Shown here: piece after piece, positions 1-64,000 of the stretch | How the letters are laid out: every line of letters begins with the position of its first letter | How positions within the stretch are numbered: the first letter of the stretch is position 1 | Assembly: GCF_007971385.1 (NCBI RefSeq) | Contig: NZ_CP042434.1 | Coordinates: 2,232,001-2,296,000 of the forward strand | Direction: 5' to 3' | Source: Arachidicoccus ginsenosidivorans | GTDB lineage: Bacteria > Bacteroidota > Bacteroidia > Chitinophagales > Chitinophagaceae | DNA: 64,000 nucleotides | Position numbers and translations under genes: made by a program | Notes under the pieces: generated by a model | Seen by the model: the letters and a program-made list of their open reading frames with translations, nothing else | Told to the model about the DNA's origin: nothing | Database searches by the model: none

Positions 1-2714
1 CCTACTAATGTTATTACGTCATTATCAGGAAAAGTTGTTGGATTGCAGATTAATGGTGTTAGTAGCGGCATTAATCCTAACTATAGCGTTGTATTAAGGG
101 GCTATCGTTCAATTCTGGGAAATAATCAGGCATTGATTGTTTTAAATAATGTAATTGTTCCTAATTCTATTTTGGGTAATTTGAACCCTGATGATATCGA
201 AGAAATAAATGTATTGCAAGGCGCAAGTGCCGCAGCCATTTATGGATCTGCAGCATCAAACGGTGCATTGATTGTAACCACGAAAAAAGGTGCAGTTGGA
301 AAGGCCAGCATTTCAGTAGGGCAGACGATTACTGCTACTGACGTGGCATATTTTCCAAAATTCCAAAAGTTATACGGTTCTGGTTCATCTGCTGATATTA
401 CGGGATATATTCCGTTTGAAAACCAACAGTACGGGCCGTTATTTGATGGGACATTACGGGAGATCGGTAGGTCACTTCCTTCTGGAAAAACACAAAGCGT
501 TCCATATCAATATGCAAATGAGAAAACAAAATTCTGGCAAACAGGTTTCGCGAATCAAACTGACTTTAGTGTCTCTTCAGGATCTGAACATGGTACATTC
601 TTTTTCTCTGGACAATACCTAACAGCAGAAGGGACTATTCCTAATGATAAATATAACAGAGCTACTTTTTTAATTAGTGGGACTCAAAAACTTTTGATAA
701 GGTAACAGTTAATTATACCGCCAATTATGTACAGAATAGATATGATCAAACGACTGCAGGCAGCGATATTTACAATCAAATCTTGAATACACCAGGGCAA
801 ATTCCACTTACAAATTATCAAAATTGGGAGACAGATTCTTTTGCTAGCCCAGATTTTTATTACAACGAGTATTACAATAATCCCTATTTCTTAAACGACA
901 ATTATCGGCAGAATGTAAGGAATGATTATTTCCTAGGTAATATTGGGGTTACATATGAACCGACAAAATGGTTATCTTTTGTAGCAAGAGGAGGTATAAC
1001 AACTTCCAATCAGTCTTTTAAAAGTTATGTAGGAATATATACATTTAGTGATTTTGTGAAACAAAGAAGTGTCGGTACGTATAAAGCTAGTGATATTACG
1101 GGATCTGTTTCTGATGGAGCTAGTTATAATACCAAAATTATTGGGGACTTCATTGCGACATTCAAAAAGGAGAGTATAAAGGACCTATCCTTAAGGTTGA
1201 ATTTGGCAGGTCAGATTATTCAAAATCAATCCAATGGAATTGGTGCCAGCATTTCTGGCTTAAGCTTGCCAGATTTATATAATCTAAGCAATAACATAAA
1301 CCCTCAATCGGCGTCCCAAAGTTCTGCTAAAGATAGGACCGTGGGGTTGTATGCGGAATTGTATGCCACTTACAAAAACTATTTAAATGTCCATATTACG
1401 GGAAGAAGAGACCAGGTTTCGGTATTAGATCCTGAATATAACACATTTTATTATCCTGCAGGTGACGTCTCATTTGTTTTGTCCAGAGCCATTCCAGCAA
1501 TACGTGATAGTCGGATTATAAATTTATTGAAAGTTAGAGCTGCGATTTCAAATGTTGGGGAAGTAAACCTTGGTGCTTATAGTTTGCAGACAACTTATGG
1601 ACAGGGAGCCGGTTACCCTTATAATGGAGTATCTGGATACACGATAGGAAATAGGTTAGTACAAGAAGGATTGAAACCCGAATTTACTTTCTCCAGAGAG
1701 GTTGGGTTTGACTTAGATATGTTCCAAAGCAGAATTTCAACATCCTTTACATATTACTTAAATAATACGGACAACCAAACACTGCCCACAACAATTTCCG
1801 GTGCTTCTGGTTATACGTCCTTGCTAGCAAATGCTGGGTCTACATCAGGGAGCGGGATTGAAGCTTCTCTTGATTTAGGCATAATACGTCAGGAAGATTG
1901 GACTTTAAACTTAGGCGTAAATTATACACATGTCAATAATAAGGTAGACAAGTTATTAATTCCTGGATTAGATAAGTTTGCACTGTATACTTATGGTGAT
2001 GGAACAGGCGTTTATGCTTCACCTGGGCTTCAGTTCCCTATGTTATATGGTTACAGGCATAAAACAAATGATGAAGGGAAAATAATAGTTGACCCCGTGT
2101 CTGGTTATCCTACTAGAGCTGACGAGATTACACCATTGGGTAATACACAGCCAAGAGATAGGATTGGATTTAATTTGGATGTTTCATATAAAAATATTTC
2201 CTTGAAGGCCGTCACAGAATATAGAGGTAGTTATGTCATATATAATGGAGGTGGTAACACTTTTGATTTCTCAGGATCGTCAATTAACACGGTTATGTTT
2301 AATAGGGAACGCTTTGTAATTCCTAATTCTGTTTATTTGGATCCTGCAACTGGGAAATATGTAGATAATACTAATATAACGGTGGCAAATGGTGGGCCGG
2401 ATTACTGGACCCAGGGAGCACCTAGAACTCAAATTACTGAAAACTATGCTACTTCTGGTAATTTCTGGAAATTGAGAGAGGTCTCTATTACCTATGAATT
2501 TCCCCAATCCTTATTAGAGAAAACAAAATTCATAAAAGGAGCATCTATTAGCGCAGTGGGAAGAAATTTACTGATCTTTTTACCTAAGACTAATATCTAT
2601 ACGGACCCAGAATATTCAGCTGCTGGTAATACAGCGAACTATATTGGTATTAATACATTAGATCAAAACCCTCCAGCAAGATTTTTTGGTGGCACAATCA
2701 AAGTCAATTTTTAA
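1..2714 (+). CDS. SusC-like TonB-dependent receptor, 5' partial, frameshifted
   Basis: Outer-membrane barrel that imports a glycan or other oligomer captured by its SusD partner, powered by TonB. The signal peptide and N-terminal regulatory domain lie before the window. What is visible starts inside the plug (SLSGKVVGLQI, then NPDDIEEINVLQGASAAAIYGS, the usual SusC plug motif) and runs through the barrel to a C-terminus ending in a hydrophobic residue plus Phe (TIKVNF). Frame 1 hits a stop at 703-705. Adding one A to the A-run at 686-690 joins it to frame 3 and gives the expected GTQKTFDKVTVNYTANY. No other stop interrupts the gene, so an assembly or base-calling deletion is likelier than decay. 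susD follows 43 bp downstream. Substrate unknown. Confidence 0.9.
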
Positions 2715-2757
2715 TTAAAGATAAGCTGTGAGGGATTAAACATTTAAAAAGATTAAA

Positions 2758-4365
2758 ATGAAGAAATTATTATATATTTTCAGCGTAGTTGCCATTGGGT
2801 TATTTATGGGAACATCCTGTAACAAATATGTGGATATTAACCACAACCCCAATTCACCTACTGAAGTACCACCTGCCAAACTTCTTCCACAGGCAATTGT
2901 TAGTTTTGCAAATGCCGGAATTGCAAGAAGCGTTTATGGAGGGGAGGTTGCTGGGTTTATTGCTAATGCCGGCGGCGTCTCAGGTTGGGGACCTTAGTTA
3001 CTTATAATTATACAACTGATTATACGGGTATTTTTAATACAGTTTATGACAATGTGACTGATTTAAATATTGTTATTAGTGCGGCAAAAGAAGATGAGAG
3101 TTTGACAAATTTTGCGGCTGCTGCCATGGTTATTAAGGTATATGATTTTCAAAATCTTGTTGATATTTTAATGATGTACCATTTTCTGAAGCAAATCAAG
3201 GCGCAGCTAATATTACTCCAGTTTATGATAAAGGACCAGATATATATAAGTCGCTAGCCTTAATGTGTGATACCGCAATCTCTTTATTTGAAAAGGCGGA
3301 AAGCTTGGGTGCGGGTGCTGAAGGGCTATCTGCTCAAAGCGATCCTTTATTTGGGGGAAATATAAATAAGTGGAAACAGTTGGCTAACACGCTCAAACTT
3401 AGATTGATTCTGAGAGCCGGCGACAAGGTACAATTTGCAAATAAAACGTTTAATTCTGTTGGATTTTTAACAGCAGATGCAATTTGTAATCCTGGTTACA
3501 GCACCTCCTCAAGTATATCTCCCTATTGGAATCAGGTGTTCAATGCGAGTGGATCTAAACAAGCAGGCGGTTTTCAACAAAGGGTTCCAACTCCTTATAT
3601 GTTAGGATTTTATAACGGAGATAAAATTACAGATGATATTAGAGGAGCACTTATTTTTAAAGATTTTCCAGATGTAAACAATAACCAACTTGGATATACC
3701 CAAGACGATGCGGATGTTTCGCCAAATCCTAATGCGTGGTTTATCGGAAGTAGTGCGAGTGATTATCAAGGTGTAGGTTTATTTAAAGGACCATCTATGG
3801 GAATGCCTGTAATGTTTGCCTCCGAAAGTTATTTTTGCAGGCTGAAGGAGTCCTGAAAGGTTTAATAGGTGGAGATATGAAAGCAGATTTTGAAAATGGT
3901 ATCAAAGCTTCCTTTAATTATTTAGAACAAGGAGAAACCGGGTCGCTTGTACAGAGTTTAATTAATGGAATTGGAGATACTATTCAATTAAATGTCAATG
4001 CGAATGTGAATCAATACTTTGAGGATAATGAGGAGAATTATTTGGTTAATATTGATTCTGCGAAAAATGATGCTCAAAAACTAGAAGCGATTATTACACA
4101 GAAGTATATTGCAAGTAATCAGGTATTTGGATTAGAGGCTTGGAATGAATTTAGAAGAACTGGTTATCCTAAGAGTTCTGCTTCTCCGTTAAATAATGCA
4201 GTCAATAGCTTTGTATCATTATTATCTCAATCTACGGCCGCAAATAAGCTTCCTAATAGAATTCGTTATCCGCAGAGTGAGCAAACGTATAATGAGAAGA
4301 ATTGGAAAGCTGCTGGAGGGGATAAAATTAATGTATTTACAGATAAAATATTTTGGGCGAAATAG
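2758..4365 (+). CDS. SusD-like outer-membrane lipoprotein, three frameshifts
   Basis: Surface lipoprotein that closes over the SusC barrel and binds substrate. The N-terminus is a lipoprotein signal peptide with lipobox MGTSC, followed by YVDINHNPNSPTEVP, typical of the SusD-like_2 (PF12771) group. Three breaks are each repaired by one added base: G-run 2987-2990 (restores SGWGTLVTYNY), the TTTTAA stretch ending at 3171 (restores the canonical DILNDVPFSEANQG), and T5 at 3832-3836 (restores SESYFLQAEGVLKG). The C-terminal half has the family motif AWNEFRRTGYP. All three are contractions in or next to homopolymers, so the gene is probably intact in the organism. It sits between its SusC partner and a SusE-like gene, 43 and 32 bp away. 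Confidence 0.88.
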
Positions 4366-4397
4366 TTGACATTGTTCAATAACTAAAAAGAGTAAGA

Positions 4398-5260
4398 ATG
4401 AAAAAAATTATTAATTATTTATTATTATTTTTGGGGGTGGCATTTTTTACATCGTGCCTGAAAGATACGCAAGTCATTTCCCCGGAAGGAACACATAATG
4501 TAGTTGAATTTGGGAATGTCAGCAATATTTTGTCTGGCGCAAATAATCCTTATAGGTTGTATGTGGCAGCCTTTCCTGTTAGTCCTTTAGATACATTAGT
4601 TGTCCCTGTTAATTTTGCGGGAGCAAATCATGCGTCCAAAGATATTACTGTAAAAATTGAGGTCGATAATTCTGTTGTGGATTCGTTGAATGTGAGGCAA
4701 TATGTTGATGATGATGGAAACCCTGATTCTGATAGATTTTTGCAACCTTTAGATCCTGCATTGTATACCGTGCCTGCGTCAGTTGTTATTAAAAAGGGAT
4801 CCCTTGGATCTGAATTGTTAATACCAATTAAAATTGACCAAATAGATTTTGATGCCAGCTATGCGATAGGATTAACAATAACAGATGCTTCTGGTGAAAT
4901 CATTAGTGGGAATTTTAATAAAATTGTAGTTAATGTCACACCGAAGAATGATTACGACGGTGTATATGAATACAAAATGGATGGGTGGTTTGCTACAACA
5001 AGAACGGTTCCAGATGCTGAATTGGAAACAACAGGAGCGCATACCGTTAGGGGCAATCTATTCTATTATTACTCTAACACGATTGATTACCAAATTGATC
5101 CGTCCACAAATCAGGTTACGGTGATCGCAATTTCTGGTGGATATCCAATTACGAATTATCCTGAAAGTAAGTGGGATCCAACAACTAAATCGATGCATGT
5201 GGTTTATGATGTATTGGGGGCCATATGGTTGAAGATTTCACCTATGTTAAGCCTAGATAG
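4398..5260 (+). CDS. SusE-like DUF1735 (BT_3987-type) lipoprotein, frameshifted at 3' end
   Basis: Probable cell-surface glycan-binding lipoprotein, third gene of the susCD locus. Signal peptide with lipobox FFTSC (Cys20), then an Ig-like DUF1735 region of roughly residues 35-175 (FPVSPLDTLVVPVNF; SYAIGLTITDASG) and a C-terminal domain beginning NDYDGVYEYKM. As written, the frame ends at 5264 with IWLKISPMLSLDS. Adding one G to the G-run at 5216-5220 instead gives GGHMVEDFTYVKPR and a stop at 5258-5260, which looks more like these proteins. A strong terminator follows 20 bp later, so this is the last gene of the operon. The ligand cannot be told from sequence. Confidence 0.75.
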
Positions 5261-5280
5261 TTAAAAGTATAAAAGAACCT

Positions 5281-5322
5281 AAAAAGCCTTCTAAGATTCA
5301 AAAATCTTAGAAGGCTTTTTTA
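5281..5322 (+). terminator. Rho-independent terminator of the first susCD operon
   Basis: A perfect 18-bp stem (5281-5298 with 5303-5320), loop CAAA, ending in a T-run. It lies 20 bp after the corrected stop of the SusE-like gene. Confidence 0.9.
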
Positions 5323-5863
5323 AAAAAGTATCTATAGATCTTTTGATAGCTTCTATTTCAAGATTAAAATTTTATCTTAAACGGTATATCATGCAATAAT
5401 TTATCGTAGGAAATGCATATTAATATTCGTCAAAGATAATATTTGGTCAAACACCATAATTACCTTGAGTGGGTTCTATTTTTCAAACGAATGTTTAAAT
5501 ACATTAATTTTCTATAATGATTTGGGTAAGTTCGAAATTAAAGAGGATGTTCATTTGGTGTATTCTGTTTCAAAGGATTAACGATCGTTTAAAGAATTGT
5601 GATTTTATTAACTACTTCCTGAAACTAGGAGTTTAAAATGCTGAATTTATTGCTAATCTCTAATAAAACAAAGATATAAATATTTGCTATTTAGATGGAT
5701 AAGAATTAATTATCTTTATAAATAGTAAAAATTAAATATTTGTATTTACGCTTATGTCAATGTTTAACAGGAAAGAAAAGTCTCAATACTTTTCAAAAAA
5801 CTTCTTTGAATGTTAAATAAGTAGATTCATTAACGTAATTTTACTGCTGAAAACCACCAGAAC
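5323..5863. other. AT-rich intergenic region, no gene seen
   Basis: About 540 bp between the terminator of the first sus operon and a second terminator-like hairpin. I see no convincing coding frame on either strand. It should hold the promoter of the second susC. A partial match to the Bacteroidota consensus exists (TTTG at 5683-5686 and TATCTTTA at 5711-5718), but the 24-nt gap is longer than the usual 19-21, so I do not call it. Confidence 0.5.
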
Positions 5864-5898
5864 AAACAATTTAGGAAATCCCTAAATTGTTTTTTTGT
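5864..5898 (+). terminator. Terminator-like hairpin in the leader of the second susC
   Basis: A 12-bp perfect stem (5864-5875 with 5881-5892), five-base loop, followed by an unbroken T-run. It lies 64-98 bp before the susC start at 5962, with no gene upstream that needs terminating, since that operon already ends at 5322. It could attenuate susC transcription or end a short leader or sRNA transcript. Confidence 0.65.
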
Positions 5899-5961
5899 TG
5901 AAAAACCGCATACTAACAACAGTTAGCATGCGTTAATTTAAAGAATAAAAAATAAAAGTAC

Positions 5962-8900
5962 ATGAGACAAAAACTTTTATTACTGTTCTGTTTATGCTTT
6001 GTGATTTTCGCAAATAGCAGTTTTGCGCAAAAAAGGCAAATAAATGGAACAGTAAAGGATGAAAAGGGAGCCCCTTTAACATCTGCATCTGTAACAATCA
6101 AAGGAACTAAATTGGGAACGATCACGGACGATGGTGGTCACTTTTCCATTGCTGCTAGTTCAGAAGATGTGTTAGTTATTACTGCTTTGAATTATCAGTC
6201 ACTCCAAGTGACTGTTGGCGAACAAAACAATATAGAAGTTGTTTTGAAACCTGGTAACATTAGTGAGTTGAATGATGTCGTTGTGACTGCTTTGGGTATT
6301 AAAAGAGAAAAAAGAACCTTGGGGTATGCAACCCAAGAAGTGAAAGGGGATGATTTGACACAAACAACTCAAAATAATGTTTTGAACTCACTTTCGGGGC
6401 GAGCTGCGGGCGTTCAGATTACTGCTGCCAGTGGAGCCGTTGGTGCAGGTTCAAGAATAGTGCTGAGAGGCAATAATTCTTTTGGAAACAATCAACCATT
6501 GATTGTTGTTGATGGGGTGCCAATTAGTAACGCTGCCACGAATGTTGGCGCATATGGATCTGTGGACTATGGCTCTGGAGTTCAAGATATTGACCCCAAT
6601 GACATTGCTTCCATAAACGTATTAAAAGGCGCCAATGCTGCAGCTCTTTATGGATATAGAGCCGGTAATGGTGTTATTTTAATTACAACAAAATCTGGAA
6701 AGAGTTCAGGTAATCGCGGTATTGGAGTTAGCTATACTGGTGGTATTTCTTTTGAAAACCCATACATCTTACCAAAATACCAAAATAAATATGGGCAAGG
6801 TAGTAATGGCGGCGAATATGTTTGGAAACGTGACCACCCTGATATGACTTATCAGGAATATGCAGAAATGTATGGGTTTAAGTATGTTGATGGCGCAGGA
6901 AATGGGGTTAATGATAATACGGATGAAAGCTGGGGACCACGTTTGGATATTGGATTAATGATTCCCCAATATAACAGTCCAGTAGATGCAGATGGGAATC
7001 GTACAGCGACTCCATGGATTTCACATCCGGATAATGTAAAAAATTATTTTGCTACAGGACATACCATAGACAATCATATATCTATTTCCACAAATTCAGA
7101 TAAAGGGAGCACCCGTTTTAGTATGGGACATCAGAAGCAAACTGGTACTATCCCTAATACAGACCAAACAAAATATAATTTCAGTATCAACTCCATTCAG
7201 AATCTTACTTCTAGATTAACTGCTGAGGGTGTAATTAATTATGTGCATATACACAATGGGAATTTGATTGGCCAAGGTTATAACAGTTACAATCCTATGC
7301 AAAGCATTGGTAACTGGTTTGGACGGCAGGTTGATATGAAAGATCTGAAGGCAAATTATAAGAAAGTAAATGATGATGGATCGTTATATAACTGGAATAG
7401 CAGTTATCACAATAATCCATATGCTGAAGTTTATTCTGTTTTTAACAATGCAAGGCAAAAAGACAGGATGTTTGGTTATATGAGTCTTTCATATGAATTT
7501 AGTAAATGGTTTAATTTAAAAGCTCGTGCTGGCGATGATTGGTCTACAGAGTTTAGAAAGGAAATATCTACTAGTCAGGAACTCAATAATTGGCTAGCGG
7601 GAATTAATGGCACATTCATTCAAAGAGAATATCACTTAAATGAATTGAACTTAGATTTATTGGCTTCTGGTGGTGATCAAATTGGATCATCAGACTTCTC
7701 TATACATTATAACGCAGGTGCAAATTATAGAGATTATACACAAAAGAACAGTACGATAGGTGCAGGTGACTTAACCGTGCCAAATTTATTCACCATTGCC
7801 AATGCGAAGGGGTCAACGACTCAGACCATGTATGATTATCATCTGAGATCAAACAGCATCTTTGGACAGGCTTCTATTGGGTACAAAAATTGGCTGAACT
7901 TGGATCTCTCGGCTAGAAACGACTGGAATTCTTCTTTACCAGCAGCCAGCCGCTCATTTTTTTATCCGTCAGCTAGTTTAAGCTGGATCTTCTCAGACGC
8001 ACTTGGAATAAATCATGGCATATTAAACTATGGTAAACTTAGAGCCAGTTGGGCAAAAGTTGGGAATGCAACTGATCCATATCAGGTATTTCCAACTTAC
8101 ACACCAATTACCTATACATTTAACGGGGTGTCAATGTATAGATACCCTGCAAGCCTTCCGGCTTTGGTTCTTGAACCAGAAATGGCAAAAAGTATAGAAG
8201 CTGGTCTTGAATTGCAATTTTTCCAAAACAGAATTGGTCTGGATGCCACCTATTATGATAAGAAAACATCTAATCAGATAATGAATGTGGATATCTCGGC
8301 AGCCGGTGGTAGTTCAGGATTAGTCGTGAACGCCGGTGAAATTGAAAATAAGGGGATTGAGTTACAATTGCATTTGGGAATTCTTAGACCAACAACTCCT
8401 AATGGATTGTCATGGGATATGGATGTGAATTTTGCCAAGAATAAGAACATGGTAAATAAATTGTATACTGATCCAAATACAGGAGAAAAGTTAGAATCTT
8501 TTAATATAACTGGCGCCTGGGGAATTACTGTTGATGCCATACCTGGACAAGCGTTTGGTGTCATTAGAGGAGATAAGATGGTTAGAGATGACAATGGAAA
8601 TATTGTCGTTGACGCGGAGGGATTGCCAACCTTTGAGAGTACGCAGGTTCTTGGGAACATCACTCCTGATTGGGTTGGTGGCGTGAACAATACGTTTGCC
8701 TATAAAAATTTCCATTTAGGATTCTTGGTTGATTTTAGAAGAGGTGGTGATATCTATTCCGTAACAGACATGTTTGGTGGCTATACTGGTGTGCTGGCAT
8801 ATACTGCTGAAGGCAATATGAGAGAAGATGGGATTATTCTGGGTAAAGATTATATGACGGATAAAAAGTTCGTTAAAGAAGATGGAACGCCTAATGATAT

Positions 8901-9234
8901 AAGAGCTTCTGCTTCTGATGTATTTAAAAAACTAACTTATGCCAACGCCGGAGGTAGTGAGTTTGATGTGTTTAGTGGTAGTTATATTAAACTGCGTCAA
9001 ATCGAGTTTGGGTATACATTTCCTAAAAGCAGTCTTTCTAAAGTTGATTGGCTGAAAGGTGCTTCTCTTTCGTTGTTCTCCTATAATGTGGCTTTATTAA
9101 AAACCTCCAAGGGTAATAAAGCACATATTGATCCCGAAACCGGCTTTGGTGTAGGGAATGATGGTTTAGGTATTGAACAGGGTCAGATTCCATCCAATAG
9201 AAGTATAGGACTGAAACTGAAACTGAACTTTTAA
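5962..9234 (+). CDS. SusC-like TonB-dependent outer-membrane receptor
   Basis: Complete 1090-residue SusC protein. Signal peptide at residues 1-22 (cleavage after SSFA), a CarboxypepD_reg-like domain at about 25-105 (INGTVKDEKGAPLTSASVTIKG), then the plug: VVVTALGIKREKRTLGY, IVVDGVPI and INVLKGANAAALYG. The rest is a 22-strand-type barrel ending in KLKLNF. There is no STN domain, so it is probably not wired to an ECF sigma/anti-sigma pair. The start is preceded by A-rich sequence without Shine-Dalgarno, normal for the phylum. Its SusD partner begins 18 bp downstream. Substrate unknown; no glycoside hydrolase gene is attached. Confidence 0.95.
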   Translation: MRQKLLLLFCLCFVIFANSSFAQKRQINGTVKDEKGAPLTSASVTIKGTKLGTITDDGGHFSIAASSEDVLVITALNYQSLQVTVGEQNNIEVVLKPGNISELNDVVVTALGIKREKRTLGYATQEVKGDDLTQTTQNNVLNSLSGRAAGVQITAASGAVGAGSRIVLRGNNSFGNNQPLIVVDGVPISNAATNVGAYGSVDYGSGVQDIDPNDIASINVLKGANAAALYGYRAGNGVILITTKSGKSSGNRGIGVSYTGGISFENPYILPKYQNKYGQGSNGGEYVWKRDHPDMTYQEYAEMYGFKYVDGAGNGVNDNTDESWGPRLDIGLMIPQYNSPVDADGNRTATPWISHPDNVKNYFATGHTIDNHISISTNSDKGSTRFSMGHQKQTGTIPNTDQTKYNFSINSIQNLTSRLTAEGVINYVHIHNGNLIGQGYNSYNPMQSIGNWFGRQVDMKDLKANYKKVNDDGSLYNWNSSYHNNPYAEVYSVFNNARQKDRMFGYMSLSYEFSKWFNLKARAGDDWSTEFRKEISTSQELNNWLAGINGTFIQREYHLNELNLDLLASGGDQIGSSDFSIHYNAGANYRDYTQKNSTIGAGDLTVPNLFTIANAKGSTTQTMYDYHLRSNSIFGQASIGYKNWLNLDLSARNDWNSSLPAASRSFFYPSASLSWIFSDALGINHGILNYGKLRASWAKVGNATDPYQVFPTYTPITYTFNGVSMYRYPASLPALVLEPEMAKSIEAGLELQFFQNRIGLDATYYDKKTSNQIMNVDISAAGGSSGLVVNAGEIENKGIELQLHLGILRPTTPNGLSWDMDVNFAKNKNMVNKLYTDPNTGEKLESFNITGAWGITVDAIPGQAFGVIRGDKMVRDDNGNIVVDAEGLPTFESTQVLGNITPDWVGGVNNTFAYKNFHLGFLVDFRRGGDIYSVTDMFGGYTGVLAYTAEGNMREDGIILGKDYMTDKKFVKEDGTPNDIRASASDVFKKLTYANAGGSEFDVFSGSYIKLRQIEFGYTFPKSSLSKVDWLKGASLSLFSYNVALLKTSKGNKAHIDPETGFGVGNDGLGIEQGQIPSNRSIGLKLKLNF

Positions 9235-9252
9235 TGATTAAAAATTGAAACA

Positions 9253-10742
9253 ATGAAAAAGATAAAATATAGCATCCTATTGCTTTTATCGATTCTTATG
9301 CTTGGGATAGGAGCCTGTACAAAAGATTTCGATAAAATTAATACTGATCCAAATAAACCATCTAATGCACCCGCTACTAATTTGCTTGCATTTTCTTTAC
9401 AGGATTTTGCAGCAAATTTATGGGATAGCTGGGGAGACATAGATGAACCCGAAAGTTATAGCGGTCAAATTGCTAAAATCCAATATATAGATGAATCCAG
9501 ATATCAATTCAGAACAGGTACAGTTGAAAATATGTGGACTTATCTTTATAGGGAATTAAAGAGCCTTCAGGTTGTAATTAATGCAGCAGAAGCAAGCGAT
9601 AACACCGATTTGCAGGCCGTTGCAACAACGATTCAGTGTTATATTTGGCAGGTCGCAACAGATAGGTGGCGCGACATTCCTTATTCTGGAGCACTTGCTG
9701 CAGATTCAGGGAAACTCACACCAAAATATGATAAGCAGGAAGATATATATCCTTCTTTATTAAATAAATTAAAGGCAACAAATGATTTATTTAATAATCC
9801 GTCTCCGAGCTCTAATGTTGGGGAGGGAGATCTTCTTTTTGGTGGAGATGTTGCCAAATGGCAAAAATTTTGTAATTCAATCAGATTGAGAATGGCCATA
9901 AGAATCTCTGATGTGGATCCTGCTCTTGCAAAGTCGACCATTGAGACGATAATGGGGGATTTAAGTAAAAACCCGATTATAGAATCTAATGCAGATAATG
10001 CCTTTTTCAATTGGGCAGGAGCAGGAACTGCTGATATATTGACTGATGAATCTTGGTATACTGGTTTGTATCTTGGTAGTCGGTTAAATAATTATGCGGT
10101 GAGTTCAAATATGATTGATACCCTTAAAGAGCTAGATGATCCCAGATTGCCCGTATATGCAAATCCTGTTTTAGAGGAAAAGGAGCAAACTGTTTATCGT
10201 GGCTCTATCATTGGGCTTAGCGGAACATCTGCTCCGGGTGGATTGTCACACTATTCATTTATTGGCGATTTTATGCAAACAATCCGACAGGTTATACGCC
10301 CTTTATGCGCGCTGCAGAAATTAAGTTTATTTTGGCCGAAGCAGCCCAGAAGGGATGGAATGTAGGTACAACTGCTGAAGAGGCCTATAATGAAGGAATT
10401 GATCTTTCTTTGGCAGAAAATAAAGTAATTGATGACAAATATAAAACACAGTCAAACGTAAAATGGAACGGGGATATTAAGCGGCTCTATTTACAAAAAT
10501 GGATTGCCTTGTATAAAGATGGTCATGAAGCCTGGGCCGAAAGCAGAAGAACGGATGTTCCTTTAATGGCTCCTGCTCCGGCATCACCTTATCCTGGTCA
10601 CAACAGGCCTCCATTCAGATATCCATATCCGGCAAGCGAAGCCAGACTTAATGGGGCCAACAGTAAACCATTTGCCGCCAATGTAAAAGATAATTATTGG
10701 GGACAACAAATGTGGTGGGATACGCGCAAAAATGTCAAATAA
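9253..10742 (+). CDS. SusD-like outer-membrane lipoprotein (SusD-like_2), frameshifted
   Basis: Substrate-binding lipoprotein partner of the preceding SusC. Signal peptide with lipobox GIGAC (Cys22), then DFDKINTDPNKPSNAP, the family signature. Frame 1 ends at 10365 in non-homologous sequence. Adding one T to T4 at 10269-10272 gives GDFYANNPTGYTPFMRAAEIKFILAEAA, the conserved SusD helix that contains the FILAEAA motif, and continues to 10742. The C-terminus holds YLQKWIALYKDGHEAWAESRRTDVP, again typical. I read it as one intact gene with a base-calling deletion. A terminator follows. Confidence 0.9.
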
Positions 10743-10763
10743 GCGTTTTAATTAAATTTTAGC

Positions 10764-10790
10764 AAAGGGGCCGAATATCGGCCCCTTTTT
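10764..10790 (+). terminator. Terminator of the second susCD operon
   Basis: Stem of 11 bp (10764-10774 with 10778-10788), loop ATA, running into T5, placed 21 bp after the susD stop. Confidence 0.9.
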
Positions 10791-10840
10791 ATTGAACAAT
10801 TAGATATCTGTCGATTTTGCAAATGTTTTGACGATTTCTG

Positions 10841-10872
10841 TTGCAGATTCCCCCCAAACAGTCTTATCTTGC
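10841..10872 (+). promoter_or_regulatory. Candidate promoter of ftsE
   Basis: TTG at 10841-10843, a 21-nt gap, then TATCTTGC at 10865-10872, a near match to the Bacteroidota minus-7 element TAnnTTTG. Transcription would start about 30-35 bp before the chosen ftsE ATG at 10911. Confidence 0.4.
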
Positions 10873-10910
10873 CTTTCTATTGTATTTTTAAGAGTTTTAA
10901 CCCTAAAATC

Positions 10911-11612
10911 ATGGCAGAATCCGTCATTTCTATCAGTAACGCAAATATTTACCAGGGCAATAATCTCATTTTGCAGGATGTAAATTTCAAGATTGAGAAA
11001 GGAGAATTTGTCTATCTGGTAGGCAAAACAGGTACTGGGAAGTCGTCCTTATTGAAGACCCTTTATGGAGAAATCCCACTCAAAGAAGGAGAAGCCACGG
11101 TAGCTGGTACGGAGATTCGTGGCTTGACCTGGAAAAGTGTGCCATTTTTACGCCGAAAATTAGGGGTTGTTTTCCAAGATTTTCACCTCCTGACTGATCG
11201 CAATGTCTTTGAAAATCTGCGATTTGTACTTAGGGCAACTGGTTGGAAAGAAAAGCACCTGATTGATGAAAAGATCAATGATTCCCTTGAAAAGGTCGGA
11301 TTAAAGGGTAAAGGTTTTAAAATGCCTTATGAAATGAGCGGAGGGGAGCAGCAGCGTGTCGATATCGCAAGGGCACTTTTAAATTCACCTAAACTAATCC
11401 TGGCAGATGAACCTACTGGTAATCTGGATCCAGAGACCAGCAATGGTATTATGCAATTATTACTGAGTATCAGTAAAGATCTGGGAACGACTGTACTGAT
11501 GGCAACGCACGATTACGTTGTCATTAACCGTTATCCATCCAGAATTCTTAAGACAGAATTGGGCAAAGTCCTGGATAGTGATGTTGTATTAGCTGCGAAT
11601 AAATCTGAATGA
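10911..11612 (+). CDS. ftsE: Cell-division ABC transporter ATP-binding protein FtsE
   Basis: ATPase that, with membrane partner FtsX, couples the divisome to peptidoglycan hydrolase activation. The 233-residue protein has Walker A GKTGTGKSS (38-46), Q-loop VVFQDFHLL (87-95), signature SGGEQ (143-147), Walker B LILADEP (162-168) and switch His in MATHDY. I chose ATG 10911 over upstream ATG 10869 because homologues begin near this point and a candidate promoter lies close in front. ftsX is not adjacent, as is common in Bacteroidota. The stop overlaps the next start by 4 bp, so it is translationally coupled to a glycosyltransferase. LolD-like transporters look similar, but the RNVFENLRFVL region fits FtsE. 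Confidence 0.85.
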   Translation: MAESVISISNANIYQGNNLILQDVNFKIEKGEFVYLVGKTGTGKSSLLKTLYGEIPLKEGEATVAGTEIRGLTWKSVPFLRRKLGVVFQDFHLLTDRNVFENLRFVLRATGWKEKHLIDEKINDSLEKVGLKGKGFKMPYEMSGGEQQRVDIARALLNSPKLILADEPTGNLDPETSNGIMQLLLSISKDLGTTVLMATHDYVVINRYPSRILKTELGKVLDSDVVLAANKSE

Positions 11613-12787
11613 ACAAGCGACCGGTCATAGTTATTTCAGCTACCCGATTCTTTCAGGGTGGAACCCTGGTTATTGTAAAGGAATGTCTGAAGTTTTTATC
11701 CGAATATTATAGCGCTACCCATACTATAAAAGCGCTGGTTTATAAAAAAGCGCTTTATGAAGATGATGATGTACAGGGGGTTGAATGGGTAGAATTTCCT
11801 AAATCCAGAAATTCTGCATTTCACCGGCTATATGATGAATATATAAATTTTTATAAACTTTCTAAAACCTGGCAACCGGAGCTTTGGCTTTCTTTGCAAG
11901 ACAGTACACCGCGGGTTCGGGCCACGGTTAAAGCCGTATATTATCATAATCCCCTTCTATTAAAACCTAAAGCATTAAAACTCTGGAAACATCAACCCCG
12001 TTTGGAGGCGTTGCGCCTATTATATAAATATATATATACCAAAGGGATTGTGAGCAATGATTTTGTGATTACGCAGCAACCCGTCATTGCAGCATATTTA
12101 TTAAAGACTTACAGGCTGGAAACAGGAAAACTAAAGGTATTTCCACCGACTGATTATTTATTAAAACACGAAAAAAGTCCGGATGTAGATTCTAAACAGG
12201 GTGATACACAGACTTTGAAAGACATCAATTCTTCTTTCCAGGAAGCAGACACAAAACCTTACACTTTCATATTTCCAGCTACGGCATTTTATTATAAGAA
12301 TCATACTGTGATAATGGAGGCCTGTAGAATATTGCAAAAACAATCCCCAGGATTGGTTTACAGGGTTTTTCTGACCATAGATGGGTCGGAAAACAATTAC
12401 GTAAAAAAGCTGGTGGCAAATGGCCGGAAGGACTTTCCACAAGTTGCCTTTGTTGGGTTTTTAAAACGAGAAGCGTTATTTGAATATTATATGGAGGCAG
12501 ACTGCATGATTTTCCCGTCTTTTCTGGAAAGTTGGGGACTTCCATTAACTGAATTTGCTGGTTTAAATAAACCAATCCTCTGTGCAAATCTGCCTTATGG
12601 CAGATCAACACTGGCGGGATATGATAAGGCGGTCTTTTTTGATCCGACAAATGCGAATCAGTTAGCGAATTTAATGATTCAGGCGACCAGTCACAGTTTG
12701 GACTTTCATCCTACAAAGACAACAGTGGAAGCTGATTTCCATTATATAAGAACCTGGAAAGAATGCTTTGAATTGCTTCTGAAGTAA
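11609..12787 (+). CDS. Glycosyltransferase (GT4-like, GT-B fold)
   Basis: 392-residue cytoplasmic or membrane-associated glycosyltransferase. The N-terminal half begins VIVISATRFFQGGTLVIVKECLKF, a Rossmann half with the Gly-rich acceptor loop. The C-terminal donor-binding half includes PATAFYYKNHTVIMEAC, FVGFLKREALFEYY and FPSFLESWGLPLTEF, which has the E-x7-E-like pattern of GT4 retaining enzymes. The start overlaps the ftsE stop (ATGA), indicating coupled translation. The sugar and acceptor are unknown; cell-envelope polysaccharide or glycolipid synthesis is the likely role. The following gene on the opposite strand is another glycosyltransferase. Confidence 0.85.
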   Translation: MNKRPVIVISATRFFQGGTLVIVKECLKFLSEYYSATHTIKALVYKKALYEDDDVQGVEWVEFPKSRNSAFHRLYDEYINFYKLSKTWQPELWLSLQDSTPRVRATVKAVYYHNPLLLKPKALKLWKHQPRLEALRLLYKYIYTKGIVSNDFVITQQPVIAAYLLKTYRLETGKLKVFPPTDYLLKHEKSPDVDSKQGDTQTLKDINSSFQEADTKPYTFIFPATAFYYKNHTVIMEACRILQKQSPGLVYRVFLTIDGSENNYVKKLVANGRKDFPQVAFVGFLKREALFEYYMEADCMIFPSFLESWGLPLTEFAGLNKPILCANLPYGRSTLAGYDKAVFFDPTNANQLANLMIQATSHSLDFHPTKTTVEADFHYIRTWKECFELLLK

Positions 12788-12838
12788 TCTGTTTACAAAT
12801 GGGCCTGTTTTAATGTGTTAGGCCACTTGCATGTATGT

Positions 12839-13930
12839 TTATGGTTTTAGACCTTTATAAAAATGAATTAGTTTTTTTTCTTCTGTGTTCCAGTTATAAA
12901 TTTCCCGCGCCTTTAGACAGTTTGCCTGTAAACGGGCATATAGTGCATTATCTGTTAGCAGCCTGTTTAAAGCTTGGGTAATTGTCTGGGGATGTAAATC
13001 ATCGATTAATACACCTATCTCAAACAGGTCATTAATTTTTTTGTTCTCTGGATAGTTCATTGTCAATTGTGGAATACCCGCATGCATATAATCAAAAAAG
13101 CGATTAGAAAGGGAAAGAAAAAAACTGGCCCCCAGATTGTCATTCAGGTTTAGGCCGATATAGGCTTGCCGGGTATATTTACTTAAATCTTCTGGCAATA
13201 CAAAGCCCTTAAAATCAAACTTGTCAGTGAGGTTTCGCTTCTGTATCTCTGCCTTTACTTCGCCGAGATAAGAGCCATTACCGCAAACCGTCACATGGGC
13301 ATTTACACCTTGCATAGCAGGAACCAATCCCTCAAAACCACGGCCTTTTTCGACCACCCCTTGGTAGATCAGACTATGCTGGTCTCTTTGCAAGGTGGCT
13401 GGTACTTCTCTTAGGTAGGGGCTGTTCATTACAATAAAGTAATTAACCCCATACATTTTTTGATAAGCAGCAGCATAACCATCATTTTCTGTATAGCCCA
13501 GTGGAAAACGAGGTTGACAAAACCTTTCTATGGCTTTCCAAATTTTATAGATCCTGGGCCGGGAAATAATATCATGCATCTCGCAGAATAGTTCGTGCGC
13601 ATCAAATACCCGAATAGACCTTCTGATGACCGATGCAAATAATACCGGCAGGGCGGTATCCAGATCGTCAGCCACCAGGATATCTGCCTTATGGAATACT
13701 AAATAGAAAAAAAGGCGGATATTGGTTTCTATAAAGAATAGCGGTCCTTTTCGGGAAAAAAGGCCCAGTCGGTGCTGTTTAAATTTCTTTTGGCCTAGGG
13801 ATTTGCTGTTTTTTTTATGAAAGCCTACCAGCATTACATCAAAACCATTTGTAGCAAGAGAGGTACAGATCTTTTGCATCCGTTGGTCATAAACCAGGTC
13901 ATTGGTTACCGAGAAAATTATTTTTTTCAA
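12839..13930 (-). CDS. Glycosyltransferase family 4-like protein
   Basis: 363-residue GT-B glycosyltransferase. It opens with IIFSVTNDLVYDQRMQKIC, a pattern common in Bacteroidota GT4-like proteins, followed by ILVADDLDTALPVLFA and VFDAHELF. The C-terminal donor domain has IYQGVVEKGRGFEGLVPAM and a weaker C-terminal E-x-E region (FFDYMHAGIPQLTMNYPENKKI). No signal peptide or clear membrane segment. It converges with the plus-strand glycosyltransferase and is 60 bp from rlpA on the same strand, so they may be cotranscribed. Specific sugar unknown. Confidence 0.82.
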   Translation of the reverse strand: MKKIIFSVTNDLVYDQRMQKICTSLATNGFDVMLVGFHKKNSKSLGQKKFKQHRLGLFSRKGPLFFIETNIRLFFYLVFHKADILVADDLDTALPVLFASVIRRSIRVFDAHELFCEMHDIISRPRIYKIWKAIERFCQPRFPLGYTENDGYAAAYQKMYGVNYFIVMNSPYLREVPATLQRDQHSLIYQGVVEKGRGFEGLVPAMQGVNAHVTVCGNGSYLGEVKAEIQKRNLTDKFDFKGFVLPEDLSKYTRQAYIGLNLNDNLGASFFLSLSNRFFDYMHAGIPQLTMNYPENKKINDLFEIGVLIDDLHPQTITQALNRLLTDNALYARLQANCLKAREIYNWNTEEKKLIHFYKGLKP

Positions 13931-13990
13931 AATCAGTTATTAGCGTTTGATACAGTCAGCATTTAATCTAGGCTGGTTTGTTTAATATAA

Positions 13991-14365
13991 TTAGTGCTTT
14001 TTATATTTTATCTGAACCGGCACAACGCCATCATCCAGCATATCTAATCTTTTTGCAGCCTTCCAGCTAAGATCAATGATTCTTCCGGGAATAAAAGGGC
14101 CCCTGTCATTAATCCGGACTTTAACAGTTTTGCCGTTTTTCAGGTTTTTTACCTTTACATGGGTGCCAAAAGGCAAGGTCTTGCTGGCGGCCGTCAGCTT
14201 GCGTTTTCTAAAAGTTTCCCCATTCGCGGTTTTACGACCGATAAACTTTCCTGCATAATAGGAAGCTTTTCCTGTCTCTTTTATCGTACGACCGCACCCG
14301 GCCAGAAAGGTGGAGAAAAGAGCAATAAAACCGGTAAGCATCATCCAATTGCGTAATTTGCTCAT
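13991..14365 (-). CDS. rlpA: RlpA-like septal-ring lipoprotein (double-psi beta-barrel)
   Basis: 124-residue lipoprotein with signal peptide and lipobox FLAGC (Cys24). The mature part is a single RlpA double-psi beta-barrel: [34 protein letters not shown] and [18 protein letters not shown], including the conserved ND-RGP catalytic motif of lytic-transglycosylase RlpA proteins. There is no SPOR domain, so the protein is the short form. Probable role: cleaving denuded glycan strands or daughter-cell separation, acting in the periplasm anchored to a membrane. Its neighbour on the same strand is a glycosyltransferase. Confidence 0.88.
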
Positions 14366-14389
14366 ATGTGAACTTTATCAGATTTATTT

Positions 14390-14431
14390 TAAATTAAAAC
14401 GGCTGAAAAGAACTTTTATTTCTTTCAGCCG
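14390..14431 (-). terminator. gcvT terminator
   Basis: Inverted repeat CGGCTGAAA/TTTCAGCCG (14400-14408 with 14423-14431). Read on the minus strand it is followed by a T-rich stretch, and it lies about 90 bp after the gcvT stop. Confidence 0.75.
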
Positions 14432-14519
14432 CTTAGGTTTGGATAAGTTATCTGACCTTTAACCTACCCTAGGAGCGAATAGGCTACATATAAATATATT
14501 TCTATTTATTTATCGCTGT

Positions 14520-15611
14520 TTATTCAAAAGGCGTTTTTACCACCTTTGCTTTGATTCCTTTATCTCTGATAGAAATAAAGATTTCTTTATCAAGCGCTGC
14601 ATGAGGCAGCGCTACATAGCCCAGACCAATGGCCTTACTTAATGAGGGAGACTGGGTTCCACTGGTCACTTGCCCGATCTGATTCCCTTCACTGTCCACA
14701 ATTTTATAATGATGCCTTGGGATACCCCTTTCGATCATTTCAAAGCCAATCAGCTTTTGAGTGATACCTGCAGCTTTTTGTTCAATTAAAGCGTTTTTAG
14801 AAGGAAAATCAGCCCGCTTTTTAAGCTTAGTGATCCATCCCAGTCCTGCCTCCAAGGGAGAGGTCTTGTCGTCAATATCATTCCCATAGAGGCAATAGCC
14901 CATTTCCAGGCGCAGGGTGTCTCTCGCTCCCAGTCCGCAGGGCTTGATGCCGGCAGCTTTGCCCGCTTCAAAAATGGCGTCCCAGATTTTTTCTGCATGG
15001 CCATCTTTGTTTTCAAAATAAATTTCAATACCACCTGCACCGGTATAACCCGTTGCACTGATCAGCACATTATCCACCCCGGCAAAGCTATTTTTCTCAA
15101 AAGTATAATATTTGAGTTGCTGCAGATCTGTGGGCGTTAAACTTTCCATGACTTTACAGGCATTAGGTCCCTGTATGGCTAATAAACAAGTGTTGTCGCT
15201 GATATTTTTCATATCAACGCCTTTATTATTATGGGCCGATATCCAGTTCCAGTCTTTTTCTATATTTGAGGCATTGACTACCAGTAAATAAGTCTGATTG
15301 GGCTGCAGACAATAAACGATCAGATCATCTACAATGCCGCTATTATCATTGGGCAGACAGCTGTATTGAGCTTGACCCGCAACGAGTTTGGAGGCGTCAT
15401 TGCTAGTGACGCGGTCAATTAGGTCCAGGGCATCAGGTCCTTTAAGTATAAATTCACCCATATGACTTACGTCAAACACGCCCACACTGTTTCTCACGGC
15501 AAAATGTTCATCATTTATACCGGTATAGCTAATGGGCATATTGTATCCTGCAAACTCAGCCATTTTAGCGCCCAGCGCTAAATGTTTCTCTAAAAAAGGC
15601 GTATTTTTCAT
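14520..15611 (-). CDS. gcvT: Glycine cleavage system T protein (aminomethyltransferase)
   Basis: Transfers the methylene group from aminomethyl-lipoyl H-protein to tetrahydrofolate and releases ammonia. The 363-residue length is normal for bacterial GcvT. Visible landmarks: [13 protein letters not shown] near the N-terminus, [11 protein letters not shown] (residues 45-55), [13 protein letters not shown], the folate-binding [12 protein letters not shown]-like stretch (here [15 protein letters not shown]), [18 protein letters not shown] and the C-terminal barrel with [12 protein letters not shown]. No gcvH or gcvP nearby. It is a single-gene unit with its own candidate promoter and terminator. 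Confidence 0.96.
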
Positions 15612-15689
15612 CCTGATGGAATTAACTTAAAACTGTTTTTATTATTTAATTTTCTGGGCTAACTAATTAGGTAAAAGCTATCCAGGGCA

Positions 15690-15697
15690 CAAAAGTA
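15690..15697 (-). promoter_or_regulatory. Candidate gcvT promoter minus-7 element
   Basis: Minus-strand TACTTTTG is a perfect TAnnTTTG match, about 80 bp upstream of the gcvT ATG. No good minus-33 TTTG is seen at the expected distance, so the call is weak. Confidence 0.35.
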
Positions 15698-15726
15698 ACG
15701 TATGTTAGTCGATATTAGAAATAATA

Positions 15727-15762
15727 AAGGCAGACAGCGCAAACGTCTGCATGCCTTTAATA
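15727..15762 (-). terminator. Terminator after the alpha-galactosidase gene
   Basis: Interrupted hairpin AAAG-GCAGAC ... GTCTGC-(ATGC)-CTTT between the alpha-galactosidase stop and gcvT, followed by T-rich sequence on the minus strand. Confidence 0.6.
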
Positions 15763-15801
15763 CTATATAGCGAATTCGGTTGTTTTTTTATTTTCTCTCA
15801 T

Positions 15802-18018
15802 CTAAACTGCTTCCAGAACCAATACGGCGCTTTGTTCTTTATGTTTTAGAAACCATTTTAATCCCTGACTTATCAGCGTTTCCCCACTGAAAATCTGGCC
15901 ATCCTGCTGAAAATGAGGCGACCCGTCTGAAGGGAGGTTAATCTCGTGTATGCGGTAATTTTTATGAGGATCAAGGCCGGTTAAGTGCCAAACCGGCCAG
16001 GTGTCTTGCCCCATTGTTTCCATGCTATAGGCAAAGAGTACAGCCTTGGACTTCGTACTGTCCACATACATCAGTGAAGAGAAGTTGGTCGAATAAGGAG
16101 AGATGAGTCGGTATAAGTCTCCATAATTGATAACTGACTGGTATTTATGATAATTATCCACCGTTTTACGGGCCAGTTCAAGATCTGACTCGCTCATTTT
16201 ATCCACATCCACATCAAAGCCGAGCTTTCCTGACATGGCCACATCCATTTTGTATTTCAAAGATTCCCTGCCGGCTGCCGTTACGTGATTACAAATGGTG
16301 AGTGCCGGATAGAAAATGGAGGTTGCCCATTGCAATCTTATTCTGTCAACTGGATACGTATTATCACTGGGCCAGAACTCCTGAAAATATTTTAAGGCAC
16401 CATATTCTACCCTACCACCACCACTGGCACATAGCATCATCTGCAGGTTGGGATATTTACTACGAATTCTATCCAAAACCTTATAATAAGCCTCCGTGTA
16501 CTTGATATATAAGCCAGCTTGATTTTTACCCAGATATGGACTGTAGGCATTGTCCATGGAGCGGTTGCAGTCCCATTTCATATAAGAAATGGAAGGCGCC
16601 TGCTTCATCAGCGAATCTATTACACCAAAGACGAAATCCTGCACAGCGGGATTGATCAGATCCAGTACAAGCTGGGTACGATAAAGATGCAGTGGCCGGT
16701 TGGGTGCTGTCATCACCCAGTCCGGATGCTGCTTATAGAGCTGACTGGAAGGATTGACCATTTCTGGTTCGATCCAGATCCCAAATTTTAACCCTTTGGC
16801 TGTTGCTTGTCGAGCCAGAAAGCCGATGCCATCCGGTAGCTTTTTCTTATCAGCCTGCCAGTCACCCAGACCGGCATTTGAGCTGTTTCTGGGATATTGA
16901 TTGCCGAACCAGCCATCGTCAAGTAAAAACAGGTCTACCCCCAGTTTCTTGGCACCATCAAAGAGCTTTACTAGTTTATCCTGATCATAATCAAAATAAG
17001 TGGCTTCCCAATTGTTGAGCAGGGTCAGCCTTTTTTGATGTCCATTATAGATACCATAGTCAACTGCCCAGTGATGAAAATTGCGGCTGATCTGCCCAAG
17101 CCCTTTTTGGGTATAGGAAAAGATAAATTTAGGCGTGGTAAAGGTTTGTCCTGCCTTTAAAGGGTAATGGGAGGCGTAAGCATTTATGCCTGGAATGATT
17201 CTAAGGGAGTTGCCCATGTCAATATTAAGCTTTAACTGCTCAAACTGAATATTGAAATTGCCGCTATAAGCAAGGGTGCCTGCAAAAACTTCTCCGTCGT
17301 TTTCGCTTACCGTAGCATTAGGAGAGATGAAAAAGGACGGATTATAATTACAGGCCGTTCTTACACCAAGTTTTGACTGGATGGAAAAAATACCCGGTTG
17401 TAATTTGGCGGTATTCATTTCCATTTCTTTTTCATATTCACCATAAAAATGCGTCAGATAAGTCTTATCCCAGTATATATTGATAAAGGCGGAAGCGAAC
17501 CTGTCTAAGGTTACGTTTCCTTGTTCGTTATGGTGGATGGTCGTCCAGGTCGAAATAATATCCTCCTTATAATAACTGTCAAAATGCAGGGTGACCCAGA
17601 AAGAATAGGCTGGGTCTTTCATAATAATCTCGGTTTGGGTAATATTGTCATTTATTTTTTTCGTTTCAACTTGTTGCACGTTTAACAATAGAGACATATT
17701 GCCGTCTGCGTGGCAAACTTCCATGGCAGGTTCATTCAGATAAGTTGCCCCGCCCGTTGGGAAACCCATGCCCAAAGTTGGGTTCTCGTTTCTAAAATCA
17801 GCATTGACATCACGGTAAAGCGATGGACTGCTGAGCTTTGAACCCAAATAAATTTGTTGCAGTTGGCTGTTACTATCTACCAGATAGACCAGCGCTGTAT
17901 GAGCGGTGGTTATTACTACCTTTTGTTCTTGTTTTCCTTTGATTTTGACCGTAGCATTGCTTAGGGAGGAAAAGAGAAGGAAGAATAAAAGGAGCATCAG
18001 CGCATATTTACGTATCAT
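15802..18018 (-). CDS. Secreted GH36 alpha-galactosidase
   Basis: 738-residue retaining alpha-galactosidase that removes terminal alpha-1,6-galactose from raffinose-type sugars or galactomannan. Signal peptide at residues 1-22 (cleavage near SNA/TV), so it acts in the periplasm or outside the cell. The N-terminal beta-sandwich is followed by the TIM barrel: FLLDDGWFGNQYPRN (around 360), FGIWIEPEMVNP, then YMKWDCNRS with nucleophile Asp483 and EFWPSDNTYPVDR with acid/base Asp552, both in the GH36 positions. It is preceded 85 bp upstream by a secreted HExxH protein on the same strand. None of the window's susCD pairs is directly attached. Confidence 0.95.
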   Translation of the reverse strand: MIRKYALMLLLFFLLFSSLSNATVKIKGKQEQKVVITTAHTALVYLVDSNSQLQQIYLGSKLSSPSLYRDVNADFRNENPTLGMGFPTGGATYLNEPAMEVCHADGNMSLLLNVQQVETKKINDNITQTEIIMKDPAYSFWVTLHFDSYYKEDIISTWTTIHHNEQGNVTLDRFASAFINIYWDKTYLTHFYGEYEKEMEMNTAKLQPGIFSIQSKLGVRTACNYNPSFFISPNATVSENDGEVFAGTLAYSGNFNIQFEQLKLNIDMGNSLRIIPGINAYASHYPLKAGQTFTTPKFIFSYTQKGLGQISRNFHHWAVDYGIYNGHQKRLTLLNNWEATYFDYDQDKLVKLFDGAKKLGVDLFLLDDGWFGNQYPRNSSNAGLGDWQADKKKLPDGIGFLARQATAKGLKFGIWIEPEMVNPSSQLYKQHPDWVMTAPNRPLHLYRTQLVLDLINPAVQDFVFGVIDSLMKQAPSISYMKWDCNRSMDNAYSPYLGKNQAGLYIKYTEAYYKVLDRIRSKYPNLQMMLCASGGGRVEYGALKYFQEFWPSDNTYPVDRIRLQWATSIFYPALTICNHVTAAGRESLKYKMDVAMSGKLGFDVDVDKMSESDLELARKTVDNYHKYQSVINYGDLYRLISPYSTNFSSLMYVDSTKSKAVLFAYSMETMGQDTWPVWHLTGLDPHKNYRIHEINLPSDGSPHFQQDGQIFSGETLISQGLKWFLKHKEQSAVLVLEAV

Positions 18019-18103
18019 AGTGGTAATATTAGTAATATTAATATAGTTTCAATCTGGTAAAGGTCAAAAGAAGGCCGTTACGAGTCCTAGCAAATGTAAA
18101 GGA

Positions 18104-19468
18104 TTAATCCTTTTGGTTAAATAAATGTGTTCCTGATAGCTTTATCTGGTAAGGCCACTGACTATATTTAATTTTATGGGGATCTATATCCCAATTGACC
18201 GGAATATATTTGCCGGGGGCACCCATAACCACCAGCCAAAGAAAGCTAGTGCCTTTAGGCAAGCTGTAAGAGAGGCTGCCGCTTGGCTTACTGCCCATAG
18301 GGCTATAATAGGTAGAACCGTCCTTATTATAGGCAACAAAACCGTAGCGCCAACCAGCTGTAATGATTTTCCCATTCAGGGTATCCGCTTTTGTTAGTCC
18401 CTGGAATTGCAATAACACTTGGTTTTCTCCGGGTTTTGGTAAGGCAAGGTGAATGGCGTTGTAGCCATAATTTTGCGGAATATTGATACTATCTGGTCGG
18501 TACCAGCCTCCTGCTAACCTATCCATTTTTGTGTAATGTTGATTGGCATAAGGCGCTGCTACTTTTTTGATTCTAGGTAGATCCCAGGTAATAAAGGTGC
18601 GCACGCCCTTAAATAGATCATCTGCGAATTGACGGTCATCCATATGGCGAATCCTTTTAAACACCTGGACGATATCTTCCTTTTTTTTGGCCTGGTGCAA
18701 TAGTTCAGCGTAAATGCTTTTTCCGTATTTCTCTGACCAGTATTCCAGGACAAATGGACTGTGATAGGTATCAGCCGGGTGCTCGAATGCGAGATGTGTT
18801 TGCTGCAAAAATGCCTGCAGGTGATAGTTTTCAAAGCTCAGCCAATTGGGGTAAACCTGCCATAGCATGTATTGAGCGGCCATTTCTGTAATAGGCCCGT
18901 CCAGCCTGCTGCCATAATCCAGAGATGCGAGATACTGAAAGGCGTGGCCCAGCTCATGTGCCAGAACGCCATAAGGGTAACGGCTCATACGTGAGGCGGG
19001 CGTCCATAGGACGCCCACACTATCCTGGCCCCAACCATAGGCGGTGTTGTCTTTACCGCCTACCACTAAAAAGATAATTTTGTATTTACTGGCAACGCCA
19101 TTTGTTTTGCGCACTAGCTTTAAACGTTCAACATAGAATTTATAGAAGCGTTCGCATTCATGAAGAGCTCTTTTTACATCAAATCTTCTGGTGGAATCTG
19201 GATTTTTCATGGGATCGGGCCCATATTCTTTTGACCAGAAAATAACGATATCCGGCCCCTGTATACTGCGCTGATAACAATATTCACTGGCGCTGTCCCT
19301 AAAATCGTTATTTTCAGGAACCGTATTTAGGTGAGACGGGATAAAAATCTGCTTAGCAATTGATCGCTGAGCCATGGCTGAAATCGCCATCAGAATATTT
19401 AAACCAAATAAAACACTAGCTAGTCGCATGGCCCTATTTTTTCTATTAAAAAAGTCTGCCTTGTGCAT
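18104..19468 (-). CDS. Secreted HExxH protein, putative metallopeptidase
   Basis: 454-residue exported protein. The signal peptide (AMRLASVLFGLNILMAISAMAQ) suggests the real start may be the in-frame ATG at 19429. The core contains YPYGVLAHELGHAFQYL, with the zinc-type motif His171-Glu172-x-x-His175, then ITEMAAQYMLWQVYP about 25 residues later, which could supply a third ligand. The layout resembles DUF6055-type or basic-secretory-protein gluzincins, but I cannot assign it firmly. The C-terminal 150 residues look like beta-rich carbohydrate-binding modules. It lies 85 bp upstream of the GH36 gene and is probably cotranscribed, suggesting a joint role in degrading plant or microbial material. 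Confidence 0.7.
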   Translation of the reverse strand: MHKADFFNRKNRAMRLASVLFGLNILMAISAMAQRSIAKQIFIPSHLNTVPENNDFRDSASEYCYQRSIQGPDIVIFWSKEYGPDPMKNPDSTRRFDVKRALHECERFYKFYVERLKLVRKTNGVASKYKIIFLVVGGKDNTAYGWGQDSVGVLWTPASRMSRYPYGVLAHELGHAFQYLASLDYGSRLDGPITEMAAQYMLWQVYPNWLSFENYHLQAFLQQTHLAFEHPADTYHSPFVLEYWSEKYGKSIYAELLHQAKKKEDIVQVFKRIRHMDDRQFADDLFKGVRTFITWDLPRIKKVAAPYANQHYTKMDRLAGGWYRPDSINIPQNYGYNAIHLALPKPGENQVLLQFQGLTKADTLNGKIITAGWRYGFVAYNKDGSTYYSPMGSKPSGSLSYSLPKGTSFLWLVVMGAPGKYIPVNWDIDPHKIKYSQWPYQIKLSGTHLFNQKD

Positions 19469-19784
19469 AAAAACGGGCTTTTAGTTTAATTGTGAAGTAA
19501 AGCTATTTGTAAACAGTAAATTGAAAGCTTTTTATTGCTTAACCCGGCAATAAAAATAAATTTTTTGAATTAACCTTAACTGGGTTAAAATTTAGCAGGT
19601 ATTGGTTAATAAATAAGGGTTTGCCGGTATAGACTTCTTTAACCGCAATTATATAATTGCGGCTAGGCAAAGCTTTAAAAGCTTCCAGTAGTATCGTGTT
19701 TTGGCTTTTTTATGTAGGAGTGCACAGCTGTTCAGTAATAATATTTTGGCAAATACAATTTTCAGAAAGGACCAACGAAATGTC
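19469..19784. other. Intergenic region, no gene seen
   Basis: About 315 bp between the start of the HExxH protein gene and the decayed PD-(D/E)XK gene. It is AT-rich with an ATATAATTGCGG-like stretch near 19650, and no open frame with family resemblance. Confidence 0.4.
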
Positions 19785-20576
19785 GGTCTGGCTATACCAT
19801 GGATTTGCAGGCCTGGGTTTATAACGCATTTTCACAATTAAATTTTAGGATTGAGCCTGATTTTAACGGTTATAGGTATGCAACAGGAGCACCTACATTT
19901 CTGATCAGGCTACTTAAAAAGGAGTGGAAGTATGATGTGGAAACCTAACAAATGGGCAGACTTGCTTTGTCTAATTTTGATACAAAAAACCCAAATATGG
20001 GTGCCCTGCTCTTCCAGACAGGGTATTTGACCATTAAAACATTTCTCCAGACAGAAAGGTCTATAACCTGGGATTCCCCAACCTGGAGATAAAGTCCAGC
20101 TTCCTGCATGGATTACTGGGTGCATACAGGGGCATGGAAGGCATAGATTCCCTGGCTGAGATGGGAAGTCATTAAAAATGCGCTCAAACAGGGCGATGTC
20201 TCAGCCATGATCCTCGGCCTAAATGCTATAATTGCCAAGACTGCTTATGATGTGTGGCGACCCGATACCGAGTCTGTATTTCATGCGCTGACCATCCTTA
20301 TTTTTACACTGTTAGGGGGTGGAAGCCTATAGCGAAGTCCACAGTGCCCAGGGCAGATGTGATGTTCAGGTTAAGACCGCCCATTATATTTATATATTGG
20401 AATTAAAACTGGATGGCACTGCCAGTGAAGCGCTGAAACAGATTAAAGTAGATTTAAAAGCATGGGGATATCTTAGCCCCTATGATGTGGATCCAAGAAA
20501 GAAAATAGCCGTTGGTGTTTCTTTTTCGTCAAAGACCAGGCAGGTGGAGGAGTATGAGATGCAGCAGTATTCTTAA
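19785..20576 (+). pseudogene. Decayed AAA-ATPase-like/PD-(D/E)XK family protein (C-terminal half)
   Basis: Pieces in different frames line up in order with the C-terminal half of AAA-ATPase-like (PF09820) plus PDDEXK_9 (PF08011) proteins. Seen are VYNAFSQLNFRIEPDFNGY, YATGAPTFLIRLLKKEW, a stop at 19946-19948, then LSNFDTKNPNMGALLFQTGY, VYNLGFPNLEIKSSFLHGLL, DVWRPDTESVFHALTILIF, and finally the intact 85-residue end (20319-20576) with GRCDVQVKT and YILELKLDG, the D...ExK core of the nuclease fold. At least one stop and several shifts separate the parts, and the ATPase half is missing. Unlike other broken genes here, no single homopolymer edit restores it, so this is genuine decay. Confidence 0.8.
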
Positions 20577-20663
20577 GGATAAGATTCCGCCTATATTCAA
20601 TTCTTTGTTATAAATTTGTGAAGGAGCGTTCGTGCTCCGATTTTTGAACTTCTAAATTTCTGT

Positions 20664-21578
20664 ATGAATCAGCAACCTGTTATAGACAGTGGTGAGCAAG
20701 CTGCGTCAAATGCGAATACATGTCCCAACTGCGGCTTTGCAGCTTCTGGCAATTACTGTGCTAATTGTGGCCAGCAGACAAAGCTACATAAGGATACCTT
20801 CTGGGGGCTTATCAGTCATTTTACGGCGCATTATTTTCACTATGATAGTAAGTTCTGGCAAACGCTGAAGGCGCTGGTCTTTTCACCGGGTAAATTAACG
20901 ATTGCCTATCAGGAGAAAAAAAGACAACGATATATCCCACCGATTTCGTTGTATATATTTATAAGCATTGTGTTTTTTCTGTTATTGCCCATTTTCCAAC
21001 GGCAATTTATTCAAGTAAATAGTGCGCCAAAAGCCGCTAAGACAACTCAAGTGGATTTATCCAAAAAACTGTCCATCGAAAAAAGGGCGGAGGCCGAGGC
21101 AGCAAAAGAGGGCCGGCAAGTTGGTACAGGCACTAAATATGCTGCAAGAGTCAGCGATGGATTACTGACTGATTTAAGTGATCATCCAATGGAGTTTAAA
21201 CAGCGACTTTTGCATGCCATTCCAAAGGTTTTCTTTTTTATGATTCCAATGCTTGCTGCGCTCTTAAAACTATTTTTGATCCGGCAAAAGCGGTTTTATT
21301 TTGTGGACCATGCTGTCTTTGCGCTGCATGTCCATAGTTTTGTTTTTATCCTTTGTTTGATAGGCCTGATCAATCCATTTCAGCATATACAATATCAAAT
21401 CAGCGATATCATCTTGATTGTCTGTTTACTTTATTATATCCTGGCCATACACCGTGTATATAAAAGCGGCTGGATCAAGTCTGTTTTAGTTGGACTTGGC
21501 TCAGCCGCTCTTTACTTTATTACCTTATTGCTGGTGGTATTAATTGTACTCTGGATCCTGGTAGAGACGGGACATTAA
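20664..21578 (+). CDS. DUF3667 membrane protein with N-terminal zinc ribbon
   Basis: 304-residue protein of unknown function. The N-terminus has a zinc ribbon (CPNCGFAASGNYCANCGQQ, residues 20-38), then the DUF3667 core (FHYDSKFWQTLKALVFSPGKL; YIPPISLYIFISIVFFLLL). A charged linker of about 80 residues precedes four or five further hydrophobic helices, three of them in the last 110 residues. It is likely an inner-membrane protein with a cytoplasmic zinc ribbon. A possible minus-7 element TAAATTTG sits at 20611-20618. It converges with hemB, leaving only 17 bp between stops. Confidence 0.82.
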   Translation: MNQQPVIDSGEQAASNANTCPNCGFAASGNYCANCGQQTKLHKDTFWGLISHFTAHYFHYDSKFWQTLKALVFSPGKLTIAYQEKKRQRYIPPISLYIFISIVFFLLLPIFQRQFIQVNSAPKAAKTTQVDLSKKLSIEKRAEAEAAKEGRQVGTGTKYAARVSDGLLTDLSDHPMEFKQRLLHAIPKVFFFMIPMLAALLKLFLIRQKRFYFVDHAVFALHVHSFVFILCLIGLINPFQHIQYQISDIILIVCLLYYILAIHRVYKSGWIKSVLVGLGSAALYFITLLLVVLIVLWILVETGH

Positions 21579-21595
21579 AAGTATATCTGCCTATT

Positions 21596-22576
21596 CTAAC
21601 CCAGTAACTGCAGGACATCTTTTGCAAAATAAGTAGCTATGAGATCAGCCCCTGCTCTTTTAATGGAAGTCAGGCTCTCCAGTACTGTCTTTTGTTCATC
21701 CAGCCAGCCCATTTTTGCAGCGGCCTTGATCATGGCATATTCGCCACTGACATGATAGGCACTCACTGGTACGGTTACTGCATTTTTAACTTCTCTTACA
21801 ATATCCAGATAAGCCATTGCCGGTTTAACCATTACGATATCAGCACCCTGCTGAACATCTTGCAGGGTCTCATTAATGGCTTCAATGCGGTTGGCATAAT
21901 TCATCTGATAGGTTTTCTTATCGCCAAAGCCAGGGGCACTATCCAGTGCATCCCTAAAAGGACCGTAAAAACAACTGGCATATTTGGCGCTGTAAGACAT
22001 GATGCCAACGCCGGAATGTCCGTTTTCCTCCAATGCTTTTCTAAATACACCAATGCGCCCGTCCATCATATCACTGGGAGCGATAAAATCTGCGCCTGCA
22101 TCCGCGTGAGACAGGCTCATTTTAGTGAGCGCATCCACGGTTTCGTCATTTAATATATAACCGGATTTAACATCCACAATCCCGTCATGACCGTACTGAG
22201 AATAAGGATCGAGGGCTACATCTGTCATTACCACCATTTCTGGAACGGCGTCTTTAATCGCTTTAATGGCTCTTTGCATAAGTCCGTCCGGATTCCAGCT
22301 TTCTTTGCCTGTATTGTCCTTGGTGCTGTCATTCGTTTTTACAAAAAGTAAGATGCTTTTAATGCCCAGGTCCCACAGTTCGCGCACTTCCTGGAGCGTT
22401 TTATCTAATGAACGCCTGTAATAACCCGGCATGGAAGGAATCTCATAGACGATATCCTTGCCTTCATCAATAAATAGCGGTAAAATAAAATCATTAGGAG
22501 TAAGCACTGTCTCTGCTACCAGACCACGGATGGCCTCAGAGCGTCTGGTTATTCTGTTTCTTCTTTGTAAATACAT
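21596..22576 (-). CDS. hemB: Porphobilinogen synthase (delta-aminolevulinate dehydratase)
   Basis: Condenses two 5-aminolevulinate molecules to porphobilinogen. The 326-residue protein carries both Schiff-base lysines, Lys198 in SYSAKYASCFYGPFRDA and Lys251 in VMVKPAMAYLDIV. The metal-site region reads TDVALDPYSQYGHDG (118-132): the three cysteines of zinc-type enzymes are absent, so it belongs to the Mg/K-dependent group like the Pseudomonas aeruginosa enzyme. It is the last gene of the minus-strand haem cluster, 87 bp after hemF. Confidence 0.97.
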   Translation of the reverse strand: MYLQRRNRITRRSEAIRGLVAETVLTPNDFILPLFIDEGKDIVYEIPSMPGYYRRSLDKTLQEVRELWDLGIKSILLFVKTNDSTKDNTGKESWNPDGLMQRAIKAIKDAVPEMVVMTDVALDPYSQYGHDGIVDVKSGYILNDETVDALTKMSLSHADAGADFIAPSDMMDGRIGVFRKALEENGHSGVGIMSYSAKYASCFYGPFRDALDSAPGFGDKKTYQMNYANRIEAINETLQDVQQGADIVMVKPAMAYLDIVREVKNAVTVPVSAYHVSGEYAMIKAAAKMGWLDEQKTVLESLTSIKRAGADLIATYFAKDVLQLLG

Positions 22577-22663
22577 GATATTTAATATTTATATTGATCC
22601 AGCGGACTGATTTTAATATTAAAAAGTCGGGCTGGTAATTGGGTTACTCAAATACTATCGCCA

Positions 22664-23668
22664 TCACACCCAATCTTTTGGATGCTGGCAGGCATCCAAA
22701 AGTGCCGCTTCTGGTGACCCGGGTAAAGGTTGATAATTATAATCAAACCTTACCTGAGGCGGCAGACTCATCAGGATACTTTCCGTACGCCCATTTGTTT
22801 TAAGGCCGAATAAAGTACCCCTGTCATGGATCAGGTTGAATTCTACATACCGACCTCTACGGATCTGTTGCCAGTATGTATTTTGATCCGTATAAGGCGT
22901 ATCTGCCCTTTTTTCTACAATAGGTAGGTAGGCCGGGATAAACTGAGATCCAACTGCTCGCTGAAAGGCAAAAGCCTGCTCCAAAGAAAATATAACCGGA
23001 TGTTGCTGTCCATTTTCTTCAGGTATTAAATGATCATAGAACACGCCGCCTATGCCCCGCATCTCAAAACCGCGGTGGCTATTATTAAAATACTTATCGC
23101 ACCAGGTTTTATAAGCCGGGTATAGCGTTTTGCCAAAAGGATCCATGGCTGTTTTAAAACAGCCATGAAAATGACGGGCATCCTCGTCAAACAGGTAATA
23201 AGGGGTTAGATCCGCTCCCCCTCCAAACCAGCGTCGGATTACCTCCTGTTTTTCATTGTAGAGCTCAAAATAACGCCAGTTGGCATGTGTCGTGGGTACA
23301 AATGGGTTTATAGGATGAATAACAAGGCTGATACCAGCGGCAAACCACTGATGTCCGTTCATGCCCAATTGCTGACGCATAGGTTCCGTTACCGGTCCGT
23401 GAACGATAGAGGTATTGACGCCTCCTTTTTCAAAAACATGCCCGTTTGTAATAATTCTTGTACGGCCTCCGCCCTCTTGTTTGCCTTCCGGGCTGGTTCT
23501 GGCCCACTGTTCATCCGTAAATACCGCTTTGCCATCTTTGTTTTCCAATGCTGCACAGATATCATTTTGCAGTGCCAGGATAAAAGCACACCAGCGTTCG
23601 CGAAGGCCATCACTGGACGGTCCCATTTGTGGTGCCACATCCTTGATCTTAAATTCTTCTGCTACCAT
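22664..23668 (-). CDS. hemF: Oxygen-dependent coproporphyrinogen III oxidase
   Basis: Converts coproporphyrinogen III to protoporphyrinogen IX using O2. The 334-residue protein shows GKQEGGGRTRIITNGHVFEKGGVN near the N-terminus, SLVIHPINPFVPTTHANWRYFE, WFGGGADLTPYYLFDEDARHFH and RGRYVEFNLIHDRGTLFGL, the standard HemF blocks in order. Choosing hemF over the radical-SAM hemN points to aerobic growth. It sits between hemE (66 bp) and hemB (87 bp) in one direction, consistent with an operon. Confidence 0.97.
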   Translation of the reverse strand: MVAEEFKIKDVAPQMGPSSDGLRERWCAFILALQNDICAALENKDGKAVFTDEQWARTSPEGKQEGGGRTRIITNGHVFEKGGVNTSIVHGPVTEPMRQQLGMNGHQWFAAGISLVIHPINPFVPTTHANWRYFELYNEKQEVIRRWFGGGADLTPYYLFDEDARHFHGCFKTAMDPFGKTLYPAYKTWCDKYFNNSHRGFEMRGIGGVFYDHLIPEENGQQHPVIFSLEQAFAFQRAVGSQFIPAYLPIVEKRADTPYTDQNTYWQQIRRGRYVEFNLIHDRGTLFGLKTNGRTESILMSLPPQVRFDYNYQPLPGSPEAALLDACQHPKDWV

Positions 23669-23734
23669 AACAGCTCTCTTATTTATTCAACGCAAATATT
23701 GATTAGGCCTTCTAATAATGTATAACCTTTAATT

Positions 23735-24792
23735 TTATTTTCTTTCAAAGTTTTTTACCGTCTCTACAAAGGCCCGTGCATGGTCTACCGGAATATTAGG
23801 TAAGATACCATGACCGAGATTTGCGATCCAGCAGTCCGTTCCAAAACGAGTAAGCATTCTTTCCACTTCCTTTTTGAGTTCGGGAATGGGCAGTAACAGT
23901 TTGGAAGGGTCAAAATTACCTTGCAGCGCGATATCTTTGCCGGCCAGTTTTCTGGCCGTTTCAGGTTCGATACACCAATCAATCCCAAGACCCCGGGCAC
24001 CTGTATTGGCCATATCGGGAAGGGATTGCCAGGCGCCTTTTGCAAATAAAATAACGGGGGCCTCCTGTTGGATGGCCGCCGTGATCTGACTGAGATAAGG
24101 CAGAGACCAGGTTTCAAAATCAGTTTTGCTTAAAAGCCCCCCCAACTGTCAAATACCTGGATCAGATCAGCCCCTGCTTTTATCTGTGCTTTCAGATACA
24201 GGATGGTGCTATCAGTGATCTTTTGTAGGAGCTGTGCAGCCAACTGAGGATGCTGATAACAAAATGCCTTGGCCTCATCGAAGGTTTTTGAGCCTTTACC
24301 CTGTACCATGTAACATAGTAAAGTCCAGGGCGCACCGGCAAAACCGATTAAAGGAACGCGGCCATTTAATTCCTGTTTGATTAATTTTATAGCGCTGGTC
24401 ACATAGCCCAGTTTTTCTTCAATATCCGGCACCTGTAATCTGTCCAGATCATTTGTTGTTTTTATTGGATCAGGCAGTAAAGGCCCCAGCTTTTCCACTA
24501 ATTGCACTTCCATACCCATCGCCTGAGGGATAACCAGGATATCAGAAAATAAAATGGCGGCATCCACACCAATGATATCAACTGGTTGTAGTGTAATCTC
24601 TGCAGCCAGTTCAGGAGTTTGAACTCTTTCAAAAAAAGAGTATTTGTTTCTAAGGGCGATATATTGCGGCAGATAACGACCCGCCTGGCGCATCATCCAA
24701 ACAGGAAAACGCTCAGTCGAGGCGCCTTTTAATGTCCTTAAGATTAAATCGTTTTTTATGGAGGTTGCCATATTTAGTGTACTTGTTGTCAT
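23735..24792 (-). CDS. hemE: Uroporphyrinogen decarboxylase, frameshifted
   Basis: Decarboxylates uroporphyrinogen III to coproporphyrinogen III. The N-terminal part has [16 protein letters not shown], the invariant substrate-binding motif, and [15 protein letters not shown]. The frame stops just after QVFDSWGG at 24130. Adding one base to the C7 run at 24137-24143 (plus strand) gives [20 protein letters not shown] and continues to the normal C-terminus ([28 protein letters not shown]). The reconstructed length, about 352 residues, is normal. Because the gene is needed for haem, the break is almost certainly a sequencing artefact. It starts 9 bp after hemD. Confidence 0.93.
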
Positions 24793-24801
24793 AAATGAGA
24801 A

Positions 24802-25524
24802 TTAGGCTTCAGATGCTTTTTGTTTGTCAAAATAAATTTTTACCTCGTTTAAGAGGGCAGCCTGCGTAGGCTCCGGGGCGACAATGGTTGTATTATTGCA
24901 AAATGCCCTGATAGATGCAGCGGTTGTTTCGCCTATGGCGAATAAAACGGTTGCATTATTCATACGGGGATTATGGTTAAAAAAGCATTCAGCGGCAGAG
25001 GGACTGAAAAACAGAATGCCTTCTATGTCACCTCCGATATTAGAGGGAATACAACTTGTTTTATAACAGATTAACTCCTCCAGGGGGACATTCAGCTCCT
25101 TGCAGGTGGCTGGAAGGGTGGGCATTCTTTTGTCTCCACAGAAAAAAACAGCGGGTCTTTGCCTGAAAGCAGACAAGTCAGATTTTATGGTGGCCGCAAG
25201 ATTTGTGCTATTGGTCGCCATATTTACAATCAATGCTTCTGGTACGTATTTTAATAAAACAGTCCTGGTTTTGCCTTGAAGACAATAGATATTCCAGTCT
25301 GGTTTTTGTTCTAACCTTTCAAAGACTGACCTAACGGCGACCTCACTGGTAAACACGGCGTTTATGGAGTCCCTGCCTAATTCAAAAATCCTTTGCTCAA
25401 CTTCAGTGTCATAAGAGAGCTCTTTATTAATTAATGGAAATGTATATAACCTATATCCAAAATCCCACGCTTTGATGGCGTCTTGATCGGTGATTTCTGC
25501 TGTGGAGATCAGTGTATTAATCAT
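24802..25524 (-). CDS. hemD: Uroporphyrinogen-III synthase
   Basis: Cyclises hydroxymethylbilane with inversion of ring D. HemD is poorly conserved, and here identity rests mainly on context plus weak motifs: an N-terminal LISTAEITDQDAIKAW region, INAVFTSEVAVRSVFERL (typical hemD 'TS..AV' segment), YCLQGKTR and the C-terminal GILFFSPSAAECFF plus FAIGETTAASIRAF, which match the conserved SPS and IG-TTA positions. The length of 240 residues fits. It sits between hemC (43 bp) and hemE (9 bp). Confidence 0.88.
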   Translation of the reverse strand: MINTLISTAEITDQDAIKAWDFGYRLYTFPLINKELSYDTEVEQRIFELGRDSINAVFTSEVAVRSVFERLEQKPDWNIYCLQGKTRTVLLKYVPEALIVNMATNSTNLAATIKSDLSAFRQRPAVFFCGDKRMPTLPATCKELNVPLEELICYKTSCIPSNIGGDIEGILFFSPSAAECFFNHNPRMNNATVLFAIGETTAASIRAFCNNTTIVAPEPTQAALLNEVKIYFDKQKASEA

Positions 25525-25567
25525 GAATCATCTGTTTAGGTTAAACTTTTGTTTCAGGTTATTTGTA

Positions 25568-26554
25568 TTAAGATTTTGGGGGCACTTCAAAAGGAGGCGT
25601 GGTCGCGGCTGCCGCCGCCCCGGCTCTGATCTCGGCCACGATCTTATCGGCTCCTTGCTCAAGGAGCTTTTTGGCTGCCTGGGTGCCAAGTGTATTATAT
25701 TGATCCAGTCCAGCTGATTGCTTACAGCTGAATTTACGGCGGCCATCCAAGGAGAGGATGCTTCCGCTAAATTGTATGGTATCATGGACGACCCTGGCAA
25801 ATGCGCTGATCGGGGTAGAACAACCGCCCATCAGGGTATTTAAAAAATCCCTTTCCACTTTTACGGCCTTTTGAGTCGCCTCATTGTTTAACCTATGGAT
25901 TAGCTGGATCGCTTCATTGTCATCTGTCCTGGCAACAACGACAATGGCACCTTGAGCCGGAGCGGGAAGCATCCAGGGGATTGCTGCGGCATTTTCAGGA
26001 CGCTCTTCAATTCTTTCCAGTCCTGCTGCAGCAAAGATGGCGCCGTCCCATTGATTGCTCTGGAGTTTTTGCATCCGGGTCTGTACATTGCCACGCAGAT
26101 TCTCAATGTGCATTTCGGGGAACTGTTCAAGAATCTGCGCTTTTCGTCTGACGGAACCGGTGGCAACTGTTCCTTTAAGTGTTTTATCCTCTCCTTTTAA
26201 AAAAGCCGCTGCGAATGCGGGATCTTTAAAGACCAATAGATCTTTTTCGCTCGCTCTTGGCAGCACAGCAGCTTGGCTGATGCCCTGGGCTAACACGGTC
26301 GGGACATCTTTAAAGGAATGAACAGCGATATCGATTTTACCACTAAGCAGGAATGCGTCCAGGGTTTTAGTAAATACACCCTGTACGCCCATGGCGTAAA
26401 GAGGAGTCACCAGATCCAGATCCCCTTCGCTTTTTACAGGAACCATGTTGGTTTGGATTCCTAGGGATTGCAGCATTGTTGCCGCAGTAGTTGCCTGCCA
26501 TAATGCAAGTTTGCTATCCCTGGTGCCTATTTTTAAAACCCGCTCACCGTCCAT
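25568..26554 (-). CDS. hemC: Hydroxymethylbilane synthase (porphobilinogen deaminase)
   Basis: Polymerises four porphobilinogens into hydroxymethylbilane on a dipyrromethane cofactor. The 328-residue protein has KIGTRDSKLALWQA at the N-terminus, IDIAVHSFKDVPT (75-87), ATGSVRRKAQI and LMGGCSTPISAFA with cofactor-attachment Cys245. The tail ends in an Ala/Pro-rich stretch (RAGAAAAATTPPFEVPPKS) not usual in the family and probably disordered. First gene after a 152-bp gap and hairpin downstream of hemA. Confidence 0.97.
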   Translation of the reverse strand: MDGERVLKIGTRDSKLALWQATTAATMLQSLGIQTNMVPVKSEGDLDLVTPLYAMGVQGVFTKTLDAFLLSGKIDIAVHSFKDVPTVLAQGISQAAVLPRASEKDLLVFKDPAFAAAFLKGEDKTLKGTVATGSVRRKAQILEQFPEMHIENLRGNVQTRMQKLQSNQWDGAIFAAAGLERIEERPENAAAIPWMLPAPAQGAIVVVARTDDNEAIQLIHRLNNEATQKAVKVERDFLNTLMGGCSTPISAFARVVHDTIQFSGSILSLDGRRKFSCKQSAGLDQYNTLGTQAAKKLLEQGADKIVAEIRAGAAAAATTPPFEVPPKS

Positions 26555-26646
26555 GTTAATCGTTTGTTGTATGCTTTATGTAAGAAATACGCCTCCCGTT
26601 TGACTAAGTATATAACCTAAATGGCAGGAAGCGGTTATATAAGATT

Positions 26647-26686
26647 TAAAGAACAGTTGAGTCCGATAGAAAAGCACTGTTCTTTA
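26647..26686 (-). other. Hairpin between hemA and hemC
   Basis: Perfect 11-bp stem (26647-26657 with 26676-26686) and an 18-nt loop. It has no long T-run on the minus side, so it is less likely a full terminator than an attenuator, processing site or mRNA stabiliser between hemA and the downstream hem genes. Confidence 0.5.
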
Positions 26687-26706
26687 CTGGTAGAACTTTA
26701 TGGAGA

Positions 26707-28002
26707 TTAATGTGGCTCCGCACTCAGGGGCTCAGAATCCATTTTGGGGTGTCCTTGGCCGTTCTCCAAAGCGTGTCCTTGTATTGCCGTATTATTTAAG
26801 TAATCATGTAGCGTTTCAATATAGGCACAGCCCGGAGTTTGTTCCTGACTGCGCATCTTAATCGCCAGATTTTTAATAGCGGTTTTGATGGCATCTTCCT
26901 GTTGTTGAGGATTAACACATTGCTGAGCCTGTAAAGATTGGAACCAGGAACAATGGTGGATATCCAAGAGTGATTGTTTAGCAGCGCGTATTATAGGAAC
27001 ATTTTTACGCATCTGATACCACTGGGTGAACTCTGCCAAATAGGCGTCTATAATGGTCAGGGCCTTAGGAATTTCCCCTTGCCTTGTTTTCAGGGTGGCA
27101 TCTGCCAATTTTGAGAGATCGTCTACATTGACCAAAATCGTTTGCGGCCTGTTTTTTACCAAAAGATCAATATTGCGAGGGACAGACAGGTCAATCAGTA
27201 CTTTTTTGCCTGCACTTTGTAAATCCTCTTTGAATAAAATCGGTTGGGGTGCATTAGTGGCAACAATGACAATGTCTGCTGCGTCGGCTGCTGATTTTAA
27301 CTGCTCAAAAGGGCGCGTTTTAAGGCCCAGCTCTTTTGCGATAACTTCGGCCTTCTGCTGACTCCTATTAATTAAAGTAATATCTTTTGCGCCTAAATAA
27401 TCAATGAGGTTCTTACAAGTATTATGACCGATTTTACCCGTTCCAACCAGAACGAATTTTTTCTGACTTATGTCAGAGAGGTGCAGCCTAAGAAACTGGA
27501 TGGCAGCAAAGGCGACTGAGACCGTTCCGCCACTGAGTTCTGTTTGATTTTTAATGGCTTTGGATGTCTGAAACGCGGTATTGGAGAGCCGCTCTAAAAA
27601 GGCGTTAATACAATTATGAGCTTTTGCAAATTTGACCGCTTGTTTAATCTGGCCAACGATTTCATAATCACCCAGAATTTGGGAATCCAGGCCACAGGCT
27701 ACATGAAAATAATGCTCGATGGCCTGCCGACCAGATTTATGGTATGCCAAAGATTTAAAGGTGTTAATATCTCCCTGGGTTTCTGAACAAAGTAATTCTG
27801 TTAACAGTTCCACAGAAGGGACAATCCCATATATTTCGGTACGGTTACAGGTGGAAAGCACAAAAAGGCTGTTGATTCCCAGTCCCTGTGCCTTAATTAA
27901 TAGATTCGCATATCCTTGTGTATTTAAGGCAAATTGCCCTCTGATTGATGTATCTGTCTTTTTATAATTTATGCCAACTATATGAAACTGTTCAATTTCC
28001 AT
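26707..28002 (-). CDS. hemA: Glutamyl-tRNA reductase
   Basis: Reduces glutamyl-tRNA to glutamate-1-semialdehyde, the first committed step of C5 haem synthesis. From the chosen ATG at 28002 the protein has 431 residues, beginning MEIEQFHIVGINYKK. The frame is open further upstream, but the extra 39 residues are unlike the family. Catalytic Cys52 lies in STCNRTEIYG, with GLDSQILGDYEIVGQIK, the NADPH-binding VLVGTGKIGHNTCKNL and VDLSVPRNI-like DLSVPRNIDL. A Gly/Glu-rich C-terminal tail extends past the dimerisation domain. It heads the minus-strand haem cluster; hemL is not in the window. Confidence 0.95.
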   Translation of the reverse strand: MEIEQFHIVGINYKKTDTSIRGQFALNTQGYANLLIKAQGLGINSLFVLSTCNRTEIYGIVPSVELLTELLCSETQGDINTFKSLAYHKSGRQAIEHYFHVACGLDSQILGDYEIVGQIKQAVKFAKAHNCINAFLERLSNTAFQTSKAIKNQTELSGGTVSVAFAAIQFLRLHLSDISQKKFVLVGTGKIGHNTCKNLIDYLGAKDITLINRSQQKAEVIAKELGLKTRPFEQLKSAADAADIVIVATNAPQPILFKEDLQSAGKKVLIDLSVPRNIDLLVKNRPQTILVNVDDLSKLADATLKTRQGEIPKALTIIDAYLAEFTQWYQMRKNVPIIRAAKQSLLDIHHCSWFQSLQAQQCVNPQQQEDAIKTAIKNLAIKMRSQEQTPGCAYIETLHDYLNNTAIQGHALENGQGHPKMDSEPLSAEPH

Positions 28003-28146
28003 GTTAATGGGTCCCCTGTTTAATAATTGTGCTTTCTTTGGTTTGAAATTTATCGCCTCACGCTCTTTCAATCTGTTCGTTAGCGGCCAGAGCTTAAAAA
28101 CGCAGACAAATGCAGACAAATTTTAATACCACAGAATTTCACTGGG

Positions 28147-28177
28147 CAAAGGTACTCACAGCCAGTCTCGAAAAAAA
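28147..28177 (-). promoter_or_regulatory. Candidate hemA promoter
   Basis: Minus-strand minus-7 TACCTTTG (28154-28147) is a perfect TAnnTTTG. An all-T minus-33 element lies 19 nt upstream. The transcript would have a leader of about 135 nt before ATG 28002, long enough for regulation. Confidence 0.5.
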
Positions 28178-28692
28178 TGTATTTGGTCATGCAAATGTCA
28201 TATTTGCGAGGCTGCGTTTTCTTAACACATTAATTATCAAGATATTGAAAAGTGCTTAAATAGTACTTAATTTTTATTTCGGCTTAAACGGCTACGACCA
28301 AATCTTCAGTTAGTAACATTTTATCCACAATGGTTGCTGTGCGAATTTTAAAATAGTGCAATAGGCTTGATTAGTTGGCGGCACAATTAAAGCAATATAA
28401 AATACCCCAAAGTAAGCAAAATGGATTGTTTTGTAATCCAGTGGCAGGATTAGGTTATTTGGCCGGATGGGTTTTGCGCCAGCGCTTGTAAAAGTGCTAT
28501 CATACTAACCATTTTTCAGAAAATTTATGAAAAAAACAACTGTAATAGCAAATTGCACAATTTGTAACTCCCTAACAATTATTTGTTTGTGAAGATTTTT
28601 AAATTTTGTTTAAAAAAAGTCCAATACTTCTATTAAAAAATTAAAAGTTTATTATACTTTCATGCCATGAAATTGGTTTAAAACAAGAGCTT
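28178..28692. other. Divergent intergenic region between hemA and the ROK regulator
   Basis: About 515 bp, AT-rich, without a convincing coding frame. It must contain the promoter of the ROK gene, but no full TTTG-N19-21-TAnnTTTG match is visible (nearest is TTATACTTTC around 28650). Confidence 0.45.
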
Positions 28693-29889
28693 ATGTCCAA
28701 AAAAACAATTTTAAATAAGAAGAATATTATCAAATCCCTGTTTTTGACAGACGGGCTCTCTTTTGCAGAAATCAGCGAGCAGATCGGTAAAAGCCATTCC
28801 CTGGCCATGAAGTTAGTTTCTGAACTTGTGGATAGTGGTGTTTTGGTAGAAAAAGGTCTGGCCCCTTCCAGTGGAGGCCGAAGACCTCAAACACATTCCC
28901 TAATCCCAGATACATTTTTTTTGGTGGCTGTAGCGATGGATCAATTTGTTTCGCGCATAGCGATTTTGGATGCCAATCGCAAACTGGTAGTGCCTGTAAA
29001 GCAAATGGAATTAGGTCTGGCTGGCAATGACCAGGCGTTGGAAAAAATCACCGATGCTATTAATGAAAGTATTCAACAGGCTCCCATCGATAAAAGTAAG
29101 ATCCTGGGTATTGGTATCGGAATGCCAGGCTTTATTAATGCCGCTAAAGGAGCAAATTATACGTTTCTTGGAGATATAGCAGGGGCATATATCAAAGAAA
29201 AGACGGGCTATCCAACTTTTATTGAGAATGATTCCTCTACGATTGCATTAGCAGAAATCAAATATGGTCAGGCCGTAAATGAGAAAAATGCCATGATTCT
29301 TAATCTTAGTTGGGGTATTGGCCTGGGTATGATTCTGGACGGCAAACTCTTTAGAGGAAATGATGGTTTCGCGGGGGAGTTTAGTCATATACCCTTATTT
29401 AAAAATGGAAAGCTCTGCAGTTGTGGCAAAACCGGATGTTTAGAAACGGAGACTTCATTAAGTTATATGATCCGCAAAGCTAAAGCAGAAATTAGATCTG
29501 GAAGGGCAACTTATCTGACTAAAAATAATCTCGATGAAACCGACCATGAGGCGGTTGCAAGACAATTTATTGATGCCGCTATTTTGGGGGACACCTTAGT
29601 TATTGAGATCATATCAGCTGTTGCTTATAATATCGGTAGAGGTATTGCGATTTTGATGCACCTAATCAATCCAGGTAAGATTATATTAAGTGGTCGGATG
29701 GCAGGAGCCGGCAGGATTTGGCTAGCACCTATACAGCAGGCTATTAATGAATTCTGTATTCCACGACTCGTAAGCAATACAAAAATTGAATTATCTCAGT
29801 TAGGCCATGAAGCCGAAATTATCGGGGCCGCCACACTGGTTATTGAAAATATTAAGCACTGTCCGATGGAGCATATTTTAAATAAATAG
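28693..29889 (+). CDS. ROK-family transcriptional regulator
   Basis: 398-residue sugar-responsive repressor. Residues 1-75 form a winged helix-turn-helix (LSFAEISEQIGKSHSLAMKLVSELVDSGVL, then the wing GLAPSSGGRRP). The rest is a ROK kinase-like fold: IGIGMPGFINAAKG, IENDSSTIALAE, the LSWGIGLGMILDG phosphate motif, and the zinc site CSCGKTGCLET (His...CxCGxxGCxE pattern). It reads towards a susC-susD pair 114 bp downstream, so it probably controls that locus in response to a sugar or sugar phosphate. An NagC- or XylR-like role is possible; the effector is unknown. Confidence 0.92.
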   Translation: MSKKTILNKKNIIKSLFLTDGLSFAEISEQIGKSHSLAMKLVSELVDSGVLVEKGLAPSSGGRRPQTHSLIPDTFFLVAVAMDQFVSRIAILDANRKLVVPVKQMELGLAGNDQALEKITDAINESIQQAPIDKSKILGIGIGMPGFINAAKGANYTFLGDIAGAYIKEKTGYPTFIENDSSTIALAEIKYGQAVNEKNAMILNLSWGIGLGMILDGKLFRGNDGFAGEFSHIPLFKNGKLCSCGKTGCLETETSLSYMIRKAKAEIRSGRATYLTKNNLDETDHEAVARQFIDAAILGDTLVIEIISAVAYNIGRGIAILMHLINPGKIILSGRMAGAGRIWLAPIQQAINEFCIPRLVSNTKIELSQLGHEAEIIGAATLVIENIKHCPMEHILNK

Positions 29890-30003
29890 CGCATAGAGGA
29901 ATCAGGCTGAATTTAATTGCGTACCGCTGTCAAAATAGGGTCGCAAGTACAATGGAAAACAAACAAATAAGCTAAATTAAAAATTTTACTCAACGCAAAA
30001 GTA

Positions 30004-33000
30004 ATGTTTATGAAAAAAACGATCCAAGTTGTTTTAAGGGCATTATGCTTTTTGATAGCAGGCCTATGCCTTTGGGGCAACGTATTTGCCCAGACACAGG
30101 AAGTTTCCGGGGTAGTCAAATCCAGTGAAGGGTCACCACTTGCAGGGGTGACAGTGGCTGTAAAAAATGGCCAGCTCAAAGTATTGACAGCAGACAACGG
30201 ATCCTTCCATATTAAAGCTGCTAAGGGAGATGTGTTGCACTTCTCCTACATTGGTTTTGCCGATGTAGAAGAGACAGTAACTGGCGCTTCGATGCAAGTC
30301 ATAATGACCGCAAATGAAGCCGCCTCTGCAGGGTCAGACGTTGTAGTAACTGCCCTGGGAATTAAAAGAGAAAGCAAATCGCTGGGTTATGGTGTGCAGG
30401 AGATCAAAGGAGCAGAACTCGCTGATCGCCATGAAGACAACGTAACGAATACGCTTTCTGGTAAGGTTGCAGGGTTACAGGTGATAAAATCCAGTAATGG
30501 ACCTGCAGGATCTACAAAAATTGTATTACGCGGTTACAACTCATTGACCGGAGATAACCAACCTCTGATCGTGGTGGATGGAATCCCAATTGATAACTAT
30601 GCCGGTGTTCCAAGAGGAGGTACCAACGATTTTTGGAATCCTTCCTTAGATATGGGCAATGGCCTTTCTGATATCAATGCAGATGATATTGCCAGCGTCA
30701 GTGTCCTTAAAGGCCCTGCAGCGGCAGCACTTTATGGATCCAGAGCAGGTAACGGTGTAATCCTGATTACAACAAAAACCGGGCACAAACAAGATGGCCT
30801 GGGTATTACCGTTTCCTCTAATTTTGGAATTGAAAGTGTCTTTACGCAACCTGATATGCAGAGTCAATATGGTCAGGGGGATAACGGAACTTTAGACAAA
30901 ACATCAGGGGCCAGTTGGGGGCCTCAAATCAAGGGCCAGTCCTATGAGAAATGGGATGGGTCAAAAGCGAATATGCAAGCTTATGATAATGTGAAGAACT
31001 ATTTTGGCAATGGGTTTAATAACAGCACGAATGTTTCTTTCTCCCAGTTATATAACAAGACCTCTATCTATACTTCCTTCAACAGGTTGTATGATAAGAG
31101 TATGTTGCCGGGTTCCAAATATGAACGGACAAATCTGACATCAAGGGCTGTCAGCAAATTTGGCAAGAATGATCGCTGGACCTTGGATACTAAAGTTCAG
31201 TATAGTAACTCTACAGCCAATAATCGCCCAAGTGGCGGGGTCAATGCAGGTAATGCCTTTGCGGTGATGTATCAGTTGCCGCGCAGTTTGGATATCCGTG
31301 ATTTTTCAGCAGCGACAGATCCTTATGGAGCAATGATCTGGTATGTGCCGGCTTCCTCAGAAGTCAATCCTTATTGGGCCTCGAAATATAACCTGAATAG
31401 TGATACCAGAGACCGCTTCTTGCTGAACGGATCCTTAAAGTACCAGTTTAATGATTGGTTGAATGCTGAAATTAAAGGAGGCGCTGATATTTATAATACA
31501 GCCACAGAAGGGAAGACCTACGCTGGTGGACCGCTGACCAACCAATACAGTGAAGGTAAGAACTCATTTACAGAAACCAATTACAGTTTTCTGATTAATG
31601 CACAAAAGGATAATGTCTTTGGGAAGTTTGGTGGGCTTGTAAATGTAGGTGGTAACCTGATGGATAGAACCCTCTCTTCATTAAGTTCAGGATCTGGTTC
31701 ACTGGAGGTGCCTGATTTATTCCTACTGAATAACGGTGTAAATAGTCCTACGGTTAGCCAGTCATATAGCCATCAGAAAATTAATTCCTTATATGGTACC
31801 GTTCAGGTAAATTATGACGGATATATCTTTTTAGATGGAACCTTCAGAAATGATTGGTCTTCTACTTTGAGTAAAGAAAACCGTTCCTATTTTTATCCGT
31901 CCCTTAGTCTGTCTTATGTATTTACGGATATGATTCGTAAGACAGGCGGCAATGTACCTTCCTGGTTTACTTATGGTAAACTACGCGCCTCAGTGGCAGA
32001 AGTAGGTAATGGGTTACAGCCTTATCAACTATACAACACCTATAGTATTGGTAAGGATCCTAATGGCAATACCAATGCCAGCACAGGCAGCACCTTTTAC
32101 AATGCTGATGTAAGAAGTGAATTGATCAAATCCACTGAAATTGGTACGGAACTGAAGTTCTTGCAAAACAGGATTGGCCTGGACATTTCCTGGTATAAAA
32201 CCAACGCAACCAGACAATTACTGGCAATCCCACAGGATGCATTAAGTGGTTATTCCAGCAAAATGATTAATGCCGGCAATATTCAAAATGAAGGTATTGA
32301 AGTGGTGTTGAATACCAGTGTTTTGAATAAACCGGGGCCTTGAACTGGGATATGACAGTAAACTTCTCTAAAAATAACAACAAGATTATAGCGCTGACGG
32401 ATGAAAACCATACCTATAGTTTAGGTGGTTATGATGACGTTTCAATTGTCGCAGAGACGGGCAGGAATTACGGAGAGATTTACGGAACAAAATTTTTGCG
32501 TGTGGATGATCCTGATAGTAAATATTATGGACAGTTACTGCTTTCAGGCACTGGGCTGCCACAGGGAACTGCGGATAAGTATGACCTGGGTAACCAACAG
32601 GCCAATTATCTGTTGGGCATAACCAATCATTTTTCCTATAAAGGATTTAACCTGTCCTTCTTGCTGGATGGCCGTTTCGGGGGTAAAATATTCTCTGCTA
32701 CCTATGCCGCCATGGAGGCTGCTGGCACCGCAGGGGTTACTGCCAACAGGGGTAAAATGGTTGTCAATGGCGTAATCGAAGATGGCAAAGGTGGTTATGT
32801 AGACAATACCACAGAGGTTAGCACAGAGGAATACTGGAAGGCTGTTCAAAAAAGTGGCAATGTCGGCATTGTGGAAGCGAATCTGTATGATGCGACCAAT
32901 ATCAGGCTTCGTAACGTACAACTTTCTTATAATCTACCGCAAAGATGGTTGGAAAAATCACCGGTACAAAGAGCGAGTCTCGGATTTTCCTGCAATAATG

Positions 33001-33137
33001 TATGGATGATTTCCAGCCATCTGCATGGAATTGATCCGGAATCAGTATATGCGACTGGTACCAATGCAGTTGGCTTTGAAAACGCCGCACCGCCGACCAC
33101 TAGGTCTTTCATGTTTAATCTCAGCCTGAGTTTCTAA
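30004..33137 (+). CDS. SusC-like TonB-dependent receptor, frameshifted
   Basis: Outer-membrane importer paired with the next gene. Signal peptide (ATG 30004 or 30010; VLRALCFLIAGLCLWGNVFAQ), CarboxypepD_reg-like domain (VSGVVKSSEGSPLAGVTVAV), plug with VVVTALGIKRESKSLGY and SVSVLKGPAAAALYGSRAG, then the barrel. The frame ends at 32343 after LNKPGP. Adding one G or C at 32334-32339 joins it to frame 3 (LNWDMTVNFSKNNNKI), which continues to the C-terminal MFNLSLSF. Total about 1044 residues, normal for SusC. No STN domain. It follows the ROK regulator in the same direction. Confidence 0.93.
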
Positions 33138-33156
33138 ATTTCAAAATCAATCAGAA

Positions 33157-35106
33157 ATGAATACGATAATAAAACATACTTTAAGATATGCCTGTTGGGT
33201 GGCAGCGGCTTCGCTGGTACTAGCCTCCTGCAAAAAGTTTGATGAAGTGAATACGGATCCTACAGCAGCGAATGAAGATCAGATTCAGGTGGAATATCTG
33301 ATCAATAATGCGATTATGGGTGCTCAAATGAATCCAGATATTGCAGAACGCTCCTTTGTATTGTATTGGGAAGCTGCCGGACGTCAATGTGCGGATTTTG
33401 ATGCCCCATCTCCGGGTGTGATTAGTGTAGGTAATTATAATGATGGCTGGACGACCAATTACTGGAATGGGCAAGCCAGTTGGCAAACCCGCATTAATAG
33501 CGCCATAAAAATTGCACAGAGCAGACTCGAAACAAAGGAAAACTTAAAAGAATATACCAATGATATGCTGCAAGTGGCTCGCATTTGGCGCGCATACTTA
33601 ATGAGCGAAATGGCCGACAACTGGGGACCGATTGCTATTGACGGCTTCAAGGGTGTTAATCCTGAGTATGCCAGCGTTAAAGACGTATACTATTTTATGC
33701 TGGATGAATTAAAAGATGCAACATCAAAAATGGACGTATCCATCACCGTTCCAGAGAGCGTAGCCAAGGAAGATCCTGCCTTTGGGTTCAATTTTGCCCA
33801 ATGGAAAAAGTACGGCAATTCCATGCGCCTGAGACTGGCCATGCGCCTGTCTGAAGTGGATCCTGACAAGGCAAAAGCGGAGTTCGAGGATGCAGCAAAG
33901 TCAATGGATGAACTAATCACCGTCAATAGTGATAATTTTGCCGTTCAGGAACAGGACAGCTGGACAGATCTGGCCGGTGTGATGAGCCGTTCATGGGATG
34001 TACAGCCAATGTCTGTCACTTATAGGAATCTAACAGTGGGATTGGGTGGCATCAATTCGGCAGATCAATTGGCTTCGAGCTTTTCAAAATACGTGAAACC
34101 AGCGAATGATCTTGGGTTGCGCTATACGGATTTTTTCCCTTTAAAAAATAATGATCCAAATGCAGGGTATTGGCTGGATGGTTTACCCAATACAATTGAT
34201 CCGAGAGCTTACGTCGTATTTTGTATTCCAGGGGATACGCTAAACAGTAATTTTCCGGATCAAAATGGTGATTATGACAGAACCACAGTCAGAAATCTAT
34301 ATAAAAAGGAGGGAGATGATCTTAAGGTAGTAAAGAAGGTCAATGCTGCCTTCACGTTTAATGCACGTATTGATGGCGATTGGGGAGACAAAGATCAGTT
34401 AAATGAACTGGTAAACTATGGCGGCACCATGCCACGGCTGAATATGCGTTTTAGAAAAAGCACAGAAAAGCGGGTTTTCTTTGGCTCCTGGGAGACTTAT
34501 TTTCTGCTGGCCGAAGCCAGTGTTCGTGGATGGACAGTTCCTTTATCAGGTAAAACAGCCTATGAAGACGGCATTAAAGCTAGTTTTAATTTTTGGGGCA
34601 TTGATAAATACCTGAGTGCTTATCTGGGGTCAACTGCATATAACAATGACGGAACCTCAGTAGACTGGGACCATACAACAGAGCCGCCACTAACGCGTAC
34701 AATGAACTTTAAAGATGGGATTTCAGGCCAGGCTGGTACGGCACAGATCAAATATCCAAATAATGCATTATATAAAGCAGGAAAGAAAAATGATCATTTA
34801 AACAAGATTATTACGCAGAAGTTCCTGGCCCAGGTGCCTTGGGTGCCACTGGAAAACTGGAGTGATCATCGCCGGCTGGGTTTGCCATTCTTTGAAAACC
34901 CGACGGTGGAAAAAGCGATCACCACCCTGCCAGGGCTCACAGATGGCACCTATTCTGAGGCAAGCATAAAATTTCAGCCGCAGCGCCTGAAATACCCCTC
35001 TGGGCTGAGTAATCAGAACCCCAATGGTTACCAACAAGCTGTTGGATTGCTGGGTGGCGCTGGTGATGCGGTACTTAGCCCGCTTTGGTGGGCGCAGCAA
35101 CAGTAA
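33157..35106 (+). CDS. SusD-like outer-membrane lipoprotein
   Basis: 649-residue substrate-binding lipoprotein. Signal peptide with lipobox LVLASC (Cys25), then KKFDEVNTDPTAANEDQIQ, the SusD-like_2 signature. Middle blocks LRLAMRLSEVDPDKAKAEFEDA and WETYFLLAEASVRGW match SusD helices, and WVPLENWSDHRRLGLPFFENP near the C-terminus is a family hallmark. It is longer than the other SusDs here, mainly from insertions between residues 280 and 430. It starts 20 bp after susC, and a long terminator hairpin follows. Confidence 0.93.
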   Translation: MNTIIKHTLRYACWVAAASLVLASCKKFDEVNTDPTAANEDQIQVEYLINNAIMGAQMNPDIAERSFVLYWEAAGRQCADFDAPSPGVISVGNYNDGWTTNYWNGQASWQTRINSAIKIAQSRLETKENLKEYTNDMLQVARIWRAYLMSEMADNWGPIAIDGFKGVNPEYASVKDVYYFMLDELKDATSKMDVSITVPESVAKEDPAFGFNFAQWKKYGNSMRLRLAMRLSEVDPDKAKAEFEDAAKSMDELITVNSDNFAVQEQDSWTDLAGVMSRSWDVQPMSVTYRNLTVGLGGINSADQLASSFSKYVKPANDLGLRYTDFFPLKNNDPNAGYWLDGLPNTIDPRAYVVFCIPGDTLNSNFPDQNGDYDRTTVRNLYKKEGDDLKVVKKVNAAFTFNARIDGDWGDKDQLNELVNYGGTMPRLNMRFRKSTEKRVFFGSWETYFLLAEASVRGWTVPLSGKTAYEDGIKASFNFWGIDKYLSAYLGSTAYNNDGTSVDWDHTTEPPLTRTMNFKDGISGQAGTAQIKYPNNALYKAGKKNDHLNKIITQKFLAQVPWVPLENWSDHRRLGLPFFENPTVEKAITTLPGLTDGTYSEASIKFQPQRLKYPSGLSNQNPNGYQQAVGLLGGAGDAVLSPLWWAQQQ

Positions 35107-35161
35107 TCGAAAGGCAAAAGACATTCTTGCGTTCGATTTACTATAGTCCTTGATGATTTAC

Positions 35162-35221
35162 AAACAATACGGTGGGCTATTGCGCTTTAAATTAAAAGCG
35201 TAATAGCCCACCCTATTGTTT
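35162..35221 (+). terminator. Long hairpin ending the ROK-adjacent susCD operon
   Basis: Extended inverted repeat: about 26-bp arms with three single mismatches, core GGTGGGCTATT with AATAGCCCACC. It lies 56 bp after the susD stop and ends in TATTGTTT. Confidence 0.75.
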
Positions 35222-35360
35222 AAAGGTTTGTGTATTAATGGCTAAAATCACCGACCTGGCATAAGAAATTACAAAAAAAGGTATCCTGACATTTTGCTAC
35301 CGGCACTGGAAGAAAGCGTGCAGATATGCTAACTGGGGCAAATTAATGCATAAGACTTTT

Positions 35361-35930
35361 TTAGAGCATCTGCTTGGCAGACGACTGAATGTAATGACTA
35401 AAGTCTTCCAGTAGAGCAGCTCCATATTCATTTAAGGAATCCCAAGTGTGCGGGTAAAGCTTGTCTGCTCCGGAAAGCACCTGTTGTTTTACCTGAAAAG
35501 AAACATTGGTAACACCGGCATTTTTTTTGGACTTGCCTTTGGGATGGCCCGGCGTATAACTAAGCTCGTCGAGTTTTATCTGAATGACCTGATCCTTCCA
35601 TTTAAGATGCAGCGTACCCTGATAATATAAAGGCGCCTGCCTATGTTGGTCGTCAATTTTAAAACTGATGGATGTCTCTAATTGATCATCCCCTTGATTT
35701 TTCTCTTGAGCGAATTTTGCAGTTGGAAAGTTTTGTGTAATCCAGGTTTTTGCAATAGGGTAAAAATCATCGGCATATAAGGCAGATGCCGTATCATTTT
35801 GTATAAAAGTCACTTCACCTGCAATGATGGGCAGCCTGAAGGCATTTTCCCGTATAAACTGTGCATGAGCGGTAGCCGTGGCCATTAAAAGGGACAGGGA
35901 GACCGCAAAAAATACAATTATACGTTTCAT
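35361..35930 (-). CDS. Exported protein, DUF4468-like
   Basis: 189 residues from ATG 35930, chosen because a clean signal peptide (RIIVFFAVSLSLLMATATAHA) starts there. The mature part has alternating strand patterns and ALYADDFYPIAKTWITQNF, resembling the helix of DUF4468 TBP-like periplasmic proteins, followed by YYQGTLHLKWKDQVIQIKLDELSY. No catalytic motif is visible. Assignment to DUF4468 is tentative. It sits alone on the minus strand between a sus operon terminator and two small exported proteins. Confidence 0.6.
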   Translation of the reverse strand: MKRIIVFFAVSLSLLMATATAHAQFIRENAFRLPIIAGEVTFIQNDTASALYADDFYPIAKTWITQNFPTAKFAQEKNQGDDQLETSISFKIDDQHRQAPLYYQGTLHLKWKDQVIQIKLDELSYTPGHPKGKSKKNAGVTNVSFQVKQQVLSGADKLYPHTWDSLNEYGAALLEDFSHYIQSSAKQML

Positions 35931-35997
35931 TTGTTCTGTTGTTTTATTGAATACTATTCTATTGCCTTCAAATGGTATGAAGTATAATAAAAACGCC

Positions 35998-36027
35998 AAA
36001 GAGCCGGTTTTATTTTACCGGCTCTTT
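35998..36027 (-). terminator. Terminator after the small exported protein gene
   Basis: Stem AAAGAGCCGGT/ACCGGCTCTTT (35998-36008 with 36017-36027), 8-nt loop, 31 bp beyond the stop at 36059. Confidence 0.8.
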
Positions 36028-36058
36028 GTATTTAAAATTTTATAAAAGCAATAAGGGA

Positions 36059-36559
36059 TCAATATCCATTATACCCACCATAGCCCCCATATCCTCTGTT
36101 ATATCGTTGGTTATATTGTCGCCTTTGTTCCGCCTGCTGATTATATTGATCCTGACGTTCCTTCTCCATTTCTTTCTGCCTTTTTTTCTGACGGGTTTCA
36201 AAGGCTTCCAGTCGCTGAAGCTCCTCCATGGAAAGAATGGCGCCCAGATGCATGTATTTATCATTTTCCAGCATGCCATATCGAACTTCCTTATCCTCTT
36301 TGGAGAGTGACTTGTCATCAGAAATCTTCATTCTTTTGAGCAGGAACTGTACCTGCATGGCGGCAACCGTATCCCTTTTTTCTCGTGGAATCTGCAAAGA
36401 ATCACCGAGTAATTTGGTATAGCTTGCCTTAAAAGCCATTAATTGTGCCTCTGTTGGTGTATCAGATTTGTTTTTTTTGCGCTTTTTGTGCTTTTGCGCA
36501 AAACTGGCTGTGCAGCCTATCATCATTAGTAGCGTTAATAACGCTGCGAACTTTTTCAT
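36059..36559 (-). CDS. Small exported Spy-like protein with Gly/Tyr-rich tail
   Basis: 166 residues from ATG 36559, where the signal peptide begins (KKFAALLTLLMMIGCTASFAQ). The mature protein is highly charged and helical, with LSKEDKEVRYGMLENDKYMHLGAILSMEELQRLEAFETRQ resembling the helical hairpin of Spy/CpxP chaperones. It ends in NRGYGGYGGYNGY, a low-complexity tail. A second Spy-like gene lies 171 bp upstream on the same strand. Function in envelope stress is an inference. Confidence 0.65.
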   Translation of the reverse strand: MKKFAALLTLLMMIGCTASFAQKHKKRKKNKSDTPTEAQLMAFKASYTKLLGDSLQIPREKRDTVAAMQVQFLLKRMKISDDKSLSKEDKEVRYGMLENDKYMHLGAILSMEELQRLEAFETRQKKRQKEMEKERQDQYNQQAEQRRQYNQRYNRGYGGYGGYNGY

Positions 36560-36593
36560 GCCGAAACCTTTTATTACCCTGTAAAAATAGAAA

Positions 36594-36635
36594 AAGCGGT
36601 GCAATCCTCAAAATTGATTGAGAGCAGCACCGCTC
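36594..36635 (-). terminator. Hairpin after the second Spy-like gene
   Basis: AGCGGTGC with GCACCGCT (36595-36602 and 36627-36634), enclosing a second inverted repeat CTCAA/TTGAG. It lies about 100 bp after the stop at 36731. Confidence 0.55.
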
Positions 36636-36730
36636 ATTTAACTGTTAGCGGGAAGCATTAAAATATTCGTTTTGGACAGCGTGTTGATTTTCAGCGTTAT
36701 CCATCTCGGCTAAAGTCAATAAATCTCAAA

Positions 36731-37165
36731 TTATTGCTGGCCGTTATTGCCACCAGGACGTCCGCCCCTTCTTTGGCCTCTGTTTTGGCGACGTTCCTGC
36801 ATGTCTTTTTTGATGATTTCTTTTTGCTCATCGGTATAAACGGCATTTTGCGCTTCGCGATTCTTTTTAAAGAGATCACGGAAAGACTCTTTTTTCTGGT
36901 CATCCGACAGGCTGCTGTTGTTTTTAATATCTGCGGCCTGTTTGCGGAAATCTTCATTAATCGTCTTGAGTTTGGCCTGCTGATCAGTCGTAAGATTCAG
37001 CTTTTTTACCAGCTCTTTATTGGGCCCCATCATGCCCATCATACGACCACCACCACTACGTTCCATGCGTGGACGATGTTTTGCTGCAGCGGTGTCAGTT
37101 GACTGTGCTTGGGAGGCCATGCCAAATAAGAAAAGGCCACAGGCGAATAAGAGTATTTTTTTCAT
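36731..37165 (-). CDS. Spy/LTxxQ-motif periplasmic protein
   Basis: 144-residue exported protein with signal peptide ILLFACGLFLFGMASQAQ. The mature helical part contains NLTTDQQAKLKTINEDFRKQ, a match to the LTxxQ motif of Spy/CpxP-type periplasmic chaperones, and a partial second motif (YTDEQKEIIKKDMQ). The tail is Arg/Gly-rich (RRQNRGQRRGGRPGG). Probably an envelope chaperone or metal-stress protein. It is followed by a similar small gene. Confidence 0.75.
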   Translation of the reverse strand: MKKILLFACGLFLFGMASQAQSTDTAAAKHRPRMERSGGGRMMGMMGPNKELVKKLNLTTDQQAKLKTINEDFRKQAADIKNNSSLSDDQKKESFRDLFKKNREAQNAVYTDEQKEIIKKDMQERRQNRGQRRGGRPGGNNGQQ

Positions 37166-37346
37166 TGTTTTCTTTTTAAACGGTGATTAATTTTTGATTG
37201 GGAAATGGTTCTTTTTTTTAAATCCCAACCCGAATTTACTCTGATAAGATGAGAATAGATCTGTTTGGTTTAGCAGCTATCCTACCTTTTCGGTAGGATT
37301 GGGCTTTTAACAGGCGAGCAGGTCGTTTTGCCAAGGATTATCAACT

Positions 37347-37378
37347 AAAAATCAGGGCCCGGAGCCCTGATTTTTTTG
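37347..37378 (-). terminator. tgt terminator
   Basis: ATCAGGGC/GCCCTGAT stem (37351-37358 with 37364-37371), flanked by A-runs and T-runs so that it can work both ways. It begins 11 bp after the tgt stop. Confidence 0.8.
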
Positions 37379-37388
37379 ATTTTTTCTG

Positions 37389-38541
<1,153 letters not shown>

Positions 38542-38654
38542 TTAAGAATTCTGTTTTTAGGGATTTTGCGGAGTCTTATAAAAATCATGGACAACATGGA
38601 CAATAAAGACAGATTTTTGAGCGGTGATTTTTTGGAATGCTGTAATTTTAACTA

Positions 38655-40256
38655 ATGGAAAATATCTCTGTGATCATTATTTTACTTTTTGTCATTGCCT
38701 TTTTATGGTTGCTCAGCAAAAGGTTCAATTTTCCCTTTCCGATCGTACTGGTGTTATTCGGGATATTGATTTCTTTAATACCGGGATTGCCGACCCTTAA
38801 GATTTCTCCCGATGTAATCTTTTTTCTGTTTTTGCCCCCTTTACTCTATCAGGCTGCCTGGAATACCAGCTGGCATGATTTTAGGACGGCCATCCGGCCG
38901 ATCAGCCTGGCGGCGATCGGCCTGGTGCTATTTACCACCGTGGCGGTAGCCATTGTGGCCCATTATCTGATTCCTTCCTTTGGCTGGCCGGTTGCTTTTT
39001 TACTGGGTGCGATTATTTCTCCGCCGGACGTGGTCTCTGCCACGGCCGTTACCAAAGGATTGGGGCTGCATCCGGGCCTGTTAACCATTTTGGAGGGGGA
39101 GAGTCTGATTAATGATGCCAGTGCGCTAATCGCCTATCGGTATGCGCTGGCGGCCATCACCACGGCCGGGTTTGCCTGGTGGCAGGCCGGACTTAATTTT
39201 ATTTATGTTGCAGCCGTGGGTATAGCCGTTGGTCTGGCCGTGGCTTTTATTATGCGGATTATCCATGAGAAGTTCAGCTGTGACGCTGTGGTAGACGTAA
39301 CGCTTACTTTTTTGACGCCTTATACTTCTTATCTGATCGCGGAGCATTTTCAGGCTTCAGGCGTCCTTGCCGTGGTGACGACCGGGCTATATCTCTCTTT
39401 CAGATCCAATAAATTATTCTCACATGAGGGCAGAATTATGACAGACGCTATCTGGGAAGTGGCCATGTTTGTGCTCAATGGGATGATTTTTATTTTGATT
39501 GGGCTTCAACTCAGAACAGTTTCTGATGGGTTAGGTGCCTATAGCAAAACAAGTCTGATTTTGTATGGTATATCCATCAGTGTCCTGGTAATCCTTATCC
39601 GATTTGTATGGATCCTGCCTTCTATGATCTGGCCGGATAGGGTGGGACGCAGTATTTATGGAGACCGTGGATATGAAAGGAAGAATCTGATTGTATTTGG
39701 CTGGTCCGGGATGCGTGGAATTGTCTCAATGGCTGCGGCAATGGCACTACCGCTTAGTTTTGCGGGCAGCCAGCTGTTTCCACACAGAAATTTACTCATT
39801 TTCCTTACTTTTTGTGTGATACTAACGACACTGGTGCTCTTGGGCCTTACGCTGCCCTGGCTGATCAGATTAATGAAGCTGGAGCCTTATTCGGTGGTAG
39901 CTCAAGAATATGAAGTCAGAACAAAGATTGTGGCGAGTGCCATAAATAAAATTGAGGAGTCTTATTCTCTGCTGCCAGATGAGATATTAAGTAATCTCAA
40001 AAGTAAATATGAGGTAAAATATAACCGGCTACAAAAAACGGCACTGCCTTCCAATTACTTCGGTCAGGGAAAGACCCTGACAAGTCAGGTTTTCAATCAA
40101 TACACAAAAGTTCAGTTGGATTTACTGGAGGTAGAAAGGGAATCTGTGCAACAAATGCATTTGAGTGGTTCTGCCAGTGAATCTATTTTAAAAAAGATCG
40201 AAAGAGAGTTGGATGTGGAAGAAATGCGGCTCAGAATGGAAATGTATGAATCCTAG
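38655..40256 (+). CDS. Na+/H+ antiporter, CPA1 family
   Basis: 533-residue cation/proton antiporter. About 12 membrane helices span residues 1-410, with the CPA1 motifs SPPDVVSATAVTKGLGLHPGL and GESLINDASAL (the ND pair that binds the cation), then GWSGMRGIVSMAAAMALPLSF. The last 120 residues are cytoplasmic and helical. It contributes to pH and sodium balance. It stands alone on the plus strand between tgt and fabD, and a long bidirectional hairpin separates it from fabD. Confidence 0.92.
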   Translation: MENISVIIILLFVIAFLWLLSKRFNFPFPIVLVLFGILISLIPGLPTLKISPDVIFFLFLPPLLYQAAWNTSWHDFRTAIRPISLAAIGLVLFTTVAVAIVAHYLIPSFGWPVAFLLGAIISPPDVVSATAVTKGLGLHPGLLTILEGESLINDASALIAYRYALAAITTAGFAWWQAGLNFIYVAAVGIAVGLAVAFIMRIIHEKFSCDAVVDVTLTFLTPYTSYLIAEHFQASGVLAVVTTGLYLSFRSNKLFSHEGRIMTDAIWEVAMFVLNGMIFILIGLQLRTVSDGLGAYSKTSLILYGISISVLVILIRFVWILPSMIWPDRVGRSIYGDRGYERKNLIVFGWSGMRGIVSMAAAMALPLSFAGSQLFPHRNLLIFLTFCVILTTLVLLGLTLPWLIRLMKLEPYSVVAQEYEVRTKIVASAINKIEESYSLLPDEILSNLKSKYEVKYNRLQKTALPSNYFGQGKTLTSQVFNQYTKVQLDLLEVERESVQQMHLSGSASESILKKIERELDVEEMRLRMEMYES

Positions 40257-40279
40257 CTGCTATTCAATAGTCGCATATA

Positions 40280-40335
40280 ATAAAGTTTGGGTTCTTTTGT
40301 CCTCAGTGCTGACGACAAAAGAACCCAAACTTTAT
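40280..40335. terminator. Bidirectional terminator between the antiporter gene and fabD
   Basis: Perfect 22-bp arms (40280-40301 with 40314-40335), with a further CAG/CTG pairing in the loop. It is flanked by AT-rich sequence on both sides and sits between two convergent genes. Confidence 0.9.
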
Positions 40336-40356
40336 ATTAATAAAATATTTGCCGGA

Positions 40357-41247
40357 TTACTGAATTCCGTCAGTCGTGGCTTCTCTGCTGATTTTACCAA
40401 TGAGACCCTGTAAAACTTTACCGGGCCCGCATTCCGTAAAATTAGTGGCACCATCTGCTACCATTTGCTGGATAGTCTGGGTCCATTTAACAGCACCAGT
40501 TAATTGCGCAATCAAATTGGCCTTGATTGCTTGTGGGTCGGTGACTGCTGCAGCGGTAATGTTCTGATAGACGGGGGCAGAGGGACGGTGGAAGCTGGTA
40601 GCTTCTATGGCGGCTGCCAGCTCTTCCCTGGCAGGCTCCATTAGCGGAGAATGGAAAGCGCCACCGACGGGCAGTACAAGGGCTCTTTTGGCACCGGCTT
40701 GCTTAAGGGCTTCACAGGCCAGGTCAATGCCTTTAAGAGAGCCGCTAATCACGAGTTGCCCCGGACAGTTATAGTTGGCCGGAACAACGACTTCGCCGGA
40801 TTCTTGTTCAATTTGCTTGCAAATTTCTTCTACTTTTTCATCAGGCAACGCTAATATGGCGGCCATAGTGGAAGGGTTGATCTCACAGGCCTTTTGCATG
40901 GCCTGGGCACGGATACTGACTAATTTGAGGCCATCCTCAAAGCTCAGGACGCCATTTGCCACCAGTGCGGAGAATTCCCCAAGCGAATGGCCGGCGACCA
41001 TATCTGGTTTTGGATTTTCCAGGGTTTTGTACGCAATGACAGAATGTAAAAATACTGCCGGCTGTGTTACTTTAGTTTCTTTGAGTTCTTCCGGGGAGCC
41101 ACTGAACATAATGTCCGTGATCCTAAATCCAAGGATACCGTTGGCCTGTTCAAAATAACCCCTTGCTTTGTCATTTTGCTCATAGAGTAATTTGCCCATT
41201 CCACTAAATTGGGCACCCTGTCCCGGAAATACAAATGCGTGTTTCAT
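40357..41247 (-). CDS. fabD: Malonyl-CoA:ACP transacylase
   Basis: Loads malonyl groups onto acyl carrier protein for fatty-acid synthesis. The 296-residue protein has AFVFPGQGAQFSGMG at the N-terminus, GHSLGEFSAL with nucleophile Ser88, the oxyanion Gln of the PGQG motif, and GGAFHSPLMEPA with the catalytic His. C-terminal CGPGKVLQGLI is also typical. No other fab gene is adjacent. It converges with the antiporter gene. Confidence 0.96.
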   Translation of the reverse strand: MKHAFVFPGQGAQFSGMGKLLYEQNDKARGYFEQANGILGFRITDIMFSGSPEELKETKVTQPAVFLHSVIAYKTLENPKPDMVAGHSLGEFSALVANGVLSFEDGLKLVSIRAQAMQKACEINPSTMAAILALPDEKVEEICKQIEQESGEVVVPANYNCPGQLVISGSLKGIDLACEALKQAGAKRALVLPVGGAFHSPLMEPAREELAAAIEATSFHRPSAPVYQNITAAAVTDPQAIKANLIAQLTGAVKWTQTIQQMVADGATNFTECGPGKVLQGLIGKISREATTDGIQ

Positions 41248-41380
41248 TGGAGTATTTTTAATCGTAAAATCAAAAGTGAGCTGCTTGTTAAGCTTGTTGG
41301 AATAGGCTTCTTACATATAAAAGCCGCCCACCTTTCTAAAATGAATTATTTAATATTTATGGTTGTCGCTTTTAGTAAGA

Positions 41381-41977
41381 TTAATGCAGATTGGCGGAAA
41401 TGAGTTTCATGAACTCACTTCTTGTTCTGTCATTTTCAAATTCTCCGTCAAAGGAGGAGGTTGTCGTATAGGAATTTTGTTTGGCAACGCCTCGCATCAT
41501 CATGCAAAGATGTTTGGCTTCGATAACGACAGCTACCCCAAGAGGGTTAAGCGCTTCTTTGATCGCTTCTAAAATCTGGACGGTAAGTCTTTCCTGCACC
41601 TGCAAGCGGTGTGAAAAAACATCCACCACTCTGGCCACCTTACTTAGGCCGGTAATCCACCCGTTAGGGATATAGGCCACGTGCGCTTTACCGATAAAGG
41701 GCAGCAAGTGGTGTTCACAAAGACTATAAAGTTCAATGTCTTTTACAATGACCATTTCACTGATGGGTTCGTGAAATTTAGCAGAGTTCAGAATTTCAAC
41801 TGCATCCATTTGATAACCTTGTGTCAGGTATTGCATGGCTTTAGCCAGACGGTCTGGTGTTTTTAAAAGTCCTTCTCTTTCTGGATCCTCGCCAAGGAGG
41901 CTTAATGCGGATTTGTAATGACTAGCCAGTGCGTCTGTAACGTCCTGGTCGTATGATTCTTGTTTTGTATATGCCAT
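41381..41977 (-). CDS. folE: GTP cyclohydrolase I
   Basis: Makes 7,8-dihydroneopterin triphosphate from GTP. I start it at ATG 41977 ([12 protein letters not shown]), since the upstream in-frame extension overlaps the next gene and is unlike the family. Residues: [25 protein letters not shown], then [22 protein letters not shown] with the zinc-binding Cys and His, [21 protein letters not shown] and [11 protein letters not shown]. It lies just downstream of two PTPS/QueD paralogues, which use its product. A candidate promoter overlaps the end of the preceding gene. Confidence 0.96.
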
Positions 41978-42008
41978 ATGGTTCGTGTTAGCTAAAATGA
42001 TGATTTTA

Positions 42009-42041
42009 CAAATATAATCAGGCCACCGGGAACTCCACAAA
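42009..42041 (-). promoter_or_regulatory. Candidate folE promoter inside the preceding gene
   Basis: Minus-strand TTTG (42041-42038), 21-nt gap, TATATTTG (42016-42009), matching the Bacteroidota consensus. It overlaps the 3' end of the PTPS gene and would start transcription about 25 bp before ATG 41977. Confidence 0.5.
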
Positions 42042-42437
42042 ATTGCGCTCCGTTTCATAGAGGCGTATCTGAAGCTCAAGAGCCAGATCTAGTTTTTGAC
42101 GTAGAATTTGATAAATGACAATGGCAATGTTTTCTGCCGTTGGGATCAGGTTTTTAAATTCCTGTGTATCTAAATTGAGATTTTTATGGTCAAAGCGCTG
42201 AATGATTTCAGCTTGAATAACATCGTTTAACAATTTTAAGTCCACGACAAAACCAGTGACCGGGTCCACAGGACCGGTCACTTTCACGATTAGCTCATAG
42301 TTGTGCCCGTGAAAATGTGGATTATTACATTTGCCAAACACCTCATTATTATGCTGTTCATCCCAACTCTCTACGTGTAACCGGTGTGCAGCATTAAAAT
42401 GAGCCTTTCTGAATACAGCCACTTTTTCCTGTCCCAT
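42018..42437 (-). CDS. 6-pyruvoyl-tetrahydropterin synthase family protein (PTPS-like)
   Basis: 139-residue member of the PTPS/QueD family. It has the N-terminal FNAAHRLH zinc His, [18 protein letters not shown] with C-x5-HGH spacing like eukaryotic [28 protein letters not shown] and [12 protein letters not shown] with the conserved Glu. E. coli QueD has C-x3-HGH, so this protein resembles the BH4-pathway enzyme more. It is second of two tandem paralogues in front of folE. Both QueD and PTPS activity remain possible. Confidence 0.85.
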
Positions 42438-42469
42438 AGTGTGCTTTTTATGTGTTTATCTTTTTACGA

Positions 42470-42880
42470 CTATTCTCCAAAATATTCTACATAAATACGA
42501 GGCGTCTCGTATAATTTGATGCAGTGTAAGTGTACCTTATCCGGTAGATGAGGGACTATCTGATCCCAGATGGCCATGGCCAGGTTTTCCGTTGTACACA
42601 TTTTACCCTGTAAAAAGGGCACCTCAATATTCAGGTTTTTATGGTCCAGCGCTTCAATGACCCGGTCATTGACAATTTGGCTGAGGACTTTTACATCCAT
42701 TAAGAAACCAGTATCCGGATCTGGATTTCCTTTAACGGTTACAAAGAGCTCGAAGTTATGCCCATGCCAATTTTCGTTGGCACAGAGGCCGAATACAGCT
42801 TCATTGTGCGCCTTTGTCCAATTGGGATTATAGAGTTTATGCGCTGCATTAAAATGTTCCAGACGCGTAAGATAAACCAT
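42470..42880 (-). CDS. 6-carboxytetrahydropterin synthase / PTPS family protein
   Basis: 136 residues from ATG 42880, chosen because the family starts there (VYLTRLEHFNAAHKLYN) and a promoter lies directly in front. It has LCANENWHGHNFELFVTV (C-x5-HGH), DPDTGFLMDVKVL, ALDHKNLNIEVPF and CTTENLAMAIWDQI. It is diverged from its downstream tandem neighbour. A role in queuosine (QueD) or in pterin cofactor synthesis fits; the second copy suggests a split of the two. Confidence 0.85.
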   Translation of the reverse strand: MVYLTRLEHFNAAHKLYNPNWTKAHNEAVFGLCANENWHGHNFELFVTVKGNPDPDTGFLMDVKVLSQIVNDRVIEALDHKNLNIEVPFLQGKMCTTENLAMAIWDQIVPHLPDKVHLHCIKLYETPRIYVEYFGE

Positions 42881-42895
42881 CTCTAAAAATTTTGA

Positions 42896-42926
42896 CAAAG
42901 ATAATCGGATTTTTTGGGTAAACAAG
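42896..42926 (-). promoter_or_regulatory. Promoter of the PTPS-PTPS-folE cluster
   Basis: Minus-strand CTTG (42926-42923), 19-nt gap, TATCTTTG (42903-42896), a full match to TAnnTTTG. The leader before ATG 42880 would be only about 10 nt. Confidence 0.6.
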
Positions 42927-43077
42927 GGGCAGGGATGGGTTAAAAAGCGTAGGTTTCTGGCGTTAAAGTTATGGACACTGCCAGTTTATACTTGTAAACC
43001 TTCCATTATAAGACAGATTTAGTACTTTTAAGCGCATTAAGCAAGGCATTCAAAAAAATCATAATTTAAGCAGAGAT

Positions 43078-43533
43078 ATGGCACAAATAATCCGGGAGGC
43101 CGTTAAAACAGATTGTGTTCAGATGATGGAGCTGATTCGGGAACTGGCACTTTTTGAAAAGGCGCCAGAAGAAGTAAGTGTTGAGCTGTCCCATTTTGAA
43201 GATAGCGGATTTGGGGACCATCCAGTTTGGTGGGCATTGGTGGCAGAGGATACTAATAGCGGTAAGCTGATTGGTTTAGCGCTTTACTATATTCGTTATT
43301 CTACCTGGAAAGGGCAGCGCCTTTATCTGGAGGATCTGATTGTGAGCGAAAAATACAGGGGCCGGGGGCTTGGAAAGCAATTATTTGACGCCTTGCTGAT
43401 TATCGCAAAAAAGCAAGGGTTTAGGGGCATGGTCTGGCAGGCACTCGATTGGAACGAGCCGGCGCTGGAATTCTATAAAAAATACGGCGCCAGACTGGAC
43501 AGTGAGTGGGTGAATTGCTCGCTTGATTTTTAG
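43078..43533 (+). CDS. GNAT acetyltransferase, diamine N-acetyltransferase-like
   Basis: 151-residue GCN5-related acetyltransferase. The N-terminus MAQIIREAVKTDCVQMMELIRELALFEK resembles spermidine/spermine or thialysine acetyltransferases, and YLEDLIVSEKYRGRGLGKQLFD holds the acetyl-CoA site (R-x-x-G-x-G/A). QALDWNEPALEFYKKYGA completes the fold. Likely acetylates a polyamine or amino acid, but the substrate is not provable from sequence. Monocistronic, facing away from the pterin cluster. Confidence 0.88.
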   Translation: MAQIIREAVKTDCVQMMELIRELALFEKAPEEVSVELSHFEDSGFGDHPVWWALVAEDTNSGKLIGLALYYIRYSTWKGQRLYLEDLIVSEKYRGRGLGKQLFDALLIIAKKQGFRGMVWQALDWNEPALEFYKKYGARLDSEWVNCSLDF

Positions 43534-43685
43534 CGGACTGGTTGTTTAAGTTAAAATGGTTTTGCCAGTCCAGAAGCCCGTTTTTCTTCCTATAAAATCC
43601 AATGCGCCCTAAAACGCTTTATTTTGTAGCTGCAAATGTTCGGTCTGAAAAGGTCTGTTTACCTCAATTTGGGGCGTAGGATACC

Positions 43686-43865
43686 TTATTGGTGGTGCTT
43701 TGCTTTTTGTTCTTGTTCATATTGCGTTTCAAGGGCTCTATCGTGCTCCATTTCTTTTTTATCAGTCAAAAGGCTTTTTTTTCTTCTCTTATTCAACCAT
43801 TTAACCAGAAAATTGATGATTACTGCAGCCGCAATGATAATGGCGGCTATACCTAACAACCACAT
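43686..43865 (-). CDS. Small single-pass membrane protein
   Basis: 59-residue frame on the minus strand. It starts WLLGIAAIIIAAAVIINFLV, one membrane helix, then a strongly basic stretch (KWLNKRRKKS) and a charged, helical tail ending EQEQKAKHHQ. The composition and positive-inside pattern are protein-like, while the overlapping plus-strand frame is Cys/Ser-rich and unlikely. No family recognised. It lies in a 524-bp gap between the GNAT gene and the lptG-like gene. Confidence 0.6.
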   Translation of the reverse strand: MWLLGIAAIIIAAAVIINFLVKWLNKRRKKSLLTDKKEMEHDRALETQYEQEQKAKHHQ

Positions 43866-44057
43866 AATAATAAGTTTTTATGGTGAGCCGGCAGGGAAAT
43901 ACCTGTAGTCTTATCCGTATATGGTGCAAGTAACGTTCCAGAGCGGGTAAGTGGAGTGGAAATGGAGCCGCAAACGGGAAAAGGAGTATTGGTAGCCAAT
44001 ATTCTTTAAAAATGTAATGGAACTGCCTAAATTGTTTTTACTTTGTAGCCACTCAAT

Positions 44058-45152
44058 ATGAAGAAAATTGACTGGTATATCATAAGCAAATTTTTGAAGA
44101 CCTTTTTCTTCTCTATCTTTTTGTTTACCATTATCTCTGTGGTAATCGATGTGGGTGAGAAAACGGACAATTTTGTGCAAAGCGGATGGTCTTTATATAA
44201 GATCATTACGGATTACTATTTCTCGTTTATCCCACATATTATCGCGCTGCTTTTCCCGCTTTTTGTGTTTATTGCCGTTATTTTTTTTACGTCAAAAATG
44301 GCCGGCCGCAGTGAAATCGTTGCAATACTGGCCAGCGGCACCAGTTTTAGGCGGTTTTTAAGACCCTATTTGATTACAGGGATTGCTTTGTCTATATTGC
44401 TAGGCTATGCTGCATCCTTTGTCGTGCCCAAAGCAGAAGTCAAAAGAACTTATTTTGAGGATGTTTATGTGCATGGCAACTCTAATTATTCCAAGCTGAC
44501 CAAAAAAGATCCGCTGCTTTATTTTAAGCTGGATTCTTTTTCCTATGCTGGCATCCGCAATTTCAATGCGCAGACCAAGAGCGGCGGCCCCTTTTTCATG
44601 AACCGGATCAAAAACAATGAATTAGTCTATAATTTGCGGGCCAGTACCATTCGCTGGGATACGGCCGGTGGTCCGCACTGGTCATTGAGCCAGGTGGTGG
44701 AGAGAACGATAAACGGAATGAATGAAAAGGTAAAGTCGGAACCAGAAAAGAAGATGAATTTCAACTTCAACCCCAATGACCTTCAAGATGATGAATATGC
44801 AGATGTAAAAATGACGACCCCGGAGCTGGTCCATTATATCAAACAAGAGGAATTAAAGGGTGGGGAAGATATCAACACCTTTAAAATAGAATTCTGGAGG
44901 CGCTTTACGACGCCATTTTCCGTCCTGATTCTGACCATGATCGGTGTAATACTGTCCAGCAGAAAAGTTCGCGGCGGAAGTGGCGCGCATCTCGCACTTG
45001 GTTTTGTACTGGCTGCCACATTTATTGTGATGGACCGGTTTTCCACCATTTTCTCGACTAAGGGCAATTTTACACCCTGGCTGGCCGCCTGGATACCAAA
45101 TATGGTATTTATACTGGTCGCGGTTTATTTGTACCGCAAGGCGCCCAAATAG
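44058..45152 (+). CDS. LptF/LptG permease family protein
   Basis: 364-residue inner-membrane permease of the lipopolysaccharide export complex (YjgP/YjgQ family). The N-terminus KKIDWYIISKFLKTFFFSIFLFT is a membrane helix, followed by helices to about residue 120 (PHIIALLFPLFVFIAVIFF; GRSEIVAILASGTSFRRFLRP), a large periplasmic jellyroll domain of about residues 130-265, and three C-terminal helices (FSVLILTMIGVILSSRK). The partner and LptB are elsewhere. I cannot separate LptF from LptG reliably; Bacteroidota annotations usually say LptG. Confidence 0.88.
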   Translation: MKKIDWYIISKFLKTFFFSIFLFTIISVVIDVGEKTDNFVQSGWSLYKIITDYYFSFIPHIIALLFPLFVFIAVIFFTSKMAGRSEIVAILASGTSFRRFLRPYLITGIALSILLGYAASFVVPKAEVKRTYFEDVYVHGNSNYSKLTKKDPLLYFKLDSFSYAGIRNFNAQTKSGGPFFMNRIKNNELVYNLRASTIRWDTAGGPHWSLSQVVERTINGMNEKVKSEPEKKMNFNFNPNDLQDDEYADVKMTTPELVHYIKQEELKGGEDINTFKIEFWRRFTTPFSVLILTMIGVILSSRKVRGGSGAHLALGFVLAATFIVMDRFSTIFSTKGNFTPWLAAWIPNMVFILVAVYLYRKAPK

Positions 45153-45220
45153 TAAATTATTATGAGAACTTTGGAACATTTGTTAGAATTTTGGGCTATT
45201 AATAAGTATCTTTACGCAGC

Positions 45221-45260
45221 TTAATGCAATTCAGGGGTCTTTACCCCTGAATTGCATTAA
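45221..45260. terminator. Perfect hairpin between the permease gene and gltA
   Basis: Perfect 18-bp arms (45221-45238 with 45243-45260), four-base loop. It is not followed by a clear T-run, so it may be a weak terminator or leader structure for citrate synthase. Confidence 0.6.
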
Positions 45261-45389
45261 TATTTGTGCAGAGCGCTCTTAAAATGGGGCCAGACTTAAG
45301 AAATTATACAGATTTGCTAAATGTTTAATATGTGCTATTCAGGCATCATAAACATAAAAAGCAAGGAATTTGATGGAAAAAATGACAAG

Positions 45390-46715
45390 ATGATTGAGAT
45401 TAAAAAGAAATTCTACGCCAAAGCGGAGCAAGCTGCAGCAGAGATAAAAGACCTATTGAAAACAAACGGACAAACACCTGTTGAAATGGTGACCGTTTCT
45501 CAGTTATATCAGGGCATGAGAGGGATTACCAGTATTGTAAGTGAAGTAAGTTTACTGGATCCGTTGGAAGGAATAAAATTCAGAGGTTATACGATTCCTG
45601 AGCTCCGTGAAAAGTTACCCAAAGCGGATCAAGGTAGCGAACCTTTGCCGGAAGGGCTTTTTTATCTGATGTTGATTGGTGAATTGCCTACTCAGGAGGA
45701 TGTCAAAGTAATTTCTGAACAACTGGCCAGCCGTAGTGAGATACCGGAACATGTGTATAAAACCATTGATGCCTTACCCATGCACGCCCACCCCATGACC
45801 CAGTTTGTGACCGGGATTATGGCGCTTCAGACAGAAAGCAAATTTGCAAAAGCGTACGGTGCAGGGATTAACAAAAAAGAGTACTGGGATCCGATATTTG
45901 AAGATGCAGTCGATCTGATCGCAAAAGTGCCTTATATAGCGGCTTATGTTTACAATAGAAAATACAGAAACGGTGCGCCATTAAATAGCGATAAATCCCT
46001 GGACTGGGCAGCCAACTTTGCGCAGATGCTGGGATATAGCGATCCGGATTTCTTAAAACTTATGCGCCTTTATCTGACCATTCATGCAGACCATGAAGGC
46101 GGAAATGTATCCGCACACACGGTGCATCTGGTCGGTTCTGCCTTAAGCGATCCTTACTTAAGTTTTGCCGCCGGTATGAATGGCCTGGCGGGTCCTTTGC
46201 ATGGCCTGGCAAATCAGGAAGTTGTTAAGTGGATCTTTGAAATGCAGGAAAAACTAGGAACCGATCTGCCTACAAAAGAACAGATTGTACAATATACAAA
46301 AGATACGCTGGCGGCCGGCAAAGTGGTACCGGGCTATGGGCATGGAGTGCTGCGCCGTACTGATCCAAGGTTTTTGGCGCAGATGGAGTTTGGCAAAGAA
46401 TATATGCCGGATGATCATATGGTGCAGACTGTATGGAATATCTTCGAAGCGGTGCCGGATGTACTTGGGGCTACCGGGAAAATTAAGAATCCCTGGCCAA
46501 ATGTGGATGCACATAGCGGTGCCTTACTTGTCCATTTTGGCATGAAAGAATACGAATTCTATACTGTTTTGTTTGGCGTATCCCGTGCATTAGGCGTTAT
46601 GGCCAATATGTGCTGGTCCAGAGCTTTGGGTTTCCCACTAGAAAGACCCAAATCCATCACGACAAATGGCATCAAAGAATGGTTAGCCGCCGGAGCCGAG
46701 CAGGGTGCGATTTAA
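45390..46715 (+). CDS. gltA: Citrate synthase, eukaryotic/mitochondrial type
   Basis: Condenses acetyl-CoA and oxaloacetate to citrate. From ATG 45390 the protein is 441 residues; the frame is open to 45321, but the extra 23 residues do not look like the family. Landmarks: GMRGITSIVSEVSLLDP, IKFRGYTIPELREKLP, LPMHAHPMTQF, HADHEGGNVSAHTVHLVG with a catalytic His, LAGPLHGLANQEV and PGYGHGVLRRTDPRF. The type is the mitochondrial-like form, common in Bacteroidota, not the NADH-inhibited hexameric form of enterobacteria. Confidence 0.95.
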   Translation: MIEIKKKFYAKAEQAAAEIKDLLKTNGQTPVEMVTVSQLYQGMRGITSIVSEVSLLDPLEGIKFRGYTIPELREKLPKADQGSEPLPEGLFYLMLIGELPTQEDVKVISEQLASRSEIPEHVYKTIDALPMHAHPMTQFVTGIMALQTESKFAKAYGAGINKKEYWDPIFEDAVDLIAKVPYIAAYVYNRKYRNGAPLNSDKSLDWAANFAQMLGYSDPDFLKLMRLYLTIHADHEGGNVSAHTVHLVGSALSDPYLSFAAGMNGLAGPLHGLANQEVVKWIFEMQEKLGTDLPTKEQIVQYTKDTLAAGKVVPGYGHGVLRRTDPRFLAQMEFGKEYMPDDHMVQTVWNIFEAVPDVLGATGKIKNPWPNVDAHSGALLVHFGMKEYEFYTVLFGVSRALGVMANMCWSRALGFPLERPKSITTNGIKEWLAAGAEQGAI

Positions 46716-46829
46716 ACTTAAAACTAAATGTAAACACTTAAAACTACTTACGCGCCCTATTTTAGATCAAAAGCGGCGTCTAAAAAGCGAAAGTGAATTA
46801 ATAACATACGCGACGCAATTAGAAAAATA

Positions 46830-46886
46830 CAGATAAAACTAAAAACCCGCTTCAAACAATTTGAAGCGGGTTTTTAGTTTTATCTG
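46830..46886. terminator. Long bidirectional terminator after gltA
   Basis: A perfect 27-bp stem (46830-46856 with 46860-46886) and a 3-nt loop, with A/T tracts inside both arms. It is placed between the convergent gltA and zinc-ribbon genes. Confidence 0.9.
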
Positions 46887-46948
46887 CAATGTAGGTGAGC
46901 TAAATTTCAATAAATGAATGATTCACCCCTGCTTTTTAAATATCAGAT

Positions 46949-47704
46949 TTAGTCGATATTAATAGACTCGGACAGCTCTTCGTCAATCAGGATCCGGCCA
47001 CAGTTTTCGCAAACCAGCACTTTCTTACGTTGACGGATTTCGCTTTGTTTCTGTGGGGGGATCGCATTAAAGCAACCACCGCAGGCATCTCTTTCAACTG
47101 GGACAACGGCCAGGCCATTGCGGAAGTTTTTGCGAATACGATCGTAAGAATAAAGCAGTCTATCTTCGATATCAGTTCTAGCTTTATCGATTTTAGCTTC
47201 GTAGGCTTTTTCTTCTTTTTCTGTTTCTGCGATAATCTTGCCTAATTCTTCCTTTTTCGTTTTGAGCACCGCGTCCTTCCCTTCAATTCTTCTTTTTACC
47301 TCTTCAAGTGCTTCAATTTTTTGGGTCAGTTCCACGTTGGCGTCACGAATATGCTTTTCAGCCAGTTTTCCTTCCAGTTGTTGAAGTTCGATTTCCTTGT
47401 TAATGGCTTCAAATTCACGGTTATTCTTTACGTTTTCGCTTTGCTTTTCGTATTTAATAACCAGTGCTTCTGAGTCTTTTATAATTGCCTTTTTCTGCTC
47501 GATATATTCAGAGATACCATTGATCTCCTCTTCTACCCTGTTTTTTCTATTGTTGAGCCCTGCCAGTTCATCTTCAAGGTCACTTACTTCCATAGGAAGC
47601 TCTCCCTTCAGAATCTGGATCTGATCCAATTTGCTGTCCAGTTTTTGCAACCGGGCCAGCTCAACTAATTTTTCTTCAACGGAGAAGTCTTTAACGATAG
47701 CCAT
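46949..47704 (-). CDS. C4-type zinc-ribbon coiled-coil protein
   Basis: 251-residue cytoplasmic protein of the CT398/HP0958 type. Residues 10-185 form a long antiparallel coiled coil rich in Lys/Glu (KLVELARLQKLDSKLDQIQ; EEVKRRIEGKDAVLKTKKEEL). The C-terminus has the ribbon CGGCFNAIPPQ...VLVCENCGRIL (CxxC...CxxC). Homologues bind RNA or flagellar/secretion factors, but the role in non-flagellated Bacteroidota is not settled. The nif3-like gene precedes it 15 bp away, so they form an operon with mqnD. Confidence 0.85.
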   Translation of the reverse strand: MAIVKDFSVEEKLVELARLQKLDSKLDQIQILKGELPMEVSDLEDELAGLNNRKNRVEEEINGISEYIEQKKAIIKDSEALVIKYEKQSENVKNNREFEAINKEIELQQLEGKLAEKHIRDANVELTQKIEALEEVKRRIEGKDAVLKTKKEELGKIIAETEKEEKAYEAKIDKARTDIEDRLLYSYDRIRKNFRNGLAVVPVERDACGGCFNAIPPQKQSEIRQRKKVLVCENCGRILIDEELSESINID

Positions 47705-47719
47705 ATTTATTTCAGCTTT

Positions 47720-48823
47720 TTAAATATAATACAAAACCGGATTTGAACAATACGCCGATTTTAAGATGGCAAAGGTAGGAAATTTTTGCGCCAAAATGTC
47801 AAATAATAATTCTACGGTATACTGTTCGCTCTCAAAATGCCCGATATCTGCCAGGACAATTTGGTTGTCTGCATCGAAAAACTCATGATACTTAACGTCT
47901 GCGGTAATATAAACATCGGCGCCTTGAGCGATGGCCGTTTTTGTAAGAAAGCTGCCTGCACCGCCACAAAGGGCAACTTTTTGCACTTTTTTATCTAAAA
48001 GCCTGGTATGCCGGATAACTTTTACCTTGAAAACTTCCTGGATAATCCTAAAAAGGGCCTGATAATCAATAGGCGTGGGTAAATCTCCGATCATGCCGCT
48101 GCCGACCTCAAAAATGGGATTGGCTAGCGGATGGATGTAATATGCCACCGCTTCATAAGGGTGTGCTTGTATAAGTGCCTGAATAACCTTGCCTTGCAAA
48201 TGACAGGGAAAAATAAGCTCTATGCGTTCTTCCGTGACATTTTCTGCATGTCCTATATTACCAATAGCGGGATTTGCGCCCTCCTGCGCCAAAAAAGTTC
48301 CGGTACCGTTTACTGAAAAGGCACATTCTTTATAATTTCCAATACTGCCAGCGCCAGCAGAAAAAAGTGCGGCACGCACTTTTGTGGCCTCTGATGTAGG
48401 ACAAAAAGTAACCAAACTGCTGAGCAGCCCTGATTTTGGTGCAAGTATCCTGGTGTTTTTAAGCTGCAGAAGATCCGCCATTTTCTTACTGACACCACTG
48501 GCGACATTATCCAAATTGGTATGGATGGCGTAAATGGCAATATCTGCCTTGATGGCCTTAATCAGGGTTCTTTGTATATAATCACTGCCGGTTAACTGTT
48601 TGGTGCCTTTAAATAAGATCGGGTGGTGTGCAACGATCAGGTTGCATTTTTTTTCAATTGCTTCCTCAATCGTGGCTTCCACACAGTCAAGGGCTAACAG
48701 CACCCCTGTGCATGCCCATGCAGCGTTGCCGGTAATTAAACCGGCATTATCATAAGACTCCTGATAGGCAGGCGGTGCTACCTGTTCTAAAGTCTTGATC
48801 AGTTCACAAATCTGCATGGGCAA
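47720..48823 (-). CDS. Nif3-like dinuclear metal centre protein (DUF34)
   Basis: 367-residue protein of the Nif3/YbgI family, which forms hexamers with a two-metal site. Metal ligands: LIVAHHPILFKG (His66, His67), AIHTNLDNV, and C-terminal IGHFESEQYTVELLF. A CutA/PII-like insert lies in the middle, as in the longer Gram-positive and Bacteroidota forms. GTP cyclohydrolase I type 2 activity has been suggested for the family but remains unproved. Starts 21 bp after mqnD and is followed closely by the zinc-ribbon gene. Confidence 0.88.
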   Translation of the reverse strand: MPMQICELIKTLEQVAPPAYQESYDNAGLITGNAAWACTGVLLALDCVEATIEEAIEKKCNLIVAHHPILFKGTKQLTGSDYIQRTLIKAIKADIAIYAIHTNLDNVASGVSKKMADLLQLKNTRILAPKSGLLSSLVTFCPTSEATKVRAALFSAGAGSIGNYKECAFSVNGTGTFLAQEGANPAIGNIGHAENVTEERIELIFPCHLQGKVIQALIQAHPYEAVAYYIHPLANPIFEVGSGMIGDLPTPIDYQALFRIIQEVFKVKVIRHTRLLDKKVQKVALCGGAGSFLTKTAIAQGADVYITADVKYHEFFDADNQIVLADIGHFESEQYTVELLFDILAQKFPTFAILKSAYCSNPVLYYI

Positions 48824-48844
48824 GAAGGGTTTTTACGTAAATCT

Positions 48845-49690
48845 TTAATATACTTTGGTCGCAAAGATTTCCAGATCACCGATATTGGATGTTGGATGGA
48901 GCTCTTTGTAGACTTTCATCAGGTTTCTGACGGCGTCTCTACCGGTTTTGCCCAATTTAAAACTGAAGCTATTGACATATAAGTTGATATGTTGCAGCAT
49001 AACGTCTTCACTCATTTCCTGGGCATGGCTCTTTACGTATTCAGGGAGTTCGTCCTTATATTTATTGACGTAAGCATATTCAATACTGTGACGAATCAAG
49101 CTGTCTAATTTTTTTAATACGGGAAGCGGCAGGGTACGTTTCCCAACGATGCCACCCAGTGGGATGGGAGAGCCGGTTTTTTGTTCCCAATAATCACCCA
49201 GATCCACGACTTTATGTAGTCCTTTTTCTTCATAGGTGAAACGGTTTTCATGAATAATGACACCCAAACCGTTTCCTTCCAGCACGAAAGGTTCGATTTC
49301 ATTGAAAACCTTGAATACTTTGTTTTTAGCGTTAGGGTAAGCCAAAGAGAAAAGTAAATGAGCCGTGGTGTTTTCACCAGGGATAGCGATGGTGCTATTA
49401 TTAATTTGCTCCTCGGTGATGGGGCCTTTGCTGATAAGCAGCGGTCCGCATCCGTTACCAATAGCTCCTCCACTGGACATTACGAAATAATCCTTATTGA
49501 TAAAGGGGAGCACGCCATAGCTGACCTTTGTTACATCCAGTTTTCCTTCCATTGCCCACTGGTTCAGGGTTTGCACATCTTCCAGATGAACGTCAAACTC
49601 AAAACCTTCCACATCAAATTTCTGATTAACCAATGCCTCAAAAATAAAGGTATCATTTGGACAAGGGCTAAAGCCAAGCGTTAATTTCAT
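48845..49690 (-). CDS. mqnD: 1,4-dihydroxy-6-naphthoate synthase (futalosine pathway)
   Basis: 281-residue enzyme of menaquinone synthesis by the futalosine route. MKLTLGFSPCPNDTFIFEALV at the N-terminus, DVQTLNQWAMEGKLDVTKVSYG, SSGGAIGNGCGPLL and NTTAHLLFSLAYPNAK are MqnD blocks of the periplasmic-binding-protein fold. It indicates that the organism makes menaquinone by futalosine and not MenA-F. First gene of a minus-strand unit with nif3-like and zinc-ribbon genes. Confidence 0.93.
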   Translation of the reverse strand: MKLTLGFSPCPNDTFIFEALVNQKFDVEGFEFDVHLEDVQTLNQWAMEGKLDVTKVSYGVLPFINKDYFVMSSGGAIGNGCGPLLISKGPITEEQINNSTIAIPGENTTAHLLFSLAYPNAKNKVFKVFNEIEPFVLEGNGLGVIIHENRFTYEEKGLHKVVDLGDYWEQKTGSPIPLGGIVGKRTLPLPVLKKLDSLIRHSIEYAYVNKYKDELPEYVKSHAQEMSEDVMLQHINLYVNSFSFKLGKTGRDAVRNLMKVYKELHPTSNIGDLEIFATKVY

Positions 49691-50208
49691 CCGATTTTGT
49701 TTAATTAGAGTCGTTTAAAAATTTGTTTAATGATTAGATTCATTAGCGATTAATGCCTGTTTGTATACCAATTTCATTCAAACATAGGGCTAAAGATAAT
49801 TTTTTTTTAAAACTAACCTAAGGGACTTACAGAAAAATTTCCTTTCCTAAATAATGGTTGTAAGTTTTGTAAGGGCAAAATTCCAATATTTTTCCTTTAT
49901 TCCAAGCTATTTTCTGAAAAGTTTTCAATGGCTGGACAAATCAACGGTTAAAAAAGCCAACAGGCTTTACAACCTTTACCCTCGTTTATCCTTCATGGCT
50001 CTTGTTGCCATAGTGTCCAGGGTTTTAGGGCAATTCTGAAAGAAGCGCTGGCGTATCGACACTAGGTTATTACCCTGTAATTTCGAGTGTGCTTCGGTTT
50101 TTGCATAGTGAACGGTTATGATTAACGCAGAACTATATGTAACTTTGCACCTTATAACCGGGTCAAAGCACCTGATCTTAAGCATAAGTGAGCAGTAAAA
50201 TAAAGTAA
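49691..50208. other. Intergenic region between mqnD and the FMN reductase gene
   Basis: About 520 bp between divergent genes. A 61-codon frame at 49854-50039 is open but has no family resemblance and poor composition, so I do not call it. The right end carries the FMN-reductase promoter. Confidence 0.45.
50117..50147 (+). promoter_or_regulatory. Promoter of the FMN reductase gene
   Basis: TATG (50117-50120), 19-nt gap, TAACTTTG (50140-50147), a perfect minus-7 and a partial minus-33 match, about 60 bp before the start codon. Confidence 0.5.
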
Positions 50209-50754
50209 ATGAATATAGAAATTGTTTCTGGAAGTGCCCGTCAGCAAAGTATAACACTTAGAGCTGCTAAATACCTCCAGGCGCACTTAAAAGAAGTAGC
50301 CTCGACGCATAATATCGGCCTGATAGATTTAAAGGAATTTCCGATGCCTTTTATTGACAAGGTTTATTCTACTCCCGCTCAGGCTCCAGTTGAAATCCAA
50401 CCGCTGGCTGAACGGATGTTTCAGGCAGACGCATTTATACTGGTTACCCCGGAATATAATGGAACCATTGCACCGGCACTTACCAACTGGTTTGGCCATT
50501 TTCCCAAGCAGTTGCACAAACCCTTTGGTTTGGTGGCCGCCTCCAATGGCGCTTTAGGTGGCATAAGAGCTGCACGCGATTTGCAACATTTTGTTTTGGC
50601 CTTATTTGGGGTGCCTTGTGCACAGATGTTGGCGATTGGAGAGGTCGATAAAAAGTTCGATGCATCTGGAAAGTTACTGGCGGAGACCTTCCAATCAAGG
50701 ATAGATACCTTTGTGGCTGAATTCATCTGGCTGGCTGAAAAGATCCATGAATAA
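50209..50754 (+). CDS. NAD(P)H-dependent FMN reductase family protein
   Basis: 181-residue flavodoxin-fold oxidoreductase. IEIVSGSARQQSITLRAAKYL is the phosphate-binding N-terminal loop, VTPEYNGTIAPALTNWFGHF the conserved central motif, and LVAASNGALGGIRAARDLQHF the second flavin-contact loop. Likely reduces FMN, quinones or azo compounds with NAD(P)H; the physiological electron acceptor is not known. Monocistronic with its own promoter and terminator. Confidence 0.9.
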   Translation: MNIEIVSGSARQQSITLRAAKYLQAHLKEVASTHNIGLIDLKEFPMPFIDKVYSTPAQAPVEIQPLAERMFQADAFILVTPEYNGTIAPALTNWFGHFPKQLHKPFGLVAASNGALGGIRAARDLQHFVLALFGVPCAQMLAIGEVDKKFDASGKLLAETFQSRIDTFVAEFIWLAEKIHE

Positions 50755-50951
50755 AACTCGATCAGTGGTTATTGATGGAAAGTATATTATTATAAATGGA
50801 CGTCGAGGGTGACTTTTTATGGGTCTTATAATTGTTAATAAGGACTTTCGCAGTTTGGAATGATAAAAGGGTATATGCTGGTAAGTGCCTGTTATTCAGT
50901 CCGAAGCATTGTTTTCTTATTATCAATAAAACGGTAAAATATTGGATTTTG

Positions 50952-50988
50952 ATTGGGTCCGCCCACTGGCGGACCCAATTTCTTTTTT
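50952..50988 (+). terminator. Terminator after the FMN reductase gene
   Basis: 12-bp stem (50952-50963 with 50968-50979), loop CACT, followed by TTCTTTTTT, which doubles as the minus-33 region of the purF promoter. Confidence 0.9.
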
Positions 50989-51013
50989 AAGAAAAATACT
51001 TAGCTTAACTTTG
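50983..51013 (+). promoter_or_regulatory. Candidate purF promoter
   Basis: T-rich minus-33 at 50983-50986, 19-nt gap, perfect minus-7 TAACTTTG at 51006-51013. The leader before ATG 51033 is about 13-15 nt. No PurR-type operator is recognisable. Confidence 0.5.
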
Positions 51014-51032
51014 CACTTTCTATTTCTATCCA

Positions 51033-52880
51033 ATGAGTGACGCAATAAAACACGAATGCGGATTGGCTTATATCCGTTTGAAAAAGCCACTTTCCTTTTA
51101 TTTAGAGAAATACGGAACTGTATCCTACGGCCTCAATAAGTTATACTTATTGATGGAGAAGCAACACAACCGTGGACAGGATGGCGCAGGGGTCGCCACC
51201 GTAAAACTGGAGGTGGAAAACGGCTATGAATTTCTGCACCGCGTACGAAGCAATGCCAGACAGCCGATATCTGATATATTTTCTCAGATTGGCGACCAGA
51301 TTGGCGATTTAGAAAAATATCTCCCTGAAATACAGTCTCAGCCAGAAATCATGAAAGGCCACGTGCCTATGCTTGGTGAACTTTTATTAGGACACTTACG
51401 TTATGGAACACAGGGTAAAAATGATGTTGAGTTCTGCCATCCCTTTATCAAGCGCAGTCTGAACAAAGCCACCAATATGGCGATGGCAGGTAATTTTAAC
51501 CTGGTGAATACCAAAGAGTTGTTTGAATTCATTGGTATGCAGCCGGGTAATTTCCAAAAACAAAGTGATCTGGCGGCCATGATGGAAGTCGTACATCATT
51601 TTTTGGTAAAAGAGGCAGAAGAAACAAATAATAATATTGATGTCGCCCATATCCTAAGGCAAGCCACCAGTTTGTTTGATGGCGGCTATACCGTTAGTGG
51701 ACTTATCGGTAATGGTAAGAGTTTTGTGATGCGTGATGAACATGGTATCCGGCCAGCTTATTATTATGCAGATGATGAAGTTGTGGTGGCTGCCAGTGAA
51801 AGAGCCTCTATTAGAACGACATTTAATGTAGGCGAAAATGCGGTGAAGGAATTAATGCCAGGTATGGCCCTTATCGTAGATGAAAAGGGGAATCACCAAA
51901 TTGAAAAAATCCTGGAACCCAAAGAGCGCAGAGCCTGTAGCTTTGAAAGGATTTATTTTAGCAGGGGCGGCGATGAGAAGATCTACAGGGAAAGGATTGC
52001 ATTGGGGTACCATTTAAGCAAAAGGATACTGGATCTGATTGATGCAGACCTTAAAAATACGATATTCTCTTACATTCCTAATACGGCTGAAGTTGCCTTT
52101 TACGGCCTGGTCAAAGGAATGGAGGATTACCTGAATACGATTAAAGTACAGCGGATTATGAGCTGGAACGGGGATTTTGACCAGGCAAAACTGGAAGAAA
52201 TGGTCAACCGTAAAATCCGTCAGGAAAAAATCGCCATTAAAGATGTGAAAATGCGCACTTTCATTACGGCCGATGCCGGCCGCAATGAAATGGTACAGCA
52301 TGTATACGATATAACGTACGGCACGGTCAAAAGAAATCAAGATACTTTAGTGGTCATTGATGACTCAATTGTTCGGGGAACAACACTGAAAGAGAGTATT
52401 GTTCGCATGTTATCACGTCTGGAGCCAAAAAAGATCATTGTTGTATCTTCCGCTCCGCAGATTCGTTATCCGGATTGTTACGGCATAGATATGAGCCGAA
52501 TGGGTGATTTTGTGGCCTTCAGGGCCGCTCTCGCCCTTCATAAAGACAGAGGCACGGAGCATGTATTGCAGGATGTACTGAATAAATGCCTTGAACTTCA
52601 AAAAACGGGGCAGATGCATACGCAAAACGCAGTAAAAGGCATTTATGCGGATTTTACACCTGAAGAGATTTCTGAAAAAATTGCCGAGCTGATTACGCCT
52701 GAGGATGTGAATGTCCCGGTGGAGGTGATTTATCAAACCATTGAAGATTTGCATGACAGCTGTCCCACCAATACAGGTGATTGGTATTTTACCGGTAATT
52801 ACCCCACTCCTGGAGGTAACCGTGTGGTTAATAAAGCCTTTTTGAACTATATGGAAGGCGTGAATACCAGAGGTTATTAG
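51033..52880 (+). CDS. purF: Amidophosphoribosyltransferase
   Basis: First enzyme of purine synthesis: PRPP plus glutamine to phosphoribosylamine. The protein has 615 residues, the long Bacteroidota form. Catalytic Cys9 in KHECGLAYIRLK implies a short propeptide. HNRGQDGAGVA and GHLRYGTQG are the glutaminase motifs, VVIDDSIVRGTTLKE (about 440) is the PRPP loop, and Cys residues in RRACSFERIYFSRGG, IRYPDCYGIDM and DSCPTNTGDWYF are consistent with an Fe-S cluster as in Bacillus PurF. Monocistronic, far from other pur genes. Confidence 0.93.
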   Translation: MSDAIKHECGLAYIRLKKPLSFYLEKYGTVSYGLNKLYLLMEKQHNRGQDGAGVATVKLEVENGYEFLHRVRSNARQPISDIFSQIGDQIGDLEKYLPEIQSQPEIMKGHVPMLGELLLGHLRYGTQGKNDVEFCHPFIKRSLNKATNMAMAGNFNLVNTKELFEFIGMQPGNFQKQSDLAAMMEVVHHFLVKEAEETNNNIDVAHILRQATSLFDGGYTVSGLIGNGKSFVMRDEHGIRPAYYYADDEVVVAASERASIRTTFNVGENAVKELMPGMALIVDEKGNHQIEKILEPKERRACSFERIYFSRGGDEKIYRERIALGYHLSKRILDLIDADLKNTIFSYIPNTAEVAFYGLVKGMEDYLNTIKVQRIMSWNGDFDQAKLEEMVNRKIRQEKIAIKDVKMRTFITADAGRNEMVQHVYDITYGTVKRNQDTLVVIDDSIVRGTTLKESIVRMLSRLEPKKIIVVSSAPQIRYPDCYGIDMSRMGDFVAFRAALALHKDRGTEHVLQDVLNKCLELQKTGQMHTQNAVKGIYADFTPEEISEKIAELITPEDVNVPVEVIYQTIEDLHDSCPTNTGDWYFTGNYPTPGGNRVVNKAFLNYMEGVNTRGY

Positions 52881-52929
52881 AAAACATTAGAACAATTGAA
52901 GCATTGTTATAATGTGTCGCGTATATAAT

Positions 52930-53549
52930 TTATTTTTTAGCCGAAGGCCGGGTCTTTACGACCCGGTCTTCGTTTTTGGCCAGGAATTCTTCCCAGTTTT
53001 TCATGGCCTTTTTTGTGCCCGGCAGAAACCGGCTTTGGTAATGGTGACAAAGGGCTACTGCCAGGGCATCGGACGCGTCATAATATTTTGGGGATTGCTC
53101 AATAGTAAAAACCTGCTGCAGCATTTTCCAGACTTGTTCTTTGCTGGCATTCCCATTGCCGGTAACGGATTGTTTGACTTTTTTGGGGGAATATTCCGTG
53201 ACGCCGAGTGCATGTTGCATGGCTGCAGCAATGGCTACGCCCTGGGCGCGGCCCAGTTTGAGCATACTTTGAACGTTTTTGCCGAAAAAAGGCGCCTCAA
53301 TGGCAAAACTACCGGGATGATGCAGGCCAATCAGCTCCAATACTGTTGAATGAATCTTTTCAAGCCTTTGATAGATATCTTTATAGGAGGAAAGTAAAAG
53401 CGTTCCCATGGCAATCAATTCAGGGGGGTATTGCCGGGCGCTACTTTAATAACCGCCCAACCCATTTTTATGGATCCCGGGTCAATGGCCATAATAATGG
53501 ACGCATTAGCGTCAACACCGGTCTTTTTATTAAAGATATTACTATTCAT
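52930..53549 (-). CDS. ruvC: Holliday-junction endonuclease RuvC, frameshifted
   Basis: Cleaves Holliday junctions with RuvAB. From ATG 53549 the first frame reads IIMAIDPGSIKMGWAVIKV, with the first catalytic Asp, then stops after NTPLN. Adding one base to the G6 run at 53423-53428 (plus strand) gives NTPPELIAMGTLLLSSY and continues to AIEAPFFGKNVQSMLKLGRAQG (catalytic Glu), VKQSVTGNGNASKEQV and YYDASDALAVALCHH (terminal catalytic Asp pair). The reconstructed protein is about 206 residues, normal. Its 3' end contains the purF terminator on the opposite strand. Confidence 0.9.
52942..52977 (+). terminator. purF terminator embedded in the 3' end of ruvC
   Basis: CGAAGGCCGGGTC pairs with GACCCGGTCTTCG (52942-52954 with 52960-52972, one G-U pair), followed by T5 on the plus strand. 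The same bases encode the last residues of RuvC. Confidence 0.85.
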
Positions 53550-53818
53550 ATGTAGTTTGGATCCAGGGAATCGGTCTTCTTAACCGGAACTTTTTATAAA
53601 TTATCCTGATTTTGAACAAAAGTACTAAGTTTATGCAACGAACGGCTGCATAGTGCATAAATACACGCACACAATAATGCCTTTAGGTGCTTAAATTTAT
53701 AAATGCAAGCATGCAATTTGGCTAAAATATAAAAACAAAGAATAAATTATGCATAAAAACATAGATAATCAGCATTTTGAAGTAGAAAACCCTGAATTTT
53801 GCCTCAAGATCATGATAC

Positions 53819-54832
53819 ATGCTTAAACGGAACTGGAAAAAAATATTGAACTATGTGGTAGGCCCGATTCTTTTTGTCGTGCTGTCGTATTCTATCTATC
53901 ATAAGATTCAAAAACAGCCCAATCTGCCAAAATCCTGGGCGGCCATTAAGGAGACATTTGGCGCACATTTTTATTTGCTGGGCCTCATGTTGCTTTTAAT
54001 GGTGCTCAACTGGAGCCTGGAAGCCCGTAAATGGCAACTTTTGATTCGCCCTGTCCAAAAAGTAAGCCTGATGACCGGATTTAAGGCCGTTTTATCCGGC
54101 CTGTCGTTTTCGCTGTTTATTCCGAACGGAATGGGTGAATATTTAGGCAGGATGCTTTATATGCAGGAAGGTAACCGATTAAAATCGGTGGCGGTCAGCT
54201 TTATGGGAAGCTTAAGCCAGGTAATTGTTACATTAGTGGTGGGGGTTATCGGCCTTGAATATGTCATGCATTACGTGCCGACGGCAGGGCTCGCCAATAC
54301 CGGGCTTACTCGGTTTTGGCTTAGGGCATTGATTTATGCGGTTATTGTTTTTATTGGGTTTTTTCTATTATTATATTTTAAGATTTCATTATTTGTTAAC
54401 TGGTTTGAAAAAATTCCATTTGTCTATAAACATCGACTGTTAATTGACAGTCTAAAAGAATTTGACAGGCCACTATTGTTACGCGTATTGTTACTCGCTT
54501 TTTGCAGATATTCAGTTTTTATTGGTCAATACGTATTAATGTTTTATCTTTTTAACGTAATGATGCCGCTAAAAGAAGCAATTTGGTCGGTAAGTATCTT
54601 ATTTTTACTGATAGCAATTGTTCCAACAATACCTATTGCCGAGCTGGGGGTAAGAGGTGAAATCAGTATTAAGGTCTTTGGCCTTTTTAGTACCAATACA
54701 TTGGGCATTGTGAGCGCCGCCGGTTTTATCTGGCTGATAAATTTAATCATTCCCGCTTTGGTAGGAAGTTTGTTTGTGTTAAGTTTGAGAATATTTAAGC
54801 GAACGGAGGTCAAAGCGACAAAAACCAATTAG
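53819..54832 (+). CDS. Flippase-like integral membrane protein (UPF0104/LPG-synthase TM domain)
   Basis: 337-residue protein with about eight membrane helices. The N-terminus has an ILFVVLSYSIYHKI helix, then WSLEARKWQLLIRPVQKVSLMTGFKAVLSGLSFSLFIPNGMGEYLGR, the region conserved in lysylphosphatidylglycerol synthase-type membrane domains. There is no soluble aminoacyl-transferase half, so the protein is a stand-alone flippase-like domain. Lipid substrate unknown. The DUF3108 gene starts 22 bp downstream, and the pair is probably one operon. Confidence 0.85.
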   Translation: MLKRNWKKILNYVVGPILFVVLSYSIYHKIQKQPNLPKSWAAIKETFGAHFYLLGLMLLLMVLNWSLEARKWQLLIRPVQKVSLMTGFKAVLSGLSFSLFIPNGMGEYLGRMLYMQEGNRLKSVAVSFMGSLSQVIVTLVVGVIGLEYVMHYVPTAGLANTGLTRFWLRALIYAVIVFIGFFLLLYFKISLFVNWFEKIPFVYKHRLLIDSLKEFDRPLLLRVLLLAFCRYSVFIGQYVLMFYLFNVMMPLKEAIWSVSILFLLIAIVPTIPIAELGVRGEISIKVFGLFSTNTLGIVSAAGFIWLINLIIPALVGSLFVLSLRIFKRTEVKATKTN

Positions 54833-54854
54833 GGATACCAAAAACAAAGCGAGC

Positions 54855-55652
54855 ATGAAAAAATTATGGATTTTAGGGTTAATGATCATATGCTTTGCCT
54901 TTAAACCTGTGGAGCCGGGAGATGATACGATGTGTCATCTTAAGAACACTTCTTTTAAGGCAGGAGAGGAATTTAATTTAACGGTATATTATTCGGTGGC
55001 CGGCATTTATGTCAATGCAGGTAGTGCGACGGTTAATACAACGCTTACCCATCTGAATAATCGGCCGGTTTACCACGTGAAGGCAATAGGGAAGTCAAAT
55101 TCTTCCTATGACTGGATTTTTAAGGTTCGAGATAATTATGAATCCTATATAGATACGGCAACCATGCAGCCCCTGAAATTTATTCGTAAGATTCACGAGG
55201 GTAGCTATAAGCGTAATGAGGATATTGTCTTCAATAAACAAACCAATACGGCTGTAACCAATAAAGGGGTTTATAAGGTGCCGGACTGTGTGCAGGATGT
55301 CGTTAGTGCTGTCTTTTCTGCCAGAAGCATTGACTTTTCAAAATACAAGGAGGGCGATAAGATTCCTTTTGAAATGTTTTTGAGTGGAGAACTCTACCAT
55401 CTTTATATTCGTTATCAGGGAAAAGAAAAAATAAAGACGCGTTTTGGAACCTTTCATGCCATTAAATTTAAACCGCTCCTAATTAAAGGGGAGATGTTTA
55501 AAGGTGGAGAAAAAATGACGGTTTGGGTTAGTGATGATGCCAACCATATTCCGCTAAGGGTTCAAAGCCCTATTGTGGTGGGTAGTGTTAAGGTGGATAT
55601 GACTGGCTATAAAAACCTGCGTTACCCTTTAAGTTCTCAAATTAAGAATTAA
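54855..55652 (+). CDS. DUF3108 exported protein
   Basis: 265-residue protein with N-terminal signal sequence (KLWILGLMIICFAFKPVEPG). The DUF3108 core is visible: FKAGEEFNLTVYYSVAGIYVNAGSATV, RPVYHVKAIGKSNSSYDWIFKVRDNYESYID, FIRKIHEGSYKRNEDIVFN and YHLYIRYQGKEKIKTRFGTFHAIKFKPLL. Function unknown; the fold is a beta-rich lipid- or sugar-binding-like barrel in envelope proteins. Second gene after the flippase-like protein, followed by a terminator. Confidence 0.85.
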   Translation: MKKLWILGLMIICFAFKPVEPGDDTMCHLKNTSFKAGEEFNLTVYYSVAGIYVNAGSATVNTTLTHLNNRPVYHVKAIGKSNSSYDWIFKVRDNYESYIDTATMQPLKFIRKIHEGSYKRNEDIVFNKQTNTAVTNKGVYKVPDCVQDVVSAVFSARSIDFSKYKEGDKIPFEMFLSGELYHLYIRYQGKEKIKTRFGTFHAIKFKPLLIKGEMFKGGEKMTVWVSDDANHIPLRVQSPIVVGSVKVDMTGYKNLRYPLSSQIKN

Positions 55653-55685
55653 CAGAAATCAGGTGCCAAGCATCTAAATTTATCG

Positions 55686-55719
55686 CCGCTGCAATTATAA
55701 AAATTGCAGCGGTTTTTTG
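55686..55719 (+). terminator. Terminator after the DUF3108 gene
   Basis: 11-bp stem CCGCTGCAATT (55686-55696) with AATTGCAGCGG (55702-55712), followed by T6. Confidence 0.92.
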
Positions 55720-55853
55720 TTGGTGCAAAACGAGTATTCCGCTCAAGGGCATACGGGCAGGCTACTGTTTTGTGCCAGTTGAAATCTAAAGGAGTGCCTG
55801 CTAAGAATCGCATTTTGGGAGAATAAATTAAATGTCAAAATTTGCAAAAATAT

Positions 55854-55884
55854 TTTGTGGGAAATCTAGGAATAATTATCTTTG
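55854..55884 (+). promoter_or_regulatory. Canonical Bacteroidota promoter of the rpn locus
   Basis: Exact TTTG (55854-55857), 19-nt gap, exact TATCTTTG (55877-55884): the best promoter match in the window. Transcription would start near 55891, giving a leader of about 265 nt before ATG 56156. I see no gene in the leader. Confidence 0.65.
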
Positions 55885-56155
55885 TGTTCGACTCTGCCTT
55901 TTGCCAAATCAATTGCATAATTTTTAGATGGGATCTAAGCTGTTAACCAGTTCACAATTACATTGCATGCATTGCCTCCTAATACAATGTGCTGATGTTG
56001 GACAATTTGGGTTTTGATCGAATTTTAGGATTATGGCTGAAGTGTAGATTTGTGCAGAGATTAAATAAGATTTAAATAACGCGTTCGATTGAATGACCAT
56101 TGCCAAAAACTGACTGGATTTTTTTGAGATTGTTTTTACTTTAAAAGAGGTTGAT

Positions 56156-57224
56156 ATGAAAAAATACATTATTGATGCTGATTGTCTAAACTTAGCCAGT
56201 GCTGCGTGTGAACCCCGTGAATCCAAGTCATATATTATTAACCGGGATGCTGTTGTTAATATGTTTGTTCAGGATGAGCCCTCTGCTTATCTAAAGCGAC
56301 AAGAGGATGATGCCGTATTCGTGGATCTGCTGAGTGATACTGGGTTTAAAATTGTTTTTGGAGATAGCGGAGAGGAGGAGACTGAAAGTAATAAATTAGA
56401 TAGTACGGTATTAAAAAGAGGAGATCTTCTGAAAAACATGCTGAATGCGTTCTTTGATGATAGAATCCAAAGGATTGCTAAAGTACAATTTAGGAATCCT
56501 GAAGTTTTTGGGAAATCTGTCCATCATCGTAAGGCGGTATATGATTTATATTTTGATGATGGAAGCAAACGTAGATTTGTTGTGGAGATGCAAAAAGATG
56601 AAATTTCTTTTATGCTGAACAGGATACACAATTACACAAGTTTAGCGCATTCTAATGCGATGAAAAAGGGTAAAAAATTTAAACATGACCAGCAGGCTAT
56701 TATAGGTGTGGTCATTGCTAATTTTGTTCTTCATGAAAATAAAAAAATGCCTTGTATCTCCGTCATTGAAAACGGCGATATGAAGGCAGGGATTGTGGCG
56801 ATGGATTTAACTAAAATTATGACAGTTGAATTGCCTAAATTCAATAAAAAAATTGATGGACAATAAAGATAAATATTTGTTTTTACTGAAGCATATGGGA
56901 AAATTGAAAGAAATTCCGGTTCAGTTTGATACGGAAGAATTCAGACCGATTTTTGAATGTGCTAGAATTGCAAACCTAAAAAAGGAGGACTATATGTTAA
57001 TTGATGAAGAAAGAACGCTTGAAAGAAGAAGAGAGCTCGTAATTGAAACCGCAGTTAATAAAGCTGTTGAAAAAGCTGTTGAAAAAGAGAGGAAAAAGGG
57101 CAAAGAGGAGGCTATAACTGCGCTTCTCCAGGAAGATTGTATGCCAATAGCAAGGATTGCGGCCGTAATGCGTGTTGAAAATGAAGAGGTGCTACGGATC
57201 AAAAAATCCATGGCAATCGCTTAA
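56156..57224 (+). CDS. Rpn-family PD-(D/E)XK nuclease (RpnL-like), frameshifted
   Basis: Recombination-promoting nuclease/putative transposase family (TIGR01784/PF12784 type). Residues 55-69 read FVDLLSDTGFKIVFG, the family start motif; the nuclease core is Asp130 in KAVYDLYFDD and Glu144-x-Gln146 in VVEMQK. The first frame stops at 56866. Removing one A from A7 at 56846-56852 joins it to the second frame (KLMDNKDKYLFLLKHMGKLKEIP), which carries the expected C-terminal part to 57224. The break may be sequencing error, slippage on A7, or true inactivation. The last 76 residues are preceded by a perfect internal ribosome-binding site. RpnL proteins in enterobacteria are toxic antiphage nucleases. 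Confidence 0.82.
56983..56996 (+). promoter_or_regulatory. Internal Shine-Dalgarno and start codon for RpnS
   Basis: AGGAGG at 56983-56988, 5 nt, then ATG at 56994, inside and in frame with rpn. Strong Shine-Dalgarno sites are rare elsewhere in this window. The identical site is kept in front of the free-standing copy at 57425-57438. Confidence 0.75.
56994..57224 (+). CDS. Intragenic RpnS-like antitoxin candidate
   Basis: 76-residue product of the internal ATG, identical to the C-terminus of the longer protein. It is highly charged and helical, with three 4-residue units AVNK-AVEK-AVEK (57051-57086) followed by KERKKGKEEAITALLQ and a helix-turn-helix-like end (IARIAAVMRVENEEVLRIKKSM). In reported Rpn systems the separately translated C-terminal domain, with a variable number of tetrapeptide repeats in a dimerising helix, blocks the toxic full-length nuclease. 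This one fits that plan. Expression is inferred from the AGGAGG site only. Confidence 0.65.
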   Translation: MLIDEERTLERRRELVIETAVNKAVEKAVEKERKKGKEEAITALLQEDCMPIARIAAVMRVENEEVLRIKKSMAIA

Positions 57225-57237
57225 ATTTGTTAACCCC

Positions 57238-57272
57238 AAAGAGGCTCAGGATGATTGCCTGGCCTCTTTTAT
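57238..57272 (+). terminator. Terminator after rpn
   Basis: AAAGAGGC-(T)-CAGG pairs with CCTG-GCCTCTTT, with a one-base bulge, followed by TTATTT. It separates rpn from the free-standing RpnS copy. Confidence 0.7.
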
Positions 57273-57424
57273 TTAAGAAGGTTGTTGGAAGACAAATGTG
57301 ATTTGTATGGATGCTTGTTGGAAAATTAACGTCGCATAGAGAAATTTTAAAAAAATACTATGGGCCGCGCGCGTAAAATATCTTATTGAGTTTGATGTGA
57401 AGGCTGATTGATTTAATGCTAAAA

Positions 57425-57438
57425 AGGAGGACTATATG
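57425..57438 (+). promoter_or_regulatory. Shine-Dalgarno and start of the free-standing RpnS copy
   Basis: AGGAGG at 57425-57430, 5 nt, ATG at 57436: same spacing and sequence as the internal site in rpn. Confidence 0.75.
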
Positions 57439-57654
57439 TTAATTGATAAAGAAAGAACAGTTGAAAGACGGTGGGAGTTGGTGCTGGAAACCGCAGTTAA
57501 TAAAGCAGTTGAAAAAGAGAGGAAAAAGGGGAAAGAGGAGACCATAACAGCGCTTCTCCAACGAAATTCTATGCCTGTAGAAGAAATTGCGATCCTCATG
57601 CATGTTGAAATTGAAGAGGTGCTACGGATTAAGGACTCTATGGCTATTTCCTAA
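57436..57654 (+). CDS. Free-standing RpnS-like protein (orphan antitoxin candidate)
   Basis: 72-residue protein matching the C-terminal tail of the upstream Rpn nuclease along its whole length (MLIDKERTVERRWELV against MLIDEERTLERRRELV), with two AVxK units instead of three (57493-57516). It has no nuclease part. Its reading frame is intact and its ribosome-binding site preserved, while upstream coding sequence has decayed, which suggests selection to keep the tail alone. It could neutralise the neighbouring Rpn or incoming Rpn proteins. Function is inferred. Confidence 0.7.
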   Translation: MLIDKERTVERRWELVLETAVNKAVEKERKKGKEETITALLQRNSMPVEEIAILMHVEIEEVLRIKDSMAIS

Positions 57655-57979
57655 TTAATAAAATGGAAAGACCTCGAGTAATCTTTTTTGTAGAAGTAAT
57701 CGATTAAAGTAGAATTTGAAAATGAATATTTTTACAAGTAGCTGTATCCCTGAATAATACATTATATGTTCAAGTTCTGGTCACGTATGGTTTTACGACT
57801 ACGGCTTGGTGGATCATTGGAATAATATAGAATTTAAACTGGTATACTTATAATTAAATTAAGCGAATTATTATTTTAAATTTAAAGAGCCGGTTGAAAC
57901 TTAGGCAAACCGGCTCTGTGAATTTATAAATATGCATTATGTATAATGTAGTCCTATTTTTTTCAGACGAATGATGTTT
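57655..57979. other. Intergenic region with terminator of the sus operon
   Basis: 325 bp between convergent genes. The only structure seen is the minus-strand terminator at 57886-57917; the rest is AT-rich and non-coding. Confidence 0.5.
57886..57917 (-). terminator. Terminator of the fourth susCD operon
   Basis: AGAGCCGGTT (57886-57895) pairs with AACCGGCTCT (57908-57917). On the minus strand T/A-rich sequence follows. It lies 63 bp after the DUF3823 stop. The stem resembles that at 35998-36027. Confidence 0.75.
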
Positions 57980-58759
57980 TTAATTTATTATTTTTATGAG
58001 TATGGCGGATGCATAATTATATTTTGCTTCAGGCGCATCGATGAGTGCTCCAATTCTAAAATAATATTCCTTGCCAGGAATCAATAGATCTGGATAACTT
58101 GCGATATCGATTTCTAAAGAATAAGCCTGACTCAGGTCTGCTGATGTGGGCAATTCTTTTATGTTGTTGATTTTGTTCAGTGTGCTACCTACATTTATAT
58201 CTGGATCTTCAAAGAGGCCGATTTTGGCGATTTTATTTTCTACAGTGGCTTCCAGATTAAATGTGGCGATTATCTTTGACCCGGATTGTACTATTTTTGG
58301 GTTTTTTATGCGGATATAAGGCTGGACCTTAAAATTAAGTTCCGTGTTTCCCTTTACGACTACCTCTTGAATGTCAGTTGGAACAAAATTGCCCCTTACT
58401 GGATGCATGGTATATGTATTGGCAAACATTAGGTCATTACGGTAAGTGCCGTTATTTTTCACCACCATATACTGGGTCTCAGGATTGTCATAGCCATGCT
58501 CAACGTATTCTATCTGCATGCCATTGATAATGTCCTGTTCGACAAGCTCTCCAGTTTGATTATCATAGATTCCACCAGAGATGGTTGCATTTGGTCCTTC
58601 AAAATTATCGACTTTACTTAACTGACAGCTGAAAAGCACGAATAAAAAGAGACTGAATAATAGCCCCATTATTGTTTGACTTGGCAGATTTTTAGAGCAT
58701 CTAGTAATCGGCTTTGTATCTGCAATAATGTCTAATTTATTTTGTTTCATGGTATTCAT
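57980..58759 (-). CDS. DUF3823 lipoprotein of a susCD locus
   Basis: 259-residue lipoprotein; lipobox FVLFSC is at residue 45, so the true start may be ATG 58669. The mature part begins VDNFEGPNATISGGIYDNQTGELV, the DUF3823 N-terminal domain, followed by a second beta-sandwich (FKVQPYIRIKNPKIVQ). DUF3823 proteins are typical third genes of susCD loci and probably bind glycan at the surface. It follows susD by 35 bp and ends at a terminator. Confidence 0.85.
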   Translation of the reverse strand: MNTMKQNKLDIIADTKPITRCSKNLPSQTIMGLLFSLFLFVLFSCQLSKVDNFEGPNATISGGIYDNQTGELVEQDIINGMQIEYVEHGYDNPETQYMVVKNNGTYRNDLMFANTYTMHPVRGNFVPTDIQEVVVKGNTELNFKVQPYIRIKNPKIVQSGSKIIATFNLEATVENKIAKIGLFEDPDINVGSTLNKINNIKELPTSADLSQAYSLEIDIASYPDLLIPGKEYYFRIGALIDAPEAKYNYASAILIKIIN

Positions 58760-58794
58760 TTGGTATTTATTATTAAAATAAATAATGAGAAAAA

Positions 58795-60681
58795 TTAATA
58801 TTCCGGATTCTGGATGAGGCCATTGCCTGCAGTCCCAGGTATGCTACGATAATAATCTCTAAGTTGTGCAGTATTGGGATTAGCTCCAGCTACTTTTTTA
58901 CGGACAAAGATGTATTTGGGTGAATCTCCTCTTAAATCCAGCATTGGGACAAGCGCAGTTTTAATCTTGTTTTTAAAAATGGTATGGAATGTTCTTCGTC
59001 GGATCAGATCCCAATATTCTTTATTCTCAAATGAAAGTTCCACCTTTCGTTCTCTTAGAACATTATCCAATGTTAGGGGTATTGTTGTTGTATGTGCTGC
59101 CCTGAAGCGGATAGAGTTTAATAGGGCTGCAGCTTCTGTGTTTTTTGTTGCATTTCCACTTTCTACGACGGCTTCTGCATAATTGAGTAGCACTTCTGCA
59201 TACCGCATATCTGCAAAGTCTGTAGTGGATTGTAGCCAAGCATTGATTTCCCAACTCTCATTGAGGAATTTGCGGAGCAAAAAGCCTGTTCGAGTATCGT
59301 TTGCCGAGCCATCGAAACCTGAATATTGATTGGTTTGTTCCTTGCCATAGGTGTAGTAGGTGGTTCCTTTATATTCGTAGCTACCACGACTATCCATCAA
59401 GGTGCCATCATGACGGATGACTCCACCCTGGATGATTATTTTTGTTGATTTCCAAATGGCATCCGGGTAAATAATTGTTGAAAAAAAACGAGCATCCTTG
59501 TCTGCAAAGATATCTTCTGGATGATCAAATTCAAGATAGTTGGTGGTGGGATTAAATCCATCATTGTCGCTTACCTTCCCGTCTATTGTGGTAATGATTG
59601 GCGCAGCATGACCAGGATTTCCGTAATCCTCATATTGATCCACAAACTCTAGTATTGGGTTGGTTCTGCCTCTGTAAGGGAAGGATCCTCCGATTTGGTT
59701 GGGATTATTCCAACCATCGTAGTCATGGCCTAAAGGTTCACCAATTTTCCCATAACCTTTTAGAAAGATTACTTCCATAGGTGCGACATTAGGGTCTGTA
59801 AAGAGCGCCTGGAAGTTTTTAGCCGCCTCTGCAGGATTCGCCGGATCAGGCTTGTAGAGTGAAAATTTTCCCGAATTAATAATCGCTTCAGACGCTTCAA
59901 TACAAGCATTATAGTAAGTATTTGCATCTGAAGCGCTCATGCCGACTAATTTTTTCGTCACGGCCTCTCCTGACAAAGGTGCTTTATCCCAATATTTGCA
60001 AAGAGATGCCGCAAAAAGCGCAGCCCTTGATTTCAAAGCATATGCTGCCCATTTAGTTGCTCTTCTTTTGGTCTCATCTTGGCTAGCGTATCCCTCTGGT
60101 AAATTTGCAACTGCTTTATCGCATTCGCTTAATACATAATCCCAGGTTTCTTTCTCTGTATTTCTGGGGACCTTGAGGCTCTCAAAATCGGTCGTATACG
60201 ATTGGTTTTTATCCAGAATCGGGACGCCACCATAGCGTTTTGCCAATTCAAAATAAGTGTAAGCTTTGAGAAAATGGGCCTCGCCCAACAAATTATTTTT
60301 TTCCTCGTCTGATATGTCTAATGTAGGGACGGCATCTATAAGGATATTAATACTTCTATTAAGCTTATAACCTTTAGTCCACCAATCTCCGGCCCATTCG
60401 TTCCAATTGGGCCATTCCGAGTGTATTGCTTCCATGCCATATTGAGAAAGGGATAAGGACCCAGTATTGCCCCTTGCATTGAAGCCTGCTCTGGGGAAGT
60501 ACACTAAGTCTTCTATGGGTGCCTGATAATACAGGTCGGCTAAAAAAGATCGGACGCCATTTGGATCGGATAAAACAACCCCTGCCTGAATCTTATTTCT
60601 GGGTTCAATATCCAGTAATTTGGAGCATGAGCTAAGAATCAGGAGGGATATGGTTATATATAAAATTAATTTCTTTTGCAT
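58795..60681 (-). CDS. SusD/RagB-like outer-membrane lipoprotein
   Basis: 628-residue substrate-binding lipoprotein, intact. Lipobox LILSSC (Cys19), then SKLLDIEPRNKIQAG, the RagB/SusD opening. N-terminal TPR-like helices (LLGEAHFLKAYTYFELAKRYGGVPIL) and the C-terminal RFRAAHTTTIPLTLDNVLRERKVELSFENKEYWDLIRRRTF are family hallmarks. It belongs to the SusD_RagB group (PF07980/PF14322), unlike the SusD-like_2 proteins earlier in the window. It starts 12 bp after susC. Confidence 0.95.
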   Translation of the reverse strand: MQKKLILYITISLLILSSCSKLLDIEPRNKIQAGVVLSDPNGVRSFLADLYYQAPIEDLVYFPRAGFNARGNTGSLSLSQYGMEAIHSEWPNWNEWAGDWWTKGYKLNRSINILIDAVPTLDISDEEKNNLLGEAHFLKAYTYFELAKRYGGVPILDKNQSYTTDFESLKVPRNTEKETWDYVLSECDKAVANLPEGYASQDETKRRATKWAAYALKSRAALFAASLCKYWDKAPLSGEAVTKKLVGMSASDANTYYNACIEASEAIINSGKFSLYKPDPANPAEAAKNFQALFTDPNVAPMEVIFLKGYGKIGEPLGHDYDGWNNPNQIGGSFPYRGRTNPILEFVDQYEDYGNPGHAAPIITTIDGKVSDNDGFNPTTNYLEFDHPEDIFADKDARFFSTIIYPDAIWKSTKIIIQGGVIRHDGTLMDSRGSYEYKGTTYYTYGKEQTNQYSGFDGSANDTRTGFLLRKFLNESWEINAWLQSTTDFADMRYAEVLLNYAEAVVESGNATKNTEAAALLNSIRFRAAHTTTIPLTLDNVLRERKVELSFENKEYWDLIRRRTFHTIFKNKIKTALVPMLDLRGDSPKYIFVRKKVAGANPNTAQLRDYYRSIPGTAGNGLIQNPEY

Positions 60682-60693
60682 TTTCTTCAGTTT

Positions 60694-63600
60694 TTAGAAT
60701 GAAACATTTACACCTAGGTTGTAGCTTTTCATGACGGGGTAGTTATATCCTGCCAGATAATCCCCCTCATATCTTTCTGGATCGAACTGCTTGAGGAACT
60801 TTTTTGAAATGGTAATCGGATTATGCATGTTGATATAAACCCGGGCGCTTTTCAAAAATTTGATTTTACCTTCAGGAATTAAAAATCCTACCTCGATACT
60901 CTTGAGTCTTGCAAAGGCTGCATTCATACGCCATATGCTGCTCTCCCGGTAATCTGATTGCATGTTTTGAGCAAAGCGGCTGGCAGGCCAAGTCCCTGCA
61001 ATCCATGGACTGTTGGGATCATAAGGATCTGCCTGATGCCAGCGATCATAAAAAAAGGCTGGGACATTGCCGTCATTAAAAAACATTTGGCTGAAAACTT
61101 CATTAAAACGCATGGTATAAAGTGCGGCACCTTGCCAGACCATATTAAAGTCAAAATGTTTGAATCCGGCATTTACAACCATCCCGTAAAACATTTTGGG
61201 ATCACGGTTTCTGAATATTGGCAGCAGGTCTTTATTGTCAATAATGCCATCTCCATTGACATCCTGATAAGTATAATCCCCTGGCAGAAGTTGAGAATTG
61301 CCTAAATTGCCGCCATAAACTGGTGCATTATGGATCTCATCAAAGTTCTGGAACTGTCCTGTTTGCGTATAGCCCCATTCAATGTCATTCCACCGATCGG
61401 TCAGCCCAGTTGTCCATTTATTATAACTACTGGTGGCGGGGGCTCGGTCAACGACGATGTATTTGGTGCGTGCCAGATTCATATTAACACTGACGCCATA
61501 GGTAAAGTCCCCAATTTTATTCTGGTGACCGATGATAAAATCGAATCCCCGGGTCTGGTCACTTTCTAGGTTCTCTATCGGCATATCACCACCGAAAGTA
61601 TTGGGAATGCCACCATTTCGGACTTTCAATTTTCCTGTTTTGTCACGTTGGTAGTAATCAGCAGTGATTGTTAGTTTTTCGCCAAATAGTCCCAAATCGA
61701 TGCCAAAGTCGGTAATTTTAGATTTTACCCAGGTAAAATTTGGATTAATTACGCCTGGCGCAGCTAAGCCACCCGTATAGCTACCATTGGTGAATTCTGC
61801 CCCTTCACTGGTCACAGGTGTAAATCCAAGGACGTGCTGGAATGGAGCCCCTACATTTTCACCTATTAATCCATAAGAGCCCCGTAGCTTAAGGTTTGAT
61901 ACAAAAGGCAATGCCTTTTTGATAAAGCGCTCTCTTGAAAGCACCCAGCCAGCCGAAACGTTGGGGAAGAAACCCCAACGTTTGCCAGGGGCATAACGGT
62001 AGGAGCCGTCATAACGAAATGCATATTCAATTAAATACTTATTTTGGTAATCATAATTGAAACGGCCTACATAAGATAGGGTTGCCTGTTCATCCTCGCT
62101 GCCGCCATTTGTTTGGGTTCCGGATGCAAAGTCCACAATATCTGTTGTATAGAAATCATATTCTCGTTGTAAGGAGGCCTGTTTTTTGCTATATCGGCGA
62201 TACTCATTTACCAGTGTGGCACCTATGTGATGGCTGTTGGCAATAGTGGTATTGTAATCCAATTGCCCTTGTGCGACTAATCTGTCTGCATCGTCAAAGC
62301 TATTGGCAATGCGAGGTTGATTATATAACTGGGAACTTAAATCGGCGGAATAGATCCGATAACTTTTCCAGACATTTTTATTGAAAGAGTTGTAACTGTC
62401 ATAAGCCACGGTTCCTTTGACCTGTAAACCTGGAAGAAATGGCGCTTTATAAGTAAGGCTTACAGAGGATTGGAACGCCTTGTCTTTATTGTTGGTATAA
62501 CCTGCATATTTATCCTGTGACATAATAACCGCATTTTGTTGCCCAAATATATTGGCCGGATATTGCAGGTTGTTGTTGATATAAGGAGACTCGTTGGGGT
62601 GACTTACAATGGTTGCTTTATACATCCAGATAAAGCCATCTCCCCCTGGGTATTTGCGTACATTATACCTTCCTGATAACATTAAATCAGCAGTCAAGTT
62701 ATTGGACAGCTGTGCTGTAATATTGCTTCTAAAGGTGTAACGTGTATAATCCATATCATTGCTTTTAAACAACCCCGCTTCATTGTAATGGCCAAGGCTA
62801 AGAAAATACTTTACCTTATCGCTGCCTCCACGTATGGAAAAGTCGTGTTGCTGCTGCATCGCCCTTGATTTAAAAGTGGCATTATACCAATCAGTACTCT
62901 CGTAACCGGGGCCGCCTGCCTGCCATTTAGCCAGCTCTTCTTGACTGATACTATGCGTTCCATCTCTGAGATAAATGGCCTGATCATACATTTGTAGATA
63001 CTGAGTTGCATTAGACATTTCGGTGCGATAAGTCGGCTTCTGAAAGCCGACAACCCCACTGTAATTAAAGATCGGTTTACCTGCTAACCCTTTTTTGGTC
63101 GTGACCATAATGACACCATTGGCGGCATTTAAGCCATAAATAGCTGCTGAAGCGTCTTTTAAAATAGAAATGCTTTCGATGTCGCTGGGATTCAATTGTT
63201 GAAATTCCACACTGCCGTCTCTTACAATCCCATCAATGACATATAAGGGCTCTCCAAAACCGCGAATATTTATGGAAGAGCTGAAGGCTCCTGGTTCACT
63301 ATTTTGCTGGCGAATTTGTAATCCTGGTATTTTCCCCGTCAGGCTTTGTGCCAGACTGGCGTTGGTGGTGGTGTTAATTTCTTTGGCCTGTAAGGTAGAA
63401 ATGGCACTGGTAACATTGTTTCTTTTTTGTGTGCCATATCCCACCACGATCAGGTCATCCAAAGCAGTTGGTTGCGGCCGGAGAGAGACCCGTAAAAAAC
63501 CCTCATCAGAAACCATGACTTCTTTATCTTTAAAACCGACAAAACCAAATTTTAATATATCTCCTTTGTCGGCAAGTATTTGAAACCGCCCATTATTATC

Positions 63601-64000
63601 AGTTAATACGCCCCTTTTCGTTCCTTTTACTTGGACTGTCGCGCCGATAATAGGCGCACCTGTGGTATCAATAACCAATCCACTGATCTGTTGTTGTTTG
63701 GTAATAACGGCAGAGATGCTGTCTTGGTGTTCAGGTGTGTTGACTTTTGGCTTAGTCTTGATATACACCACTTTTCCATGAATCTCGTAAACCAGATCAA
63801 GGCCTTTAAGACTTAGCTTTAAAGCGTCATGGATGTTTACATCGTGAAGTTTTAAACTTACTTTCGGGACATCTTTCATTGCATTTTTTTCCCATAAGAA
63901 TCCATAACCTGTTTGTTGACCGATGCTGTTCAATACTTTTTCTAATGGTATTTGGTGAACATCTATAGTCACTTTTTGGGAAAATCCGCTGGCATTTACC
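60694..64000 (-). CDS. SusC-like TonB-dependent receptor with STN domain, 5' partial
   Basis: Outer-membrane importer running off the right end of the window; the frame is open to 64000 and the signal peptide is just beyond. The visible N-terminus is an STN (secretin/TonB N-terminal) domain: VTIDVHQIPLEKVLNSIGQQTGYGF. Next comes a CarboxypepD_reg-like domain (ISGLVIDTTGAPIIGATVQVKG), the plug (VVGYGTQKRNNVTSAIS; ISILKDASAAIYGLNAANG) and the barrel ending NLGVNVSF. An STN domain normally signals to a FecR-type anti-sigma factor, which should lie to the right of this window. SusD and DUF3823 genes follow in the same operon. Confidence 0.95.
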   Translation of the reverse strand, partial: VNASGFSQKVTIDVHQIPLEKVLNSIGQQTGYGFLWEKNAMKDVPKVSLKLHDVNIHDALKLSLKGLDLVYEIHGKVVYIKTKPKVNTPEHQDSISAVITKQQQISGLVIDTTGAPIIGATVQVKGTKRGVLTDNNGRFQILADKGDILKFGFVGFKDKEVMVSDEGFLRVSLRPQPTALDDLIVVGYGTQKRNNVTSAISTLQAKEINTTTNASLAQSLTGKIPGLQIRQQNSEPGAFSSSINIRGFGEPLYVIDGIVRDGSVEFQQLNPSDIESISILKDASAAIYGLNAANGVIMVTTKKGLAGKPIFNYSGVVGFQKPTYRTEMSNATQYLQMYDQAIYLRDGTHSISQEELAKWQAGGPGYESTDWYNATFKSRAMQQQHDFSIRGGSDKVKYFLSLGHYNEAGLFKSNDMDYTRYTFRSNITAQLSNNLTADLMLSGRYNVRKYPGGDGFIWMYKATIVSHPNESPYINNNLQYPANIFGQQNAVIMSQDKYAGYTNNKDKAFQSSVSLTYKAPFLPGLQVKGTVAYDSYNSFNKNVWKSYRIYSADLSSQLYNQPRIANSFDDADRLVAQGQLDYNTTIANSHHIGATLVNEYRRYSKKQASLQREYDFYTTDIVDFASGTQTNGGSEDEQATLSYVGRFNYDYQNKYLIEYAFRYDGSYRYAPGKRWGFFPNVSAGWVLSRERFIKKALPFVSNLKLRGSYGLIGENVGAPFQHVLGFTPVTSEGAEFTNGSYTGGLAAPGVINPNFTWVKSKITDFGIDLGLFGEKLTITADYYQRDKTGKLKVRNGGIPNTFGGDMPIENLESDQTRGFDFIIGHQNKIGDFTYGVSVNMNLARTKYIVVDRAPATSSYNKWTTGLTDRWNDIEWGYTQTGQFQNFDEIHNAPVYGGNLGNSQLLPGDYTYQDVNGDGIIDNKDLLPIFRNRDPKMFYGMVVNAGFKHFDFNMVWQGAALYTMRFNEVFSQMFFNDGNVPAFFYDRWHQADPYDPNSPWIAGTWPASRFAQNMQSDYRESSIWRMNAAFARLKSIEVGFLIPEGKIKFLKSARVYINMHNPITISKKFLKQFDPERYEGDYLAGYNYPVMKSYNLGVNVSF

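Follow-up and report, generated by a model that had tools for sequence, protein, structure and literature searches.

A candidate Rpn toxin-antitoxin locus with a second, free-standing tail in Arachidicoccus ginsenosidivorans

The stretch of DNA analyzed here (64,000 nt, referred to as a whole as the window) comes from the genome of the soil bacterium A. ginsenosidivorans (Chitinophagaceae), a single contig of 5.77 Mb, and carries an Rpn-like locus downstream of two genes encoding proteins of 337 and 265 aa. These upstream genes are syntenic with Arachidicoccus rhizosphaerae Vu-144, a member of the same genus (G001; the genome of the window is G000), where an intact rpn homologue comes after the same two genes. 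The locus comprises the following features:

56156..56866, + strand: ORF1 (236 aa), an Rpn-like protein's nuclease core of the PD-(D/E)XK (PDDEXK_2) type, assigned through PF12784 and through D, D, E-x-Q and R columns that are invariant with five relatives
56846..56866, + strand: frame break between ORF1 and ORF2, adjoining an A7 run (56846-56852), with 8 nt fewer, net, than in two intact relatives (ORFs and alignment)
56856..57224, + strand: ORF2 from its ATG, overlapping the end of ORF1 and encoding the end of the nuclease domain and the tail (ORFs; partial PF12784 match of 16.6 bits, below cut-off)
56977..56993, + strand: predicted internal ribosome-binding site, 16S pairing of -14.3 kcal/mol (pairing and codon identity in three homologues)
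56994..57224, + strand: putative internal RpnS (76 aa) with two AVEK repeats in its first helix (sequence and model)
57238..57269, + strand: intrinsic-terminator-like hairpin (-17.5 kcal/mol, z -3.5) in the gap that separates rpnL from the free tail (folding, which also gave a shorter form of it)
57418..57435, + strand: predicted free-tail ribosome-binding site, 12 consecutive 16S pairs, -17.4 kcal/mol, the strongest of 2257 window ATGs (pairing)
57436..57654, + strand: putative free-standing RpnS paralogue (72 aa), with one 4-aa repeat fewer than the internal tail (dN/dS 0.22 against the internal tail; selection test)

A preliminary description of this DNA had proposed a PD-(D/E)XK nuclease gene whose last 76 residues would also be translated alone. 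The family assignment agrees with our searches, as ORF1 exceeds the PF12784 cut-off (E=2.8e-19; 70.2 bits, cut-off 27.4); against NCBIfam TIGR01784 (Rpn family nuclease), ORF1 alone scored 31.6 bits, below the cut-off of 52.1. Residues matching RpnA D11, D63, E82, Q84 and R94, which are given as required in the relevant passage of PMC5350276, are invariant in all six aligned sequences, including the window, with the match being read from order and spacing. The nuclease gene is, however, not one ORF. ORF1 stops before the tail, which sits in a different frame in ORF2 (start at TTG 56826 or ATG 56856, end at 57224). One open frame for a full-length RpnL, as in Rpn gene-within-gene systems, is absent from the window assembly and present in L017 and L025, two intact homologues from the same genus in which the frame reads through nuclease and tail; relative to both, the junction in the window is net 8 nt shorter. 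A break also occurs in a homologue of the window gene in G005 (L018/L180), where it lies just before the tail and leaves the tail as an ORF of its own.

The genome assembly probably carries homopolymer errors, as several other differences indicate. Among the window genes with a G001 orthologue (11 including rpnL, one antisense ORF excluded), one of the 10 other genes is frameshifted, namely a gene that we take to be RuvC-like (52930-53540, - strand), with a frameshift at a C run relative to A. rhizosphaerae that is probably an assembly error; this name, like TnpB-like below, is our own reading of the sequence, made without a family search. In addition, each of the paralogous loci L015/L044 and L008/L047 has lost one homopolymer base that the other retains, and the rpsU leader of the same genome (L255) has four G where all five congeners have five. 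Because the break near 56850 amounts to a net 8 nt and is no plain one-base loss, it may be either real or an assembly error, and whether the window toxin is live hangs on it. Phase variation at the A7 run was considered and set aside, since a net difference of 8 nt from the relatives does not support a simple one-base switch.

The AGGAGG-N5-ATG arrangement described previously is found at 56983-56996 and 57425-57438, and a start at ATG 56994 would indeed yield the last 76 residues. At first, AGGAGG seemed doubtful as evidence of a Shine-Dalgarno (SD) sequence, as the count of AGGAGG followed by ATG in the window was not above chance (4 against 2.1 expected, with 18 of 100 shuffles reaching 4) and no 4-nt SD core was found at -17 to -4 in any of the 31 ATG-started window ORFs. 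This view changed with pairing energies computed with the 3' tail of the genome's own 16S rRNA, which ends in ..GGAATACCTCCTTTTTAGA (3/3 fetched copies). Over the 2257 ATGs on both strands of the window, 57436 ranks first (-17.4 kcal/mol) and 56994 joint fourth (-14.3 kcal/mol), while the best pairing among 32 window gene starts is -8.0 kcal/mol. Internal starts of homologues pair at -15.3 and -14.3 kcal/mol (two in G001), -11.8 kcal/mol (two rpn genes of G003) and -2.7 kcal/mol (L180 in G005). No strong SD was seen at the other tail starts compared from G000, G001 and G005; a strong SD is thus a trait of some subfamilies.

The codons under the internal site are unusually constant: three homologues use the same codon there at 7 of 8 shared residues, compared to 54 of 137 elsewhere in the gene, and the site has the sole all-identical run of seven among the 139 stretches compared across these homologues. 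Over all surveyed genes, AAGGAGG codons are used at 8/15 KE[ED]-x-Met sites, compared to 1/12 such sites without Met and 18/84 elsewhere (p = 0.018 and p = 0.015, respectively, for a site definition made after the data were seen). ATGs pairing at or below -9 kcal/mol are also more frequent in the tail region (14.9% of 349) than in the nuclease region (5.3% of 620) of the surveyed genes, a contrast on which we do not rely because purine-rich tail repeats and duplicate loci confound it. The tail of this putative nuclease toxin can probably be produced separately, and it would then act as the antitoxin.

The predicted structure of the window tail consists of three helices (residues 3-46, 52-59 and 63-75; mean pLDDT 80, from a two-sequence alignment). 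The solved RpnA-S (7th0) aligns to this model over all of its 46 residues at 1.7 A, with a Z of 5.1 and rank 17. The model also resembles helix-turn-helix folds of the TrpR type (12% identity at the best Z of 7.3), with several TrpR chains above 7th0; helical models often reach such scores. Searched by sequence against the PDB, the window tail returned a single match at chance level and nothing to 7th0, and Foldseek with the tail model gave no match at E 0.001 or better. The model is compatible with the RpnS three-helix fold and not decisive for it.

The diverged copy of the tail reported downstream was recovered as the 72-aa ORF at 57436, which is 76% identical to the internal tail where aligned and has the same AGGAGG-N5-ATG; its start lies 211 nt from the upstream stop, essentially the 212 bp given before. 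Homology between the two tails begins 15 nt before each Met, their dN/dS is 0.22, and they differ by one AVEK, which is present twice in the internal tail and once in the free tail. Selection was assessed against a null of a neutral free copy and a frozen internal copy, scored on an open frame and few replacements. With stops counted, this null was rejected for the window (p=0.0185) and for seven of 11 loci combined (p=0.0023; recent pairs, L181 and L052 excluded), with single loci reaching up to p=0.31. With stops uncounted, it was not rejected for the window (147/1000 simulations). We read the free copy as a retained gene and not as debris. The 211 nt before it lack a TAnnTTTG box, which we take to be the -7 promoter motif of Bacteroidota, and contain the terminator-like hairpin; its expression is therefore only putative. 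The window tail had no match in five congeners, and no relatives of it were found in viral contigs, phages or genome_contigs, nor DNA relatives in plasmids, within the limits of each search; phages and plasmids do contain Rpn relatives, all of them distant. None of four proteins matched the PADLOC 2023 library, a result with no bearing on anti-phage activity.

The preliminary description had suggested a search for orphan tails beside rpn in related genomes, and such tails do recur. Free downstream tails were found at 8/28 Arachidicoccus matches (5/11 in G000, 2/10 in G005, 1/5 in G001 and 0/2 in G003) and at 2/48 matches in other Chitinophagaceae, both doubtful and both beside further rpn genes. 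This survey covered 76 PF12784 matches with one procedure, representing 28 of 31 Arachidicoccus rows (each of the other three was half of a gene already included) and 48 of 74 rows from other Chitinophagaceae; for three of these 48, the sequence extended <60 nt downstream, too short for a tail to be seen. The survey's afterNuc flag proved too strict where the nuclease query reaches the tail (L045, L048, L052, L181 and L182). The Arachidicoccus tails at L045, L181, L182 and L052 were flagged otherwise and look free by eye, as does that at L048; the L052 tail is a longer fragment, the L048 tail is weak, and all five lie outside the 8/28. Among 80 genome_contigs loci (two from A. rhizosphaerae) analyzed with another procedure, free tails are clear at L083 and L121, L067 has a fragment, and what was flagged at L069, L093 and L130 overlaps its own gene or borders directly on it.

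Several further arrangements were observed. At L045 (2578-4987), the free tail lies about 1.9 kb from its own gene, with presumably TnpB-like (transposase-like) ORFs in between. At L193 (G003:C1:1346900-1355600), about 2.3 kb separates two rpn genes, which are surrounded by more tail copies and have the SD-like internal sites of -11.8 kcal/mol mentioned above. L012/L050 (G000:C1:1467500-1475000) encodes a pair of short Rpn-like proteins, of 213 and 218 aa, and behind each of them a related protein of 87 aa; this is possibly a split form of the toxin-antitoxin arrangement.

For a closer comparison, 12 internal/free pairs from 11 loci were aligned, excluding L048, L049, the later L044 copies and the broken second L047 copy. 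Identity was 0.63-1.0 at 4-33 nt after the Met and 0.23-0.43 at 31-60 nt before it in 11/12 pairs, the exception being L052 (1.0); random 30-mers gave a mean of 0.26 and a 95th percentile of 0.40, with the window pair, at 0.43, just above. In 11/12 pairs there is no homology past 30 nt upstream of the internal Met. The start indicated by the free copies thus nearly coincides with the internal Met. The repeat region differs in all 12 pairs, with the free copy shorter in nine and longer in three (L188, L181 and L052); except in L181, the main gap spans a multiple of four residues. Like Rpn gene-within-gene systems, the window locus has 4-aa repeats in the first helix of its tails, in numbers that vary; those in the L017 and L025 tails are of a QVT type.

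In Escherichia coli, the internal and free tails of K-12 RpnE/YpaA likewise differ by one repeat, and all 12 sampled RpnE loci with a free tail (K-12 and 11 picked for different lengths among 60 listed of 5371 records) differ by at least one repeat, in seven distinct combinations. Since a hand calculation from the seven combinations gives only about 0.4 matches expected by chance, this mismatch is an observation and no test. A thirteenth sampled locus (L251) lacks the free copy, and its RpnE has the free copy's type of C-terminus; such fusions are mentioned in passages of Zhong et al. (PMC10327210).

Two recently duplicated loci in Arachidicoccus, L044 and L047 (upstream sequence 98.7% and nuclease 97.2% alike), suggest how tails may change. 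The C-half of the tail (87 nt) is 97.7-100% identical within each locus and 59-62% between the loci. The N-part (51 nt), on the other hand, is identical between the two internal tails and between the free tails (second L044 free copy against the L047 free copy) and 67-68% between the internal tails and those free copies, with the first L044 free copy intermediate (80-82%). The sequence after the C-half is 91-100% alike. The simplest reading of these identities is that, inside each locus, the C-half has been copied between internal and free tails. On this reading, tail exchange is seen at this one pair of loci, not at the window pair.

Taken together, these data lead us to consider it slightly better than an even bet that the window carries a diverged Rpn toxin-antitoxin locus of Arachidicoccus whose spare tail is under selection and may act as a swap cassette. 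A start at 56994 would produce RpnS, which would dimerize through its long first helix and block the full-length nuclease. The free copy probably would not block the neighboring toxin, because its repeat number differs, and would serve mainly as a spare tail. Through recombination between the homologous tails, the toxin could gain a new tail in one step; given the nested layout, a swapped tail would therefore change toxin and internal antitoxin together and leave them matched.

Other readings account for part of these observations. The free tail could simply work as another antitoxin against the neighboring toxin and raise the antitoxin dose, a reading that we regard as a serious contender that is nonetheless unlikely. 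It would fit the maintenance of the same C-half within a locus at L044 and L047, the free-tail ribosome site that surpasses the internal one, and the production of the separate E. coli RpnES (stated in a passage of PMC10327210). Against these points stand the repeat differences in every Arachidicoccus pair and every sampled E. coli RpnE locus, even if the latter are expected by chance with repeat numbers ranging so widely, and the finding, in a passage of the same paper, that one extra repeat abolished RpnC blocking, the repeat-matching rule having been tested for RpnC only. Somewhat less probable is that a real break has killed the toxin and that the tails are kept against incoming related Rpn toxins, as anti-addiction or immunity genes. 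The window break is unlike the single-base homopolymer losses of L044 and L047, and breaks in the window and, elsewhere in the gene, in L018/L180 leave the tails open in both cases. However, the assembly has other homopolymer differences (RuvC-like gene, rpsU leader), and ORF1 retains all catalytic-type residues.

That the free tail is a functionless, decaying by-product of tandem duplication we consider improbable. Broken tails do exist (the second L047 free copy has an in-frame stop), tandem tail units of 340 and 352 nt occur, and the weaker selection test did not reject neutrality for the window alone; yet low dN/dS and open frames extend over several loci, the homology boundary lies near the start codon, and the best ribosome site of the window is found at 57436. 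It is highly improbable that the tails are DNA-binding autoregulators and no antitoxins, as the resemblance of the tail model to TrpR-like folds might suggest, in view of how common such scores are for helical models and of the full-length alignment to RpnA-S.

According to passages of McNutt et al. 2023 (PMC9976891), SD sequences mostly go unused by the ribosomes of Bacteroidia, with rpsU as an exception, and in Flavobacterium johnsoniae the strong-SD rpsU is favored by ribosomes lacking bS21; a passage of PMC9723584 predicts that phage bS21 acts in Bacteroidetes. As bS21-lacking ribosomes favor such sites in F. johnsoniae, strong sites at two putative antitoxin starts provide a concrete trigger hypothesis. 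In this Rpn subfamily, RpnS, both internal and spare, would be translated mainly by the minority of ribosomes without bS21, like rpsU; a phage encoding a bS21 of its own, as some Bacteroidota phages do, would occupy these ribosomes, shut off RpnS and free the nuclease, so that the locus would be a ribosome-takeover sensor with the spare tails as a specificity-switching store. This is a long shot with very little chance of being right; if true, antitoxin supply would track the bS21 state of the cell. The likeness to Bacteroidota rpsU lies in the exceptional 16S pairing (-16.1 kcal/mol for G001 rpsU, compared to the two window starts), whereas rpsU is a ribosomal protein gene autoregulated by bS21, with no role in defence, and a response of rpn to bS21 is only hypothetical.

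Regarding known systems, passages of Zhong et al. 2023 (PMC10327210) establish Rpn loci as toxin-antitoxin systems of the gene-within-gene type. In E. coli, rpnE is followed by a second RpnES (ypaA) and rpnC by a second RpnCS, and Bacteroides fragilis is listed there as a source of tails with 4-aa repeats; in the same passages, the release of Rpn toxins is named an open question and the purpose of the downstream RpnS copies is unsettled. A second, separate RpnS, which the preliminary description had thought new, is thus a layout already present in E. coli RpnE/YpaA and RpnC. The gene-within-gene reading of that description stands as far as PF12784, the catalytic-type residues, the conserved internal start and the 4-aa repeats are concerned and falters at the broken frame, which it had missed together with the one-repeat difference and the recurrence of free tails in the genome. 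In the open-licence PMC literature, we found no published free RpnS in Bacteroidota and no later paper dealing with arrays of free RpnS, with exchange of tails or with an SD in use at rpn of this phylum, which does not prove absence.

E. coli RpnA/RpnA-S (7th0) resembles the window locus in combining a PD-(D/E)XK nuclease with what is, in the window, a predicted three-helix tail, while the window tail has no sequence match to RpnA-S and a moderate fold match. E. coli RpnE with RpnES (YpaA; L239) shares an internally started tail (predicted in the window), a free tail just downstream with the same Met, and a repeat number that differs between the two. By comparison, the window locus belongs to another Rpn subfamily, has a terminator-like hairpin between its tails and exceptional SD sequences in a phylum that mostly ignores them, and at some Arachidicoccus loci the free tails form a tandem series of several copies. 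While the layout, the repeats and the general function of Rpn loci were already known, the recurrence and apparent exchange of free tails in Arachidicoccus and the predicted rpsU-class ribosome sites at two putative antitoxin starts are new here, and the swapped tail halves of L044 and L047 represent a natural experiment on the use of spare tails.
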